From Bacteroidales bacterium (GTDB lineage Bacteria > Bacteroidota > Bacteroidia > Bacteroidales > JAIOZK01), in NCBI GenBank assembly GCA_021738625.1, contig JAIPBS010000001.1:62001-126000 (forward strand): 64,000 nucleotides of DNA. The letters run 5' to 3'. How positions within the stretch are numbered: position 1 is the stretch's first letter; every line of letters begins with the position of its first letter. This document shows, one piece after another, positions 1-64,000 of this stretch. The position numbers were made by a program, and so were the translations under genes. The notes under the pieces are model-generated. The model saw only the letters and a list, made by a program, of their open reading frames with translations. It did no database searches and was not told where the DNA came from.

Positions 1-484
1 ATGTGGAGATCATCCTATTGCCCGGAAACACGGATAATAATAAAAAGAATCCGATGTTAGATAAATAGGTATGAGTTTTTATACGCAGCGGGGGATATAA
101 TTAACCAACTCACTACTTGCATTAATTTGGCCGGGCCTAAGGAACCCGGCCGCCCCGCTGTTTTTTGATTCCAGATTCCAGATTGCATATTGCAGATTCC
201 AGATTGCAGTTTTTCAGAAGTCAGAAGACGGAAGTCGGAAGTCTAAAATCAGAAATCGGAAGTGCCTGTGATCCGATTACTTGGGAATGAGGTTTGATCA
301 ATGTTCAGCAGGTTCTGAGTAATCGGACCACTATTCAACCAGGCATCCATTCATCCATGCTTTTTAAATGTCCAATAATGAATATTTAATGTTGAATGAT
401 GAAGTTTGTCCCAAGCTGAGTGATCCCTTCAATCGCCAGGAACAGGCTGAAAGCCTGGGAGAGTGATTGCAGATTCCAGATCAC

Positions 485-673
485 TACTGTCCGGGGAAAT
501 TTGGGGAGATTCCTCGCTTCGCTCGGAATGACAGTGCTTTCAGAGGCTTGGGAGGGGGTTGGGGGTAGTACGGCGGCAAAGCCGCCGTACTACCCCCAAC
601 CCCCTTTGCATCTCCCAAATAGCATGTCATTCCGAGCGAAGCGAGGAATCCCGTTGCGTTTAACCGGACAGTA
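485..673. repeat. Nested-palindrome element, copy A (MITE-like)
   Basis: Termini TACTGTCCGG / CCGGACAGTA; inner arms GATTCCTCGCTTCGCTCGGAATGACA / TGTCATTCCGAGCGAAGCGAGGAATC; central GGGGGTTGGGGGTAGTACGGCGGC-AAA-GCCGCCGTACTACCCCCAACCCCC. Confidence 0.85.
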
Positions 674-797
674 ATGATTGCAGATTTCAGATTTCAGCAT
701 CCAACTATCCAGCATCCGGTTATCTATTACCGGACATCAGGCCCTGGATGATCCTGAAAAATTCGATTTTGAATTGAATGATTTTTTAAATAACTTC

Positions 798-827
798 GAT
801 CCCGTTCAATGAACGGGATCTTTTTTT
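798..827 (+). terminator. Rho-independent terminator-like hairpin
   Basis: GATCCCGTTC-AAT-GAACGGGATC followed by TTTTTTT. Confidence 0.7.
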
Positions 828-853
828 ATGCTCAAAACCAAAACCTTAATACT

Positions 854-1237
854 ATGGATCCATATTATGAATTATTAAGAACAGTCAGAGACTCAAGTCC
901 ACTGACCAGAAAACAGCTTATTGAAATTACTCCACTTGACGATGCAACAGCAAAATCTACATTGAATATTGCTATTGGGAGGAAATACATTGGATTTCGT
1001 GAAAACTTAGATTCCCCAGGTGAGGATTTGATAAACTTATCTCCTGGCGGAAAAATTTATTTAGATGAATACGAAGAAAATGAATTTCTTCAAAAGGAGC
1101 TAAAAAGAACTACCATTGAAGCAAATAAAGCGATCAAAAGAGGATCAAAGGTTAATATTAAGTTTGGTATAACCAACCTTATATTTGCCGTTGTGAATGC
1201 TGTGCTCCTGATTCTGTATTTGATAAAGCTGTGTTAA
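854..1237 (+). CDS. Hypothetical protein, N-terminal winged-helix-like region and C-terminal TM helix
   Basis: ORF; the first Met of the track ORF lies inside the terminator, so the ATG at 854 (MDPYYELL) is the likelier start; hydrophobic C-terminus. Confidence 0.6.
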   Translation: MDPYYELLRTVRDSSPLTRKQLIEITPLDDATAKSTLNIAIGRKYIGFRENLDSPGEDLINLSPGGKIYLDEYEENEFLQKELKRTTIEANKAIKRGSKVNIKFGITNLIFAVVNAVLLILYLIKLC

Positions 1238-1434
1238 TTCTCAAATTCCTGTCAAAGTTACCTGTATTAAAAACATTTCTCACTAAGGACTGCAGGCCGG
1301 ATTGATAGAATTTAACCCCGGCCTTCGCCCGTTGGGTCCGTTCAGATTTTTCTGATGGATCTCTGTAGGCTGATCATCGCCCAGATCCTGATTCCCGGTT
1401 TCGCCTGGCGGCGGGACCGGGAATTTTTATTGGC

Positions 1435-2013
1435 TTAATTAAATGGATTTAAATCTTTGTTTTGTTTCTCAATTTTTATAATTTGATCTAATCTTTGTTT
1501 TAACTTATCATGGATATAAGATGGCAGTGATTCATTGAATTCCTTTATATCTTTATTTACACGATCTATTTCTGTATTTATCTTTTCAACTAACTGAGTA
1601 ATGTCTTGTCTTACCTTAGTCCTTACTCTATCTGGAAGATCGATATTAAAATATGCCGTATTGCACTCAATAATAATATATCCATCTTTTATTTCTCCAT
1701 TAATAGGTTTTTCTGAGTTGTCTTTGGGTTTACAGGCAAACAATTCTGTTGGTCCTGATATTGGTATTGAATATTCAACAAAAACAGCATCCTTGCCTGC
1801 CCTATTGTCAGGTTTCATTATAGGTTTTGGTTCTTTAACGCTGCTAGGATCTATCCCAATTTCATCTATTTGATATTTGCATATTAGTCCTTCGCGCAAC
1901 TCATCAATACCTAAATTCTTATAATCATTTTTTTTATATTGACTGATTGATTCATTTATTTGGACCATTACATTTTGTAAATGATTGCTCAGTGGTTCAC
2001 TGTTAAATAACAT
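1435..2013 (-). CDS. Hypothetical protein
   Basis: 192-aa ORF with Lys/Asn/Ile-rich coding-like composition; no family recognised. Confidence 0.6.
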   Translation of the reverse strand: MLFNSEPLSNHLQNVMVQINESISQYKKNDYKNLGIDELREGLICKYQIDEIGIDPSSVKEPKPIMKPDNRAGKDAVFVEYSIPISGPTELFACKPKDNSEKPINGEIKDGYIIIECNTAYFNIDLPDRVRTKVRQDITQLVEKINTEIDRVNKDIKEFNESLPSYIHDKLKQRLDQIIKIEKQNKDLNPFN

Positions 2014-2312
2014 GGTAAAATTTTTTAGTTAATCCTTTGTTTTGCAATAAAGATATAAAAATTAATTGTCCTTTGCATTTCCCTCCCGCTGATTGATTTT
2101 TGTTCTCATGCAATAAATCAACCTCTACACTGCAATTGCAGAAATGCGCATGCGGACCAATGAGAAGAGGCCGTTTTCATTTTCCTTTTTCACGCACAAC
2201 CGGCATAGAGATCATTGTCATGGCCTGGTGCACAGACACGGATATGATGGCTTATCGGTACCGGGCCTTTTCGTGGATCCTTGATCCTTTATAATTGGAT
2301 TATTTGTCTATC

Positions 2313-2388
2313 CATCCAACTATCCAGCATCCAACTATCCGGCATCCAACTATCCGGCATCCAACTATCCAGCATCCGGTTATCCAGC
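2313..2388. repeat. 15-bp tandem repeat (CATCCAACTATCC[AG]G), about 5 units
   Basis: Consecutive catccaactatccag/catccaactatccgg units; related sequence at about 698-720. Confidence 0.85.
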
Positions 2389-2421
2389 AAAATATTTCGA
2401 GAAACTGAACTGATCGGCTAT

Positions 2422-2946
2422 TTATTTTTCTTCAAAATCCAGCGCCGCCGAGTTCAGGCAATAGCGAATCCCTGTCGGTTTAGGGCCGTCGGGGAACACA
2501 TGGCCCAGATGCCCGCCGCAATGCGCGCAAAGCACTTCCGTTCTACTCATGCCGTATCTGGTGTCGTTTTGCTCAACAATGGCCGAGTCGGCAAGGGGTT
2601 TGTAAAAACTGGGCCAGCCGGTGCCCGATTCAAACTTGGTTTCGGAGCTGAACAAAGGTTCGTCGCAGGCGGTACATGTATATATGCCTTCTTTTTTGTT
2701 GTCATACAATTCGCCTGAAAAAGCGGGTTCGGTTCCTTTTTCCCTTAAAATTTGGTACTCCTGATCGGTGAGGATTTTTTTCCACTCTTCTTCCGGCTTG
2801 TATATTTCAAATTTTTCCTTTTCCATTGTTTCTTTGTTTTTTTGCTCCCCTGTCATCAGCGAATCGGGCCTGCTTTGCTCGCATGCACGGGCAACGAACA
2901 TCAGGGGCACCATCAAACCGATTAAGAGCATTCTTGTTAAAAACAT
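2422..2946 (-). CDS. msrB: Peptide-methionine (R)-S-oxide reductase with N-terminal signal/lipoprotein-like segment
   Basis: Motifs GTGWPSFY, [16 protein letters not shown], RYCLNSAAL; two CxxC zinc motifs. Confidence 0.92.
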
Positions 2947-3278
2947 CGTTTTATCATTTTGATTCGTTCTAAATAACGAAAAAACCGTGCCGGTATTTTT
3001 CGGGTTGAAGGTTTCAGGTTGCAGCTAACAGGTTGTGCAAGTAGTCCGGTTGATCAATTGATACCGTCGACTTAGCTGAATCTTTATTATAAAATATATT
3101 CGCTTACGCAAGTAAAATAAAGACAATAATTCAACAGCCCTTCGGGCTGAGAGAGCATAGCACAAGGCAGCGCCCTGTGTCGGTTTCAGAGAGGGGAAAA
3201 TCATTTGATCCAGGAAAACCACAGTTGCTAAGGTCGGACCACTCCTGACACTTTCGCTAAAATTCAGACTTCATAACC

Positions 3279-3466
3279 ATTGCTGCCGGCAATTTTGATG
3301 AGATTCCTCGCTGCGCTCGGAATGACAAGCTATTTGGGGAATACAGAGGGGTTGGGGGTTGGATGGCGGCAAAGCCGCCATCCAACCCCCAACCCCTCCT
3401 CAAACCCTTGATAAACTGTCATTCCGAGCGAAAGCGAGGAATCCATTTGCGTTTAACCGGACAGTA
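3279..3466. repeat. Nested-palindrome element, copy B
   Basis: Same layered arms as copy A: gattcctcgctgcgctcggaatgaca ... gggttgggggttggatggcggc-aaa-gccgccatccaacccccaaccc ... tgtcattccgagcgaaagcgaggaatc ... CCGGACAGTA; left terminus degenerate. Confidence 0.8.
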
Positions 3467-3774
3467 ATTTAAACGGCTAAAACCGCTGATCAATGAAACT
3501 TCAACTGGCGAGGATCGGGGTCATTATCCCATATGGTTTATCAGAACTTTGGATTGCCGTTGCTTTTAATCAACGGGAAAGGCAAAGTGATCCCTTCACT
3601 TGCCCAAGACGGATGATCAAAGTATCCTTCGATTGCGAGTGAAGGGATCACTCAGCGTGGGACAAAACAAGATCAAAGGGATTCTCCCAGGCCTTCAGCC
3701 TGGCTGTTGGTGGCAGCAAACCTCAAGCAGGGCGTTGCCCTGCGCTTTATTCTCCCAGGTCTTCAGCCTGTTCC

Positions 3775-3870
3775 TGGCGAGTGAACCGATCACTTGTGAA
3801 GGCCATATGATCAAATAAACGGCAGGTTGCGAGTGATCGGGTCACTTCTTACTCTTTTTACTGACTTCTG
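3775..3870. repeat. ~97-bp repeat unit 1 with internal 15-bp inverted arms
   Basis: ctggcgagtgaaccgatcacttgtgaaggccatatgatcaaa...gagtgatcgggtcacttcttactctttttactgacttctg. Confidence 0.85.
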
Positions 3871-3926
3871 ATTTCTAACTTCTAACTTCAGGTTGCGATT
3901 AAATTCCTCCATGCCTTCAGCCTTTG

Positions 3927-4023
3927 CTGGCGAGTGAACCGATCACTTGTGAAGGTCATATGATCAAACAAACGGCAGGTTGCGAGTGATCGGGTCACTT
4001 CTTACTCTTTTTACTGACTTCTG
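3927..4023. repeat. ~97-bp repeat unit 2
   Basis: Near-identical to units 1 and 3; abuts unit 3 directly. Confidence 0.9.
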
Positions 4024-4120
4024 CTGGCGAGTGAACCGATCACTTGTGAAGGCCATATGATCAAACAAACGGCAGGTTGCGAGTGATCGGGTCACTTCTT
4101 ACTCTTTTTACTGACTTCTG
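4024..4120. repeat. ~97-bp repeat unit 3, ends about 16 bp before the -7-like element of the downstream gene
   Basis: Near-identical to unit 2, head-to-tail. Confidence 0.9.
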
Positions 4121-4135
4121 ACTTCTAACTTTCCT

Positions 4136-4143
4136 TATTTTTG
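4136..4143 (+). promoter_or_regulatory. Bacteroidota -7-like element (TATTTTTG) upstream of PNP
   Basis: TAnnTTTG match 21 bp before the ATG at 4164. Confidence 0.4.
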
Positions 4144-4163
4144 CATCATCAAAAAACGGAACT

Positions 4164-4976
4164 ATGTTAGAAAAGGTTAAAGAAAGCGTCGCATTTTTAA
4201 AAGAAAATGGATTTGACAAGCCCGATATTGGGATCATATTGGGTACGGGACTCGGAAAAATAGTTGACCACTTTGAAGTGATACAAACCATTGGTTACGA
4301 AGAGATCCCTTATTTCCCCACCTCCACCATGGAATTCCATCCCGGCAAGCTGATCTATGGCAAGCTCAACGGAAAAACGCTGGTGGCCTTGCAGGGGCGT
4401 TTCCACTATTACGAAGGTTATGAATTGGATGAGATCACATTTCCTATCCGTGTTTTAAAGTTTCTTGGGATTAAAAGCCTCCTGATTTCAAACGCCGGCG
4501 GTTCGATGAACCCAAAAATGAAAAAGGGGGAGCTGATGCTGATCGACGACCACATCAACATGATCCCCGGCAGCCCGCTGCGCGGCAAGGATATGGAAGC
4601 TTTCGGTTCACGTTTCGTGGACCTGTCGATGCCTTATTCCCCTGAGCTGAACGATACGATTTTGCAAACTGCCGAACAGATCGGACTGAAAATTCATGTA
4701 GGGGTTTATATCGCTATGCCGGGCCCGCAACTGGAAACCCGTGCCGAATACCGTTTCCTGAGAAATGCAGGCGCCGATGTGGTGGGCATGTCAACCGTGC
4801 CCGAGGTGATCGTGGCCAACCAGATGAAGCTGCCGGTGGCGGCCATTTCCGTGATCACAGACGAATGCGACCCCGACAATCTGGCGTGCATCAGCATCGA
4901 CGATATCATTGCAGCCGCCGGGGTGGCTGAAAAAAAACTGGTTAAACTGCTGAAAGAAGCGATTATAAGGATTTAG
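4164..4976 (+). CDS. Purine-nucleoside phosphorylase (PNP/MTAP family)
   Basis: Motifs GIILGTGLG, FHPGKLIYG, LQGRFHYYEGY, LISNAGGSMN, GPQLETRAEYRFLRNAGADVVGMSTVPEVI. Confidence 0.93.
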   Translation: MLEKVKESVAFLKENGFDKPDIGIILGTGLGKIVDHFEVIQTIGYEEIPYFPTSTMEFHPGKLIYGKLNGKTLVALQGRFHYYEGYELDEITFPIRVLKFLGIKSLLISNAGGSMNPKMKKGELMLIDDHINMIPGSPLRGKDMEAFGSRFVDLSMPYSPELNDTILQTAEQIGLKIHVGVYIAMPGPQLETRAEYRFLRNAGADVVGMSTVPEVIVANQMKLPVAAISVITDECDPDNLACISIDDIIAAAGVAEKKLVKLLKEAIIRI

Positions 4977-5006
4977 TAGTTAAAGATCTTTTACCGGCTT
5001 CCAAAT

Positions 5007-6008
5007 TCACATTTTAAAAAAGGCAGAAGGGCCCTCAAGCACATCCCACTCGGCTTCCGTTAATACCTGCCGGCACTCGCCGACGGTCATGCCGCGCTTG
5101 CCTTCGGTATCCTCCTCCGTATCCCTGGGATTGGAACCTGACTCGGCCCAAAGCAAATTGGCACCGGCGGCAGCCCCGATCACATTGGGTTCGTGGGTGC
5201 AGTTGCCCGCCACCGACTCGGGGATCACCAGGCGAACCACTGCAAGGATGAACGCCATCCGCGCTTCGCTCACAATACCATATTTTTCCATATCCGAACC
5301 GGGCAGTGGTATTCTGCGGGCCGAACCGCTGAAACAGGGCTGTGCATCGCGGTTGATGACGGTTTTTTCAACCAGCTCTTCTATGCTGTGTTCCGGCCCG
5401 ACAGGCTCCACACAGGTGCCCAGGATCAGGCCGGCTTCTTTTGCATTCCTGAAAGTCTTAAACCGGTTCTCAACTTTCAGGCGGGTATCTTTACCCTCTC
5501 CCAGCCTGAGGGCATGATAGATCCCGGCAAAACCGGCATCCTTCAGCTGAATCGCCTGTTCTGCATTAAAATCGCCAACATTGGCAATCAGCACCGTTTC
5601 ATCTTTCAGGTTCTTTCTCACTTCCTTTCCCATCTCAAGAAACTTGTTGAAATTATAATCGGCGGTGGCCATAAGGTAAATGGCATTGGCTTTGTCTTTT
5701 TCAAACTGAAGGGAACGGCTTACGACTTCTTCGACTGTAAACTCTGTGGAATCAGGAAACAATTTATTGGCCGATGCAAATGCACAAAACATACAGTTCA
5801 TGGGACATGGGGCAACATTCAACCCAACCTGGGCGTGAACTTCAGCCAGTCCATTGCTTGCAGCTTCGCTTTTTTTTCTGCCGGCCTGGGTGATGAAGGC
5901 GGCCTCTTCTGTAAACAGGGGCACTTTATATAACAATGCTATTTCTTCATTGTTAAGCCATTCGTTTGCAGCGGCATTACGGACAATATCTTCAATTCTG
6001 CTATTCAT
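5007..6008 (-). CDS. Radical SAM protein, BioB/HydE-like
   Basis: CPMNCMFC (CX3CX2C) motif; BioB-like C-terminal region; not a confident biotin synthase. Confidence 0.75.
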   Translation of the reverse strand: MNSRIEDIVRNAAANEWLNNEEIALLYKVPLFTEEAAFITQAGRKKSEAASNGLAEVHAQVGLNVAPCPMNCMFCAFASANKLFPDSTEFTVEEVVSRSLQFEKDKANAIYLMATADYNFNKFLEMGKEVRKNLKDETVLIANVGDFNAEQAIQLKDAGFAGIYHALRLGEGKDTRLKVENRFKTFRNAKEAGLILGTCVEPVGPEHSIEELVEKTVINRDAQPCFSGSARRIPLPGSDMEKYGIVSEARMAFILAVVRLVIPESVAGNCTHEPNVIGAAAGANLLWAESGSNPRDTEEDTEGKRGMTVGECRQVLTEAEWDVLEGPSAFFKM

Positions 6009-6095
6009 AAAATCTCATCTAAATCATCTTCAAAAGTAAAAAAAGGATTCATGAATATAAGATTTTATATATTTATCTGATAATTTCGATTTCAC

Positions 6096-7391
6096 ATGAC
6101 GAACATTCTAATCATTGGGAATGGTATCAGTGGGGTAACCGCAGCCAGGCATATCCGGAAACTAAGCGGGCACAAGATCACGGTGATCTCCTCCGAAACC
6201 CGTCATTTTTATGCGCGCACCGCCCTGATGTACATCTACATGGGGCATATGAAATACAAAAACACCAAACCTTACGAAAACTGGTTCTGGAAAAAAAACA
6301 GGATCAATTTGCTTGAAGATCAAGTCAGGTTTGTGAATACCGACAAAAACAAGGTGATATTAAGCAGTGGCAGCGAAAAGAGCTACGACATTCTGATCAT
6401 CGCCAGCGGCTCGAAGCCGAATAAATTCGGCTGGCCCGGGCAGGAACTCGAAGGGGTGAGTGGCTTTTATTCTTATCAGGATTTACAGAGGGTAATAAAA
6501 TATACCAAAGGCATCAAACGGGCGGTGATCATTGGCGGCGGACTGATCGGCGTGGAACTGGCCGAGATGATTCATTCGGCAAACATACCGGTCACTATGC
6601 TGGTGCGGGAAGACCGCTATTGGGGAGATGTTTTGCCAATGGAAGAAGCCCGTCTGGTGGAACGGGAAATCAAACGACATCATATCGACCTGCGGCTAAA
6701 TACCGAACTAAAGGAAATTTTGCCCGATCAACAGGGAAGGGTGAAAGCAGTGATTACCGATCAAGATGAAGTTATTGAGTGCGGATTTGTCGGCCTGGCA
6801 ACAGGCGTGCATCCCAATATCAGCTGGCTGAAAGATTCGGGAATAGAAACCGAAAAAGGCGTACTGGTGGACGAATACCTTAAAACCAATATAGACAATG
6901 TTTATGCCATCGGGGATTGCGCGCAGTTTCACAAGCCGCCCTCAAACCGCAAAGCCATCGAACAGCTGTGGTACACCGGACGCATGCAGGCCGAAACGCT
7001 CGCACAAACCATTTGCGGAAACCCGCTGAAATATGAACCCGGCATGTGGTTCAACTCCGCCAAATTTTTCAACATCGAATATCAAGCCTACGGTTGGGTT
7101 TGGAGTGACTTGCAGCAAGATGAAGATAACTTTTTCTGGGAAGCACCCGATGGAAAATCCGGCCTGAAAATGGTCTTCAACCGGAATGATCGCAGCCTGA
7201 AAGGGATCAACACCTTCGGGATCAGGATGAAACAGGAGGTTTGCGAAAACTGGATCAGAAACAAGATCAGCATTGATGAAACGATTGAAAATATTCGTGA
7301 AGCGATATTTGATCCCGAGTTAAGCAAAAACCGCTCAAAGCAAATTCGCAATGCTTACCAGAATGAAAATGCAGTTACAGAGGCAAGGTAA
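6096..7391 (+). CDS. FAD-dependent pyridine nucleotide-disulphide oxidoreductase
   Basis: N-terminal IIGNGISGVTAARHIR, second Rossmann VIIGGGLIGVELAE, C-terminal YAIGDCAQF. Confidence 0.88.
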   Translation: MTNILIIGNGISGVTAARHIRKLSGHKITVISSETRHFYARTALMYIYMGHMKYKNTKPYENWFWKKNRINLLEDQVRFVNTDKNKVILSSGSEKSYDILIIASGSKPNKFGWPGQELEGVSGFYSYQDLQRVIKYTKGIKRAVIIGGGLIGVELAEMIHSANIPVTMLVREDRYWGDVLPMEEARLVEREIKRHHIDLRLNTELKEILPDQQGRVKAVITDQDEVIECGFVGLATGVHPNISWLKDSGIETEKGVLVDEYLKTNIDNVYAIGDCAQFHKPPSNRKAIEQLWYTGRMQAETLAQTICGNPLKYEPGMWFNSAKFFNIEYQAYGWVWSDLQQDEDNFFWEAPDGKSGLKMVFNRNDRSLKGINTFGIRMKQEVCENWIRNKISIDETIENIREAIFDPELSKNRSKQIRNAYQNENAVTEAR

Positions 7392-7397
7392 AACTTT

Positions 7398-9194
7398 ATG
7401 AAAACCATAAAAAAAACCGGGATCATTTTGGTATTGGTTTCGCTGACCTTGCTGATGAGTTTGCTGATCACAGGGCATTATCAGCTCAATAGAAGGATCA
7501 TCGACAGCACGGATATGACCGAAGATCAAAAGGTGGCTTTCGACCTTTCTTCTTCGTATATGATCGGGAAAACCTATCCATCGAAGATCAACTTTCTGGA
7601 AGAGCTGAATCAATCTTTCGACAAAGCCAACGATCTGATCACCGGAACCTTTAGCGTTTCGCAAAAGAAAATCGACCGGCTGGCCGCCATATTCCGCAAT
7701 CAACAGGAAATTAAATATTTTACCGACTCGGTCGCCGGTTTGTATGCAAAACAAAACCGTCTGACCCATGCCAAGATCGAAGGCATAACAGAATATACAG
7801 GCTGGATGCAGAACAGAACGTACACTGATTTTGAAAACTTCAAACAGCAACTTACCGAATCCGTTGAAAAATACAACAGCAGCCTGTTGCAGTCACAGGG
7901 ATTCGCGGGGCATAAAATAAAATCACTGAAGTTCCGGATATTCAAGGCTTCCTACCTGGGCTGGGCGGAAAGTTTTCCCTTGACCATGTTGTTGCTTACC
8001 TTCGGTTTGCTTAGCCTGGGTACATTGATGTATGTGCTCCCCAAATTCCGACAGGGTGAACCCGGTATCAAAAACGATAATTTGTATAAAAACTCCCTGA
8101 CTGCCAGAGGCTGGTCAGGCATACTGACCGGGATTTTACTGATCACTTTTTATGTGCTGCTTTACTGGTTCGCCTACTGGATTGCAGAATGGGCCGTGCT
8201 GCTCGATCCGCTGAGCCAATGGATCACCGGCCGGCCGGCCGACCAGTGGTTTTTCTATGGATTTGTATATACCTGGTCCATCCTTTTCCCCGGACTTAAT
8301 TTTCTCACAAAATACAGGCACAGCCGGCTGCATCAGGTCAGGACCTACTCAGTAATGTTTTTCCAGCTGGTTTTTGCTTTCACGCTTCCAATGATACTTT
8401 ACGTTTTAAACCTTCCGGAGGTGGATCTAAAAAACATCTGGCCGCTCAATTACAATTTTTTCTTTGAATGGAAGATCGATGAATACCTGGAAGCCGGCAC
8501 GCTCGGTTTGTTCCTCTTTGTCTGGGGCATCGCCCTGATCATCCCGGGGGTTCCGCTTTTTACGTATTTCCTCGGAAAACGCTGGTACTGCTCCTGGGTA
8601 TGCGGCTGCGGTGGGCTGGCCGAAACCGCCGGCGACCCTTTCCGCCATCTTTCCGACAAGCGACTGATCGCCTGGAGGATAGAACGCATCCTGGTACATT
8701 CGGTGCTGGTTTTTGCTATGGTGATGACTGGCTGGGTGCTTTACACTTTCTTCACTGGAAAAAACACTTTACTGGGCGTCGACAGTTTTAAAATGCGGCA
8801 GGTTTACGGTTTCCTGATCGGGGCCATGTTTGCCGGCGTGGCAGGCGTGGGCTTTTATCCCTTTTTCGGCAGCCGCGTTTGGTGCCGGTTTGGGTGCCCG
8901 CTAGCAGCTTACCTGGGGATGGTGCAAAGATTCAAATCACGCTTCCGGATCACCGCCAACGGCGGGCAGTGCATGTCGTGCGGCAATTGCTCCACCTATT
9001 GTGAAATGGGCATCGACGTGAGGGCTTATGCGCAGAAAGGGCAAAACATCATCCGCTCCTCCTGTGTCGGATGCGGGGTGTGCGCCAGTGTTTGCCCAAG
9101 AGGCGTGCTCAGGTTGGAAAACAAAAAAGAAAAAGGGCGCTTCAACAAGCCCGTTCTGCTGGGCAATGACGGCTATATTAACAACAGAAAATGA
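7398..9194 (+). CDS. Membrane polyferredoxin (NapH/CcoG-like) with N-terminal periplasmic helical domain
   Basis: Several TM segments, CSWVCGCGG and CRFGCPLAAY motifs, two ferredoxin motifs CMSCGNCSTYC and CVGCGVCASVCP. Confidence 0.85.
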   Translation: MKTIKKTGIILVLVSLTLLMSLLITGHYQLNRRIIDSTDMTEDQKVAFDLSSSYMIGKTYPSKINFLEELNQSFDKANDLITGTFSVSQKKIDRLAAIFRNQQEIKYFTDSVAGLYAKQNRLTHAKIEGITEYTGWMQNRTYTDFENFKQQLTESVEKYNSSLLQSQGFAGHKIKSLKFRIFKASYLGWAESFPLTMLLLTFGLLSLGTLMYVLPKFRQGEPGIKNDNLYKNSLTARGWSGILTGILLITFYVLLYWFAYWIAEWAVLLDPLSQWITGRPADQWFFYGFVYTWSILFPGLNFLTKYRHSRLHQVRTYSVMFFQLVFAFTLPMILYVLNLPEVDLKNIWPLNYNFFFEWKIDEYLEAGTLGLFLFVWGIALIIPGVPLFTYFLGKRWYCSWVCGCGGLAETAGDPFRHLSDKRLIAWRIERILVHSVLVFAMVMTGWVLYTFFTGKNTLLGVDSFKMRQVYGFLIGAMFAGVAGVGFYPFFGSRVWCRFGCPLAAYLGMVQRFKSRFRITANGGQCMSCGNCSTYCEMGIDVRAYAQKGQNIIRSSCVGCGVCASVCPRGVLRLENKKEKGRFNKPVLLGNDGYINNRK

Positions 9195-9204
9195 ATATTG
9201 ATAT

Positions 9205-9900
9205 ATGCCGGAAGTAGATGTAGTCATACCCGCCTTTAATGAGGAAGAATCGATCGGGAAGGTAGTCCATGATATTCCGAAGGATGCAGTTCGCGATATC
9301 ATCGTGGTGAACAACAATTCCACCGACAGAACAGCCGAACGTGCTGCACAGGCCGGTGCGCTTGTGCTCACCGAAAACACCCAGGGATACGGATGGGCCT
9401 GCATGAAAGGGATCCGGTATATTATAGATAAACACGGAAAAGATGGTGTAATTGCTTTTATGGATGGCGATTATTCTGATTTTGGTGAACAACTGCATGA
9501 GGTGATCCGGCCAATCGTGCAGGAAGGATACGATCTGGTGATCGGTTCGAGATTGCTCGGCCATAAGGAAAAAGGCTCGATGACCTTCCCCCAGGTTTTC
9601 GGGAACCGGCTTTCGGCATTTTTGCTGAAGATCCTTTACGGAGCGAAATTCTCCGACCTGGGCCCCATGCGGGCCATGAAGGCAGATAAGCTGCTGGCGC
9701 TGGATATGCAGGAAATGCGCTACGGCTGGACGGTGGAAATGCAACTGAAGGCGGCTAAAAGGAAATACAGAATTAAAGAAGTGCCGGTGGATTACAGAAA
9801 ACGGATCGGCCGGTCGAAGGTTTCGGGAACGGTGAAAGGTACTGTGCTGGCTGGCTACAGGATCATCTTCACCATTATAAAATATTTGCGATGGAAATAG
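9205..9900 (+). CDS. Glycosyltransferase family 2 (dolichyl-phosphate-sugar synthase-like)
   Basis: VVIPAFNEEESIGKVV, FMDGDYSD, QMEMRYGW-like motifs. Confidence 0.88.
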   Translation: MPEVDVVIPAFNEEESIGKVVHDIPKDAVRDIIVVNNNSTDRTAERAAQAGALVLTENTQGYGWACMKGIRYIIDKHGKDGVIAFMDGDYSDFGEQLHEVIRPIVQEGYDLVIGSRLLGHKEKGSMTFPQVFGNRLSAFLLKILYGAKFSDLGPMRAMKADKLLALDMQEMRYGWTVEMQLKAAKRKYRIKEVPVDYRKRIGRSKVSGTVKGTVLAGYRIIFTIIKYLRWK

Positions 9901-11357
9901 CGATCATGATCATATACGGTTTTGCCCTGACACTCATCCTGTTTTACAGCCTGATGCAGATGAGCCTGGTGATCAACTATCTGAAGTACAAAAAGCGGAA
10001 GCAAGAAATCCCCGACAGCCTGCTGAACGGCAAAGGAAGACTTCCCCTGGTAACCATACAACTACCGGTATTCAACGAAAAATATGTGGTGGAACGCTTG
10101 CTAAACGCCGTTGCAAAATTCGATTACCCCAGGCAACGCATGGAGATACAACTGCTGGATGACTCGACGGATGAAACGGTGGAGATATCCCGCAAAAAAG
10201 TGGATGAACTCAAAAAACAGGGATTCAATATTGAATTGCTTCAGCGCGAAAAACGCATCGGATTCAAGGCGGGCGCCCTGGATGAAGGCATGCAAAAGGC
10301 CAAAGGAGAATACATCGCCATTTTCGATGCGGATTTTATTCCTGAACCTGATTTTCTGAAACGAACCCTGCCCTATTTTGGAAATGACAGAACCGGCGTT
10401 GTGCAAACCCGCTGGGGCCATATCAACAAGGACTATTCGCTGCTGACCCGCTTGCAGGCCTTCGGGCTGGACGCGCATTTTTCGGTGGAGCAGGGCGGCC
10501 GCAACCAGGGCGGGCACTTCATCAACTTTAACGGAACGGCAGGCGTTTGGCGCAGGACCACCATCGATGACGCCGGCGGCTGGGAACACGACACCCTCAC
10601 CGAAGACCTCGACCTGAGCTACCGCGCACAGATGAAAGGCTGGAAGTTTGTTTTCCTTGAAGAAGTGGAAACGCCCGCCGAATTGCCCATAGTGATGAGC
10701 GCCGTTAAAAGTCAGCAGTTTCGCTGGAACAAGGGTGGGGCCGAAAACTTCAGAAAAATGCTCGGGCGCATTTTCAGTACCCCTGGCATTCCATTTAAAA
10801 CCAGGATGCACGGTTTTTTTCATTTGCTGAACTCGGCGATTTTCCTTTGTGTACTCACCGCTGCCCTGCTGAGCATACCCCTGCTGTTCGTCAAACATGC
10901 CAATCCCGAATACAATATGATCTTCGACATCAGCAGTATTTTCCTGTTGTGCACCATCATCCTGATGATCTTTTACTGGAACGCCTACCGCGAAAAAACC
11001 CGCACCTTTTTTGTAAATGCCGCGAATTTCTTCAGGGAGTTTATCCTCTTCCTGTCAACCACCATGGGATTGTCATTTCATAATTCTGTTGCGGTTGTGG
11101 AGGGCTATCTCGGGAAAAAATCATCTTTTGTAAGAACACCCAAGTTCAATGTGGTCAATCCCAGGCAAAAGATCGCCCACAATAATTATGTCAGCAGGAG
11201 CCTCAACCTGGTTACATTCATCGAAGGCATTCTTTGCCTGTACTTTTTATTCGGAATTGTAAGCGGCATCATCATGCGGGAATACGGCCTACTCCCCTTC
11301 CACCTGATGCTTTGCTGGGGTTTCGGTTATGTGTTTTATTATTCGCTGAAGAATTGA
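9891..11357 (+). CDS. Membrane glycosyltransferase, cellulose synthase-like GT2
   Basis: DDSTDET, DADF, TEDLDLSYRAQMKGW, QQFRWNKGG (QxxRW) plus C-terminal TM helices. Confidence 0.88.
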   Translation: MEIAIMIIYGFALTLILFYSLMQMSLVINYLKYKKRKQEIPDSLLNGKGRLPLVTIQLPVFNEKYVVERLLNAVAKFDYPRQRMEIQLLDDSTDETVEISRKKVDELKKQGFNIELLQREKRIGFKAGALDEGMQKAKGEYIAIFDADFIPEPDFLKRTLPYFGNDRTGVVQTRWGHINKDYSLLTRLQAFGLDAHFSVEQGGRNQGGHFINFNGTAGVWRRTTIDDAGGWEHDTLTEDLDLSYRAQMKGWKFVFLEEVETPAELPIVMSAVKSQQFRWNKGGAENFRKMLGRIFSTPGIPFKTRMHGFFHLLNSAIFLCVLTAALLSIPLLFVKHANPEYNMIFDISSIFLLCTIILMIFYWNAYREKTRTFFVNAANFFREFILFLSTTMGLSFHNSVAVVEGYLGKKSSFVRTPKFNVVNPRQKIAHNNYVSRSLNLVTFIEGILCLYFLFGIVSGIIMREYGLLPFHLMLCWGFGYVFYYSLKN

Positions 11358-12697
11358 TGCAAAGCTGGAAAAACATACAAAGATGGCTTTTGCCGGCATT
11401 CACGCTGCCGGTATATTACTGGCTTGCCTATCAGACGGATCGAACGGAGTTCGGTACGCTGCTGCTTGCCTGGTCGATGGTTTTTCTTCTGTTCATTTAT
11501 TTCTATCAGCAAAAAGAGATTTACGGGGAAAAACTACTTTTTGCATCCGGCATACTTTTCCGCCTGGTATTTCTTTTTTCGCTGCCAGCGCTTTCAAACG
11601 ATTTCATCAGATTCGTCTGGGATGGACGGCTGATCATCAACGGGCTGAATCCTTTTCTGCATTTGCCCAAAGACCTCATCAACCAACCCGTTGGGATACT
11701 GATCGATCCCGGTTGGGAGCTTTTTGAAGGCATGGGTCACCTGCAGCCGGAAAACTATAGCTGCTACCCTGCCTTCAACCAGTTTTTGTTTGGACTGGCT
11801 TCACTGATTTTCCCTCACAGCATTATTGGCAATGTGGTGATGCTACGGCTGATCATTGTTTTGTTTGATGTGGCTACTTTCTTCTTCATCAAAAAAATTC
11901 TTACCCGGCTGGATATGAACAAACGACTGGCTTTTCTCTACTTCCTGAACCCGCTCTCCATCATCGAGCTGACGGGCAACCTGCATTTCGAAGGGGTGAT
12001 GATCTTTTTCCTGGCCGCCTCCCTCTATTGCCTGATCAAAACCCGCTATACCCTATCAGCCGTGCTGTTGGCGTTTTCCGTTTCAGTTAAGCTGATCCCG
12101 CTGATCTTCCTTCCTTTGTTTTTCAGGAAGCTGGCCTGGAAAAGATCATTGATCTACTATCTTACGGTTTTCATTGTGACCGGGCTGCTGTTTTTGCCAT
12201 TTATCGATCAGGGGCTGATATCCAATATTTTCAGCAGCCTCGATCTGTATTTCCGCAGCTTTGAGTTTAACGCCAGCCTTTATTATATCGTCAGGGAGAT
12301 CGGCTATGCGGTTAAAGGCTGGAACATCATTGCAACGGCCGGACCGGCGCTGGCTGCATTGGTTTTCGTTTCGGTTGTTTCGCTTGCGATATTCAGAAAA
12401 AATGAAAACAACAAAGCCCTGATCACCTCAATGTTGTTTGCCGTCGCCATATATTATTTTTTGTCAACCACCGTGATGCCCTGGTACGTTTTAACATTGC
12501 TATTTCTTTCGGTTTTCACGCCATACCGCTTTGTATTGCTTTGGTCATTCACCCTGATCTTATCCTACAAAACATACAGCAACCCGGTTTGGCAAGAAAA
12601 TCTGTGGCTGAACATTATAGAATATGTTCCTGTTTACCTATTGATGTTTTGGGAACTTTATACAAGAAGAACCAAAACGGAAATGGCCCCGGAATAA
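11357..12697 (+). CDS. Polytopic membrane protein, mannosyltransferase (DUF2029/GT87)-like
   Basis: Start overlaps upstream stop (TGATG); many TM helices; RFVWDGR and NPLSIIELTGNLHFEG motifs. Confidence 0.75.
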   Translation: MQSWKNIQRWLLPAFTLPVYYWLAYQTDRTEFGTLLLAWSMVFLLFIYFYQQKEIYGEKLLFASGILFRLVFLFSLPALSNDFIRFVWDGRLIINGLNPFLHLPKDLINQPVGILIDPGWELFEGMGHLQPENYSCYPAFNQFLFGLASLIFPHSIIGNVVMLRLIIVLFDVATFFFIKKILTRLDMNKRLAFLYFLNPLSIIELTGNLHFEGVMIFFLAASLYCLIKTRYTLSAVLLAFSVSVKLIPLIFLPLFFRKLAWKRSLIYYLTVFIVTGLLFLPFIDQGLISNIFSSLDLYFRSFEFNASLYYIVREIGYAVKGWNIIATAGPALAALVFVSVVSLAIFRKNENNKALITSMLFAVAIYYFLSTTVMPWYVLTLLFLSVFTPYRFVLLWSFTLILSYKTYSNPVWQENLWLNIIEYVPVYLLMFWELYTRRTKTEMAPE

Positions 12698-12740
12698 GTA
12701 TTTGGTATGTCTTTTGCCCGGACTAAATAAATTTGAAAAC

Positions 12741-13604
12741 ATGCGCGTAAAAATCCTATCGGCTTTTTTATTCATTTCGTCCTTCGCCTATGCAGGAGGC
12801 CCCTGGATTGAAGGCAAGGGAAGCGGCTATTTCCAGCTTTCCTACACCTACCTCAAATACGACCGTTTGCTGAACGGATGGAACAACCCGGTTTCCGACC
12901 TTAAACGAGAAGTTTCCGATTTCACCTTACAGGCATATTTTGAATACGGACTGACCGACAGGATGCAGTTGAATGTGGTTTTACCCTATAAATTCCTTCG
13001 CACCGGTGATGCGCTTTTAAAAGCGCCGGATGATCTGTACCCGGCAGATACTGTTGCAGCAGGAACTTTAAATCATTTCAGCAATCTAAGTGCAGGTTTG
13101 AAATATCTTTTGCTGGATAAAAACCTGAAAGTCGCCGCAAAATTCATGGTGGCGGCCAACACATCCGAATACGACAGCCTTACCGGTTTGCGTTCCGGCT
13201 ACGACGCCTGGTATTTTGCACCTTCCTTCAGCATCGGAAGAGGTTATCCACGCTCCTATTATTTTGCAGAAATGGGATTCAGATTCAAAACCAACAATTA
13301 TTCAAATGATCTGCTTTTTGCCGGTGAGTACGGCTACAGGTGGGGTTTGTTTGGGGATGCCGAAACCTGGACCATCATCGCACTTGAGGCCGTGATCCCT
13401 TCGGGCAAGGGCGGTTACAATGACGATCGATCAGGGCATACGGGCCTGTATATGAATGAGGAAGGTTATATTTCTCCGGGCTTTAAACTCAACCAGCAAC
13501 TGGGCTACGGATTGTATCTGAACCTGGCAGTTTACGGCGCCATCTGGGCGGATCATCACGGGGCGGCCCCCACCTACAATGCAGGGCTGGCATACAAGTT
13601 CTGA
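12741..13604 (+). CDS. Outer-membrane beta-barrel-like protein with signal peptide
   Basis: MRVKILSAFLFISSFAYAGG signal; aromatic-rich alternating strands; terminal aromatic residue (F). Confidence 0.65.
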   Translation: MRVKILSAFLFISSFAYAGGPWIEGKGSGYFQLSYTYLKYDRLLNGWNNPVSDLKREVSDFTLQAYFEYGLTDRMQLNVVLPYKFLRTGDALLKAPDDLYPADTVAAGTLNHFSNLSAGLKYLLLDKNLKVAAKFMVAANTSEYDSLTGLRSGYDAWYFAPSFSIGRGYPRSYYFAEMGFRFKTNNYSNDLLFAGEYGYRWGLFGDAETWTIIALEAVIPSGKGGYNDDRSGHTGLYMNEEGYISPGFKLNQQLGYGLYLNLAVYGAIWADHHGAAPTYNAGLAYKF

Positions 13605-14299
13605 TCGTGCCCTTCAAGAATAAACCGGACGGCCGCCTCAGCATGAACTTTCAGAGTATTAAATAATGGAATATCGGTATCATCTTCCGACACGATCAGG
13701 GGAATTTCGGTACAGCCCATGATCACCCCTTCCGCACCGCGCGATTTCAAATCTTTCATCAAATCAATAATGTATCCCTTGCTCTCATCCGTGAAAATAT
13801 CTTTGGTTAATTCACTGAAGATGATATCATGTAGTTTAAGTATATCACTCTCAGCGGGCACCAAACAATCGGTCTTGTGTTTTTTAAGCATCTTCTTATA
13901 AAAATCTGCCTGCATGGTGAATTTGGTCCCGAGCAATCCAACCTTTTTCATTCCTTTTTTCATGATCACTTTGGCAGTTTCCTCCGTGATGTCGATCAAT
14001 GGAATGTCCATCCGTTTCCTCAGCTGTGGGGCTATGATGTGCGGGGTGTTGGCACAAAGCATCAGACCCTCGGCGCCGATCTTATGCAGGTTCCGGGCAT
14101 AGTATTCAACCCGGTCGAGGAAGGCATCCCAGCCCCGCTCTTCGATCACATCATACTCTTCCTCAAAATTGACCGAGTGCAACAAAATTCGGGCAGAATT
14201 CTTTTGGCCCAGCCTTTTGTTGACGCCCTGGTTGATCAGCCTGTAGTAGTCGATGGTGGAAACATAGCTTGTTCCGCCAATAAGTCCAATGGTACGCAT
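13574..14299 (-). CDS. Aspartate/glutamate racemase family protein
   Basis: IGLIGGTSYVSTIDYYRLIN, LCANTPH and GCTEIPLIV motifs. Confidence 0.9.
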   Translation of the reverse strand: MRTIGLIGGTSYVSTIDYYRLINQGVNKRLGQKNSARILLHSVNFEEEYDVIEERGWDAFLDRVEYYARNLHKIGAEGLMLCANTPHIIAPQLRKRMDIPLIDITEETAKVIMKKGMKKVGLLGTKFTMQADFYKKMLKKHKTDCLVPAESDILKLHDIIFSELTKDIFTDESKGYIIDLMKDLKSRGAEGVIMGCTEIPLIVSEDDTDIPLFNTLKVHAEAAVRFILEGHDQNLYASPAL

Positions 14300-14391
14300 G
14301 AATCTATGAATGAATGTTGATTATACAAACATAAGTAAAAAGCCGATAATGTTTTTTAGTAAAAGGAATACGACAAAACAATGAAATGTTT

Positions 14392-14422
14392 TTTGGGTAT
14401 CTTAAAAAAATAACTATCTTTG
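14392..14422 (+). promoter_or_regulatory. Bacteroidota-type promoter for tRNA-Asp
   Basis: TTTG (14392-14395) - 19 nt - TATCTTTG (14415-14422). Confidence 0.6.
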
Positions 14423-14459
14423 CATCCGCTTTAAGACAAAAAATGTTCTTGAAATTATT

Positions 14460-14536
14460 GGTCCGGTAGTTCAGTTGGTTAGAATACGTGCCTGTCACGC
14501 ACGGGGTCGCGAGTTCGAGTCTCGTCCGGACCGCCA
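14460..14536 (+). tRNA. tRNA-Asp(GTC), CCA encoded
   Basis: GGTCCGG/CCGGACC acceptor, CGTGC-CTGTCAC-GCACG anticodon arm, GTTCGAGTC T arm, G-CCA. Confidence 0.95.
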
Positions 14537-14549
14537 GAGATCACACTTA

Positions 14550-14585
14550 AGCCTTGCTGTTGAACAAAATGCAGCAAGGCTTTTT
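14550..14585 (+). terminator. Rho-independent terminator after tRNA-Asp
   Basis: GCCTTGCTG ... CAGCAAGGC then TTTTT. Confidence 0.8.
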
Positions 14586-14908
14586 AGTTGGTTTCGGTAA
14601 TAACAAAGTTTTAGGTTTTAGTGTTCGATCTAAACCTTCTATTACCTAAGTTCGCTACTCAAAATTCGTTTTGATAAAAAATTTTTTTATTCAGTTGTAC
14701 TTTTAGTAGGAGTAAACCATGTTTACATTCATTTCTACCATAATCATCCCCCCATCTGACTCAGTATTTCGACTTCTCTTTTTTGAAAGACCTATTTGAT
14801 AAAGGAGAATTAAAAGCAAAATTAAATTTACACACCAGGCCAAAATATTAGTATATTTGAGATTCAACAATCATACAAATATTTTAAGTCAGACTTAACC
14901 TAAAATTC

Positions 14909-17785
14909 ATGAACCCAATAGGTACATATCTCAAAGAGTTCTCGTCCATTGCTGAAAAATACTTTCAAGAGAAGCTTTGGCTCAAAGAAAGATATGATTT
15001 CTTTCAGCTATTTTTTGAAAAAGAAAACATAGAAAAAGCTGATTGGAATGACTTTCAAAAGATGGGAAACAAATTACATTCTTTTACTTCACTTGCTATA
15101 GCCAAAAAAAATGCTTTAGGCAAACCCAACCATTCCATAGAACACTACCGAAATGCCTTCATATATATAAAGTACGGTGATGATCCTGTAAATGTCAAAA
15201 TAAATAATATTTTGGATGATACATCCGGTTTTCATCTCAAGTATTTCGGGCAAGCCACTTTAAGCGAACTTTTCGCGTATGCATTTCCCGACAAATACAC
15301 AATTTACAATAGAAGAGATATTGAAGCATTATCCTTTCTGGGTATTACTTTCAAGGAGAACCGAGGTGATGGCTTTGGGGATAAATTTCTTTTATATAAC
15401 AAGGCGCTACAACCAATCTTGCAGCAATATCAGAAAGTTGTTGGTCAACGATCCAATACTACTATCTCATTGGAAGTTGATCAATTTTTTTCGTGGTTAT
15501 ATGAAAAGCATATAAGCCCAATTAAAAATAGCTCTGAAGTTTATTACACCCTGCTTAGATTCATTAATCAAGCTAATACGGACAATCTCAAAAGGCAGGG
15601 ATACCCCCAAAAATACAATGGTCTAAATTTTCAGGTCAGTTTTGGTGCTGGTACTACAGGAAGAATACCATGGATGGCATTTCTGAAAGATCCCAATAAG
15701 GTCTCTGAAGGAATTTATCCAGTTTACCTCTATTACAAAGAATTTGACCTCTTAATACTTGCCTATGGTATGGGTGAAGCAACTGAACCAAAACACAGAT
15801 GGCCAAATGAAAAGGATCTTACATCAATAAAAGAATGGTTCAAAGTAAACAAAGATGCTAAACCCGAGAGGTATGGAGAATCCTATGTTAAAGCTATATA
15901 CGAGTTAGACAAAGAGCTTGATAGCAAGTCTATTGAGAATGACTTAAATGACCTGATCGATTATTACAAGAACATAGATTTTGAAGGAACGCCTGAAGAT
16001 GTCAAAACCACAGAGTTGAATTATTGGATAGTTGCCCCGGGACAATCCGCCAAGAGGTGGGAGGCGTTTTATAAGGAAGGAGTGATTGGAATTGGGTGGG
16101 ATCGCATGGGCAATCTGAAAAAATATGATTCGAAAGAGGAGATCAGAGATCAGCTTGCATTGACTTATCCAGAAAAAGGAGATAATCAAACCAATAATGC
16201 TCTTACTTTATGGAATTTTGCCAACAGCATCCAAATTGGTGATATCCTTATCCCCAAAAAGGGTAATTCAGAGTATTTGGGCTATGGTATAGTTGAATCG
16301 GATTATTACTACGATGAGGATGAAAAAGACTACAAAAGTTTGAGAAAGGTAATCTGGAAGAAAAAAGGAAAATGGCCTGATGAGCTTGGAACAATCGTTA
16401 CTAAAACCCTAACCAATATAACGCAATATCATGATTATGTTGACAGATTAATCAGGCTTATTGGAATTGAAAGAGAGTCTGAGGATCCTTCCAAAATCAA
16501 TTATTGGTGGGTTAATGCCAATCCAAAGAAATGGAAAATAACAGACTATGAGGTTGGGTATGAACAAACATATACTACTCACAACAGTGATGGGAACAAA
16601 AGGCGGCATTATGAAAATTTTGAAAAAGCAAAGCCCGGTGATTTGGCAATTGGATACGCAACAAGTCCTATAAAAAAAATTATGGGTGTATTCGAAATTA
16701 CTCAGGGAGTATATGTAGATGATGATGATGGCCAAGAAAAGATATCTTTTAAGATACAAAAACATCTGCCCAATCCCATTACTTGGAGTGAGGTTCTGCA
16801 AATAAAGCAGCTTTCAAATTCACAAGTTATCAAAAGCAATCAAGGAAGCATCTTCAGATTGACCAAACCAGAGTTTCAGGCTATAATTGGATATGACATT
16901 AAACAACAAAAGGAAGTAGAGCCATATTCCCAAAAGGATGCATTAAAGGAGCTATTCATTGAGGAAGACCAGTTTGAAAAAATACTTTCAAACCTTGAGT
17001 ACAAGAAAAATATCATTCTTCAGGGCTCTCCTGGCACTGGTAAAACATTTATGGCAAAGAAAATTGCCCACACAATGATGGAGGGAAAGGATGATAGTAA
17101 AATCGAGATGATCCAATTCCACCAGTCATATGCATACGAAGATTTTATTCAGGGATTTAGACCTCAGGAGGACGGTTCTTTTAAGCTTGAAAATGGTGTT
17201 TTCTATAGGTTTTGTAAGAAGGCACAATCTGATCCAGATAATAAGTACTTCTTTATCATTGACGAAATTAACCGAGGCAACCTGAGTAAAATCTTCGGGG
17301 AGTTAATGCTATTGATTGAATCAGACAAAAGGGGCGAATATGTGACACTCACCTATTCATCAGGGTTTGAAAGTAGATTCTTTATTCCTGATAACATATA
17401 TATCATAGGAACGATGAATACTGCTGATAGATCTTTGGCACTTTTAGACTATGCACTAAGACGGAGATTCTCATTTATAAATATTGAACCAATGTTTAAC
17501 CAGAAGTTTGAAGTGAATATCATCGATAATGGAGTTGATGAAGGTATTGCAAAGACAATTACAAAGAAACTTGGCAATTTAAATCTTGAAATATCTAAAG
17601 ACAGAAACCTTGGAAAAGGCTTTCGTATTGGGCATAGCTATTTTTGCACTATACCAAACCGTATTGGTGATGAGAACTGGTATCAAAACATTATCGATCA
17701 TGAAATAGCACCTTTATTGGAGGAATATTGGTATGATAAAAATGATAAGGCTGAAATCGAGATTAAAAGGTTAAAGGAACTATAA
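14909..17785 (+). CDS. mcrB: McrB-like AAA+ GTPase with DUF3578-like, PUA-like and EVE-like regions
   Basis: GSPGTGKT Walker A, FFIIDEINRGN Walker B, MNTADRS signature; IPWMAFL...GIYPVYLYY (DUF3578-like), NYWIVAPG and NYWWVNANPKKW (PUA/EVE-like). Confidence 0.88.
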   Translation: MNPIGTYLKEFSSIAEKYFQEKLWLKERYDFFQLFFEKENIEKADWNDFQKMGNKLHSFTSLAIAKKNALGKPNHSIEHYRNAFIYIKYGDDPVNVKINNILDDTSGFHLKYFGQATLSELFAYAFPDKYTIYNRRDIEALSFLGITFKENRGDGFGDKFLLYNKALQPILQQYQKVVGQRSNTTISLEVDQFFSWLYEKHISPIKNSSEVYYTLLRFINQANTDNLKRQGYPQKYNGLNFQVSFGAGTTGRIPWMAFLKDPNKVSEGIYPVYLYYKEFDLLILAYGMGEATEPKHRWPNEKDLTSIKEWFKVNKDAKPERYGESYVKAIYELDKELDSKSIENDLNDLIDYYKNIDFEGTPEDVKTTELNYWIVAPGQSAKRWEAFYKEGVIGIGWDRMGNLKKYDSKEEIRDQLALTYPEKGDNQTNNALTLWNFANSIQIGDILIPKKGNSEYLGYGIVESDYYYDEDEKDYKSLRKVIWKKKGKWPDELGTIVTKTLTNITQYHDYVDRLIRLIGIERESEDPSKINYWWVNANPKKWKITDYEVGYEQTYTTHNSDGNKRRHYENFEKAKPGDLAIGYATSPIKKIMGVFEITQGVYVDDDDGQEKISFKIQKHLPNPITWSEVLQIKQLSNSQVIKSNQGSIFRLTKPEFQAIIGYDIKQQKEVEPYSQKDALKELFIEEDQFEKILSNLEYKKNIILQGSPGTGKTFMAKKIAHTMMEGKDDSKIEMIQFHQSYAYEDFIQGFRPQEDGSFKLENGVFYRFCKKAQSDPDNKYFFIIDEINRGNLSKIFGELMLLIESDKRGEYVTLTYSSGFESRFFIPDNIYIIGTMNTADRSLALLDYALRRRFSFINIEPMFNQKFEVNIIDNGVDEGIAKTITKKLGNLNLEISKDRNLGKGFRIGHSYFCTIPNRIGDENWYQNIIDHEIAPLLEEYWYDKNDKAEIEIKRLKEL

Positions 17786-18825
17786 TGGAGATCCCCATTC
17801 GGAATATATATTACCTGCTTTGTTATGCTTGGGACAAATTGGAGGAGGGATCAAAGGTCGATGTTGGTTCGTCGGATTATAAATCTGCTGTAGATCTTTT
17901 TGCACGAGTGTTAGCCAATGGTAGCCGCCAATTATTCAAAAGGGGGCTGGAACGAGATTATAATCTTGTTTCGCAAGAATATACGGGAATAAAAGGCAAA
18001 ATAGGCTTTGGGACAACAATCAAAAAAAATCTGTTACCACAAGCAAAGACACATTGTGATTTTGATGAGTTTGAACACAACGTATTGACTAATCAGATAT
18101 TAAAGGCGACTCTGTTCAAGCTAACAAAAACAAAAGGGCTTGATGATAGGATCAAAGCAGAAGTATGGGAATGCTATCAAAGTCTTCCCATGGTTGATGA
18201 TATCGATATCCATCTAGAAGACTTCTCAAAAATAAGAATCCACCGAAATAATTCGTTCTACGAGTTTTTGCTAAAAATATGTAGAATACTATTTGAATCC
18301 ATTGTCATTGATGAGATTGAAGGGGAATATAAATTCAAAGAGTTCACTGGTAATACTCAAGCAATGTCCTCACTCTTCGAGGATTTTATAAGGAATTTTT
18401 ATAAACGAGAGCAGAAGATATTTCCGGTTGTTAGACGCGAGGATATTCGTTGGAATGCAACAGCTATTGGTGATAGTGACGAAGATTACTTGCCCAAAAT
18501 GCAAACCGATATCACATTAGAGTCCCCAAGTAGGAAGGTTGTAATTGATGCAAAATACTATCAAGAGACTCTCAGTTATCACTACAAAACCCTCAAGTTT
18601 CACTCAAATAATCTATATCAGCTCTTTTCTTATGTCAAGAATCTAGAAAAAGACCCCAGTAATGAAATGAACAAGAAATGCGAGGGTATTCTGCTTTACC
18701 CAACTATTAATAAAGAGTATGACGAATCATATGAAATCAGTGGTCATATAATCAGAGTAGCAACAATTAATTTAGCCGATAAATGGACCTTAATAAAGGC
18801 TCGACTTTTAAAACTTTTATATTAG
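17785..18825 (+). CDS. mcrC: McrC-like nuclease subunit
   Basis: Overlaps the mcrB stop; PD-(D/E)xK-like MQTDITL..VVIDAKYY; I-YLLCYAWD N-terminus. Confidence 0.88.
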   Translation: MEIPIRNIYYLLCYAWDKLEEGSKVDVGSSDYKSAVDLFARVLANGSRQLFKRGLERDYNLVSQEYTGIKGKIGFGTTIKKNLLPQAKTHCDFDEFEHNVLTNQILKATLFKLTKTKGLDDRIKAEVWECYQSLPMVDDIDIHLEDFSKIRIHRNNSFYEFLLKICRILFESIVIDEIEGEYKFKEFTGNTQAMSSLFEDFIRNFYKREQKIFPVVRREDIRWNATAIGDSDEDYLPKMQTDITLESPSRKVVIDAKYYQETLSYHYKTLKFHSNNLYQLFSYVKNLEKDPSNEMNKKCEGILLYPTINKEYDESYEISGHIIRVATINLADKWTLIKARLLKLLY

Positions 18826-18885
18826 TCAACATTTAATACTATTAAAATATTCTGGAAGTTTATTTAACTTTTTATGTTGTGAAAG

Positions 18886-19884
18886 TTAGTTCCCAACCAT
18901 ATACACCATATACACCAAATACCCAACATACCCCAACACCAGCAAGCCCGCTTCCCAGCGGTCGAGTTTTTTTTGCATCCCGGTAAACATAGCGATGAAC
19001 AGGAAAATCGTGCCGGCGGCCAGGATCACCAGGTCGATATTAAAGGAGGGATCGAAGACAATGGGACTGACCAGGGCGCTCATGCCCAGGATCAGGAAAA
19101 TGTTGAATATGTTAGAACCAATGATATTCCCAACTGCCAGGTCGATGTTTTTCTTAACGGCTGCCACGATGGATGTGGCCAGCTCGGGCAGTGAAGTCCC
19201 CACAGCCACAATAGTCAGTCCGATCAGCTTTTCACTCATGCCCAGATTGGTGGCGATTTTTATGGCATTGTCAACCACCAGACGGCCCCCGAACGTCAGG
19301 CCGGCCAGTCCGAGCAGGATGTAAACCCAGGTTTTCGGCAGGGAATAAGTTTTCGCCTCCGACAATGGCAAAGTACTGTCTTTTCCCAGTTGCTTGTAAA
19401 CATAAAACAAAAATGCACTGAAAAACAGCAACAACAGCAAACCGTCGAATCGCGACAGGATCAACCCCTGAACGGGCAGGATCACATTTGCCAGCAGCAT
19501 CAGCACCAAAATCGACAGAAGCGAAAAGGGAATTTCTTTCCACACCGTTGTGGACTGCACTCTTATCGGGGTGATCAGCCCGGCTATGCCCAGGATCACA
19601 AAAAGGTTCATGATGTTGCTCCCGATCACATTGCCGAAAACGATGTCGTTGAGGCCCTGGTATGATGCGAAGGTGTTGATGACCAGCTCCGGGGCCGAGG
19701 TGCCGAAGGCCACAATGGTCAGGCCGATGGCCAGATCGGGCACGTGATATCTTTTGGCAAGGCAGGAAGCTCCGCCAACCGTCAGGTCTGCTCCTTTGAT
19801 CAGCAGGATAAAACCAAGTATGAGTAAAAGGATCTGAGCAAACATGCCTGCAAATTTACCTGTTGTTTTGTAAACAATAAACAC
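18886..19884 (-). CDS. Calcium/sodium antiporter (CaCA family)
   Basis: Two inverted alpha repeats: TIVAFGTSAPELVIN...GNVIGSNIMN and TIVAVGTSLPELATS...GNIIGSNIFN. Confidence 0.93.
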   Translation of the reverse strand: MFIVYKTTGKFAGMFAQILLLILGFILLIKGADLTVGGASCLAKRYHVPDLAIGLTIVAFGTSAPELVINTFASYQGLNDIVFGNVIGSNIMNLFVILGIAGLITPIRVQSTTVWKEIPFSLLSILVLMLLANVILPVQGLILSRFDGLLLLLFFSAFLFYVYKQLGKDSTLPLSEAKTYSLPKTWVYILLGLAGLTFGGRLVVDNAIKIATNLGMSEKLIGLTIVAVGTSLPELATSIVAAVKKNIDLAVGNIIGSNIFNIFLILGMSALVSPIVFDPSFNIDLVILAAGTIFLFIAMFTGMQKKLDRWEAGLLVLGYVGYLVYMVYMVGN

Positions 19885-19982
19885 ATTTGCAATGTTTTCC
19901 TTTTGGATTTGATTTGTTCTTATTGCGGCTAAATCAATCCATCACGGCAGGATTTTCGCGGGCATCAATAAAAACCATCGTT

Positions 19983-21377
19983 ATGAAAACAAAAATTACC
20001 AGCATCATTATCCTACTTTTTACATTTTTACAAACCCAGGCTCAACCCAATATCAACCTGATTGAGTTTGCCACCGGGCTGAACAACCCGCTTTCGATCG
20101 CCCATGCCGGCGACAGCAGATTGTTTGTGGTGGAACAGGAAGGTTACATCCAAATTGTGGATTCCAATGGACAGATCAACTCATCCCCCTTTCTCGACAT
20201 CACTGACCGGGTAACCAGCGGCGGTGAGCAGGGATTGCTCGGATTGGCTTTTCATCCCGATTACAGCAGCAACGGATATTTCTATGTTAACTACACCGAT
20301 AATAGCGGCAATACCAGCATTTCCCGTTTTAGCGTTAGCGGAAGCAATCCCGACAGCGCCCTGCCTTTGAGCGAGATGCAGTTGCTGAGTGTGGAACAGC
20401 CGTTCACCAATCACAATGGCGGCAATCTGCTCTTCGGCCCCGACAGTTATCTTTATATCGGCCTGGGTGATGGCGGCAGCGGAGGCGACCCGCAAAACAA
20501 TGCACAAGACCTTTCTGTTTACCTAGGGAAAATGCTGCGCATCGATGTGGATGGCGGTAATCCTTACGGAATCCCTGCCGATAACCCCTTTGTTGATGAG
20601 CCCGAAGCGCTCGACGAAATCTGGGCCTGGGGACTGAGAAACCCCTGGCGATTCAGCTTTGACGCAGAAACCGGGGATTTGTGGACGGCGGACGTTGGAC
20701 AGAATGCATATGAAGAAGTGAACTTTCAGCCTGCAGCCAGCGATGGTGGCGAAAACTATGGGTGGAGATGTTACGAAGGCACCCATGAATACAATACCAG
20801 CGGATGCGGCCCGGCTTCCGATTATACTTTCCCGGCTTTTGAATATGCACACGATACCAGCGGCGGCTGTTCGGTTACAGGAGGGGTGGTTTACCGCGGA
20901 AGCAATTACCCGGGTATGGCCGGGCATTATTTTTTCTCCGATTACTGCAATGACAAGCTTTGGTCGCTGACCGGCAGCGAAGGCGACTGGGAAGTGCATT
21001 ATCACGGGCAATTTGGCGGCAACAGTTTCAGCGCTTTCGGCGAGGATGTGAATGGTGAGATCTATATTGCAGGAATTCAAAGCGGTATTATCTACCGGAT
21101 CGTTGACGAATCGGGCATGGGTGTGCCGGGTTCTTCAATTGACAACATACCATATATTTTTCCTAACCCTGCCAGGGATCACATATGGATCGATTATAAA
21201 GTAGCCATGGAAAACGTGCATATTCAGCTTCGAAATATAAAAGGCCAGATGATTTACAGAAGCAAACTTGCGGAGGCCGGTAAAAAAATATCCCTTGAGC
21301 AACTGGGAGCCGGCATCTACCTTGTTCAGCTGAAAACCCAGGATAAGGTGTTCTCACAAAAACTTATGATTTACTGA
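19983..21377 (+). CDS. Secreted PQQ-dependent sugar dehydrogenase-like protein with T9SS C-terminal sorting domain
   Basis: Signal peptide; GLLGLAFHPDYSSNGYFYVNYT, AWGLRNPWRFSFD, GDVGQ-like motifs; C-terminal IFPNPARDHIWID...GIYLVQLKT..KLMIY. Confidence 0.88.
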   Translation: MKTKITSIIILLFTFLQTQAQPNINLIEFATGLNNPLSIAHAGDSRLFVVEQEGYIQIVDSNGQINSSPFLDITDRVTSGGEQGLLGLAFHPDYSSNGYFYVNYTDNSGNTSISRFSVSGSNPDSALPLSEMQLLSVEQPFTNHNGGNLLFGPDSYLYIGLGDGGSGGDPQNNAQDLSVYLGKMLRIDVDGGNPYGIPADNPFVDEPEALDEIWAWGLRNPWRFSFDAETGDLWTADVGQNAYEEVNFQPAASDGGENYGWRCYEGTHEYNTSGCGPASDYTFPAFEYAHDTSGGCSVTGGVVYRGSNYPGMAGHYFFSDYCNDKLWSLTGSEGDWEVHYHGQFGGNSFSAFGEDVNGEIYIAGIQSGIIYRIVDESGMGVPGSSIDNIPYIFPNPARDHIWIDYKVAMENVHIQLRNIKGQMIYRSKLAEAGKKISLEQLGAGIYLVQLKTQDKVFSQKLMIY

Positions 21378-21437
21378 TAAATTTCAAAAGACGGCAGTTG
21401 ATAAAGTGATTTATCGATTCAGCCCGAATAATGCGGG

Positions 21438-22754
21438 TTAGCTTCCCGATGTCACATCCAGTTTGATCCTGATCTCGGTTCCGTTTTTTATTTCCTTGTT
21501 AAACTCATAGCTTCCGTTGATGGAATTCACCCGACTTATGATGTTACGCAGCCCCATGCCGCCTTTCTTTTCATGCAGCACTCTGTCGATATCGAATCCC
21601 TGCCCGTCGTCGTGATAGGTGAGAATGAGCTTGCGGTTAAGCATTTCAAGTACAATTTGGATGTATTGTGCACCGGCATGTTTGATGGTGTTGTTGATCA
21701 GCTCGGTAACGATACGGTACATGACCAGTTCCAACGTGCTGTCGAATTTCTCCTCCACGTCGATGGTTTTGAAATGTATGACCACCTGCTGGGTTTTATT
21801 GATTTTCGAGATGAATGACTCAAGTGATCTGATCAAGCCGTAATTGCTTATGATATTGGGAGTAATATTGTTGGAGATGGTCCGGATACTGCCTACGGCT
21901 TCATCCACCAGTTCGTTGGTGTACTGGATGTACTCTTTCTTTTCCTTTTCGCTGATGGATTCGGCTTCAAGCTCATTCACATACAGTTTCACTGTTGAAA
22001 GTAGTGGCCCCAGTCCATCGTGCAGGTCCTTGGCAAAACGTTTTCTTTCACGCTCTTCAGTGTCGATCATGGTTTTCAGGATGCGCTTTTGCATTTCTTT
22101 TCTTTCGGTGATCTCGCGTGCGATGCAAATCAAATATTTTTCAGTTGCAAAGCTCAGAAAGCGGGCATTGATCTCAACAGGGATCAAACCGCCGTCCTTG
22201 CTGAGGTATTCTGCTTCGATGATATATTTACCGCTCTCATTCAGGTTTTCAAGTATATCACTTAAAAATATATCAGTATAGCGTGAAGAAACAATTTGGT
22301 TGATGTTTTTAGTAAGCAGTTCCGTTTTGGTATACCCCAGGACCTCGCTGGCCGTTTGGTTGGTTTCTATGATGTTGCCCCTGAAATCGAATGCAAAAAT
22401 GATATCGGTGGTGCTGTTGAACAGCGTCCTGAATCTTTGTTCGGAGATCTTCCGAATGTCTTCTGTTTTTTTATATGAATGCAGAACCCTCGCGATCAGC
22501 ATCACGCCAATGGTCAGCAGGATGGAGATCATCACCCCAAAAAGGTAACCCAGCATGTCCAGTATGATAAGATCGTTATAGCTTTTGAGCAGGTTGGCCA
22601 ACTCCATGCTATGCCGGGCAGCCAGAAAAAGCATGGCAATTGAGATCAGCAACCAGGCTACCGGCCCCCTTGAAATCCGGATCAGCCGGAAAGCTATATA
22701 TGCCGCGATCAGCTGAAGGATTATGCTAAGGATGAGTAATAGGATGATGATCAT
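21438..22754 (-). CDS. PAS-containing sensor histidine kinase, HisKA_3 (NarX-like) type
   Basis: PAS region; RFAKDLHDGLGPLLSTVKL H box; NNTIKHAGA N box; GGMGLRN G box. Confidence 0.9.
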   Translation of the reverse strand: MIIILLLILSIILQLIAAYIAFRLIRISRGPVAWLLISIAMLFLAARHSMELANLLKSYNDLIILDMLGYLFGVMISILLTIGVMLIARVLHSYKKTEDIRKISEQRFRTLFNSTTDIIFAFDFRGNIIETNQTASEVLGYTKTELLTKNINQIVSSRYTDIFLSDILENLNESGKYIIEAEYLSKDGGLIPVEINARFLSFATEKYLICIAREITERKEMQKRILKTMIDTEERERKRFAKDLHDGLGPLLSTVKLYVNELEAESISEKEKKEYIQYTNELVDEAVGSIRTISNNITPNIISNYGLIRSLESFISKINKTQQVVIHFKTIDVEEKFDSTLELVMYRIVTELINNTIKHAGAQYIQIVLEMLNRKLILTYHDDGQGFDIDRVLHEKKGGMGLRNIISRVNSINGSYEFNKEIKNGTEIRIKLDVTSGS

Positions 22755-22790
22755 ATCAGCAAGCTTTTCATTACAAAGCTATGGAAAAAA

Positions 22791-23636
22791 TCAGGAGGAT
22801 GCCCTGAAGTCGCTTTTAATGTGCAGGTCCCGCTGCGGAAATGGAATGGTGATTTTGTGTTCACGAAATGCCCGGTCAATTGCGAAACGCAAATCACTTT
22901 TAATATTCTCCACCTCGAATGAACTGGTAGTCCAGAAAAACAACTGAAAATCCAGGGAGGAATTTCCGAAATCGAGAAAGCGAACAAAGGCTTTGGGATC
23001 GTGGGTGATATCTTTGTTGTCTTTGGCTACTTTAAGCAACACCTTTTCAACCAGTTGCACATCCGATCCGTAGGCCACGCCCACATCCACATGAAAGCGG
23101 GTTTTTTGTTCCATATGGCTCCAGTTCACCACCCGGTCGTCGATGAAATAGGAATTGGGAACGATTGTGATGATGTTGTCGCGCGTCCTGATCTTGGAGG
23201 TGCGCAGGCCGATCTGTTCCACCCGCCCAATCATGTCGCTTTCCAGTTCCACCACATCGCCCACTTTCAGGTTTCTTTCAAACAACATGAAGACACCTGA
23301 AACAATGTCCCGGAAAATTTGCTGCAAACCCAAACCCAGGCCAACCAGCAGGGCGGCCGAACCGGCAATGAGCAGGGTGAGATTCACCCCAATGGTTTCC
23401 AGGATCAGGATGATGGCAAATACCCACAACAGATATTTGATGATCAGAAAAATGGAATTCCCAGTTCCTTTTTCGATTCTGGTGTTTTTGATCTGCCGGT
23501 CGATCAGCCGTTTGAACACGTAAGTGAAAACCCAGATGGCCAGCAGGATGCCGATGATGATCAGGATATGATAAACGGTTACATCGATATTCTTGGTGTC
23601 GATGATTTTGTAGTTGATGATTTCCTTGAGGGTCAT
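22791..23636 (-). CDS. MscS-family mechanosensitive channel
   Basis: AALLVGLGLGLQQIFRDIVSGVFMLFE TM3 and beta-domain GRVEQIGLRTSKIRTRDN. Confidence 0.92.
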   Translation of the reverse strand: MTLKEIINYKIIDTKNIDVTVYHILIIIGILLAIWVFTYVFKRLIDRQIKNTRIEKGTGNSIFLIIKYLLWVFAIILILETIGVNLTLLIAGSAALLVGLGLGLQQIFRDIVSGVFMLFERNLKVGDVVELESDMIGRVEQIGLRTSKIRTRDNIITIVPNSYFIDDRVVNWSHMEQKTRFHVDVGVAYGSDVQLVEKVLLKVAKDNKDITHDPKAFVRFLDFGNSSLDFQLFFWTTSSFEVENIKSDLRFAIDRAFREHKITIPFPQRDLHIKSDFRASS

Positions 23637-23752
23637 AGATGCTGCTTTGATATTTGTAAAGATAAGGAATTATGGGAAAGGGGAAAAGAGTTATAAGTTA
23701 CAGGTTATCGTAGTCTCAAGAATCCAAAAGGACAAAAATTAACACAAACGCC

Positions 23753-23783
23753 AAAAAAAAAGCCGCCCTTTTTCTGAGCGGCT
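23753..23783 (-). terminator. Terminator downstream of tRNA-Glu
   Basis: AGCCGCTC ... GGGCGGCT then T-run on the minus strand. Confidence 0.65.
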
Positions 23784-23788
23784 TTTCG

Positions 23789-23863
23789 TACTCCCAAGGG
23801 GATTTGAACCCCTGTTACCAGGATGAAAACCTGGCGTCCTAGGCCAGACTAGACGATGGGAGC
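23789..23863 (-). tRNA. tRNA-Glu(TTC)
   Basis: Minus strand GCTCCCATCGTCTAG...CCAGG-TTTTCAT-CCTGG...GGTTCAAATCC...TGGGAGTA. Confidence 0.95.
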
Positions 23864-23975
23864 GTCATTTTGAGGCTGCAAAAATAATAATTTTTTTTAA
23901 CCCACAAGGATTTTTGACAAATTTTGAAAAACTTTTGCTGCTTTTTTCTACGCAAAAAGCATTCCTGAGACCGGC

Positions 23976-24659
23976 TTAATCTTTATCTGCCTGAAATTTA
24001 AATCCCAGGCGTTTGCCGGTTTTGAGCGTGATGCTGTCGAGGGTCGACCGCATTTCGTATAATGTAATTTCTTTCACATTTTCGTAAGGCGGGGTCAATA
24101 GATCGAAGTTAATGGTGTAGCGAATGGCCGATTCAACAATTTCCCTGGCGGAAGTTTCATTCATCACCGCCGTATTGAAATTGTTGTACAACAACCCGAT
24201 CTCCCTTTTGCCTTCAATAAAATAGTGCATGTCTTTATTCACGAACACCCTGCCGATAAGATAACCAACGTCATTCAGGCGGTTGTACTTGAAGGAATCG
24301 GCCAGAAAATTGAAAATGTTGATGACGCCGCAATAGGAGCGTTCCTTGTCTTCTTTCACATAAGAAGTTTTCATTACTTCATGATTTCTCGAAAACTCAA
24401 ACACATTGGTATGCATCAGAAAGATGAGTACATCACCGGCAAATTTGAGTTCCAGCTCAAAATCACCTTTGGGTTTCAATTCAAACGGAACAGTTTCTTT
24501 GTTTTTCTTTTGAAAATTACGGTAATCCTCAACAATGCTATTCATGGCCAGGTTGAGTAATCCGAACGTATCAAGGGTATTGGAATAAACTTTTTGCTTG
24601 AGTTGTGCTTTATCGGTTAGTTCTTCAAAAAGGTTGCGCTTGGGTGAAAGATTGTTCAT
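23976..24659 (-). CDS. Conserved hypothetical protein
   Basis: 227-aa ORF with ordered composition; 9 bp downstream of the PorT-like gene. Confidence 0.7.
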   Translation of the reverse strand: MNNLSPKRNLFEELTDKAQLKQKVYSNTLDTFGLLNLAMNSIVEDYRNFQKKNKETVPFELKPKGDFELELKFAGDVLIFLMHTNVFEFSRNHEVMKTSYVKEDKERSYCGVINIFNFLADSFKYNRLNDVGYLIGRVFVNKDMHYFIEGKREIGLLYNNFNTAVMNETSAREIVESAIRYTINFDLLTPPYENVKEITLYEMRSTLDSITLKTGKRLGFKFQADKD

Positions 24660-24667
24660 GCTTTTTT

Positions 24668-25453
24668 TTATTCAAAGGTAAAAGAAAGCATGAAAACTTT
24701 GGAATTGATGCGTTCAATTTCTTCCGAATAAATGGTTTCGTCGCGTTGCATGATATCCGTCAGACCATATCCCATCTTGGCTTCCACGCCAAACTTGAAG
24801 AATTCCGTGTAGAAATCAAAGCCCACGCCCACTTCCATCATAGCGTCGTGCTTGCTCAGCTTGATGTAGGTTTCATCGGCATTGTCTTTCTTCTTGTTGG
24901 CATTGGAAGCCAGATCGAGTGTGTACTTGGCGCCGGCCAGCAAATAAGCCCCGATGTTGTTCATGCGTTTGGATCGGTATTTTATATGGAATGGAAACTC
25001 AACAAATGTTGAGGGTACGTTTTTCTGTATATCGACCAGGGTTGTTGTAAGCTGTTGGTTTTGCTCGTCAAAATCATATTGCAGAATGGAGTAGTTCAGA
25101 TATCTTTCCCCAAACGCCAGGCTTGGCACAAAGCGCAGGTTGAAATATTTCCCCATACGCAAATCGGAAACAATACCGATGGTGAAGCCAACGGTAGGTT
25201 GCGGGCTTAATGCGTAAAGAAATGCCGAATCCCCGCCTATGTCCACATTGGTATATTTGCGATCTTCAAATCCCGGTTTCATCTTCAGGCTGAATAACAT
25301 TTGGTTGGCAGCAAGAGTAAAACCGAAATGCAGCCGTTCACCATGATTGTATTTGGGCAGGTTTTTCACATTTTTGATCTGGGCACTGGTAGTCAGGCCC
25401 GATAAAATACCGAGTAAAACAATCCCTGCTATGGCAATCTTTTTAATTTTCAA
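24668..25453 (-). CDS. PorT-like outer-membrane beta-barrel protein
   Basis: Signal peptide ...TTSAQ; FGFTLAANQMLFSLKMKP...GFTIGIVSDLRMGKYFNLRFVPSLAFGERYLNYS. Confidence 0.75.
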   Translation of the reverse strand: MKIKKIAIAGIVLLGILSGLTTSAQIKNVKNLPKYNHGERLHFGFTLAANQMLFSLKMKPGFEDRKYTNVDIGGDSAFLYALSPQPTVGFTIGIVSDLRMGKYFNLRFVPSLAFGERYLNYSILQYDFDEQNQQLTTTLVDIQKNVPSTFVEFPFHIKYRSKRMNNIGAYLLAGAKYTLDLASNANKKKDNADETYIKLSKHDAMMEVGVGFDFYTEFFKFGVEAKMGYGLTDIMQRDETIYSEEIERINSKVFMLSFTFE

Positions 25454-25568
25454 TCTATGCTTGTTTAGAAATATGCTAACGACTGAATATTTGTTATATT
25501 TTTTGGTCTTTCATTTTATCCGTCAGGCCGTGCGGATGCAAGAGCGGAAATATCAAACCAGGGCAATT

Positions 25569-26582
25569 TCAACCAAAGTGTTTGAGGGTTTCCTCCAGCA
25601 AACGTTCTTTGCTCACAGGCACCACACCCACTTTCTCACAAACGATGCCTCCCGCCAGATTTGAGATGGCCGCGATTTCTTCGGCTTTTAAACCTGCAAC
25701 CAGGCAAAGGGTGGCAACGCTGACCACGGTGTCACCCGCTCCCGACACATCCGCTATTGAGCGATGGTGAGCCAGTAATTGCCCGGATTCGTAATCGGTT
25801 TCCGAGTTCATCCTGCTATAAAATACGCCTGCATCACTTAAGGTAGTCAGCACCATTTTTACTTTTTGCCTGTTATGTAAATACTGAACGGCATTCGAAA
25901 GGGCCGTTTTGTTGCCTGCGTCAAAATCCCGCTTCAGTCCTTCCTTGAGTTCCTTTAAATTGGGTTTGAATAAGGTCACATCCTGGAAAGCATCAAAATT
26001 CTTTTTCTTGGGGTCAACCACGATCGGCACCTTTAGCTCATTGGCCAGTTTAATGGTTTTATGAATGATCCCGCTTGTCAGCACGCCTTTGTTGTAATCC
26101 TGAAAAATAACGGCATCTATATTTTCTTCTTTCAGGATTTTTTCAATTTTCACATAAAAATCATTTGCTTCCCTTTCGGTAAGATCTTCCGTAAATTCTT
26201 CATCCACCCTGAGCAACTGCGCCTTGTTCCCGATGATCCTGAACTTGGTGGTGGTGATCCGTTCATCACTTTGGAGCAAACCGTGAACCGGCAGGTTTTC
26301 CCGTTGGCAAATGCTTAGAAATTCTTCACCTTTCAAATCCTGACCAATCACTGAACAAAGGACAGGTTCCGCTCCCAGCGAACGAATATTCAAAGCAACA
26401 TTGGCCGCTCCACCCAGCCGGTTTTCGCGCTTGTTAACAGCTACAATGGGAACCGGAGCTTCAGGGGAGATCCTTTCCACATGACCCCAAACGTATGAGT
26501 CCACCATCACGTCTCCCAGGATCAGCACCCTGCGTTTGTTGAAAGAATCGAATACATGCTTAGTCTTTTCTATATCCAACAT
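25569..26582 (-). CDS. rfaE1: PfkB-family kinase, D-glycero-beta-D-manno-heptose-7-phosphate kinase-like
   Basis: LILGDVMVDSYVWGHVERISPEAPVPIV; DVSGAGDTVVSVATL. Confidence 0.88.
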   Translation of the reverse strand: MLDIEKTKHVFDSFNKRRVLILGDVMVDSYVWGHVERISPEAPVPIVAVNKRENRLGGAANVALNIRSLGAEPVLCSVIGQDLKGEEFLSICQRENLPVHGLLQSDERITTTKFRIIGNKAQLLRVDEEFTEDLTEREANDFYVKIEKILKEENIDAVIFQDYNKGVLTSGIIHKTIKLANELKVPIVVDPKKKNFDAFQDVTLFKPNLKELKEGLKRDFDAGNKTALSNAVQYLHNRQKVKMVLTTLSDAGVFYSRMNSETDYESGQLLAHHRSIADVSGAGDTVVSVATLCLVAGLKAEEIAAISNLAGGIVCEKVGVVPVSKERLLEETLKHFG

Positions 26583-26637
26583 GATATTGTGGGGTTGAAA
26601 ATTGGAGCAAATTTAATGATTTGATTTCAAACCGGTT

Positions 26638-27846
26638 TCAGGATAATTCCGCAAGCGCTTTACGCATTCTCTTCAGTGCCTCTTTCAACAACTCATTTGA
26701 GGTGGCATAAGAAATCCTGATACAACCGGGGTTGCCGAAGGCTGCACCCGGAACCGTAGCAACATGTGCCTTATCCAGCAGGTAAAGACAGAGATCCTTG
26801 CTGTTATTGACCGTAAGTGTGCCGTTTGATTTTCCAAAATAATGACGAACGTTTGGAAAAATATAGAAAGCTCCCTGCGGTTCGTTGGTCTTCATTCCGG
26901 GGATTTCATTCAGCAAGTCAATCACCAGCGACCTTCTTTCCCTGAAGGCTTCCACCATTTTTTTGATGTCTTCCGATGCGCAGGGATCCGTTTTGATCGC
27001 TTCCAGGGCTGCCTTCTGCCCGATGGAAGAAGCACCCGAGGTATACTGGCCCTGGATGGTGTCACATGCCTTTGCAATGGGCAAGGGTGCTGCTATGTAT
27101 CCGATCCGCCAGCCCGTCATGGCGTAGCCCTTGGAAACACCATTCACAATGATCACCTGTTCTTTTACATCATTGAACTGCGCAATGCTTTGATGTTCTC
27201 CGCCAAAATTGATATACTCGTAAATCTCATCCGAGATGATGAAAATATTTTTGTATTTCTTCAGCACCTCCGCAATAGCATTCAGTTCGTTCCTTGTATA
27301 AACCGTACCACTGGGATTACAGGGCGAACTAAAAATAAAGATCTTTGTTTTGGGTGTGATGGCTTCTTCAATCTGTTGAGGGCTTATCTTAAAGTTATTT
27401 TCGATTGTTGCCGGAAGAAATACAGGATCACCGTCGGCCATTTTCGCCATCTCAGGATATGATACCCAGTAAGGAGATGGGATGAGTACTTCATCGCCCG
27501 GATCGAGCAAACACAACATGGTATTGGCGATGGATTGCTTGGCACCGTTGGAAACGATGATCTGGGCGGGATCATAGTCCAGTTGGTTGTCTCTTTTCAA
27601 TTTGGCCGAAATGGCTTTTCGCAGTTCGGGAATGCCTGCAACCGGGGTGTAGTGTGTAAAATTATTGTCGATGGCTTTTCGGGCTGCCTCCTTGATGCAT
27701 GCAGGGGTGTTAAAATCCGGCTCGCCTATGCTGAGGTTGATTACGTCAACGCCTTTCTCTTTTAACTCTCTGCTTCTTCTGGTCATTTCAAGAGTGGCTG
27801 ATTCGGACAGGCGTTTTATTCGGGTTGACAACAATTCGGTATTCAT
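26638..27846 (-). CDS. Pyridoxal-phosphate aminotransferase (aspartate aminotransferase-like)
   Basis: INLSIGEPDFNTP, NGAKQSI, SPCNPSGTVY, GVSKGYAMTGWRIGY PLP-Lys motif. Confidence 0.93.
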   Translation of the reverse strand: MNTELLSTRIKRLSESATLEMTRRSRELKEKGVDVINLSIGEPDFNTPACIKEAARKAIDNNFTHYTPVAGIPELRKAISAKLKRDNQLDYDPAQIIVSNGAKQSIANTMLCLLDPGDEVLIPSPYWVSYPEMAKMADGDPVFLPATIENNFKISPQQIEEAITPKTKIFIFSSPCNPSGTVYTRNELNAIAEVLKKYKNIFIISDEIYEYINFGGEHQSIAQFNDVKEQVIIVNGVSKGYAMTGWRIGYIAAPLPIAKACDTIQGQYTSGASSIGQKAALEAIKTDPCASEDIKKMVEAFRERRSLVIDLLNEIPGMKTNEPQGAFYIFPNVRHYFGKSNGTLTVNNSKDLCLYLLDKAHVATVPGAAFGNPGCIRISYATSNELLKEALKRMRKALAELS

Positions 27847-27910
27847 TTGGTAACATCAGGTTTTTGTTAATATTTTCACAGAAAAAGAGCAAATTTAATA
27901 ATTTTTACAG

Positions 27911-27969
27911 TACTGTCCGGGAAAATTTGGGGAGATTCCTCGCTTCGCTTGGCGTCTAACCGGATAGTA
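27911..27969. repeat. Nested-palindrome element, copy C (internally deleted, 59 bp)
   Basis: TACTGTCCGG...GAAAATTTGGGGAGATTCCTCGCTTCGCTTGGCGTCTAA...CCGGATAGTA: both termini present, centre missing. Confidence 0.8.
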
Positions 27970-28046
27970 GTGTAATTTTATGAAAATCCCGATTATCTTA
28001 AACAATCACTATTTTTGCATTACTAATAATCATTAAGCGATCATCC

Positions 28047-28583
28047 ATGAAAGAATTCCTTGAAATCCTGAAATATGTATTACCCGCACTGGTTGTTTTG
28101 GCAACGGCCTATCTAATGATTAAAGAATTGTTAAGGAAAGAAAAGGAAAGACTCGATTGGCTCAGCCGCCAGGAGAACAAGGCGGAAAACCTGAAAATCA
28201 TTACCCCTATTCGTATTCAGGCCTATGAAAGAATCGTTCTTTTCCTGGAAAGGATGGTACCGAACAACCTCATCATCCGCACCAACAAACAGGGCATGAA
28301 TCCTTACGAATTACAGTCTTCAATGATCAAGGCCATTAGGGATGAGTATGAACACAATCTCTCCCAGCAATTGTATGTTTCGCCCGCGGCCTGGGAAATG
28401 GTAAAAAACGCCCGCGAATGGATGATCAACGTCATCAACAAAGCATATGGCGGGATTGGTGAAGACGCAAACACGTCCGATTACTCAGGAAAAATTTTCG
28501 AATTGTACCTTGAGCATAAAAAAACACCCGTGAGCCAGGCACTTGAATTTGTCCGGGAAGAAATGGGCAAAAAATTTGAATAA
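28047..28583 (+). CDS. Conserved hypothetical protein with N-terminal TM
   Basis: 178-aa ORF; MKEFLEILKYVLPALVVLATAYLMIKE membrane segment; TATTTTTG at 28010-28017 upstream. Confidence 0.75.
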   Translation: MKEFLEILKYVLPALVVLATAYLMIKELLRKEKERLDWLSRQENKAENLKIITPIRIQAYERIVLFLERMVPNNLIIRTNKQGMNPYELQSSMIKAIRDEYEHNLSQQLYVSPAAWEMVKNAREWMINVINKAYGGIGEDANTSDYSGKIFELYLEHKKTPVSQALEFVREEMGKKFE

Positions 28584-28697
28584 AAAACAGCCCCAGCCAG
28601 TTTAAAAAACTTGAACAGGGGCCTTTCATTTATAATTGCCGGCTATATGACGCCTATCTCAACTTGTTAATTTTTTGTTAAAATTAGTTTAACAAAA

Positions 28698-29207
28698 TTA
28701 GTTGGGGTTATACTCCTGCAATTTCTTCATCAACTTCTGTCTAACAAAGAAAATCCTGCTCTTAACCGTTCCTATCGACAGGTCGAGCTTTTCAGCTATC
28801 TCTTTGTATTTATACCCTTCATTATACATTTCAAATGCCCTTCTGTAGTCGGCATCCAATTCCCGAATGGCTGATTTTAATTCGTTTGCAGCGAATACGG
28901 AGTCTGGCCTTGCATAATGCTCTTCTTTTGAATTGTTGATGTAATGATGGTTTTCCGTTGAATCGATGATGGTATTCGCCCTTTTGGCCCGCCTGTAATT
29001 GTTGATGAAGATATTCTTCATGATGGTAAAAACCCAGGCTTTGAAATTGCTGTGTCGTACATATTTTTCGCGATAGGTCAAAGCCTTCAAAAAGGTTTCC
29101 TGTATTAGGTCTTTGGCATCATCTGAATTACCTGTTAACCGCTGGGCAAAATATTCAAGATTCGGATTCAGGTTTGTAAGCTTATAATTAAATTCTATTG
29201 CTGTCAT
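28698..29207 (-). CDS. ECF-type RNA polymerase sigma factor
   Basis: DAKDLIQETFLKAL (region 2), YKEIAEKLDLSIGTVKSRIFFVRQKL (region 4). Confidence 0.92.
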   Translation of the reverse strand: MTAIEFNYKLTNLNPNLEYFAQRLTGNSDDAKDLIQETFLKALTYREKYVRHSNFKAWVFTIMKNIFINNYRRAKRANTIIDSTENHHYINNSKEEHYARPDSVFAANELKSAIRELDADYRRAFEMYNEGYKYKEIAEKLDLSIGTVKSRIFFVRQKLMKKLQEYNPN

Positions 29208-29507
29208 CTTTATAAGGTTTTATATTTAACACTTATTTGTTTAATTCTTAGGATACAAAGTTAAACACAAAAGCGGGTAGATGTCAAGTGTTAAATTGTG
29301 AAATATTTGTTAAATTCCGTTAAACAAAATACAGGCACTGGGGAATGGGCAAAATGGAGTTAAAGTTTTTGTGGTCAGCTATGTTTGGGCCATATACTGA
29401 ACCTTACAAAGCAAAGCATTTTTCTGTTGGAATCAGTTATACCGATTGGAGCATAAGGTCAATCATTGCAAACCTGTTCCGAATCGGTATAAATAAAAAT
29501 ATCAGCA

Positions 29508-30386
29508 TCAATAACTGGAAATAATCTGTTTAAATTCATCAACATTTTCCAACAGAACCACATTGGAAGGCAGGATAGATTTCAGGCTGCTTACAAAACG
29601 GCCTGAAATGTATGTAGTCACTTGAGGAAACACTTCTCCGAACATATTCAACAAGTCCGTAATCCGGTCATGTTTTACTGAAGCTGTCAGGGATGTTACC
29701 ATAAAATCGGGTTTGTATTTTGCAGTCACCGGCTCAAGATCTTCACGCGGTATGGCCTGCCCCAGATATAAAACAGCATGCCCTTGTTTTTTGATCAGGT
29801 AATAATTGATCAACAGGCCGATTTCATGAAATTCCCATTCGGGCAGAAATAACATGAATTTCTTTCCGGTTTTTTCTGCCGGGCTTTGATTATCAATAGC
29901 CACCATCAACTTCAACTTGATCAGATTGGAAATAAAATGTTCCTGTGCGGGATTGATGGCGCCGGTTTGCCACAACACACCCACTTTATTAAAAAGGGGA
30001 TAAATGATCTTAAAAATGGTGTCTTCAAAACCCAGGTTCAATATGGCCGTGTTGATGATCTTATCAAACTTTGCCTCATTCAGGTCGATCATAGCAACCA
30101 CCAACCCTTCAATCTGACAATCAAAATCAGTATCAACACGGCTCACTTCAGAAATCTTTTCATTCAAATGGCTTTCGTTGAGATTGGCAATTTTAGAAAT
30201 CTTAAAACCGTGTTTGTGAAGGATGGAAACGTTCAACAATTTCTTAAGGTCCTCATCATCATAATACCTGATGTTTGATTCGGTGCGCTTAGGATTTACG
30301 ATGCTATAACGCTTTTCCCAAATCCTTATGGTATGGGCTTTGATGCCGGTCATCGTCTCAAGATCCTTAATAGAGTAATGCGCCAT
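29508..30386 (-). CDS. MerR-family regulator with cobalamin-binding domain (CarH/LitR-like)
   Basis: MerR HTH YSIKDLETMTGIKAHTIRIWEKRY; W-x9-EH motif WQTGAINPAQEH; EFHEIGLL cobalamin-His region. Confidence 0.88.
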   Translation of the reverse strand: MAHYSIKDLETMTGIKAHTIRIWEKRYSIVNPKRTESNIRYYDDEDLKKLLNVSILHKHGFKISKIANLNESHLNEKISEVSRVDTDFDCQIEGLVVAMIDLNEAKFDKIINTAILNLGFEDTIFKIIYPLFNKVGVLWQTGAINPAQEHFISNLIKLKLMVAIDNQSPAEKTGKKFMLFLPEWEFHEIGLLINYYLIKKQGHAVLYLGQAIPREDLEPVTAKYKPDFMVTSLTASVKHDRITDLLNMFGEVFPQVTTYISGRFVSSLKSILPSNVVLLENVDEFKQIISSY

Positions 30387-30412
30387 GTTCGTGTGGGTTG
30401 CTGTTTGACAGT

Positions 30413-30443
30413 GTTAAACAAACAAAATTAGCTTTTGTTTAAT
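30413..30443. promoter_or_regulatory. Inverted repeat in the intergenic region upstream of the MerR-B12 gene
   Basis: TTAAACAAACAAAATTAGCTTTTGTTTAA. Confidence 0.45.
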
Positions 30444-30493
30444 TTTAGTCAAGCTTGTTGTAAACCGAAATTTGTAATTTCGCTGTTAAATCG

Positions 30494-31288
30494 ATGAAAC
30501 TTAACATACCTCAAAATATTGTATTGATCGGAGCCGGGAATGTGGCCTCTCACCTGGGGATAGCGTTGATGCTAAAAGGACTTAATATAGTACAGGTTTA
30601 CTCCCGGACCCTTGAAACTGCAAAAAATCTTGCATTCGAACTGAGTGGGGATTTTACGAACTCTCCCGGTGAGATCGAAACAAATGCAGACCTTTATATT
30701 GTCAGCATCCCCGACCAGGCAACCGGAGAGCTATTGCCACAGATCATGCTGAAAGACGAATTGATTGTTCATACTTCCGGTTCACTTCCCATGAACATAT
30801 TATCCGGGGTTTCAGCAAACCACGGGGTGTTTTATCCCTTGCAAACATTTTCGAAAAAGCGGAAACTCGACTACTCAACCATACCTTTCTGCATTGAAGC
30901 GAATTCCCTGGAAAATCTGGAGAAACTTCATGATCTGGCAGATTTGCTCTCAGGAAGGGTATTTGACCTGGATTCGATTCAGCGCAAGCAGGCTCATCTT
31001 GCGGCTGTGTTTGCCTGCAATTTCAGCAATCATATGTTCAGGATTTCAGACGACATTTTAAAGGAATATGATATCCCTTTCGACCTGCTCAAGCCATTGA
31101 TAACGGAAACAGCCGCCAAGGTAATGGAGCATCACCCAAAAGAAGCTCAAACCGGGCCGGCCTTGCGCAACGACAGTCAGGTGATAGAAGAACACCTCAG
31201 ATTACTTGAAAAACATAAAGACATAAGGGAATTGTACAAACAAATAACCCGCGACATCAACAAACGATTTAATAAAGACAATAAATGA
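30494..31288 (+). CDS. Rossmann-fold/DUF2520 family protein
   Basis: IVLIGAGNVASHLGIAL; HTSGSLPMNIL; GVFYPLQTFSK; FACNFSNHM. Confidence 0.88.
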   Translation: MKLNIPQNIVLIGAGNVASHLGIALMLKGLNIVQVYSRTLETAKNLAFELSGDFTNSPGEIETNADLYIVSIPDQATGELLPQIMLKDELIVHTSGSLPMNILSGVSANHGVFYPLQTFSKKRKLDYSTIPFCIEANSLENLEKLHDLADLLSGRVFDLDSIQRKQAHLAAVFACNFSNHMFRISDDILKEYDIPFDLLKPLITETAAKVMEHHPKEAQTGPALRNDSQVIEEHLRLLEKHKDIRELYKQITRDINKRFNKDNK

Positions 31289-31806
31289 CAAGCTACAAAC
31301 AATTGCTGCAGGAAGTAAACACCTTTATTTTTGATTATGACGGTGTTTTAACAAATGGCATCGTGGTGCTGATGGAAACCGGCGAACACCTGCGCACTGC
31401 CAATGTGAAAGACGGATATGCCATACAACTGGCTGCCAGAAAAGGATACAAAGTAGCCATCATCACCGGTGGATATTCCAAAACCGTGGAAACCAGGTTT
31501 AAAGACCTGAGCGTGACGGATGTGTTTATCGGAGCCAAAAACAAAATGAAAATTTTTAAGGATTATATCGAAGAATATGACCTCGACCCGAAAAACGTAC
31601 TTTATATGGGCGATGATATCCCCGACTACGAAGTCATGAAGAAAGTGGGTGTACCGACCTGCCCCGCCGACGCCGCAGAGGAGATTAAATCCATCTCGAA
31701 ATATATTTCACATTACAAAGGCGGCGAAGGATGTGTGCGGGAGATCATCGAACAGGTGCTTAAAATCCAGGGAAAATGGATGAATAATGATGCTTACGAC
31801 TGGTAA
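31285..31806 (+). CDS. KdsC-like HAD phosphatase
   Basis: FIFDYDGVLTNG, DGYAIQLAARKGYKVAIITG, YMGDDIPDYEVMKKVGVPTCPADA. Confidence 0.9.
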   Translation: MTSYKQLLQEVNTFIFDYDGVLTNGIVVLMETGEHLRTANVKDGYAIQLAARKGYKVAIITGGYSKTVETRFKDLSVTDVFIGAKNKMKIFKDYIEEYDLDPKNVLYMGDDIPDYEVMKKVGVPTCPADAAEEIKSISKYISHYKGGEGCVREIIEQVLKIQGKWMNNDAYDW

Positions 31807-31817
31807 AAAATATTGCT

Positions 31818-32762
31818 ATGCCTTTAATTCTTAAAATGCTCCGACTGCCCAATCTACTGATTGTGATCCTCTCACAAATCCTGATCAGGTATTACATCAT
31901 ATTACCTTATCTGCAAAGGATGGAGTTGCAACCTGCATTACAAACTTCTGACTTCCTCCTTCTTGTGCTTGCTACGGTGCTGATTACAGCCGCAGGTTAT
32001 TTTATCAATGATTATTTTGATGTGGAAGCCGACCGCATCAACAAACCGAAAAAATACCTGGTGGGCAGGGACATCAGCAGGGGCCTGGTGATGATCATGT
32101 ATTATGCACTGAACACCGCCGCCATCGCCATCGGCATTTACCTTGCCTTCCGGCTTGAATCCTTCCAGGTGGCGCTGATCTTCCCATTGGTGATCATCAT
32201 GCTGTGGTATTATTCGTCAAAATACAAGCGAAGCATGCTTTGGGGCAACATTGTAGTTGCCATCCTATCGGGTTTTGTGATCTACATTGTTTGGCTGTTT
32301 GAGGTGTTTGGCATGATCCGGGGTGGAGGTGAGCTTAGCATCAACAGTATAGAAATCTTCAATACATTAAGATGGTTTATCTGGGGGTTTACCTTTTTCG
32401 CTTTTTACACCACCCTGATCAGGGAAATAATGAAAGATACGGAAGATATGGCAGGCGACGCCAAAACGGGTGCGCGAACGCTTCCGCTGTTTATCGGTGT
32501 GAAAAACACCAGGGCCATTTTGTTTGTTCTTGGGCTGATCGGGATGGCAATACTGGCCTATGCACAGTATCTGCTGTCGCTAAAAGGATTCATCTTGGCT
32601 TTTTGGTATCTCCTTTTTAGTGTGCAAATTTTACTGATCGTCAATTTAATACTTTTGGTTCGAGCAAAAGAAAGCAGGAATTTTCATCTCCCGGGCACCC
32701 TGATGAAAGTGATCATGCTTGCAGGGATCATTTCGATGCAATTTATTTACTTTGATTTGTAA
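31818..32762 (+). CDS. UbiA-family prenyltransferase (geranylgeranylglycerol-phosphate geranylgeranyltransferase-like)
   Basis: NDYFDVEADRINKP and DTEDMAGDAKTGARTLP motifs; TM helices. Confidence 0.88.
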   Translation: MPLILKMLRLPNLLIVILSQILIRYYIILPYLQRMELQPALQTSDFLLLVLATVLITAAGYFINDYFDVEADRINKPKKYLVGRDISRGLVMIMYYALNTAAIAIGIYLAFRLESFQVALIFPLVIIMLWYYSSKYKRSMLWGNIVVAILSGFVIYIVWLFEVFGMIRGGGELSINSIEIFNTLRWFIWGFTFFAFYTTLIREIMKDTEDMAGDAKTGARTLPLFIGVKNTRAILFVLGLIGMAILAYAQYLLSLKGFILAFWYLLFSVQILLIVNLILLVRAKESRNFHLPGTLMKVIMLAGIISMQFIYFDL

Positions 32763-32767
32763 ATTCA

Positions 32768-33340
32768 ATGCTAAAGAATTTAAACAAATATGAGATCATA
32801 CTGGTTTCCAAATCACCCCGTCGAAGAAACCTGCTTAAAGCCCTGGGTCTGAAGTTTAGCACAGATGCCGTAGATTTAGACGAAAGCATCCCGGCCAATA
32901 TGCCAACTGAAAAGGCCGCCCTGTTTTTGGCAGAAAAAAAAGCAAGCACTTATCAAATCAAAAACAATCAATTGATCATCACCGCCGACACTATTGTTTG
33001 TTTGGGCGATGAGGTACTCGGAAAACCTGCTGGACGAAAGGAAGCGCAACAAATGTTGCGAAAGCTTTCAGGCAATGTACATGATGTGATCACCGGGGTT
33101 TGCATCAAGACTTCTGAAAAACAGTTTTTATTCTCATCAACAACAGAAGTGCATTTTAAAGAGCTTTGCGAAAAAGAGATCAGCCACTATATCGATGTTT
33201 ACAAACCCTATGATAAAGCAGGGTCCTACGGCATACAGGAATGGATCGGTTACATCGGTATCGACTATATCAAAGGTTCCTTTTACAATGTAATGGGTCT
33301 CCCGGTTCAAAAGCTCTATAAAGAACTCCTAAAATGCTAG
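32768..33340 (+). CDS. maf: Maf-like nucleotide pyrophosphatase
   Basis: SKSPRRRNLLKALG, ITADTIVCLGDEVLGKP, DKAGSYGIQEWIGYIGIDYIKGSFYNVMGLP. Confidence 0.95.
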   Translation: MLKNLNKYEIILVSKSPRRRNLLKALGLKFSTDAVDLDESIPANMPTEKAALFLAEKKASTYQIKNNQLIITADTIVCLGDEVLGKPAGRKEAQQMLRKLSGNVHDVITGVCIKTSEKQFLFSSTTEVHFKELCEKEISHYIDVYKPYDKAGSYGIQEWIGYIGIDYIKGSFYNVMGLPVQKLYKELLKC

Positions 33341-33444
33341 TCTATTGAGACATTCATTTTAAACACATGATTTTTTTATGTTGTCTATCTGAATTTATGC
33401 ATAAAAAAATTCATGTACTTTTGTTCAAACAAAACTATTCAATC

Positions 33445-34050
33445 ATGAAATCCCGTTTCGCCTTAGGACATATATTTAGGTGGTTTATGCAGGGGCTGAT
33501 TATCATTGCTCCGCTCACCATCACCTTATATATATTATACCTGATTTTTAACTACGTGGACGGCATTCTTGAAAAACAACTTACCCAATTGCTTGGGGTT
33601 GGCATACCAGGCCTGGGAATTATAGTGATCTTCATCGGATTAACGATCATTGGATATTTGGGATCAACCATTTTGTTCAGGCCCATAGTTAGATATTTCG
33701 ATAAGCTCATCAGCAAAACTCCCCTGATCAAGATCATCTATACCTCACTCAAAGATTTTTTCTCGGCCTTCGTCGGCCAGAAAAAAAGATTTAACGAGCC
33801 GGTGCTGATCAGGATCAACAAAGATACCGAGCTTCAGAAGATCGGTTTCGTCACCAATCATGATTTAACTTTGCTTGGAATTGCCGGTGAGATGGTAGCA
33901 GTATATCTGCCCCACTCATACAATTTTTCGGGCAATCTTTTTGTTGTACCTGCGGAACGCGTAACAAAATTGAATGCCAAACCGGCCGATGTGATGAAAT
34001 TTGTCATCTCTGCCGGTATCACTGATATAGAAACAAAAGAAGAAAAATAA
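33445..34050 (+). CDS. DUF502 family membrane protein
   Basis: GLIIIAPLTITLYILYLIF...GIPGLGIIVIFIGLTIIGYLGS...PLIKIIYTSLKDF; ATG at 33445 more likely than 33367. Confidence 0.85.
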   Translation: MKSRFALGHIFRWFMQGLIIIAPLTITLYILYLIFNYVDGILEKQLTQLLGVGIPGLGIIVIFIGLTIIGYLGSTILFRPIVRYFDKLISKTPLIKIIYTSLKDFFSAFVGQKKRFNEPVLIRINKDTELQKIGFVTNHDLTLLGIAGEMVAVYLPHSYNFSGNLFVVPAERVTKLNAKPADVMKFVISAGITDIETKEEK

Positions 34051-34052
34051 AG

Positions 34053-34826
34053 ATGGGAAAACCAGTCATACTAATTACGAACGATGACGGATTGAATGCC
34101 CCGGGCCTTCGTAAGCTGATCAACATCATGCGACCCCTGGGTAAAATATATGTGGTTGGAAGCGAACGTCCCATGTCGGGTACCGGCCATGCCATTACGG
34201 TACGCGAACCGCTCAGGCTCACTCCGGTGGCCAAAGAAGACAACTATGAAGAGTATTTTTGCAGCGGCACTCCGGTGGATTGCGTTAAGCTTGGTAGCCA
34301 GATTGTGATCGGAAGAAAACCCGACTTGCTTGTTTCGGGAATCAACCACGGTTCCAATGCTTCGGTGAATGTGGTTTATTCGGGAACAATGGCCGCCGTA
34401 ATCGAGGGATGCATCGACGGCATTCCCTCCATTGGTTATTCCCTGCTCGACTACAGCCACAAAGCAAATTTCAGTGCCTGCGATCCCTATGTAATGAAAA
34501 TCGCCCAAACGGTGCTCGAAAAAGGATTGCCCAAAGGCACCTGCCTGAATGTGAACATCCCGGCTGTGAACGGCTCGGAGATCAAAGGAATGAAGGTGTG
34601 CCGGCAGGCCAACGCCCGTTGGGAGGAAGAATTCGACATCAGGAAAGATCCGGCCAACAAGGAGTATTACTGGCTGACCGGCATATTCAAACACCTGGAT
34701 GACGGCAAAGACACCGATCAGTGGGCGCTCGAAAACAACTTTGTTTCGGTTGTTCCTGTGCATTATGATTTAACTGCGCATCAAGCGCTTAAAGAAATCA
34801 ATAACTGGAAACTGAATGGGAATTAA
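34053..34826 (+). CDS. surE: 5'/3'-nucleotidase SurE
   Basis: ILITNDDGLNAPGLRKL, GTPVDCVKLG, VSGINHGSNASVNVVYSGTMAAVIEG. Confidence 0.96.
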   Translation: MGKPVILITNDDGLNAPGLRKLINIMRPLGKIYVVGSERPMSGTGHAITVREPLRLTPVAKEDNYEEYFCSGTPVDCVKLGSQIVIGRKPDLLVSGINHGSNASVNVVYSGTMAAVIEGCIDGIPSIGYSLLDYSHKANFSACDPYVMKIAQTVLEKGLPKGTCLNVNIPAVNGSEIKGMKVCRQANARWEEEFDIRKDPANKEYYWLTGIFKHLDDGKDTDQWALENNFVSVVPVHYDLTAHQALKEINNWKLNGN

Positions 34827-35106
34827 AATCCTGAAAAAAGATAGTCAATTTTTGGGAGTTCTGCTCGGACTTCTATTACCGGGGTTGTTTTTTGGCTTGC
34901 TGTTCATCCTTGATCTGATCTTTTCAAATCTTTTAAAAACCGAAGAAATATTAAGCATTGAGCTGATCAAGCTGCTTAGCATTTTCGTAAACATCATACC
35001 CATAAGGTATTACTTTTTAAAATTAAAATACGAGCTGACCGGCAGAGGAGTGTTGCTGGTCACCTTTATATATGTGGTTGTTTATTTCTGGCTTATATAC
35101 AACTAA
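34816..35106 (+). CDS. Small membrane protein
   Basis: Overlaps surE end; three hydrophobic segments. Confidence 0.65.
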   Translation: MGIKILKKDSQFLGVLLGLLLPGLFFGLLFILDLIFSNLLKTEEILSIELIKLLSIFVNIIPIRYYFLKLKYELTGRGVLLVTFIYVVVYFWLIYN

Positions 35107-35115
35107 GGGAATCAC

Positions 35116-36228
35116 ATGAGATATTACATCATAGCCGGTGAAGCAAGCGGCGACCTGCATGCATCCAATTTGATGAAGGCGCTCAAAACAGGCGATCCAA
35201 ATGCTGAATTCAGGTTTTGGGGCGGCGACCGCATGAAGGCAATTGGGGGTGATTTGGTAATGCACTACCGTGATCTGGCTTTCATGGGATTTTTTGAAGT
35301 GGTGCAAAACCTGAATACCATCCTCAGCAACCTGAAATTCTGCAAACAAGACATTCTTGATTACAAACCTGACGCCCTGATCCTGGTCGATTATCCCGGT
35401 TTCAATTTAAGAATTGCCGATTTTGCCCATCAGCAAAAGCTGAAGGTCTTTTATTATATCTCCCCTCAGTTGTGGGCCTGGAAACGGAACCGCGTGAAAA
35501 TTGTAAAGCGGGCTGTGGATAAAATGTTTGTGATCCTTCCTTTCGAAAAAAACTTCTACAGGGAATATGACGTGGATGTAGATTTTGTTGGCCATCCCCT
35601 TTTGGATGCTTTGGAAGATTATCAGTTTGCTGATAAAAATGAGTTTATTCAAAAGAATAAGCTTGACAGCAGGCCTGTAATCGCACTACTTCCCGGCAGC
35701 CGCAAACAGGAAGTCAGCACCATGCTTTCGATCATGATGAAGATAGCACATGCTTTCAGGGATTATCAGTTTGTGACCGGGGCGGCTCCTTCACTGGATG
35801 ATGATTTCTATCACAACATTTTAAAAAACAGCGACATTAAGCTGGTGAGCGATCAAACCTATGACCTGCTTAAAAATGCCGAAGCAGCAATAGTCACCTC
35901 CGGCACGGCCACCCTGGAAACCGCATTGATCGGAACACCTGAAGTGGTTTGTTATAAAGGCAATTTCATTTCTTACCAGATTGCTAAACGACTGGTGCAT
36001 GTGGATTATATTTCACTGGTCAACCTGATCATGGAAAAAGAAATTGTGAAAGAGCTGATCCAAAACCAGCTAAACCCCAGAAACCTGAAAAAAGTGCTTG
36101 ACAAACTTTTGTTTGACAACCAATACAAAAGTCAATTGCATGAAGACTACGGGCGCTTACGTGAGAAACTGGGCGGACCGGGCGCCTCTGAAAATACGGC
36201 AAAGCTTATTCTGGAATACCTCGGTTAA
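35116..36228 (+). CDS. lpxB: Lipid-A-disaccharide synthase
   Basis: YYIIAGEASGDLHASNLMKAL, YISPQLWAWKRNRVK, LLPGSRKQEV, SGTATLETAL. Confidence 0.95.
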   Translation: MRYYIIAGEASGDLHASNLMKALKTGDPNAEFRFWGGDRMKAIGGDLVMHYRDLAFMGFFEVVQNLNTILSNLKFCKQDILDYKPDALILVDYPGFNLRIADFAHQQKLKVFYYISPQLWAWKRNRVKIVKRAVDKMFVILPFEKNFYREYDVDVDFVGHPLLDALEDYQFADKNEFIQKNKLDSRPVIALLPGSRKQEVSTMLSIMMKIAHAFRDYQFVTGAAPSLDDDFYHNILKNSDIKLVSDQTYDLLKNAEAAIVTSGTATLETALIGTPEVVCYKGNFISYQIAKRLVHVDYISLVNLIMEKEIVKELIQNQLNPRNLKKVLDKLLFDNQYKSQLHEDYGRLREKLGGPGASENTAKLILEYLG

Positions 36229-36307
36229 TTTCCTTTTCATTTTTTAAATCTTATCAGGAACCTTTCCGTTTTCGAGGGGATTTATTATAAACGGCAAATA
36301 AAGCAGG

Positions 36308-38410
36308 GTGAACCACTGGCATAAATATCCTTTTATCCGGCTGATCATTCCTTTTATTCTGGGAATAATCCTGGCAAAATCCCATTTATACGATCTTTAT
36401 ATAACAAGCTCAATCTTCCTGTTTCTTTTCACAATTCTTATCATTACAGGAGTAAAAAGAAAACTCTTTTCTGCATATAAAGATCGTTGGATATATGGCA
36501 TCCTGTTAAACCTTTTCTTATTGCTAAGTGGTCTCTCCCTGGCCCGGCTTCATCAAGATCATCTCAGGATTGAAAAAAAAAGCCTAAAGGAGGCATCAGC
36601 CGGATTTTTCATTTGTAACATCAGCAGGCCCGGAGTGCAAAAAGCAAACAGCGTGCAATACAAAGCAAGGGTGACGGCCTATAAAAACGAGAACAAAAAC
36701 TGGCAAAAAGCCATTGGCGATATTCTTGTTTATGTTGATAAGGAATCGCTTGGCTTACCCACCTATGGCAACCGGATCATTTTCAAATCAAAGCTGCAGC
36801 AAATCGAGCCTCCGGGCAATCCGCACGAATTTGATTATAAAGGATACCTGGCCGAAAGAGGCATTTTCTATCAAACATATATCAAAAAAGATGATTTCAA
36901 AGTAATTGATTCGGGAAAAGGAAATTCCCTGCTGAAAACCTCTTTCACGCTAAGGAACAATTTTCTGGACCTTCTTAAAGCACATGGACTGCAAGGAGAG
37001 GAATTTCAGATTGCCTCTGCCATACTGGCCGGCAAGGACGACGAACTCGACAGGCAATTGCGCAGCAATTATGCAGGCGCCGGCGCCATGCACATCCTCT
37101 GTGTTTCGGGTTTGCATGTAGGCATCATTTATTTGTTTTTCGGCTTTATGCTGAACGGCCTGAAAAAGCTGAAACACGGCAGGTACATTCGCGCTGTATT
37201 GCTTTTGCTGATCATCTGGTTTTACGCGATGATCACGGGCATGGCCCCCTCCGTGCTCAGGGCGGCCACCATGTTCAGTTTTGTGGTGATCGGTTCCACC
37301 TTCGAACGACAAACCAATATTTACAACACCCTGGCGGCTTCCGCTTTTTTTCTACTGATGATCAACCCCGCTATGCTCAACGAAATCGGGTTTCAGCTTT
37401 CCTATGCTGCCGTTTTCGCTATCGTTTGGATACAACCCTTTCTTGACAAGCTTTTAGTTTTTGAAAACAAACTGCTGAGATATTTCTGGGGGATCCTCAC
37501 CGTATCGGTCGCCGCACAGTTGGGAACTTTCCCGATCGCTTTGTTTTATTTTCACCAGTTCCCCAATTATTTTTTCCTGACGAACCTGTTTGTGATCCCG
37601 CTTTCGTTTCTGATCGTTTCGGGCGGATTGATAATGGTGCTGTTTTCGTGGTGGCCTTTGCTCTCTTCAGGCGTCGCATTCCTGCTCGACAAACTTGTGT
37701 TTGCCCTGAACCATTCGGTCGAATTGATCAGCAGTTTGCCTGAAGCGGTTTCAAAACAAATTTTGCTCAATTTTTTCGAGCTGATTATGATTTACCTGAT
37801 CATCGTCCTGAGTGTTCATGTTTTAAAAAACAAACAATTCAAACTGATTAAATATGCACTTTTGTTATTGATCGTGTTTTTTGTTGAGCGCTCCGTGATC
37901 AGGAGTGTTCAGCTAAAGCAAACAAAGTTCTTCGTGTACGATATCCGTAACCATCTGGCCATGGAATATATGCAAGGCCGCCACAGCGTTTTCATCGCTG
38001 ATTCGATGCTGATGAAAAATGATCAGACAATCGAATACCATATCCTCGGAAACCGCACGGCAAACGGGATCAACCAAACCACAAATCTCATCTGGCCAAC
38101 CGACACTTTATTAAATGGTATTTTGATCAAATCGCCCTTTTTTATGATAGAAAATAAAACCGGTTTTGTGCTTAACAAAAAGAACAGCAAACATGTGAAC
38201 CAAAATCAATTGAATGTCAATATTCTTATTTATAACAGGAATCCATATGCAGAGCTGCCGGAAACAAATTCTTCGCTGAAACAACAAAACATAATCTCCG
38301 CCCCGACCAATTCTGAATTTTTCGACAAACGCCTCAGAAAGGCAGCAGACAGCCTCATCATTCCGGTTCATTTTACCCGGCAGAACGGAGCCTTCATCCT
38401 GAAATTCTAA
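36308..38410 (+). CDS. ComEC/Rec2-family competence protein (no recognisable C-terminal metallo-beta-lactamase motif)
   Basis: DUF4131-like N-terminus; HILCVSGLHVGIIY, TGMAPSVLRAATMF; no HxHxDH seen. Confidence 0.88.
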   Translation: MNHWHKYPFIRLIIPFILGIILAKSHLYDLYITSSIFLFLFTILIITGVKRKLFSAYKDRWIYGILLNLFLLLSGLSLARLHQDHLRIEKKSLKEASAGFFICNISRPGVQKANSVQYKARVTAYKNENKNWQKAIGDILVYVDKESLGLPTYGNRIIFKSKLQQIEPPGNPHEFDYKGYLAERGIFYQTYIKKDDFKVIDSGKGNSLLKTSFTLRNNFLDLLKAHGLQGEEFQIASAILAGKDDELDRQLRSNYAGAGAMHILCVSGLHVGIIYLFFGFMLNGLKKLKHGRYIRAVLLLLIIWFYAMITGMAPSVLRAATMFSFVVIGSTFERQTNIYNTLAASAFFLLMINPAMLNEIGFQLSYAAVFAIVWIQPFLDKLLVFENKLLRYFWGILTVSVAAQLGTFPIALFYFHQFPNYFFLTNLFVIPLSFLIVSGGLIMVLFSWWPLLSSGVAFLLDKLVFALNHSVELISSLPEAVSKQILLNFFELIMIYLIIVLSVHVLKNKQFKLIKYALLLLIVFFVERSVIRSVQLKQTKFFVYDIRNHLAMEYMQGRHSVFIADSMLMKNDQTIEYHILGNRTANGINQTTNLIWPTDTLLNGILIKSPFFMIENKTGFVLNKKNSKHVNQNQLNVNILIYNRNPYAELPETNSSLKQQNIISAPTNSEFFDKRLRKAADSLIIPVHFTRQNGAFILKF

Positions 38411-38445
38411 AACCTCATTTTTGTTTATTTTTGCAACACAGAACA

Positions 38446-39099
38446 ATGGCGGAGAAAAACATAAATATTATTATTGTTGATGACCATGAGATTTTCAGGA
38501 ATGGTTTGAAAATGGTCCTGAACAGACTTAAGTATGTCAACATCCTGGCGGAAGCCTCCAATGGCAAAGAATTCCTGGAGCTATTGCCCAACCATCATCC
38601 CGACATTGTATTGATGGACATTGAAATGCCTGTAATGAACGGGATAGAAGCCAGCGATAAAGCCATGAAAGAATACCCCGGCTTAAAGATCATTGCTCTG
38701 ACCATGTTCAATGATGATGAATACATTCAAAGCATGATCGACGCCGGTGTAAAGGGATTTCTTATCAAAAATATAAAAAAAGACATACTCGACCGGGCCT
38801 TGCAGGAAGTGAACAACGGAGGCAATTACTATTCTCAGGAACTCATGCAATTTTTTACCCGCCGGCTCACTAAGGAAGACGACAAAAGCAAGGAAGAGGA
38901 GTTGAATATCACCAAACGCGAAAAAGAGATCCTGCAACTGATGGCCGAGGGTATGAACAATAAGGAGATCGCCGACAGCCTTTTTGTAAGCGAGCGCACC
39001 ATCATCGGACACAAATCCAACCTGCTTGCAAAAACCGGCTGCAAAAACACCATCGGATTGCTTGCTTATGCCATTAAGAATAAGTTGGTTGAGATTTAA
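38446..39099 (+). CDS. NarL/LuxR-family response regulator
   Basis: IIIVDDHEIFRNGLK receiver; TKREKEILQLMAEGMNNKEIADSLFVSERTIIGHKSN HTH. Confidence 0.93.
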   Translation: MAEKNINIIIVDDHEIFRNGLKMVLNRLKYVNILAEASNGKEFLELLPNHHPDIVLMDIEMPVMNGIEASDKAMKEYPGLKIIALTMFNDDEYIQSMIDAGVKGFLIKNIKKDILDRALQEVNNGGNYYSQELMQFFTRRLTKEDDKSKEEELNITKREKEILQLMAEGMNNKEIADSLFVSERTIIGHKSNLLAKTGCKNTIGLLAYAIKNKLVEI

Positions 39100-39187
39100 T
39101 CAATGCTCCAGCACTCCAGTACTCCATTGCCCCATCTTCCACACCAATTTTAACTAATTTTACACCTTCATAAAAACACTTTTTAAT

Positions 39188-40876
39188 ATGCCGGACGATA
39201 AAAAAATAATCTTCTCCATGGTGAATGTCAGCAAGAAGACACCACAGGGGAAACAGATCATCAAAAATATTTACCTCTCATTTTTTTATGGCGCCAAGAT
39301 CGGTTTGCTGGGATTGAACGGGGCCGGGAAATCCACCGTTTTGCGAATCATTGCCGGACTGGAAAAAGAATTTGAAGGCGAGGTAGTTTTCTCGCCTGGA
39401 TATTCGGTTGGCTTCCTGCCCCAGGAACCGCAACTGGACGAGGATAAAACCGTTATCGATATTGTGAAAGAAGGTGTACAGGAAACCGTCGACCTTTTGC
39501 AAGAATACGAAAAGATCAATGAATCCTTCATGGATGAAGAGATCATGAACGATCCCGACAAGATGAATGCGCTGATTGAAAAACAAAGCAAAGTACAGGA
39601 AGAGATCGACCGCCTGGAAGCCTGGGACCTGGATGCGAAACTGGAACTGGCCATGAACGCCCTGCGCACGCCCGAAGGCAACACTCCGGTCAGCATTCTG
39701 TCGGGGGGTGAACGGCGCAGAGTGGCGCTTTGCCGTCTACTGCTTCAGGAACCCGAAATCCTTTTGCTGGATGAGCCCACCAACCACCTGGATGCCGAAT
39801 CGGTGCATTGGCTCGAGCAACACCTCAATCAATACAAGGGAACGGTGATCGCCGTAACCCACGACCGCTACTTCCTCGACAATGTGGCCGGCTGGATCCT
39901 GGAACTCGACAGAGGAGAAGGCATTCCATTCAAAGGAAATTATACTTCCTGGCTGGAACAAAAACTCAATCGCCTTGAGCAGGAGCAAAAGCAGGAAACC
40001 AAACGCCAAAAGGCCCTCAAACGCGAACTGGAATGGGCCAGGAAAGGACCCAAAGGCCGCCATAGCAAAGGCAAGGCCCGCCTGAACAATTATGAATCCA
40101 TGATGGCCGAAGACATCAAAGAAAAGGAGGCCAAAATTGAAATTCCCATCCCCAACGGGCCGCGCCTCGGGAAAAATGTGGTGGAAGCCATAAATGTTAA
40201 AAAGGCTTATGGTGATAACCTACTCATCGAAGATCTGAATTTCACCCTGCCCCAGGCAGGTATTGTGGGTGTGATCGGACCGAACGGAGCCGGCAAGACC
40301 ACCCTGTTCCGCATGATCCTGGGTGAGGAAAAGCCGGATGCAGGGGAGATCAAGATCGGTGAAACCGTTATGATCGGTTATGTGGATCAAAGGCATGCCG
40401 ATCTGGATCCGGAGAGATCAGTCTTTGAAGTGGTGAGCGGCGGACATGAGGATATCGAAATCGGCGGTCAGAGGATCAACGCCAGGGCATATGTCAGCCG
40501 GTTCAATTTCAGCGGACCCGACCAGCAGAAAAAAGTGGGCGTGCTTTCGGGCGGCGAACGCAACCGCCTGCACCTGGCCCTCACCCTGAAAACCGAGGCC
40601 AACCTCCTGCTGCTGGACGAACCCACCAACGACATCGACGTGAACACCTTGCGCGCCCTGGAAGAAGGTATTGAGAACTTTGCCGGATGTGTGATGGTCA
40701 TCAGCCACGACCGCTGGTTCCTCGATCGCATCTGCACCCATATCCTGGCCTTTGAAGGCAACTCCTCGGCCTACTATTTTGAAGGCACATTCAGCGAATA
40801 TGAGGAAAACCGACGCAAACGCCTGGGCAAAGACATCATCCCCGAAAGGGTGAAGTATAAAAAGCTGACGCGCTAA
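39188..40876 (+). CDS. ettA: ABC-F protein EttA
   Basis: Two Walker A (GLNGAGKST, GPNGAGKTT), two LSGGER signatures, KGPKGRHSKGKARL linker. Confidence 0.95.
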   Translation: MPDDKKIIFSMVNVSKKTPQGKQIIKNIYLSFFYGAKIGLLGLNGAGKSTVLRIIAGLEKEFEGEVVFSPGYSVGFLPQEPQLDEDKTVIDIVKEGVQETVDLLQEYEKINESFMDEEIMNDPDKMNALIEKQSKVQEEIDRLEAWDLDAKLELAMNALRTPEGNTPVSILSGGERRRVALCRLLLQEPEILLLDEPTNHLDAESVHWLEQHLNQYKGTVIAVTHDRYFLDNVAGWILELDRGEGIPFKGNYTSWLEQKLNRLEQEQKQETKRQKALKRELEWARKGPKGRHSKGKARLNNYESMMAEDIKEKEAKIEIPIPNGPRLGKNVVEAINVKKAYGDNLLIEDLNFTLPQAGIVGVIGPNGAGKTTLFRMILGEEKPDAGEIKIGETVMIGYVDQRHADLDPERSVFEVVSGGHEDIEIGGQRINARAYVSRFNFSGPDQQKKVGVLSGGERNRLHLALTLKTEANLLLLDEPTNDIDVNTLRALEEGIENFAGCVMVISHDRWFLDRICTHILAFEGNSSAYYFEGTFSEYEENRRKRLGKDIIPERVKYKKLTR

Positions 40877-41003
40877 GCTTAAAATCGGATTCCATTAAAA
40901 GAGGCTGGACAATGCATCAAAGGGATTCACGGTAGAGCCGCAAAGAATAAGATTCTAATAATTGCGGCTATGCGTAAAAACTTTGCCTTAATGGATAAAC
41001 TCT

Positions 41004-43346
41004 TTAAAACTCAATTTTATAACCGATATTCGGGATGATCAGCAAATCCTCCACCTTGTTGATTTTCCTTTCTTCCGCATTGTATTCAAACTCTTGAAAT
41101 TCCTTATGTCCCAATGCATTAATGATGTGAAAACTCCATACACTGGCATGATTCCGCTTGTTTATCCTTAAGTTGAAAGAAGCCGAAAGTATGGGTGCAT
41201 CTTCCAACTGTTGCTCATAAGCCCGGCTGATATCCAGGATGATTTCCTCCCTGATCAGGGTTTCATAAGTATCAACCGGAATGATCCTTCTCCCGCCCAT
41301 GTGCGTTAGACGGATATTTGCATTCAAGAGGTTCTGATCCTTTTTACCAGTTTTCCACTCTTTACCGGCCAGAACATTGACCACATATCCACGGTTGTAT
41401 TTGGTATTTCTCTTTATGCCATCCCCTCCCGTGTATTTCGAATCAAAAAACGAAGCAGTTAACATATAATATAACCCTTGGTTCAGGTAACGTTCCAGTG
41501 TAATATCAAGTCCGATGTTTTCGCCTGTCCCCTGGTTGACCAGCGAATCGTTAAAATCCCATATTTCGTTGATATTGATGGTTGAAACGTGACTTCCGGG
41601 AACCACCGGAATATCAAATAGTTTTTGATAGTAAGTCTCTATCGTCAGGTTCAGGTTTTCTTTCAATTGGTTCTCATAAGCCACGACAAAATGATGTGCT
41701 TTGTTAAAATCGAGATTTTTATTCGGTTGAATAATTCCATTAGGGGTGTTTTGTTCAACGAAATAAAACTGAAGGAGTTCCAATTGACTATGCATTCCAT
41801 ATGCCAGGGATAAGGCCTGCCGCGGATTGAAATTCCAACTGAGGCCCAGGCGGGGCTCAAGCGTGTGGTTACCGTTTAAGGTGAAATACTGGGAATGCAG
41901 GCCAACATTCGCAACAACATTGCGGTTCAGATGAATTTTCGATTGGGAGTAAAACTGGAGCAACTCGCTTCCTTTTTCCTCCGAAATGTATGTTTTCAAT
42001 GGATTTCCATAGCCCTCCGCATAATTAATATCAAGATCGTACATGATCCGGTTCAGAATAACTCCAGTCCGGTTGGTATGCCGGGCGCTGAACTTATGAT
42101 TGATCATGGCCGAAACGGAATATTTCCATCGGTAATCTTCAACATCTCTTATGGGTTGCATAAACAAGGAACTGTCGAACCGTTTCTGCTTCCAGACCAG
42201 GCTGTTTTCGGTAACGGCCAGTGTAGTCCGCATGTAAGTGCTTTTCCCAATCACCTTTTTATAATTGACACCCAAGGCCCCCATGTTGAGCCTTGCCTTG
42301 AATTCTTCTCTGTCTTCATTGTCTTTCCATTTTGCCGGATCCTGAACAGCTTCCTTCCCCTGGAAATCGTATGCACCTATACCCCAAACCGAGAAAACGC
42401 CGTTCCTTGCCGGGAAATCTATTTTGAAGGAAAGATCCTGGTAAGACAGCTTACCCATTTCCTCAGGCAGAATCGGCGACAACAATCCCAGGGTGGAATA
42501 GCGGTAGTTAAAAAGGTAAGTGGAACTTTTCCCTTTCTTAAACGGCCCTTCGGAGGCCAAATCAATCCCGATCAGGCTTGCCTGAAAGGTATGCTCTCTT
42601 TTATCCTGATTTCCGCTTCTCAGATTCATATCAAAAACACCGGACAAGGCATTACCGAACTCGGCAGGGAAAGCTCCGGTAAAAAAATCGGAGGCACCCA
42701 GAGTCTGGCTGCTTAAAGCTGTCACCGCTCCCCCGCCCAATGAAATATAGTCGGCAAAATGATTGGGATTGGAGATTTGCACCCCTTCCATCCTCCAAAG
42801 CAATCCTTTGGGTGAATTACCCCTGATCACGATTCCGTTGCTTCCAACCGATGAGGTTACTCCGGCGAAAGCTGAAACCAGGCGGGCCGGATCATCAAAA
42901 CCGCCGGCAAACCGGTTGGCTTCCTCCATATTGAGTTGCCCGGCGCTAATTGTCGCCATAGAGTTGATCGCTTCGTTCTTATTCGTTTGGGCCTTGATCT
43001 CAACCTGCTCCAACTTCTGAATTGATTCTTTCAAACCAACATTCAATACAACCTCTTTTCCGCTGCTTACCAGAACCTCTCGCATCACAACAACTTCGTA
43101 TCCCACATAGCTGAAACGGATATCGTAACGGCCCAGGGGAACGTTCGCGATACTGTAATAACCTTCCGTATCCGTTATCGCACCCAAAGCAGGATCAGTT
43201 TCCATGACCAGAACACTTGCCCCGAAAAGAGGAAGTTGTGTGCTTTGGTCAACAATCTTTCCTTTGATCGTCTGGCTGAATTCCTGGGCATCAGCATCAG
43301 GAAATATAAAGGCAATTACTATTATCCACAATGATGAAAGTTTCAT
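41004..43346 (-). CDS. TonB-dependent outer-membrane receptor with carboxypeptidase-regulatory-like N-terminus
   Basis: GKIVDQSTQLPLFGASVLV...GRYDIRFSYVGYE; plug NGIVIRGNSPKGLLWRMEGVQISNPNHF; C-terminal aromatic. Confidence 0.9.
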   Translation of the reverse strand: MKLSSLWIIVIAFIFPDADAQEFSQTIKGKIVDQSTQLPLFGASVLVMETDPALGAITDTEGYYSIANVPLGRYDIRFSYVGYEVVVMREVLVSSGKEVVLNVGLKESIQKLEQVEIKAQTNKNEAINSMATISAGQLNMEEANRFAGGFDDPARLVSAFAGVTSSVGSNGIVIRGNSPKGLLWRMEGVQISNPNHFADYISLGGGAVTALSSQTLGASDFFTGAFPAEFGNALSGVFDMNLRSGNQDKREHTFQASLIGIDLASEGPFKKGKSSTYLFNYRYSTLGLLSPILPEEMGKLSYQDLSFKIDFPARNGVFSVWGIGAYDFQGKEAVQDPAKWKDNEDREEFKARLNMGALGVNYKKVIGKSTYMRTTLAVTENSLVWKQKRFDSSLFMQPIRDVEDYRWKYSVSAMINHKFSARHTNRTGVILNRIMYDLDINYAEGYGNPLKTYISEEKGSELLQFYSQSKIHLNRNVVANVGLHSQYFTLNGNHTLEPRLGLSWNFNPRQALSLAYGMHSQLELLQFYFVEQNTPNGIIQPNKNLDFNKAHHFVVAYENQLKENLNLTIETYYQKLFDIPVVPGSHVSTININEIWDFNDSLVNQGTGENIGLDITLERYLNQGLYYMLTASFFDSKYTGGDGIKRNTKYNRGYVVNVLAGKEWKTGKKDQNLLNANIRLTHMGGRRIIPVDTYETLIREEIILDISRAYEQQLEDAPILSASFNLRINKRNHASVWSFHIINALGHKEFQEFEYNAEERKINKVEDLLIIPNIGYKIEF

Positions 43347-43430
43347 TTTATATTTGTTTTGTTATAATTTTACCGACAGCAAAATTCCGCATTGGTCGCA
43401 CGGATAACCATATTGAAAAATCAGTATTTT

Positions 43431-44213
43431 ATGGAAAAACATCTCGGGGAATTACAAAAACAATATGAGGAACTGTATAAACTCCAGACCTTCCGGGAGG
43501 AAGATCTGGATTATTCAAGGTTGGATTACCATGTTGAATACCTGGAAAATATTCATATAATGAAAAACTCTTCCATCGCCATTTTCGATCTTTACAAAAG
43601 AGAACATGTTTTCATATCCTCCCGCAACGAATCTATACTGGGTTACGGTTCCGACCGGATTTTCAGAGATCCCATGCTCCACCTGGCGGTATTGATCCAC
43701 CCTGATGACCTGCTTATCCTGACAAAAAACGGTCTTAAGTATTTCCGTCTGGGGATTGAATACGCCAGGAATAACAAGAACATTCATGACTACAAATATA
43801 TCACCGATTACAGGATTCGTAAAAAAAGCGGTAAGTACGTCAGGGTGGTTGAGCAGCATATTTTGCTTGAAACGGATAAGAGCAATAATCTCTGGCTGGC
43901 CATGAGCGTGATGGACCTTTCTCCCGACAATGATCTTGCCACACCCTGCCGTGTGCGTCTTTTGAATACCAGAACAGGCGAGTTGTTCACATTTCAGGAT
44001 GAGGAAAACGGCCGCCGGGGTATTCTGAGCAAACGGGAAAAAGAAATTCTGCACCTGATATCAGAAGGGATGCCCAGCAAACTGATCGCCGACAAACTTT
44101 TCATTTCAACTCATACCGTAAACACCCATCGGCAAAATATCATTGAGAAGATGAAAGTTAACAATTCCGCAGAAGCCGTTCAATATGCATCTCGGCTTGG
44201 ATTGCTCGATTGA
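43431..44213 (+). CDS. LuxR-type HTH protein with PAS-like N-terminal domain
   Basis: LSKREKEILHLISEGMPSKLIADKLFISTHTVNTHRQNIIEKM; PAS-like region; ATG at 43431 preferred. Confidence 0.85.
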   Translation: MEKHLGELQKQYEELYKLQTFREEDLDYSRLDYHVEYLENIHIMKNSSIAIFDLYKREHVFISSRNESILGYGSDRIFRDPMLHLAVLIHPDDLLILTKNGLKYFRLGIEYARNNKNIHDYKYITDYRIRKKSGKYVRVVEQHILLETDKSNNLWLAMSVMDLSPDNDLATPCRVRLLNTRTGELFTFQDEENGRRGILSKREKEILHLISEGMPSKLIADKLFISTHTVNTHRQNIIEKMKVNNSAEAVQYASRLGLLD

Positions 44214-44523
44214 TGAATTTAAGAATTTGAGTCTGCCCCTAACATACATCAATTTAGATATCATTGCCCTACCCAATGAAATGGCATAGAATGCACAATC
44301 CTTACTTTTACAATTGTATTTTTTACGCAGGTAATAATATTTTTTTAATATTGTAACCCTCACCCCCAATATGTATCAAACTACATCCTCCCATTGCCGA
44401 AAAGTACTGGTTTTTCCGCTGAACCCTTCCGCTTTCTACAGCCTTAAAAAGGTACAAAAGTCTCTTACACGGTCCTGATTGCGCCCATAGATTTGTAACA
44501 TGAAATTTAACTCTAACGCAACA

Positions 44524-44973
44524 ATGGAACAAAAAATCAAAATAATGATTGTGGATGATCACGAAGTTTACCGCGAAGGCCTCAAAACAGCCCTCAACAA
44601 TGTGGTGAATTTCGAGGTTGTTGCTGAAGCATCAAACGGAATGGAGTTTCTGGAAATGATCGAAACCACCGATGTAGACGTCATCCTAATGGACGTCAAG
44701 ATGCCGGTGGTTAGCGGACTGGAAGCCACACGCATCGCCATGGAAAACAATCCGAACCTTAGGATCATCACCCTGAGCATGTACAATGAGGAAACCTTTA
44801 TCCGTCAGATGAAATCATACGGAGCCAGGAGTTACATCTTGAAAGGCTCCAATAAAAACGATCTGGTAAACACCATATATAATGTAGTTGCAGGGAAAAC
44901 ATTTTATCCCGTCGATTTCTCAAGAAATCAAATCAGTCAGAATAACAAAAAATTAATCACCTCAAAAAATTAA
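44524..44973 (+). CDS. Stand-alone NarL-type receiver domain (no HTH)
   Basis: IMIVDDHEVYREGLK...VILMDVKMP...ILKGS; protein ends before any HTH; start at MEQKIKIM preferred. Confidence 0.85.
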   Translation: MEQKIKIMIVDDHEVYREGLKTALNNVVNFEVVAEASNGMEFLEMIETTDVDVILMDVKMPVVSGLEATRIAMENNPNLRIITLSMYNEETFIRQMKSYGARSYILKGSNKNDLVNTIYNVVAGKTFYPVDFSRNQISQNNKKLITSKN

Positions 44974-44978
44974 AAGTC

Positions 44979-45476
44979 ATGGAAACAAAAGCAAAAATTT
45001 TGATCGTAGACGACGACATGGACATCATTACAGTTATGGAAACCATTCTTGAAAAAGAAGGTTATGATGTGATCACGGCCGGTAGCAAAACCGAAGCTCT
45101 TAATTTGGCCAAAGCCGAAAAACCCGACCTGGCCATACTTGACGTTATGATGTCGACACATTACGAAGGTTTCGAGCTGGCACAAGCCATGCACAAAGAC
45201 GCGGAACTGAAAAACATCCCGGTTCTGATACAAACCTCCATTGATGTGTTCGTTACAAACAACCCGAGTGTTCAGGAAATGGCACGCGAATACCGCAAGA
45301 ACCCCCAGTACAAAGATCTGCAGGTATTGCTGATCAAAAACGTACAAAGCGGAAACGCCGGTGTTGACTACCGCGCTGAAAACGGATCGTCCGTATGGGT
45401 TGATGTGAACGGTTTCCTTCGCAAACCGGTCGACCCCAGCAAACTGCTTCCCGAAGTTGAAAAACTTCTGAGCTAA
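44979..45476 (+). CDS. Stand-alone receiver-domain protein, first gene of the hydrogenase cluster
   Basis: ILIVDDDMDIITVMETIL...LAILDVMM...GFLRKPVDP. Confidence 0.88.
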   Translation: METKAKILIVDDDMDIITVMETILEKEGYDVITAGSKTEALNLAKAEKPDLAILDVMMSTHYEGFELAQAMHKDAELKNIPVLIQTSIDVFVTNNPSVQEMAREYRKNPQYKDLQVLLIKNVQSGNAGVDYRAENGSSVWVDVNGFLRKPVDPSKLLPEVEKLLS

Positions 45477-45526
45477 AAAACACGAATTAAACAATTGCTG
45501 TTGCAAACAGGAAAAGGAAAGAAACG

Positions 45527-46009
45527 ATGGAAAACACGGTTGAAAGCATCATGGAGCGTTACCCGAAGGCGGGAAGAGACAGCCTGATCCCGATCTTACA
45601 GGACATTCAGAACAAGCAGGGATATTTATCGGAGGAAGCCATCGTAAAAGTGGGGCAACGCCTGAAGCTGCCCGCGAGCAAGATCTTCGGCGTTGCAACC
45701 TTTTACAACCAATTCAGGTTTGAGCCCCTGGGCAAACACCACATACAGGTATGCCGGGGAACGGCCTGCCATGTGCTGGGTTCTTCTTCCGTGCTGGAAG
45801 AGCTGGAGAAACAGCTGAAGATCAAATCGGGGCAAACCACCCGCGATGGCCTCTTCAGCGTGGAAGTGGTAGCCTGCATTGGCGCCTGCGGACTGGCGCC
45901 TGTCATCGCCGTTAATGGCGAATTCCACGCCAGGGTAACAACAGATTCCATCGGGGAGATATTGGAAGAATACAAAGAAAAAGAGCTGGAGGGAGCAAAA
46001 CATGAATAA
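45527..46009 (+). CDS. hydC: NuoE-like [2Fe-2S] subunit of [FeFe]-hydrogenase (HydC/HndA-like)
   Basis: GVATFYNQFRFEPLGKHHIQVCRGTACHVLGS...VACIGACGLAPV. Confidence 0.93.
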   Translation: MENTVESIMERYPKAGRDSLIPILQDIQNKQGYLSEEAIVKVGQRLKLPASKIFGVATFYNQFRFEPLGKHHIQVCRGTACHVLGSSSVLEELEKQLKIKSGQTTRDGLFSVEVVACIGACGLAPVIAVNGEFHARVTTDSIGEILEEYKEKELEGAKHE

Positions 46010-47924
46010 GGAATTTTTGATAGAAAATGTGCTCGGCAGGAAGGGTAAAGGCGAGAGCCCTGAAGCAACTGAAATCCTGAACAGGCTCAGAAAAACAGAG
46101 GTAGACAGGCCGGTGGTTTACATCGGTGCAGGCACCTGCGGACTGGGCGCCGGGGCAGGCAAAGTGTTGAAAGCTATCGAACAATACATCCGCGATCACA
46201 ACCTTCAAATGGATGTGATCCAGGTGGGATGTATCGGGCTTTGCTCGGCTGAGCCGTTGATGGACGTGAAGCTCCCCGGGAAAAACAGGATCTCTTTCAG
46301 GAACATGAACGCGAAAGGCGCAACAGCAATTCTTGAAAACATACTTGAAGAAAAACTTCCCGAAGATCATATTCTCGGCCAGATCGGTCAGCCGGGACAG
46401 GAAGAATGGAAAGACGTCCCTCAACTGAAGGATCACTTCTTCTTTGCCCCTCAAAAGCGCCTGGTGCTTGAAAACTGCGGACTCATCGATCCGGTATGCA
46501 TCGAGGAATACATTGCGCAGGGCGGTTATCAGGCCCTGCTCAACACCCTCAGGACCATGGACCCTGCCGAGGTTTGCGGACTGATCGAAAAAAGCGGACT
46601 CAGAGGTCGCGGCGGCGGTGGGTTCCCCACGGGTTTGAAGTGGAAAATGGCCAATGCCAACCAGACCGATCAAAAATACCTGGTATGTAATGCCGATGAG
46701 GGCGACCCCGGTGCATTCATGGACAGGGCCGTGATCGAAGGCGATCCGCACAAGCTAATCGAGGGTATGGCCATTGGAGCCTACGCCATCGGCGCTTCAA
46801 AAGCATATGTTTACATCCGGGCTGAATACCCGCTGGCCATCGAAAGATTGGACAAAGCCATCAAAAAGGCAAAAGAATACGGACTGCTGGGAGAAAACAT
46901 TTTCGGTAGTGGCTTCAACCTGGAGCTGGTCATCAAGAAAGGCGCCGGAGCATTTGTTTGCGGTGAGGAAACCGCTTTGCTGCATAGCATCGAAGGGCGC
47001 CGCGGCATGCCGCGCCCGCGTCCCCCCTACCCTTCCGACAGCGGATTGTTTGGCAAACCGACCATCATCAACAATGTGGAAACGTTCTCGAATGTGGCCG
47101 GCATCATCAATCGCGGCGCGGATTGGTTCAGCAACATGGGAACCGAAAAAAGCAAAGGCACCAAGGTGTTTGCGCTCAGCGGCAGAATAGCCAATACCGG
47201 CCTGGTGGAGATTCCCATGGGTACCACCGTAAGGGATATCATTTATAAGATAGCCGGCGGATTGTCGGGTGAGAAAAAATTCAAAGCCGTACAGATGGGT
47301 GGGCCATCAGGCGGCTGTGTTACGGAAGAAAACCTCGACATACAAATCGACTACGACTCCCTGCTGAGCGTTGGCGCCATGATGGGATCGGGCGGTATGG
47401 TGGTCATGGACGAAAGTACCTGTATGGTGGATGTGGCCATGTATTTCATGGACTTCATCCAGCGTGAAAGTTGCGGGAAATGCATCCCCTGCCGGGAAGG
47501 TACACGCAGGATGCTTGAGATACTTGAAAGCATCACCACCAAGCCGACCAACGGGCATGATACCCTGCACAGATTTAAAGGGATCACCCAGCTTGAAAAA
47601 TTAGGTGACACCATCAAGGACACCTCGCTTTGCGGACTGGGCAACAGCGCACCCAACCCGGTACTCAGCACCCTGCGCTGGTTCAGGGATGAATACGAAA
47701 CACATGTGTTTGAAAGAACCTGTCCGGCCGGCGTGTGCCAGAACCTCAGGCTGTTCAGCATCGATGTGGACAAATGTACCGGATGTACGGCCTGCGTCAG
47801 GAAATGCCCGACCAATGCCATCATCGGAGCCAGGAAAAAACCGCACTTCATTGTGGAAGACAAATGCATTAGCTGCGGCTCATGCCTGGAAACATGTAAG
47901 TTCGACGCCATCGTAGTAAGTTGA
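46002..47924 (+). CDS. hydB: NuoF-like flavoprotein subunit of [FeFe]-hydrogenase (HydB/HndC-like)
   Basis: N-terminal [2Fe-2S] region, GLRGRGGGGFPTGLKW, NADEGDPGAFMDR, ESCGKCIPCREGTRRM, C-terminal CTGCTACVRKCP and CISCGSCLETC. Confidence 0.95.
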   Translation: MNKEFLIENVLGRKGKGESPEATEILNRLRKTEVDRPVVYIGAGTCGLGAGAGKVLKAIEQYIRDHNLQMDVIQVGCIGLCSAEPLMDVKLPGKNRISFRNMNAKGATAILENILEEKLPEDHILGQIGQPGQEEWKDVPQLKDHFFFAPQKRLVLENCGLIDPVCIEEYIAQGGYQALLNTLRTMDPAEVCGLIEKSGLRGRGGGGFPTGLKWKMANANQTDQKYLVCNADEGDPGAFMDRAVIEGDPHKLIEGMAIGAYAIGASKAYVYIRAEYPLAIERLDKAIKKAKEYGLLGENIFGSGFNLELVIKKGAGAFVCGEETALLHSIEGRRGMPRPRPPYPSDSGLFGKPTIINNVETFSNVAGIINRGADWFSNMGTEKSKGTKVFALSGRIANTGLVEIPMGTTVRDIIYKIAGGLSGEKKFKAVQMGGPSGGCVTEENLDIQIDYDSLLSVGAMMGSGGMVVMDESTCMVDVAMYFMDFIQRESCGKCIPCREGTRRMLEILESITTKPTNGHDTLHRFKGITQLEKLGDTIKDTSLCGLGNSAPNPVLSTLRWFRDEYETHVFERTCPAGVCQNLRLFSIDVDKCTGCTACVRKCPTNAIIGARKKPHFIVEDKCISCGSCLETCKFDAIVVS

Positions 47925-47951
47925 TTGTGGGATCATTAAAGGAGAAAAGAA

Positions 47952-49676
47952 ATGGACTTTACAATAGAAGTTAACAACAATAAAGTTGAAGCACAGAAAG
48001 GGGAAACCATACTGACCCTGTTGAATCGCAACGGCATCCAGGTGCCTACCCTCTGCTACATGAAGGATATGTTCCCCACCGGATCATGCCGCATGTGCGT
48101 GGTGGAAGTGGAAGGCAGAAGGAACCTTGTAACAGCTTGTTCCGAGCCGGTTTATCCCGATATGAAGATCAAAACACACTCAGCCCGTGTGGTGGAATCC
48201 CGCAAGATGATCGTGGAGCTATTGCTGTCGAATCATCCCGACGACTGTCTGTACTGCGAGCGCAATAACAACTGCGAACTGCAGGGACTGGCAAACACGC
48301 TTAGCGTGAGGGAAAGAAGAATTTCAGGCAATAAAAACGATTACAAGATCGATCAGTCGAGCCCCAGCATTGTCCGTGATCCTGCGAAATGTATTTTATG
48401 TGGAAGATGTGTGAGGGTGTGTGAAGAAATTGAAGGCGTTTCCGCCATCGACTATATCAACCGTGGTAGCAAAACTGTGGTCGGAACACCTTACAACAAA
48501 GGTTTGAATGTATCGAGCTGTATCAACTGCGGACAGTGCATCATGGTATGCCCCACCGGCGCCCTGCACGAAAAACCGCATTTCCCGGAAATATCAGCCG
48601 CCATACAGGACCCTGAAAAAACCGTTGTGGTGCAGTATGCACCCGCCATTTCAGTTTCCATTGCCGAAGAGTTCGGGCTGGAACCCGGCAAAGATATGAT
48701 CGGGGTGCTGAACACGGCTTTAAGAAAGATCGGGTTCAACTTTGTATTCGACACCTCTTTCTCAGCCGACCTCACCATCATGGAAGAATCGGCGGAGCTG
48801 ATCGATCGCATACAGAACAAGGGCAGGCTACCCATGATCACCAGCTGTTGCCCCGCCTGGGTGAAATATGCAGAAGAATTCCAGGAAGATTACCTGGATC
48901 ATGTTTCCAGCTGCAAATCACCCCAGCAAATGATGGGTGCCCTGGTGAAAAGCTATTTTGCAGAAAAGAAACAACTGGATCCAAAAAATATTTATTCCGT
49001 CTCCATCATGCCTTGCACAGCCAAGAAATTTGAGCAGCAAAGGGATGAAATGACACATGAGGGGATCACGGATATTGACGCCGTGTTAACCACCCGCGAA
49101 CTGGTGAAGATCATAAAAATGTACGGCATCGACCTGAACAAGCTGGAACCTGAACTGACCGATTCCCCCCTGGGCATGAGAAGTTCTTCCGGAAAGATTT
49201 TCGGCACTTCGGGCGGGGTGATGGAAGCAGCCGTCAGGACGGCTTACTACAAACTAACGGGCGAAGACCTGACGCAGTTCCGCATTCCTTCGTTGCGCGG
49301 TAACGAAGGCCGGAAAGAAGCCAAACTCAACATCAACGGACTCGAACTGGGCGTTGCCGTGGTTAGCGGTCTGCAAAAGGCAGCTGATCTGCTTGAAGAA
49401 ATCAAGAACGGCAAAGACGACATTCATTTCATCGAGGTGATGGCATGTCCGGGCGGTTGTATCAACGGAGGCGGCCAGGCCATCGGAGCCAACGAAGAAG
49501 CCGTGATGAAAAGAATGAAAAGTTTGTATGATATAGATGAAACTGATTCGGTAAAGTTTTCTCATAAGAATCCATATATCAAGGAGCTGTATGAGCGATT
49601 CCTGGGCGAGGCCCTGGGGCATAAAAGCCATGAACTGCTGCATACCACATACAAGAAAAGAGAAGTGATGTTATAA
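47952..49676 (+). CDS. hydA: [FeFe]-hydrogenase catalytic subunit
   Basis: Intact H-cluster motifs TSCCPAW (L1), MPCTAKKFE (L2), MACPGGCINGGGQ (L3); N-terminal [2Fe-2S], two 4Fe-4S motifs; C-terminal small-subunit-like region. Confidence 0.97.
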   Translation: MDFTIEVNNNKVEAQKGETILTLLNRNGIQVPTLCYMKDMFPTGSCRMCVVEVEGRRNLVTACSEPVYPDMKIKTHSARVVESRKMIVELLLSNHPDDCLYCERNNNCELQGLANTLSVRERRISGNKNDYKIDQSSPSIVRDPAKCILCGRCVRVCEEIEGVSAIDYINRGSKTVVGTPYNKGLNVSSCINCGQCIMVCPTGALHEKPHFPEISAAIQDPEKTVVVQYAPAISVSIAEEFGLEPGKDMIGVLNTALRKIGFNFVFDTSFSADLTIMEESAELIDRIQNKGRLPMITSCCPAWVKYAEEFQEDYLDHVSSCKSPQQMMGALVKSYFAEKKQLDPKNIYSVSIMPCTAKKFEQQRDEMTHEGITDIDAVLTTRELVKIIKMYGIDLNKLEPELTDSPLGMRSSSGKIFGTSGGVMEAAVRTAYYKLTGEDLTQFRIPSLRGNEGRKEAKLNINGLELGVAVVSGLQKAADLLEEIKNGKDDIHFIEVMACPGGCINGGGQAIGANEEAVMKRMKSLYDIDETDSVKFSHKNPYIKELYERFLGEALGHKSHELLHTTYKKREVML

Positions 49677-49695
49677 AGTAAGGAAACAGCACGAT

Positions 49696-51687
49696 ATGAC
49701 AAACAAAGGCACATACGACCAACTGGTATTCACTGAAAAAGACAAATGCAGGGTATGCTATACCTGCGTCAGGGAATGCCCCGTGAAGGCCATCAAGATT
49801 TCTGATGGGCAGGCGGAGGTCATGCATGAGCGTTGTATCGCCTGTGGCAATTGTGTGAAGGTATGCAGCCAGGGAGCCAAGGTATTCCTTTCGACCATAG
49901 AGGCCGTCGAACGCCTGCTTGAATCAGGGGAAAAAACGGCAGCCATCGTGGCGCCCAGCTTTCCCGCTGAATTCAGTGAAGTGGATGAGTACGGATTGTT
50001 TGTCGGAATGCTACGGAAACTTGGGTTTGATTATGTTAATGAAGTGGCTTTCGGCGCCGACATGGTTTCAAGGGAATACAAGGATTTGCTCGACAAAAGC
50101 GACGGGCCCTGGATTTCATCGGATTGTCCTGCAATTGTAAATTACATCAGGCACTATCACTCCAATCTGATCGAAAACCTGGCGCCCATCGCTTCTCCTA
50201 TGGTTGCCGTTACGCGCATCCTCAAAAAGAAATATGGCGACAAGTTGCGGGTGGTCTTCATCGGACCCTGCATCGCCAAAAAAGCCGAATCATCAGAGGT
50301 GGACGCCGTCCTCACCTTTAAGGAATTAAAATTAATGTTTGAAGCAAAGAAAATCACCCCCGGCGTGGTGGGGTCCTCACAATTTGACCCTCCTCATGCC
50401 GGTAAAGGTTCAATTTTTCCCATCAGCCGGGGGTTGCTTCAAAACATGGGCATACAGGAAGACATCAGCGAAGGAAATGTGACGGTTGCCGCCGGCAGGC
50501 AGAACTTCCGGGAAGCCATCAACGAATTTGAAAACAGACAACTGGAATCCAAACACCTGGAGTTGCTTTGCTGCGACGGATGCATCCTGGGAGCAGGTAT
50601 GAGCGCCCCGGGCAAGAAATATGCACGCCGCGCAAGAGTGACCAAATTTGTTCAAGACAAACTGAAAAACATTGACAATGATCAGTGGGAAAAAGATATA
50701 GAAGATTTTAAGGAAGTTGATTACCGCCAGGAATTTGATGCCGCCGACAGGCAGATCAATGAACCCTCGGAAGAACAAATCAGGAGAGTGCTCAAAAGCA
50801 TGGGCAAAACCAAAGAGATAGACCTGCTGAACTGCGGGGCCTGCGGTTACGACACCTGCCGTGAGCATGCCATCGCGATCGTGCAGGGTCTGGCCGAGAA
50901 TGAGATGTGCCTGCCCTTCACCATCGAAAGGCTGCACAATTCCATTGACAAGCTAAATTTCTCGAACAGGGAACTGGCCAACGCCAAGATGGCCCTGAAA
51001 CAATCGGAAAAGCTGGCCCATATGGGACAACTTTCAGCCGGCATCGCTCACGAGCTGAACAATCCGTTGGGCGTGATCACCATGTACAGCAACATCCTGA
51101 AAGACGAATCAAAACAAGATGACCCCGTTCGCCAGGACCTGGAGCTGATCGTAGAACAAACCGACCGCTGCAGGAAAATTGTGGGCGGACTGCTCAACTT
51201 TGCAAGGCAGAACCAGGTAAAGCTCAGCGATACCGATATGGATGAGTTCATTAAAAACAGCATCAGCTCCATCATCAAACCTAAAAACGTTAAGATCAGT
51301 TATGAGAACAAGGCTCAAGATACAATCGCAAAGATCGACAGGGACCAGATGATGCAGGTGCTGACCAACCTGGAAAAGAACGCGGTGGAAGCCATGCCGC
51401 AAGAAGGCGAGCTCAGGCTTTCGCTGGAAGATGATAAAGATTACATCATCATCAACATAAGCGATACGGGCGGTGGAATCCCCCCGGAAAACATGGAAAA
51501 ACTGTTTACGCCTTTCTTCACCACCAAGGAGATCGGCAAAGGCACCGGGCTCGGACTTCCGCTGGTTTACGGTATCGTGAAGATGCACAAAGGAAAAATT
51601 GATGTGAAATCCAATACGGATACGGACAAAGGCCCGACAGGCACCACCTTCATCCTGCGGATTCCAAGAGATAAAGACCAATTGTAA
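49696..51687 (+). CDS. Hydrogenase-like H-cluster protein fused to histidine kinase (putative sensory [FeFe]-hydrogenase)
   Basis: CRVCYTCVRECP and CIACGNCVKVC; SSDCPAIV, GPCIAKKAE, LCCDGCILGAG; CGACGYDTC cluster domain; LSAGIAHELNNPLGVI H box and ATPase domain. Confidence 0.93.
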   Translation: MTNKGTYDQLVFTEKDKCRVCYTCVRECPVKAIKISDGQAEVMHERCIACGNCVKVCSQGAKVFLSTIEAVERLLESGEKTAAIVAPSFPAEFSEVDEYGLFVGMLRKLGFDYVNEVAFGADMVSREYKDLLDKSDGPWISSDCPAIVNYIRHYHSNLIENLAPIASPMVAVTRILKKKYGDKLRVVFIGPCIAKKAESSEVDAVLTFKELKLMFEAKKITPGVVGSSQFDPPHAGKGSIFPISRGLLQNMGIQEDISEGNVTVAAGRQNFREAINEFENRQLESKHLELLCCDGCILGAGMSAPGKKYARRARVTKFVQDKLKNIDNDQWEKDIEDFKEVDYRQEFDAADRQINEPSEEQIRRVLKSMGKTKEIDLLNCGACGYDTCREHAIAIVQGLAENEMCLPFTIERLHNSIDKLNFSNRELANAKMALKQSEKLAHMGQLSAGIAHELNNPLGVITMYSNILKDESKQDDPVRQDLELIVEQTDRCRKIVGGLLNFARQNQVKLSDTDMDEFIKNSISSIIKPKNVKISYENKAQDTIAKIDRDQMMQVLTNLEKNAVEAMPQEGELRLSLEDDKDYIIINISDTGGGIPPENMEKLFTPFFTTKEIGKGTGLGLPLVYGIVKMHKGKIDVKSNTDTDKGPTGTTFILRIPRDKDQL

Positions 51688-51708
51688 ATGATTTAAAGCT
51701 GAAATGAG

Positions 51709-52104
51709 ATGAATAGCGAAATGAAGAAAATATTGCTGGTTGACGACGACATGGATTATCTGTTCGTGACCAAATCCACCATCAAAAACATGGGATTTGA
51801 AGTCGTTACCGCTGAAGGGCAGAAAGAAGCAGAGGAGAAAATCAAGGAATTCAGGCCTGATCTGGCCATACTCGACCTGATGATGGAAAATGAAGACAGC
51901 GGATTCATCCTCAGCTACAAGCTTAAAAAAAAATATCCGGATGTGCCGGTGATCATCGCCACTTCGGTGACGGCCGAAACCGGCTACACATTCGACCTGA
52001 GCGCTCCCGGTGAAAAGCAATGGATCAAAGCCGATATGTATATGGACAAAGGCATACGCAAAGACCAGCTGCAGCGTGAGATCAGGAAACTGTTAAAACT
52101 TTAA
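51709..52104 (+). CDS. Stand-alone receiver-domain protein
   Basis: ILLVDDDMDYLFVTKSTI...LAILDLMM...YMDKGI. Confidence 0.88.
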   Translation: MNSEMKKILLVDDDMDYLFVTKSTIKNMGFEVVTAEGQKEAEEKIKEFRPDLAILDLMMENEDSGFILSYKLKKKYPDVPVIIATSVTAETGYTFDLSAPGEKQWIKADMYMDKGIRKDQLQREIRKLLKL

Positions 52105-52131
52105 TTGTTAAACATTTTAATCCTCAACACC

Positions 52132-53277
52132 ATGGCAACATTAAAAACATTGATCGTTGATGACGAGCCCGGGATCAGATCGGGAATCAACCGGATCCTG
52201 CGAAATTTCAGCGTTGGCTATCCGTTCATGGATGAGGATTTTGACTTCGATGCCATTGATGCAGCAACCGGAGAAGAAGCCATTGAAATCCTCAACAGCC
52301 AACAGATCGACATTGTTTTGCTCGACAACAAATTGCCGGGCATGGACGGGATCGATGTGCTGGAATACATCAACAAAAAACAAATGGACCTGGCCGTGAT
52401 GATGATCACCTCCTATGCTTCACTGGAACTGGCCATCAAGGCAACCAATAACGGGGCATACAATTTCGTGCCCAAACCATTCACCCCCGATGAACTGAGG
52501 TCTTCCATCGAGAATATCGCCAAACACCTTTTCCTGAAAAGGATGACACGCCGTATGCAAGAGGAAGGAAAACAGATCCGCTTCCAGTTTTTGTCGGTGC
52601 TGTCGCATGAGCTGAAATCACCACTCAACGCCGTTGAAGGATACCTGAAAATGATGCAGGAACGGCAGGTGGGCGATAAGCTGGATGACTACGAAAAAAT
52701 GATCGACCGCTCGCTGGTCAGGATCAAAGGCATGCGCAGCCTCATCATGGACCTGCTCGATCTTACCAAACTCGAATCGGGTAAAAAACAAAAAGAACTT
52801 AAAAAGATCGACCTGAATGATGTGGCAAAAATGGCCATAGACACCATGGAGCCCTATGCCATACAAAGAAATGTGAAGGTAAACTTCGACCCGGTGGAAG
52901 ACGCCACCCTGACAGCGGATGTCGAAGAAATGGAGATCATCTTCAACAACCTGATATCCAATGCCATCAAATACAATAAAGATGGCGGACAGGTAAATGT
53001 TTTCCTGAAACCGGATGATCTGAACATCAGCATCAGAGTTGAAGATACCGGCATCGGCATGTCGGAGGAAGAGCTTTCGAACATCTTCCAGGAATTTGTC
53101 AGGATCAAAAACCAGAAAACCCGCCAGATCACGGGTAGCGGCCTTGGTCTGTCGATCGTGAAAAAACTCACGGAAGAATACGGAGGCGACATCCATGTGA
53201 AAAGCAAGCCCGATGTGGGCAGCACTTTTACGGTGATCCTTCCGGGAACTTTAACAAACAAACCTAAGCAGTCATGA
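52132..53277 (+). CDS. Receiver-histidine kinase hybrid
   Basis: LIVDDEPGIRSGINRIL..VLLDNKLPGMDG..KPFTPDEL then FLSVLSHELKSPLNAVEGYL, NLISNAIKYN, DTGIGM, GSGLGLSIV. Confidence 0.92.
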   Translation: MATLKTLIVDDEPGIRSGINRILRNFSVGYPFMDEDFDFDAIDAATGEEAIEILNSQQIDIVLLDNKLPGMDGIDVLEYINKKQMDLAVMMITSYASLELAIKATNNGAYNFVPKPFTPDELRSSIENIAKHLFLKRMTRRMQEEGKQIRFQFLSVLSHELKSPLNAVEGYLKMMQERQVGDKLDDYEKMIDRSLVRIKGMRSLIMDLLDLTKLESGKKQKELKKIDLNDVAKMAIDTMEPYAIQRNVKVNFDPVEDATLTADVEEMEIIFNNLISNAIKYNKDGGQVNVFLKPDDLNISIRVEDTGIGMSEEELSNIFQEFVRIKNQKTRQITGSGLGLSIVKKLTEEYGGDIHVKSKPDVGSTFTVILPGTLTNKPKQS

Positions 53278-54704
53278 AATTTATTCCGGGAAAATATAAG
53301 ATCCGGGATGAGTCGATGAAGCCTTTCATCGATTCGGAGGAAATATGGTCTTACCTCAAACAAGAAGCTCCCTCCCGGGAACGGGTAAGGGAAGTGATCG
53401 CCAGATCGCTGGACAAGAAAAGACTCAGCCTAGAAGAAACGGCCGTATTGCTCAACACCAGCGATCCGGAAATGATAGAAGAGATCAAAGCCGGCGCCAA
53501 AGCGCTTAAAGAAAAGGTATATGGCAACAGGATCGTGCTGTTTGCCCCGATGTATATTGGCAACCACTGCTCCAACAATTGCAGATATTGCGGATTCAGG
53601 GCCTCAAACAGGGAAGCCATAAGAAAAACATTGAACAGGGAGGAGATCATTACGAATGTGGAAGCCCTGGAAGAAAACGGACAAAAACGACTGATCCTCG
53701 TTTACGGGGAACACAAAAACTATTCTCCCGAATACATCGCCGAAACAGTGAAGACGGTTTACGAAGTGAAGAAGGGAAAGGGCGAGATCAGGAGAGTCAA
53801 TATAAATGCTGCGCCTTTGGACATCGAAGGATACAAAACAGTGAAGGAAGCAGGGATAGGAACGTATCAGGTGTTTCAGGAAACCTATCATCCTAAAGCA
53901 TACAAATGGTACCATCCTTCGGGAAAAAAGGCAGATTATGATTACAGATTGGTATCACTGGACCGGGCCATGGAAGCAGGGATAGATGATGTTGGGATTG
54001 GTGCTTTGTTTGGTTTATATGACTGGCGTTTTGAGGTGATGGGCCTGGTCCGGCATACCAATCATCTGGAGGCTTGTTACAATGTGGGACCGCATACGAT
54101 TTCGTTTCCGCGTTTGCAGAATGCCTCCGCTTATGATATTGATCCGAAATACACTGTTTCGGATGAGGAGTTTATCAGGCTGGTAGCCGTCCTGCGGTTG
54201 GCCGTGCCCTACACTGGCATGATTCTGACGGCAAGGGAGCCAAAGCACATCAGGGAGAAAGTGCTGGAGTTCGGCGTCAGCCAGATCGATGCGGGTACGA
54301 AAATCGAGATCGGCGCTTATTCTGACAAGAAACCGCCCAACCTGCAAGACCTCAACCGGGAACAGTTCCGGATCAATGACGAACGTTCTTTAAATGATGT
54401 GATCGATGAATTGCTGGAAAAGAATATGCTCCCCTCCTTCTGTACGGCATGTTATAGGCTGGGCAGAACCGGCGAGCACTTCATGGAGTTTTCCGTTCCG
54501 GGGTTCATCAAAAGGTATTGCACCCCCAATGCCATTCTCACCCTGGCCGAATACCTGGTGGATTATGCCGGTGAAGAAACGGCCCGCAAAGGCTGGCAGG
54601 TGATCGAACAAAACAAAAAACAGATCGAGGGATTCAGGAATATGGATGAACTGGATAGAAGGATTGAAAGGATAAAGGAAGGGGAAAGAGATATTTATTT
54701 CTAA
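53274..54704 (+). CDS. hydG: [FeFe]-hydrogenase maturase HydG
   Basis: NHCSNNCRYCGFRASNR CX3CX2C; C-terminal CTACYRLGRTGEHFM. Confidence 0.96.
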   Translation: MKFIPGKYKIRDESMKPFIDSEEIWSYLKQEAPSRERVREVIARSLDKKRLSLEETAVLLNTSDPEMIEEIKAGAKALKEKVYGNRIVLFAPMYIGNHCSNNCRYCGFRASNREAIRKTLNREEIITNVEALEENGQKRLILVYGEHKNYSPEYIAETVKTVYEVKKGKGEIRRVNINAAPLDIEGYKTVKEAGIGTYQVFQETYHPKAYKWYHPSGKKADYDYRLVSLDRAMEAGIDDVGIGALFGLYDWRFEVMGLVRHTNHLEACYNVGPHTISFPRLQNASAYDIDPKYTVSDEEFIRLVAVLRLAVPYTGMILTAREPKHIREKVLEFGVSQIDAGTKIEIGAYSDKKPPNLQDLNREQFRINDERSLNDVIDELLEKNMLPSFCTACYRLGRTGEHFMEFSVPGFIKRYCTPNAILTLAEYLVDYAGEETARKGWQVIEQNKKQIEGFRNMDELDRRIERIKEGERDIYF

Positions 54705-54716
54705 TTCCAGATCATT

Positions 54717-54784
54717 GGGGTCTGGTAATTTTGAAAAGATTCCTCGCTTCGCTCGGAATGACAATCTATTTGGAGGATACAGTG
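54717..54784. repeat. Nested-palindrome element, copy D (half copy)
   Basis: aattttgaaaagattcctcgcttcgctcggaatgacaatctatttggaggatacag; matches left half of copy B. Confidence 0.75.
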
Positions 54785-54852
54785 CAAGTTTGAGATTTTG
54801 AGATTTGGTGCTTTAATGAAGAGAATAGTTAACAATATAAAAAATAAATAAA

Positions 54853-56061
54853 ATGTCACGCGGCAGAGACACGAAACCACATATCGGCATCTTCGGACGC
54901 CGGAATTTTGGCAAGAGCTCCTTCATCAATACTTTGGTGAAACAGGATATTGCCATTGTATCGGATCAGCCGGGCACCACCACCGACCCGGTAAAGAAAT
55001 CCATTGAGATCTTCGGCATCGGTCCTGCAGTGATGATCGACACGGCAGGTATTGACGATACCGGGGAACTGGGAATGAAACGGATCAAAAAATCGGTGGA
55101 TGTGATCCGTTCTATCGACCTGGCTATTCTGATGATCGCACAAAACACCTTTGGCAATTATGAAGCGGAACTGATCGACAAGTTCAGTCAATACGATGTG
55201 CCTTACATCATCGTACACAACAAATCGGATATCGAGGCATTGAAACCCGATATGCTCAGCAAGCTGAACGGCTATGCAAAAGAAGACCTTATCGAATTCA
55301 GCTCGGTTGATCCAATCAACCTCGAAACGGTGATCGATCGCATGCGGAAGACCATACCCGAAACCGCCTATCAAAACCCTTCCCTGCTGGGGGACCTGGT
55401 GAATAAAGGTGATATCGTATTGCTGATCACCCCCATCGACTCGGAAGCCCCCGACGGAAGGATGATCCTGCCGCAGGTGATGGCCATCAGGGATGTGCTC
55501 GACAACGATTGCGTGAACATCGTGCTGAAGGAAGATGCCGTGGAAGACTTTTTGAAAAAAACAAACATCAAACCGGCCCTGGCCGTTACCGACAGCCAGA
55601 TGTTTGATCTGGTAGATAAAATGCTGCCCGAAGACATCCCCCTCACAAGCTTTAGCATACTGTTTGCAAGGATGCGTGGGCCGTTTGAAAAATATATTGA
55701 AGGGGCCGCGAAAATTGAGGCATTGCATGAAAACGAGCGGATACTTATATTGGAATCCTGCACCCATCAGGTAAGCTGCGACGACATCGGGCGTTTTAAG
55801 ATTCCCGGTTGGATCAAAAAGCATACCGGGAAAAACATCGAATTTGATGTGGTGGCCAGCCTGAACAAGCTCCCCCGCCCGATCACCAAATATGCCCTGG
55901 TGATCCAGTGCGGAGGCTGCGTGATCACAAGGAAACAACTTGCAGGAAGACTCAAACCGGCCATTGATGCCGGCATTCCGGTGACAAATTATGGCATGGC
56001 CATTTCTTATTTACACGGCATATTCGACAGGGCCATTGCACCATTTTTTAACTATGATTGA
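54853..56061 (+). CDS. hydF: [FeFe]-hydrogenase maturation GTPase HydF
   Basis: GRRNFGKSSFINTL P-loop; CTH...CGGC C-terminal cluster ligands. Confidence 0.96.
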   Translation: MSRGRDTKPHIGIFGRRNFGKSSFINTLVKQDIAIVSDQPGTTTDPVKKSIEIFGIGPAVMIDTAGIDDTGELGMKRIKKSVDVIRSIDLAILMIAQNTFGNYEAELIDKFSQYDVPYIIVHNKSDIEALKPDMLSKLNGYAKEDLIEFSSVDPINLETVIDRMRKTIPETAYQNPSLLGDLVNKGDIVLLITPIDSEAPDGRMILPQVMAIRDVLDNDCVNIVLKEDAVEDFLKKTNIKPALAVTDSQMFDLVDKMLPEDIPLTSFSILFARMRGPFEKYIEGAAKIEALHENERILILESCTHQVSCDDIGRFKIPGWIKKHTGKNIEFDVVASLNKLPRPITKYALVIQCGGCVITRKQLAGRLKPAIDAGIPVTNYGMAISYLHGIFDRAIAPFFNYD

Positions 56062-57152
56062 ATACAATGAAAAACAGCTCTCTATATAATAATTTGGTTA
56101 ATGAATGTTCACGCGAAAACGTGGCAAAACTTCTAAGCGTTGATTCGGAGGTTGAATTAAACGAGCTGTATAAACATGCATTAAACACAAAAAAGCAGTT
56201 CACGGGCAACAACATCTACTTGAGGGGTTTGATCGAATTGTCAAACATCTGCCTTAAAAACTGCTTTTATTGCGGCATCCGCAGAGGGAACGGAAAGGTT
56301 GAAAGATACCAGATGGGATTTAGGGAGATTGTGGATGCCGCTGTTTATGCATGGAAGAATAAATTCGGATCCATTGTGATCCAGTCCGGTGAAAGGAACG
56401 ACAAAGCTTTTGTTTTGTATATCGAAGAATTGCTGGAAGAGATTCACCGGCGAACCAATCATGAATTGGGCGTTACGCTAAGCCTGGGCGAACAAACAGA
56501 AGAAACCTATAAAAGATGGTTTGAGCGCGGAGCCCATCGTTACCTGCTGCGCATCGAAAGCAGCAACGAAGATCTGTTTTACAAGATCCATCCCAAAGAT
56601 GAGCGGCATTCATACACCAAACGGTTAAAAGCGCTGGAAACCATTAAAAAGACAGGGTATCAAACCGGAACGGGGATAATGATCGGACTTCCCTTTCAAA
56701 CAATTGATCACCTGGCAGACGACCTGATCTTTATAAAAGAATTCGGTATCGACATGGTGGGCATGGGCCCTTACCTGGAACATGAGGACACCCCACTTTA
56801 CGAACACAGGCATCTGATTCCCTCCTCTGCCGTCAGGTTCAGGCGCACGCTCAATATGATCGCAAGCTTAAGGCTGCTGATGCCCAATATCAATATTGCA
56901 TCGGCCACGGCCCTTGAAACCCTCGACCCCAATGGCAGGATCATGGCATTACAGGCAGGCGCCAATGTATTTATGCCTAACCTCACACCGGAAGAAAACG
57001 CCATCAATTATTTCCTTTATAAAAACAAACCCCTTTACAATGGGCAAGTTATAAAATACCTGAAGGATTTTGAGGTCAAACTGCAGAAGAGCGCACAATT
57101 GATCGGTTACGGAGAGCAGGGAAATTCACAGAGATACGCAGCCCGTGTGTAA
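56058..57152 (+). CDS. hydE: [FeFe]-hydrogenase maturase HydE
   Basis: NICLKNCFYCGIRRGN; overlaps hydF stop; HydE-like GIMIGLPFQT. Confidence 0.95.
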   Translation: MNTMKNSSLYNNLVNECSRENVAKLLSVDSEVELNELYKHALNTKKQFTGNNIYLRGLIELSNICLKNCFYCGIRRGNGKVERYQMGFREIVDAAVYAWKNKFGSIVIQSGERNDKAFVLYIEELLEEIHRRTNHELGVTLSLGEQTEETYKRWFERGAHRYLLRIESSNEDLFYKIHPKDERHSYTKRLKALETIKKTGYQTGTGIMIGLPFQTIDHLADDLIFIKEFGIDMVGMGPYLEHEDTPLYEHRHLIPSSAVRFRRTLNMIASLRLLMPNINIASATALETLDPNGRIMALQAGANVFMPNLTPEENAINYFLYKNKPLYNGQVIKYLKDFEVKLQKSAQLIGYGEQGNSQRYAARV

Positions 57153-57257
57153 ATATGCCTGTGCCTTTGTATTATTCAGGGATTTGTCGGGGAAATCTTT
57201 TATATTTGTCTATTGGGAAAGATGATCTAACAATAGATTAATTGAAGGCATTGCTAT

Positions 57258-59036
57258 ATGAAACTTAAGCTCGCACCCAAGCTCAGAATATTCCTGCCGA
57301 TCTTTGTTGCAATCATTATTTCCGTATCCGTGATCACCATCGTTTCGATCAACATCTCTAAAAACTCACTCAACATTTTCATTAAAGAAAACCTACAACT
57401 GGAGGTTAAAACCCTGGTTAAAATGTTCGAGAGAGAATATGCCCTGAAACTCGAACAGGTGAAAACCGACCTGCATGTGGCCCATGATTATTTCTATTCA
57501 AAGCCATTCCGTACAACAAACCGGCAAATTGAATTCACGGCCATCAACCAGATCAGTGGAAAACAGCACCAGGTAAATGTAAGCCAATGGCTTTTAGATG
57601 GTGAGCAAATCCAGAAGCAATTCAGCTTTGTTGATCAGATGCAGGATCTATTGGGCGGCACGGCTACCATTTTTCAGAAAATCGACAGCGGCTACCTGCG
57701 GATCAGCACCAACGTGCCCGATGATGAAGGAGGACGGGCCATCGGCACATACATACCCAATTTCTCTCCCGTGGTTCAATCCATCGAAAAAGGCGAAGCC
57801 TATTTCGGAAGGGCCTTTGTGGTGAACGATTGGTACATCACCGCCTACGAGCCCATCCGGCATGAAAATCAGATCATTGGAATGCTATATGTTGGCAGCC
57901 CCGAGAAGGATATAGCCGAACTGAGAGAAATTGTTCTGGATCTGAAAATCGGTAAAAGCGGGTTTCCTTTTGTGTTCGATGACAATGCCACCTTCATCAT
58001 CCATCCTGTTTCGGAAGGAGAAAACTGGGCACATCTCGAGTTTATGCAAAAGATCATGGAGATAAAAAAAGGCACCCTGCGTTATTACTCTCCAACAACC
58101 GAAACCAGCCGTTTTATGGCCTTCGAGTATTTCGAGGGGTTTCACTTTTATGTCGGCGCCACCATTGATCCGGGTATAGAAACACGCAATCTGGTTAGCA
58201 CCATCGTATTTAACTCAATCCTTATCGGGCTGGTCATTCTGATATTGCTTTCCGCATTTGTATATTTTGTTGCCGCAGAAAACATCCACAAGTTTTTACA
58301 GACCATCGAGATCTCAAACGAAAAACTCAGTTCGGCGCGCGAAGCCCTAAAGCGTTCTGAAAAGCTTGCCGAACTCGGTCAGCTATCGGCAAGGATCGTT
58401 CAGGAGATCAGCGAGCCCCTGAAGAGTATCACCGACAACACCAAATCCATTAAAGAAGAGTTCGACCAAGACTCTTCCGTTTACAATCAGTTGGATAAAA
58501 TCGGCCGGGAAGCGGAAAAAAGCAAGAGCATCCTTTCGGGTATCCTAACATTTGCCGAAGGCCAGAAACTCACCCTGAAAGAAACCAACATCAACGATAT
58601 GATGGAAATGGTGATCAGGGACATTGAATTGCCGGCGAACATCAATCTTACTTTCATTAAAGATCCCGATAACGCCATGGCTTTCCTGGATACCGGAATG
58701 ATGATACAGGCCATTCGGAACTTACTGAACAACGCAGTAGAATCGGTCATAGACGAAGGGCAGGTGACAGTTGAAAATATTTCCGACCCTGATTACCTAA
58801 CCATCAGGATAAAAGACAACGGGCCGGGCATTTCCAAAAAAGATACCGGAAAAATATTTGAACCTTTCTACACTCTGCGCGACAGCATTGTACCTAAAGC
58901 CGGACTTGGCCTGTCGGTATCCTATGGGATCATCAAAATGCATCGCGGAAAAATTGAGCTTAAAACAAATAACGACCCGGCAAAAGGAAGCACTTTCACA
59001 GAATTCATCATTAACTTGCCCAGAAATTATTCTTAA
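57258..59036 (+). CDS. Cache-domain sensor histidine kinase-like protein lacking the phospho-acceptor His
   Basis: N-terminal TM, periplasmic Cache-like region, second TM; LSARIVQEISEPLKSI in place of the H box; NLLNNAVES, DNGPG, AGLGLSVSYG ATPase motifs. Confidence 0.88.
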   Translation: MKLKLAPKLRIFLPIFVAIIISVSVITIVSINISKNSLNIFIKENLQLEVKTLVKMFEREYALKLEQVKTDLHVAHDYFYSKPFRTTNRQIEFTAINQISGKQHQVNVSQWLLDGEQIQKQFSFVDQMQDLLGGTATIFQKIDSGYLRISTNVPDDEGGRAIGTYIPNFSPVVQSIEKGEAYFGRAFVVNDWYITAYEPIRHENQIIGMLYVGSPEKDIAELREIVLDLKIGKSGFPFVFDDNATFIIHPVSEGENWAHLEFMQKIMEIKKGTLRYYSPTTETSRFMAFEYFEGFHFYVGATIDPGIETRNLVSTIVFNSILIGLVILILLSAFVYFVAAENIHKFLQTIEISNEKLSSAREALKRSEKLAELGQLSARIVQEISEPLKSITDNTKSIKEEFDQDSSVYNQLDKIGREAEKSKSILSGILTFAEGQKLTLKETNINDMMEMVIRDIELPANINLTFIKDPDNAMAFLDTGMMIQAIRNLLNNAVESVIDEGQVTVENISDPDYLTIRIKDNGPGISKKDTGKIFEPFYTLRDSIVPKAGLGLSVSYGIIKMHRGKIELKTNNDPAKGSTFTEFIINLPRNYS

Positions 59037-59053
59037 AATTATCAGGGCATTCT

Positions 59054-59083
59054 TTTGGATTACAAAATTAATATCTATCTTTG
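59054..59083 (+). promoter_or_regulatory. Bacteroidota-type promoter upstream of rpsT
   Basis: TTTG (59054-59057) - 18 nt - TATCTTTG (59076-59083). Confidence 0.6.
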
Positions 59084-59124
59084 CACGCCCAAAAACACTT
59101 GGAGTTTTAACAAAAGATATAACG

Positions 59125-59379
59125 ATGGCAAATCATAAATCAGCATTAAAAAGAATTCGTCAGTCTGAAAAAAGAAAAACACACAACCGATATTTCGCAA
59201 GAACCACGCGCAATGCCGTAAATAAATTCAGGGAACTGACAAGCAAACAGGAAGCCAAAGAAAAGCTTCCGCAGGTAGTATCGATGATAGACAAACTGGC
59301 AAAGAAATCTATCATCCACAAAAACAAGGCTTCCAATCTCAAATCGAAGCTGATGCGTAAAGCAAACTCGCTTGCGTAA
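59125..59379 (+). CDS. rpsT: 30S ribosomal protein S20
   Basis: MANHKSALKRIRQSEKRKTHNRYFARTTRNAV...KNKASNLKSKLMRKANSLA; the track's longer ORF from 58858 overlaps the kinase. Confidence 0.95.
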   Translation: MANHKSALKRIRQSEKRKTHNRYFARTTRNAVNKFRELTSKQEAKEKLPQVVSMIDKLAKKSIIHKNKASNLKSKLMRKANSLA

Positions 59380-59410
59380 ATTAACAGTATTTTTTCATGG
59401 TTTTAGGGTA

Positions 59411-59441
59411 CCCCTTATCTTTATTGATAAGGGGTTTTTTT
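59411..59441 (+). terminator. Terminator downstream of rpsT
   Basis: CCCCTTATC ... GATAAGGGG then TTTTTTT. Confidence 0.85.
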
Positions 59442-59531
59442 GTCCCTTTGCCATGACTTTGCTAAAAACCAACCATAAGGGTTACCTGTCCGGGTTTTTA
59501 TATAAATTAGCAGGAGATAAAATCAAACGGC

Positions 59532-60491
59532 ATGAAAAACCTTTCTGTTATAAACCTGCTGATTTTGCTGGTTACGCTTTTAATCCTTTCATCATGCGCC
59601 AGCTACAAATATTCCAATAAAAGAAAAGGGGAGCAGATCCGGATGACCATAAAGGAGGAACAGCATATGTTCGACCTCCGCAGGCTAGAAGCCCAGGAAA
59701 TCCCCGGTCCGAAATCACGCGGTATCATGATCGGCGATATGATTTCGCTGGCCGCCGAAGGGGTCAAACTGCTGATCGAGGCCGACAAGAAGAAATACAC
59801 GGGTGAATACACCTGGGGCTTGAGCGAACTGTATTTCTACGACCGTATTTCCGACGTCAGCCCCTTTGATGTGAGCGGTATGCAATTCGGAGGATTCAGT
59901 TTGTTGCGAACAGCTGAAGTAGAAAAAGAGGTGCAGGACACCGCTTTTTTTATCTCCTTTAAAATTGTAAAAGAAAATCCTTACGAAATATTCAATAATG
60001 CTGCTTTCCGCCTTGAGGTGGAAGATTTTGTGATGAAATACGCCAAGGCTAAAATCCCGGTTTTCAAATGGTACATGCCCTGGACCATTTTTTACAAAAA
60101 GAAAACCACCATCAACCTGGACATGAAGATCACTTTCACGGCTACCTGGTCCGGACTAAACTCGGATGTGAACAGAGACCGGGAGATCGGGAGCTTTTAC
60201 CTAAACCTGCGGGAGGTCCCCCTGGGGGATGCTGAAAAATTCAAGGCATATAAAGAAGAGCTTACCGGCACTCAGCTTTACGGGGGTTCCTTTATTGTTC
60301 CGCGGTCGTACGGCGTTCACCTGGATGAACAAAAGAACTTCCAGGCTGTTTATGGCAGGGGACTTTACGACATCCTGGTGGAGGTTACAGAGTCGGGAAA
60401 GGATCATTTTGTGACCAAGGTGGTCCAGGACAATTCGGAGCGGATCGTGGATGAAGTGAAGTCCGGGCTGATCAATCAGCTGGGACAATAA
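59532..60491 (+). CDS. Hypothetical lipoprotein
   Basis: MKNLSVINLLILLVTLLILSSCASYK lipobox-like N-terminus. Confidence 0.75.
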   Translation: MKNLSVINLLILLVTLLILSSCASYKYSNKRKGEQIRMTIKEEQHMFDLRRLEAQEIPGPKSRGIMIGDMISLAAEGVKLLIEADKKKYTGEYTWGLSELYFYDRISDVSPFDVSGMQFGGFSLLRTAEVEKEVQDTAFFISFKIVKENPYEIFNNAAFRLEVEDFVMKYAKAKIPVFKWYMPWTIFYKKKTTINLDMKITFTATWSGLNSDVNRDREIGSFYLNLREVPLGDAEKFKAYKEELTGTQLYGGSFIVPRSYGVHLDEQKNFQAVYGRGLYDILVEVTESGKDHFVTKVVQDNSERIVDEVKSGLINQLGQ

Positions 60492-60519
60492 ATCCGACTT
60501 AGCGCTGAAATTAACAAAA

Positions 60520-63500
60520 ATGCACAGACTCCTTCTTCTTGTTGTTATATTATCCGGATACACGGCATGGGCTCAAACGCCAAAGATCGTTCTACAACAA
60601 AACTTCGAGAACGGCATCAACAGAATACATCAAAGCCCTGACGGGAAGCACTTCCTTGTTGAGGAAGGCACCGTTACCAAAAGGTTTTCCATCTGGGATC
60701 AGGCTGGCAAGATTATGCTGGGCAGCCTGGAGTTGAACCCGGGAAATGCCCAGGGAGCCGGCCACATCAATTTCCTTAATGAGGGGGAAATGCTGCTGGC
60801 CACCAACCATGCCATCCTGAAAGCAAACCTGATCACCGGCGACACCACCACCTTCATCAAGGTTTTTAATTATCCCGAATTTCACCTGAAGTTTGAAAGC
60901 ATCCCCTGGGAACGCAATAAGATCATATTTCCATCAAAAATTTATGGCGAAAAAGATGAGAACATCTCTGACATCACCAACAATGGCCGCCTTGTGGTTT
61001 ATGATATACCATCACAAAAAATCATCTTTGAAAAAAATGTGGATTATGAGATCACCGAAATTGCTTTCAAACCGGATAAACGCATGATCGCTCTTGGCAC
61101 AAACCAGGGAGAATGCCTGTTGATGGACTCAGCATATCAGATAATCAAAAAAGTAAAACTAACTGAAAACCCGCTTCTTTTCCTCGACATTTCCCTTGAA
61201 GACATGATCATTGCCAATGCAAATGCTTCGGAAGACCATCACTTCTCCAGGGGACTGGGCGAACTTGTTTTCTATAAACCCGGGAAGGGCGAAAAAAACA
61301 TTCATCGGTTTGAAAAACAAAAGCCATCGAAAAAGGTAGATAAATTTATCCGGGATATGTATGGTGAAGACAACCTGGTTAACACCATCCTGGTAAATCC
61401 CGGTGAGAAAGCGATTTATGTTAACTTCGGCCACAACAGCATTGAAAGGATTAACCCCTTCAACCTAAAAGCAAAAAAACTAAAACTACCCGATTATGAA
61501 TCTGTATCTTATATGAACTTCAATAAAGATTCAAGTCAGCTGCTCATCGCCCATGGCAATTTGAACATGATGATGATGAGCAACAACTTATCAATCTATG
61601 ACCTGGCAAACGAGAAAGAAGCATTTGCTTTTAAAAATTTTGAAAGCCCCGATCAGCCGGATGATTTTTATCTGGTTTATGATGAGGAAGGCAATTATCA
61701 TTTCATCAGCAGAAAAACAAAAACCGGTAGCTTCAACAGATACGACAGCCTGATCGTTTTCAGTAGCAACCGGACCAATTCAAATGCAATCATTTGCAAA
61801 GATTGCAATTTCAGCTATTATCCCTCTTCGAATAGGCTTACTGCTTTCAATGATGACCTGATGATCACAGGCCAATTTCATTTGTCACAGCTGAAAGACA
61901 AGTTATCGATCAGTATGCGTGATAAGCCGCAAATGATTTCCGACAGCATGGTTTATGAGAAAACCACAGAAAAACGACTTGATGAAATATTACCGGGCAC
62001 GTACACACTGTACGATTTTCAAGTTTTGAATACTGAAAGATACATGATCTGCAATGTTAGTGAATACCATAAAAAACAGGATAAGAAGATTTTTAGGATC
62101 ATCGATGGGGGGGACATCATTCTTGAAAAAACATTTGAACACCTGCCCAATTTCAGGATTTCAAATGATGAGCGCTATATTGCTTTTGATGATGGCGGAT
62201 TTGTGGGAAAAAGCGAACTATTCATTTACAATCTTGAAACCCAAAAAATAATTTTTAAAGAAAAATTTAAACACGGCATTCAGCATTTCGATTTTGATTT
62301 ACAAAATCCTGTGCTGTATGTTTCTTACGTTAGCAGTGATAAAGAAAATTCTGAAAATTACTTTTTGTACCGAATGGATTTGAGAGAAAACAACTTCAAT
62401 CTCATCCAAGTAGATACCTCAGTGGAGTTTTTTTCCTTTGTTGCTGATGAAGAAAACAATCTGATCGCAGGGGAGGTTTTCGATAAGTTTTTTGTTTATG
62501 ATCTGATCAATAACAAGGTGATCTATGAGGAACAAGCCGAAATTTGGGTTGAAGATGTCACTTACATCCATGGCCTGGAAGGTTTCGGCTTTAACCTAGG
62601 CAATCGCTATCATATCTATAGGGATCCTGCCAGACAAGTTGATTTCTTTGTATTCAATGACGGGCTGGAAGCCGTGATCGGCAATGAAGGGTACTATTAC
62701 ATCAACAAAGATGTGATGCGAAACTTCGGTTTTTCATTGCAGGGCAAAGGCTATTCGGTAGCGGATTTTGATTATTACCTCAACCGGCCCGATATTTTGT
62801 ATGAGTTGCTGGATGGAAGCAATCCCGACCATCTGGCCCTGCTAAAGGAAGCACAAAAAAAACGAAGCACCGGTTCTAACGGTACAGAACTTCATGCACT
62901 CATCGGTGATGACCTGCCGCAACTAATCATCCCCAACAAGCATAAACTTCCTGACTACACTGACAGTGGGCATTTCGATATTCCTGTTGAAGTCATTGAT
63001 ATGAATTCCGGTTTAAATGGAGTTCAGGTAATCGTAAACGAAGTACCTGTGTTCGGGCGAAACGGATTGCCTGCAAATGTGCAAGCCGGTCAGCGATTTA
63101 GGGATACGATCAGGATTGAACTTTCAGGCGGGATCAATAAATTCAGGATTTTTTGTGAAAACAAGGATGGATTGAAATCCCTGCCTGAAACATGGGAAAT
63201 TTTCAGGAAAGAGGAAAAGAGAAAACCGGATTTGTATGTAAACCTGATCAGTGTTTCCGATTATCAACAATCACAATTCGATCTGCAATACGCCGTAAAA
63301 GACGGTCAGGACCTTGCAAAGTTATTCAAAGAACACAGCAAAGAATTTAACAAAGTGATCATAACCACCTTGTTCAACGAGGAAGTGAACAGGCAAAACG
63401 TACTAGCCCTTAAAGAAAAACTACTTCAAACCAATGTTGACGACCAGGTCATTCTTTTTGTTTCCGGACATGGCCTCCTCGATGATAACTTCGATTTCTA

Positions 63501-64000
63501 TTTTGCTACCCATGATATCGATTTCAAAAATCCCGCTGAAAGAGGGGTTAGCTATGAAGAGCTGGAATGGTTGCTCGACTCAATCCCGGCCCGAAAAAAA
63601 CTCTTTCTGATGGATGCCTGTCATTCCGGTGAAGTGGATAAGGAAGAACTGTTGGCCTATAATGCCGAAAAGGAGAAAGGCATTAAAAGCGGGGTGAAGA
63701 AATACACCTACCGGGCTGATGTTTTGCAATATGAAGAAACCGGTTCAGGTTTGGGGCTGCAAAACTCATTTGAACTGATGCAGGAATTGTTCACCAATCT
63801 AAAACGTGGTTCAGGTGCAGTAGTCATCAGCGCTGCCGCCGGCGACAGCTACGCCATGGAGTCGGAAGAATGGCAGAATGGAGTTTTCACCTATTCCATT
63901 TTGCAGGGCCTGCAATCAGGGGATGCGGATGCTAACCAAAATGGAGAGATCACCGTTTCAGAACTTAGGGACTATGTAGGCAAAACCGTCTACGATCTCA
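60520..64000 (+). CDS. Secreted beta-propeller-like protein with C-terminal caspase (C14)-like domain, truncated by window end
   Basis: Open frame from the ATG at 60520 to the window end; signal peptide MHRLLLLVVILSGYTAWAQT; VSGHG (His codon 63469-63471) and MDACHSG (Cys codon 63619-63621). Confidence 0.85.
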   Translation, partial: MHRLLLLVVILSGYTAWAQTPKIVLQQNFENGINRIHQSPDGKHFLVEEGTVTKRFSIWDQAGKIMLGSLELNPGNAQGAGHINFLNEGEMLLATNHAILKANLITGDTTTFIKVFNYPEFHLKFESIPWERNKIIFPSKIYGEKDENISDITNNGRLVVYDIPSQKIIFEKNVDYEITEIAFKPDKRMIALGTNQGECLLMDSAYQIIKKVKLTENPLLFLDISLEDMIIANANASEDHHFSRGLGELVFYKPGKGEKNIHRFEKQKPSKKVDKFIRDMYGEDNLVNTILVNPGEKAIYVNFGHNSIERINPFNLKAKKLKLPDYESVSYMNFNKDSSQLLIAHGNLNMMMMSNNLSIYDLANEKEAFAFKNFESPDQPDDFYLVYDEEGNYHFISRKTKTGSFNRYDSLIVFSSNRTNSNAIICKDCNFSYYPSSNRLTAFNDDLMITGQFHLSQLKDKLSISMRDKPQMISDSMVYEKTTEKRLDEILPGTYTLYDFQVLNTERYMICNVSEYHKKQDKKIFRIIDGGDIILEKTFEHLPNFRISNDERYIAFDDGGFVGKSELFIYNLETQKIIFKEKFKHGIQHFDFDLQNPVLYVSYVSSDKENSENYFLYRMDLRENNFNLIQVDTSVEFFSFVADEENNLIAGEVFDKFFVYDLINNKVIYEEQAEIWVEDVTYIHGLEGFGFNLGNRYHIYRDPARQVDFFVFNDGLEAVIGNEGYYYINKDVMRNFGFSLQGKGYSVADFDYYLNRPDILYELLDGSNPDHLALLKEAQKKRSTGSNGTELHALIGDDLPQLIIPNKHKLPDYTDSGHFDIPVEVIDMNSGLNGVQVIVNEVPVFGRNGLPANVQAGQRFRDTIRIELSGGINKFRIFCENKDGLKSLPETWEIFRKEEKRKPDLYVNLISVSDYQQSQFDLQYAVKDGQDLAKLFKEHSKEFNKVIITTLFNEEVNRQNVLALKEKLLQTNVDDQVILFVSGHGLLDDNFDFYFATHDIDFKNPAERGVSYEELEWLLDSIPARKKLFLMDACHSGEVDKEELLAYNAEKEKGIKSGVKKYTYRADVLQYEETGSGLGLQNSFELMQELFTNLKRGSGAVVISAAAGDSYAMESEEWQNGVFTYSILQGLQSGDADANQNGEITVSELRDYVGKTVYDL

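Follow-up and report, generated by a model that had tools for sequence, protein, structure and literature searches.

A bifurcating-type [FeFe]-hydrogenase operon of a Bacteroidales bacterium encodes a kinase-fused sensory hydrogenase and a conserved two-component cassette with a probable NarL-type output

The window analysed is a stretch of 64,000 nucleotides from a Bacteroidales genome, in which the genes for a bifurcating-type [FeFe]-hydrogenase, for its maturases and for five signalling proteins form an operon; all features described here lie on the forward (+) strand. A sequence-only reading had placed eleven co-directional genes at this locus. All eleven open reading frames are present, and they are separated by short gaps or overlaps (-8 to +50 bp) except between hydG and hydF (148 bp) and between hydE and cacheHK (105 bp). 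The domain assignments for all eleven were upheld by Pfam and NCBIfam, including the three receivers (Pfam), one of which lies inside a receiver-kinase. The operon nevertheless starts at least one gene earlier than had been proposed, with recN (44500-44973), an open reading frame 5 bp upstream of rec1 whose product matches Pfam Response_reg alone. This receiver-only protein belongs to the NarL receiver family, shares 77% identity with its counterpart in the sister genome G001 and is the earliest operon gene found. A weak candidate for a Bacteroidota-type -7 element, TAGATTTG, was located upstream of recN by pattern match (44488-44495), and the same pattern search of this upstream region found no good -33 element to accompany it. 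Another -7 match, TATATTTG at 57201, falls inside the 105-bp gap before cacheHK, so that this final gene of the operon may form a separate transcription unit.

The hydrogenase itself is encoded by three genes, for a NuoE/HydC subunit with a thioredoxin-like [2Fe-2S] domain (BfuC; 45527-46009; PF01257, NuoE family), a NuoF/HydB subunit (BfuB; 46002-47924) and the catalytic subunit HydA (BfuA; 47952-49676). In BfuB, Pfam and NCBIfam delineate Nuo51 FMN-binding, SLBB and NADH_4Fe-4S domains and two C-terminal [4Fe-4S] sites; PF01512, PF10589 and Fer4 score above cut-off and SLBB slightly under it (26.0 vs 27 bits). BfuA is above cut-off for PF13510, PF10588, Fer4, PF02906 and NF040763 (815.6 bits vs a cut-off of 765), and its H-cluster motifs are intact (P1 TSCCPAW, P2 MPCTAKK, P3 MACPGGC). 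FMN-binding, SLBB, NADH_4Fe-4S and ferredoxin-type domains constitute the BfuB set that defines BfuABC hydrogenases (PMC9304861). The domains of the three subunits and the H-cluster motifs place the trimer among BfuABC (group A3) enzymes, which bears out its earlier description as having a bifurcating group A3 architecture. HydA and the maturases HydG (53274-54704; TIGR03955), HydF (54853-56061; TIGR03918) and HydE (56058-57152; TIGR03956) were identified by NCBIfam matches above cut-off, those of the maturases being equivalogs. Genome-wide, only two proteins carry PF02906, HydA and HydS, and both are encoded in the operon.

HydS (BfuT; 49696-51687) is a fusion of a sensory [FeFe]-hydrogenase and a histidine kinase, as recognised by Pfam, a 74-member alignment and a structure model with an overall pLDDT of 87. 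Its N-terminus carries two [4Fe-4S] sites with eight invariant cysteines (residues 13-61; 49732-49878; Pfam and alignment), followed by an H-cluster-like domain (residues 80-300; 49933-50595; PF02906, 165 bits) in which C144, C192, C293 and C296 are invariant among the 74 homologs. The motifs of this domain are altered: P1 reads SDCPA, with D143 occupying position 299 (C299 to D), P2 reads GPCIAKK (M353 to G), and P3 is a CxxC formed by C293 and C296. Loss of the proton-path Cys299 with retention of the H-cluster cysteines is characteristic of group C sensory hydrogenases, and HydS has neither the CxxxC P3 nor the Cys299 of catalytic [FeFe]-hydrogenases. Since P3 is one residue shorter than the catalytic CxxxC in 74/74 aligned homologs, the sequence does not assure binding of the 2Fe subcluster. 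The C-terminal FeS domain (50827-50916; PF04060) displays the exact Cx2Cx4Cx16C spacing of group C, with Cys380, Cys383, Cys388 and Cys405 invariant in all 74, and in both this domain and the missing Cys299 HydS agrees with published sensory hydrogenases. Pfam finds no PAS match between the FeS and HisKA domains, and HydS was therefore kept out of class M2f (the TmHydS type). The signal perceived by HydS is presumably H2, and the shortening of P3 to CxxC makes a redox-only sensor possible.

The linker that leads from Cys405 to the phospho-acceptor His452 (47 residues; 50908-51051) has leucines at positions 413, 420, 427 and 434, that is, in 7-residue steps. Between the last Fe-S cysteine and the phospho-histidine, all 111 measurable homologs have a spacing of either 47 (92 proteins) or 40 residues (19 proteins), two lengths that differ by exactly one heptad, whereas control spacings within the same homologs spread over many values. 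In photoreceptor kinases, the heptad phase of the linker sets kinase output (PMC6798134). We infer that the HydS linker forms a parallel coiled coil, for which we rely on the sequence phase because the structure model is of low confidence at residues 425-455. The HisKA and HATPase_c core (51022-51672; Pfam and alignment) has H452 invariant in 74 homologs and retains the N and G boxes; HydS and recHK both possess the phospho-histidine and ATP-binding boxes expected of functional histidine kinases.

Of the remaining signalling proteins, rec1 (44979-45476) and rec2 (51709-52104) are single-domain receivers, with Asp55 and Lys149 of rec1 invariant in 19 orthologs and Asp56 and Lys114 of rec2 in 96, and recHK (52105-53277) is a receiver-HisKA-HATPase protein in which Asp74, Lys124 and His168 are invariant in 79 orthologs. 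The order nuoE-nuoF-hydA-hydS is found in 86 of 115 distinct homologous loci, and hydS-rec2-recHK (or rec2-hydS-recHK) in 94 of them. The cassette occurs in at least seven phyla, namely Bacteroidota, Planctomycetota, Acidobacteriota, Myxococcota, Neomarinimicrobiota, Hydrogenedentota, Melainabacteria and others. Retention of the gene order in relatives had been set beforehand as a check, and the HydS-rec2-recHK core is indeed kept in many phyla, with its catalytic residues all intact; this conservation is far above chance. recHK may also have targets outside the cassette.

The last gene (57258-59036; Pfam and alignment) encodes a Cache_3-Cache_2 protein with a HydS-type kinase core; within the genome, no other paralog is closer to the HydS kinase. 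Pfam detects Cache and HATPase domains in this protein and no HisKA match, and the phospho-histidine position is occupied by Gln in the window and by Lys in G001, so that it lacks the phospho-acceptor of a functional histidine kinase. It is thus a genuine pseudokinase, as had been suspected, but the loss is confined to this genus, since the related Cache kinases (loci L207, L211 and L248-L251) have kept the histidine. In two related genomes, G055 (L211) and G457 (L248), a Cache kinase of the same family as HydS, with its histidine intact, stands in the HydS slot between nuoE-nuoF-hydA and rec2-recHK, and at L249 the order is rec1-Cache kinase-recHK. This substitution in two genomes suggests that rec2-recHK is a common downstream module whose sensor can be exchanged.

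Pfam and NCBIfam detect no DNA-binding domain in any of the five signalling proteins, as previously noted, but the accompanying statement that the output is unknown has to be qualified, since related clusters carry an adjoining NarL gene with an ortholog in the window. The latter (38431-39099) encodes a NarL/LuxR-type response regulator with a receiver and a GerE helix-turn-helix (Pfam Response_reg and GerE). Its identity is 62-72% to NarL proteins whose genes lie within or next to hydrogenase clusters or the Cache-HisKA_3 kinases of these clusters (L254, L253, L081, L205, L206 and L208) and 84% to its G001 counterpart, but does not exceed 50% for the remaining NarL proteins of its own genome. 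NarL together with a Cache/PAS-HisKA_3 kinase adjoins the cassette at L109, L252-L255 and other loci. In this genus 5.4 kb separate the gene from the operon, and no cognate kinase is encoded next to it; the usual partners of NarL regulators are HisKA_3 kinases, not kinases of the HisKA type found in HydS. These comparisons indicate that the NarL-type regulator at 38431-39099 is probably the DNA-binding output. Other readings were set aside. Rex control from within the operon is discounted, as the full-length Rex of this genome is encoded next to hyp maturation genes on a different contig. That recN is a mere truncation of the cluster NarL is countered by L208 and L129, where a receiver-only gene and a full NarL occur together, and by the NarL ortholog elsewhere in the window. 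The PAS-LuxR gene at 43392-44213 is a weak output candidate, since G001 offers it no match beyond recN, and no match to it is labelled near other clusters.

A regulatory [NiFe]-hydrogenase and histidine kinase, HoxBC-HoxJ (HydDB [NiFe] group 2b), controls hydrogenase expression. As is proposed for HydS, a hydrogenase-like sensor there drives a histidine kinase, but the sensor is an unrelated [NiFe] protein with a separate PAS-kinase, whereas HydS is of [FeFe] type and a single polypeptide. BfuABC clusters of sub-type V, in which BfuT carries a His_kinase domain and is assigned to HydDB group C3, have been described from Hydrogenedentota, Calditrichota and Bacteroidota (PMC11406978). They share the C-B-A-T order with the operon in the window, which has the sub-type V layout of a kinase-bearing T directly after A. 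In both, the T protein combines a sensory [FeFe]-hydrogenase with a histidine kinase and is encoded next to a bifurcating enzyme of group A3. Bacteroidota reported in that study to have a second, upstream bfuT match our hydS2-type clusters, and the window is without a second bfuT. The histidine kinase-linked [FeFe]-hydrogenases of HydDB group C1 (PMC5037454), exemplified by Petrimonas mucosa (PMC7768429), are likewise putative H2 sensors near bifurcating genes, and published labels of kinase-bearing members are divided between C1 and C3. TmHydS of Thermotoga maritima (group C, M2f; PMC10055695) resembles HydS in its two N-terminal [4Fe-4S] sites, missing Cys299 equivalent, Gly at the Met353 position and C-terminal [4Fe-4S] domain, but has a PAS domain, whereas in HydS the FeS domain runs straight into HisKA and position 299 is Asp. 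TamHydS (group D, M2e; PMC8163306, PMC13104023) shares with HydS the Cx2Cx4Cx16C cluster, the lack of PAS and the proximity to a bifurcating hydrogenase, but it has no kinase domain and is flanked by a separate HATPase protein. The earlier interpretation of the locus is supported in part. The kinase-fused sensor beside a bifurcating hydrogenase is published (PMC11406978), but that study, whose main text contains no mention of response regulators, leaves undescribed rec2, recHK, rec1, NarL and the Cache kinase as well as the replacement of the sensor and the phase of the linker. The wider circuit is also undescribed in the literature searched, which yielded no response regulators with sensory [FeFe]-hydrogenases and had most subscription journals outside its scope.

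We consider it rather probable that the locus combines a sub-type V Bfu operon, a conserved HydS two-component circuit and a NarL output. In such a circuit, the H-cluster-like domain would react with H2, or the same redox pool would reduce HydS, and the change of state would pass to the C-terminal [4Fe-4S] domain and on to the parallel coiled coil, whose heptad phase is fixed, so as to switch the DHp/HATPase kinase. Phosphoryl groups would then be transferred to rec2 and to the N-terminal receiver of recHK, whose phosphorylation would reset the recHK kinase. DNA output would proceed via the NarL-type regulator, the counterpart of which adjoins rec1 in related clusters, and would presumably amount to autoregulation. 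The Cache pseudokinase, its phospho-acceptor lost in this genus, would provide a second, periplasmic input and may dimerise with or modulate the HydS kinase family. A broader proposal, offered tentatively at somewhat less than even chances, is that HydS-rec2-recHK constitutes a dedicated and widespread H2-sensing phosphorelay, in which a site with rebuilt P3 drives the kinase through the [4Fe-4S] domain and a heptad-locked coiled coil, the sensor slot (H-cluster or Cache) is interchangeable, and the DNA output (NarL, Rex or a phosphatase branch) has been exchanged between lineages.

It is also conceivable, though on balance unlikely, that HydS is a redox sensor with a cubane-only H-domain or a crippled H-cluster, reporting ferredoxin or NADH state to the kinase. 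The CxxC P3 of every aligned homolog would fit such a sensor, as would the Rex (NADH sensor) genes of many sister cassettes and the [4Fe-4S] cluster that the A subunit of [NiFe]-Bfu carries at the H-cluster position (PMC9304861). However, the four H-cluster cysteines, the P2 lysine and an A-P-S stretch (corresponding to A230-P231-S232 of CpI) are conserved, the Asp at position 299 in nearly all Bacteroidales members of this type is the sole substitution reported to preserve activity, and TmHydS binds the 2Fe cofactor while tolerating the same class of changes (M353G, M497S). Doubtful to a similar degree is a role of rec2-recHK as a general two-component hub that controls wider metabolism, for example responses to anaerobic conditions or to Cache ligands, with the hydrogenase as one of several inputs rather than the target. 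Cache kinases in the HydS slot (L211, L248), their pairing with rec1/recHK apart from catalytic hydrogenase genes (L249, L207) and a cassette that itself encodes no DNA-binding protein point in this direction, but at most loci the cassette is joined to hydrogenase genes, often with maturases or Rex following. Incidental adjacency of an ordinary bifurcating operon and unrelated two-component genes, forming no circuit, is very improbable. In its favour, all data come from MAGs, the Cache gene has degenerated and the arrangement of recN and NarL differs between loci, yet it is already disfavoured by a six-gene order that many phyla share and by the invariance of the catalytic residues and of the linker phase.

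Sensory [FeFe]-hydrogenases have long been proposed and their signalling route is still debated; a 2026 study argues that the signal is not a change in the redox state of the C-terminal cluster (PMC13104023). In HydS the cluster domain and the kinase are naturally fused through a heptad-fixed linker, which offers a direct readout of kinase activity against H2; the conserved partners rec2 and recHK and the naturally occurring substitution by a Cache kinase are ready controls. If the circuit proposed here is correct, it would also show how hydrogenase expression may be matched to H2 in many anaerobes.

A striking exclusion was seen between rec1 and Rex/hydS2, which are present at 0/18 loci with rec1 versus 64/97 of the others. 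On the HydA tree, which like the HydS tree was built from the loci of this analysis only, the distribution of rec1 needs 2 changes and offers 2-3 independent pairs, so shared descent can account for the exclusion, and we did not retain it as a meaningful pattern.

A histidine kinase-type sensor in a conserved hydrogenase gene set has a precedent, as BfuT sensors of this type adjoin sub-type V bifurcating hydrogenases in Hydrogenedentota, Calditrichota and Bacteroidota (PMC11406978), and group C [FeFe]-hydrogenases as a whole form a putative sensor class (PMC5037454, PMC8163306, PMC10055695). In the literature searched we found no description of the partnership between the single-domain receiver Rec2 and the receiver-kinase RecHK, of sensor replacement, of the linker phase or of the NarL link.

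All eleven genes that the sequence-only reading had assigned to a hydrogenase and maturase operon (44979-59036) were recovered as described, as open reading frames and by domain profile searches, but at least one more gene belongs at the start of the operon: recN (44500-44973), encoding a receiver-only protein, lies 5 bp upstream of the first of them. Intergenic gaps are short except for 148 bp before hydF and 105 bp before the Cache gene. The next gene downstream, judged from its sequence, presumably encodes ribosomal protein S20, and therefore the transcription unit probably ends after the Cache gene. A PAS-LuxR regulator without a receiver domain (43392-44213) is encoded 286 bp upstream of recN, an adjacency not observed in the sister genome.

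NuoE, NuoF and HydA possess the defining domains of the bifurcating Bfu family (PMC9304861), except for SLBB, which scored just below cut-off. HydA has the full set of H-cluster motifs and exceeds the cut-off of the NCBIfam NADH-dependent hydrogenase model, HydG, HydF and HydE pass equivalog cut-offs, and the genome encodes no PF02906 protein besides HydA and HydS. Elsewhere in this genome, a NuoE-NuoF fusion grouped with HoxU-like genes, hyp maturation genes and Rex (L210, G000:C15) suggests a second, [NiFe]-type NAD-linked hydrogenase.

HydS (49696-51687; 663 residues) carries two [4Fe-4S] sites at its N terminus, followed by an H-cluster-like domain, then by a C-terminal FeS domain whose Cx2Cx4Cx16C spacing is familiar from sensory hydrogenases, and finally by a HisKA/HATPase kinase; a domain search found no PAS domain. 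Structure prediction gave a generally confident model (pLDDT 87), and [FeFe]-hydrogenase structures in the PDB match its N-terminal half. The phospho-histidine and every Fe-S and H-cluster cysteine are invariant among 74 aligned HydS homologs. In CpI numbering, residue 353 is Gly and residue 299 is Asp, as in the CpI C299D variant (structure 6glz), a substitution for which retained activity has been reported. In the third motif CxxC replaces CxxxC, and this is the main reason for caution regarding H2 as the ligand of HydS.

Of the 111 measurable distinct HydS homologs, 92 place the phospho-histidine 47 residues after the last FeS cysteine and the other 19 place it 40 residues after; no other value occurs. 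Control spacings within the same proteins, taken in the 103 homologs with all landmarks located, assume five to nine values, most of which differ by amounts other than multiples of seven. In photoreceptor kinases, dependence on seven-residue linker steps is the accepted hallmark of coiled-coil signalling (PMC6798134), and the linker of the HydS studied here carries Leu413, 420, 427 and 434. This phase suggests mechanical coupling of the C-terminal cluster domain to the kinase.

Comparison with relatives, all represented by genome sequences and most by MAGs, revealed the order nuoE-nuoF-hydA-hydS in 86 of 115 distinct loci, and hydS-rec2-recHK or rec2-hydS-recHK in 94. The conserved loci include records from Planctomycetota, Acidobacteriota, Myxococcota, Neomarinimicrobiota and Melainabacteria, as named by the MAG depositors. 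No variation occurs at the receiver and kinase residues of rec1, another single-domain receiver (n=19), rec2 (n=96) or recHK (n=79). All steps of sensing and phosphotransfer by HydS, Rec2 and RecHK are putative. In the HydA tree, clusters with rec1 join those with a Cache kinase in the sensor slot and non-Bacteroidota clusters (support 99), whereas in the HydS tree they join other Bacteroidales (support 98). This discordance suggests that the catalytic and the sensory module evolved in part independently, although long branches may contribute. In nine loci (L089, L090, L092, L093, L096, L098, L099, L102, L103) recHK is immediately followed by a second set, encoding Rec2-like, NuoE-like, NuoF-like (~400 aa) and HydA-like (~638 aa) proteins and another kinase. 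In Planctomycetota/Acidobacteriota clusters L165, L173 and L175, nuoF encodes 1088-1112 aa, NuoF with ~450 extra residues fused.

In two genera of one family (G055, L211; G457, L248), the slot between hydA and rec2 is occupied by a Cache-domain kinase that retains the histidine and shares the kinase signature of HydS, and in L249 a Cache kinase of this type sits between rec1 and recHK. It thus appears from these arrangements that Rec2 and RecHK serve whatever sensor fills the slot. The Cache protein encoded last in the operon (57258-59036) belongs to the same kinase family, being closer to the HydS kinase than any other paralog in the genome. Its phospho-histidine position is occupied by Gln here and by Lys in the sister genome, which bears out the earlier description as pseudokinase-like and makes it a genus-level pseudokinase.

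Clusters with rec1 often adjoin a Cache/PAS-HisKA_3 kinase and a full NarL regulator (L109, L252-L255, L154 and others). By identity comparison, the ortholog of this regulator is encoded behind comEC (38431-39099); it is 62-72% identical to hydrogenase-linked or Cache-kinase-linked NarL proteins, and other NarL proteins of the genome reach at most 50%. Other lineages carry Rex within the cassette, and many Bacteroidales have a second, divergent HydS with a SpoIIE-type phosphatase; rec1 never co-occurs with either, a pattern that rests on few independent events. Many non-Bacteroidota clusters (L160, L165, L166, L173, L177, L185) encode a Rex-type repressor directly upstream of nuoE, which implies that NADH controls the same cassette in them. 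At L119:1914-5094 and ~40 similar Bacteroidales loci, the second HydS (~620 aa), probably the published second bfuT, is divergently transcribed beside the phosphatase gene upstream of nuoE, and some members have lost the H-domain cysteines (e.g. FYNEGC). HydA from clusters of this hydS2 type (L077, L080, L086) has altered P1/P2 motifs (e.g. SSACPAW, ISSCTAAK), which suggests changed or impaired catalytic sites. Finally, L208:8017-9786 encodes a 441-aa group D-like hydrogenase without a kinase, adjoining an RsbW-like HATPase, with rec1, NarL and a HisKA_3 kinase also nearby.
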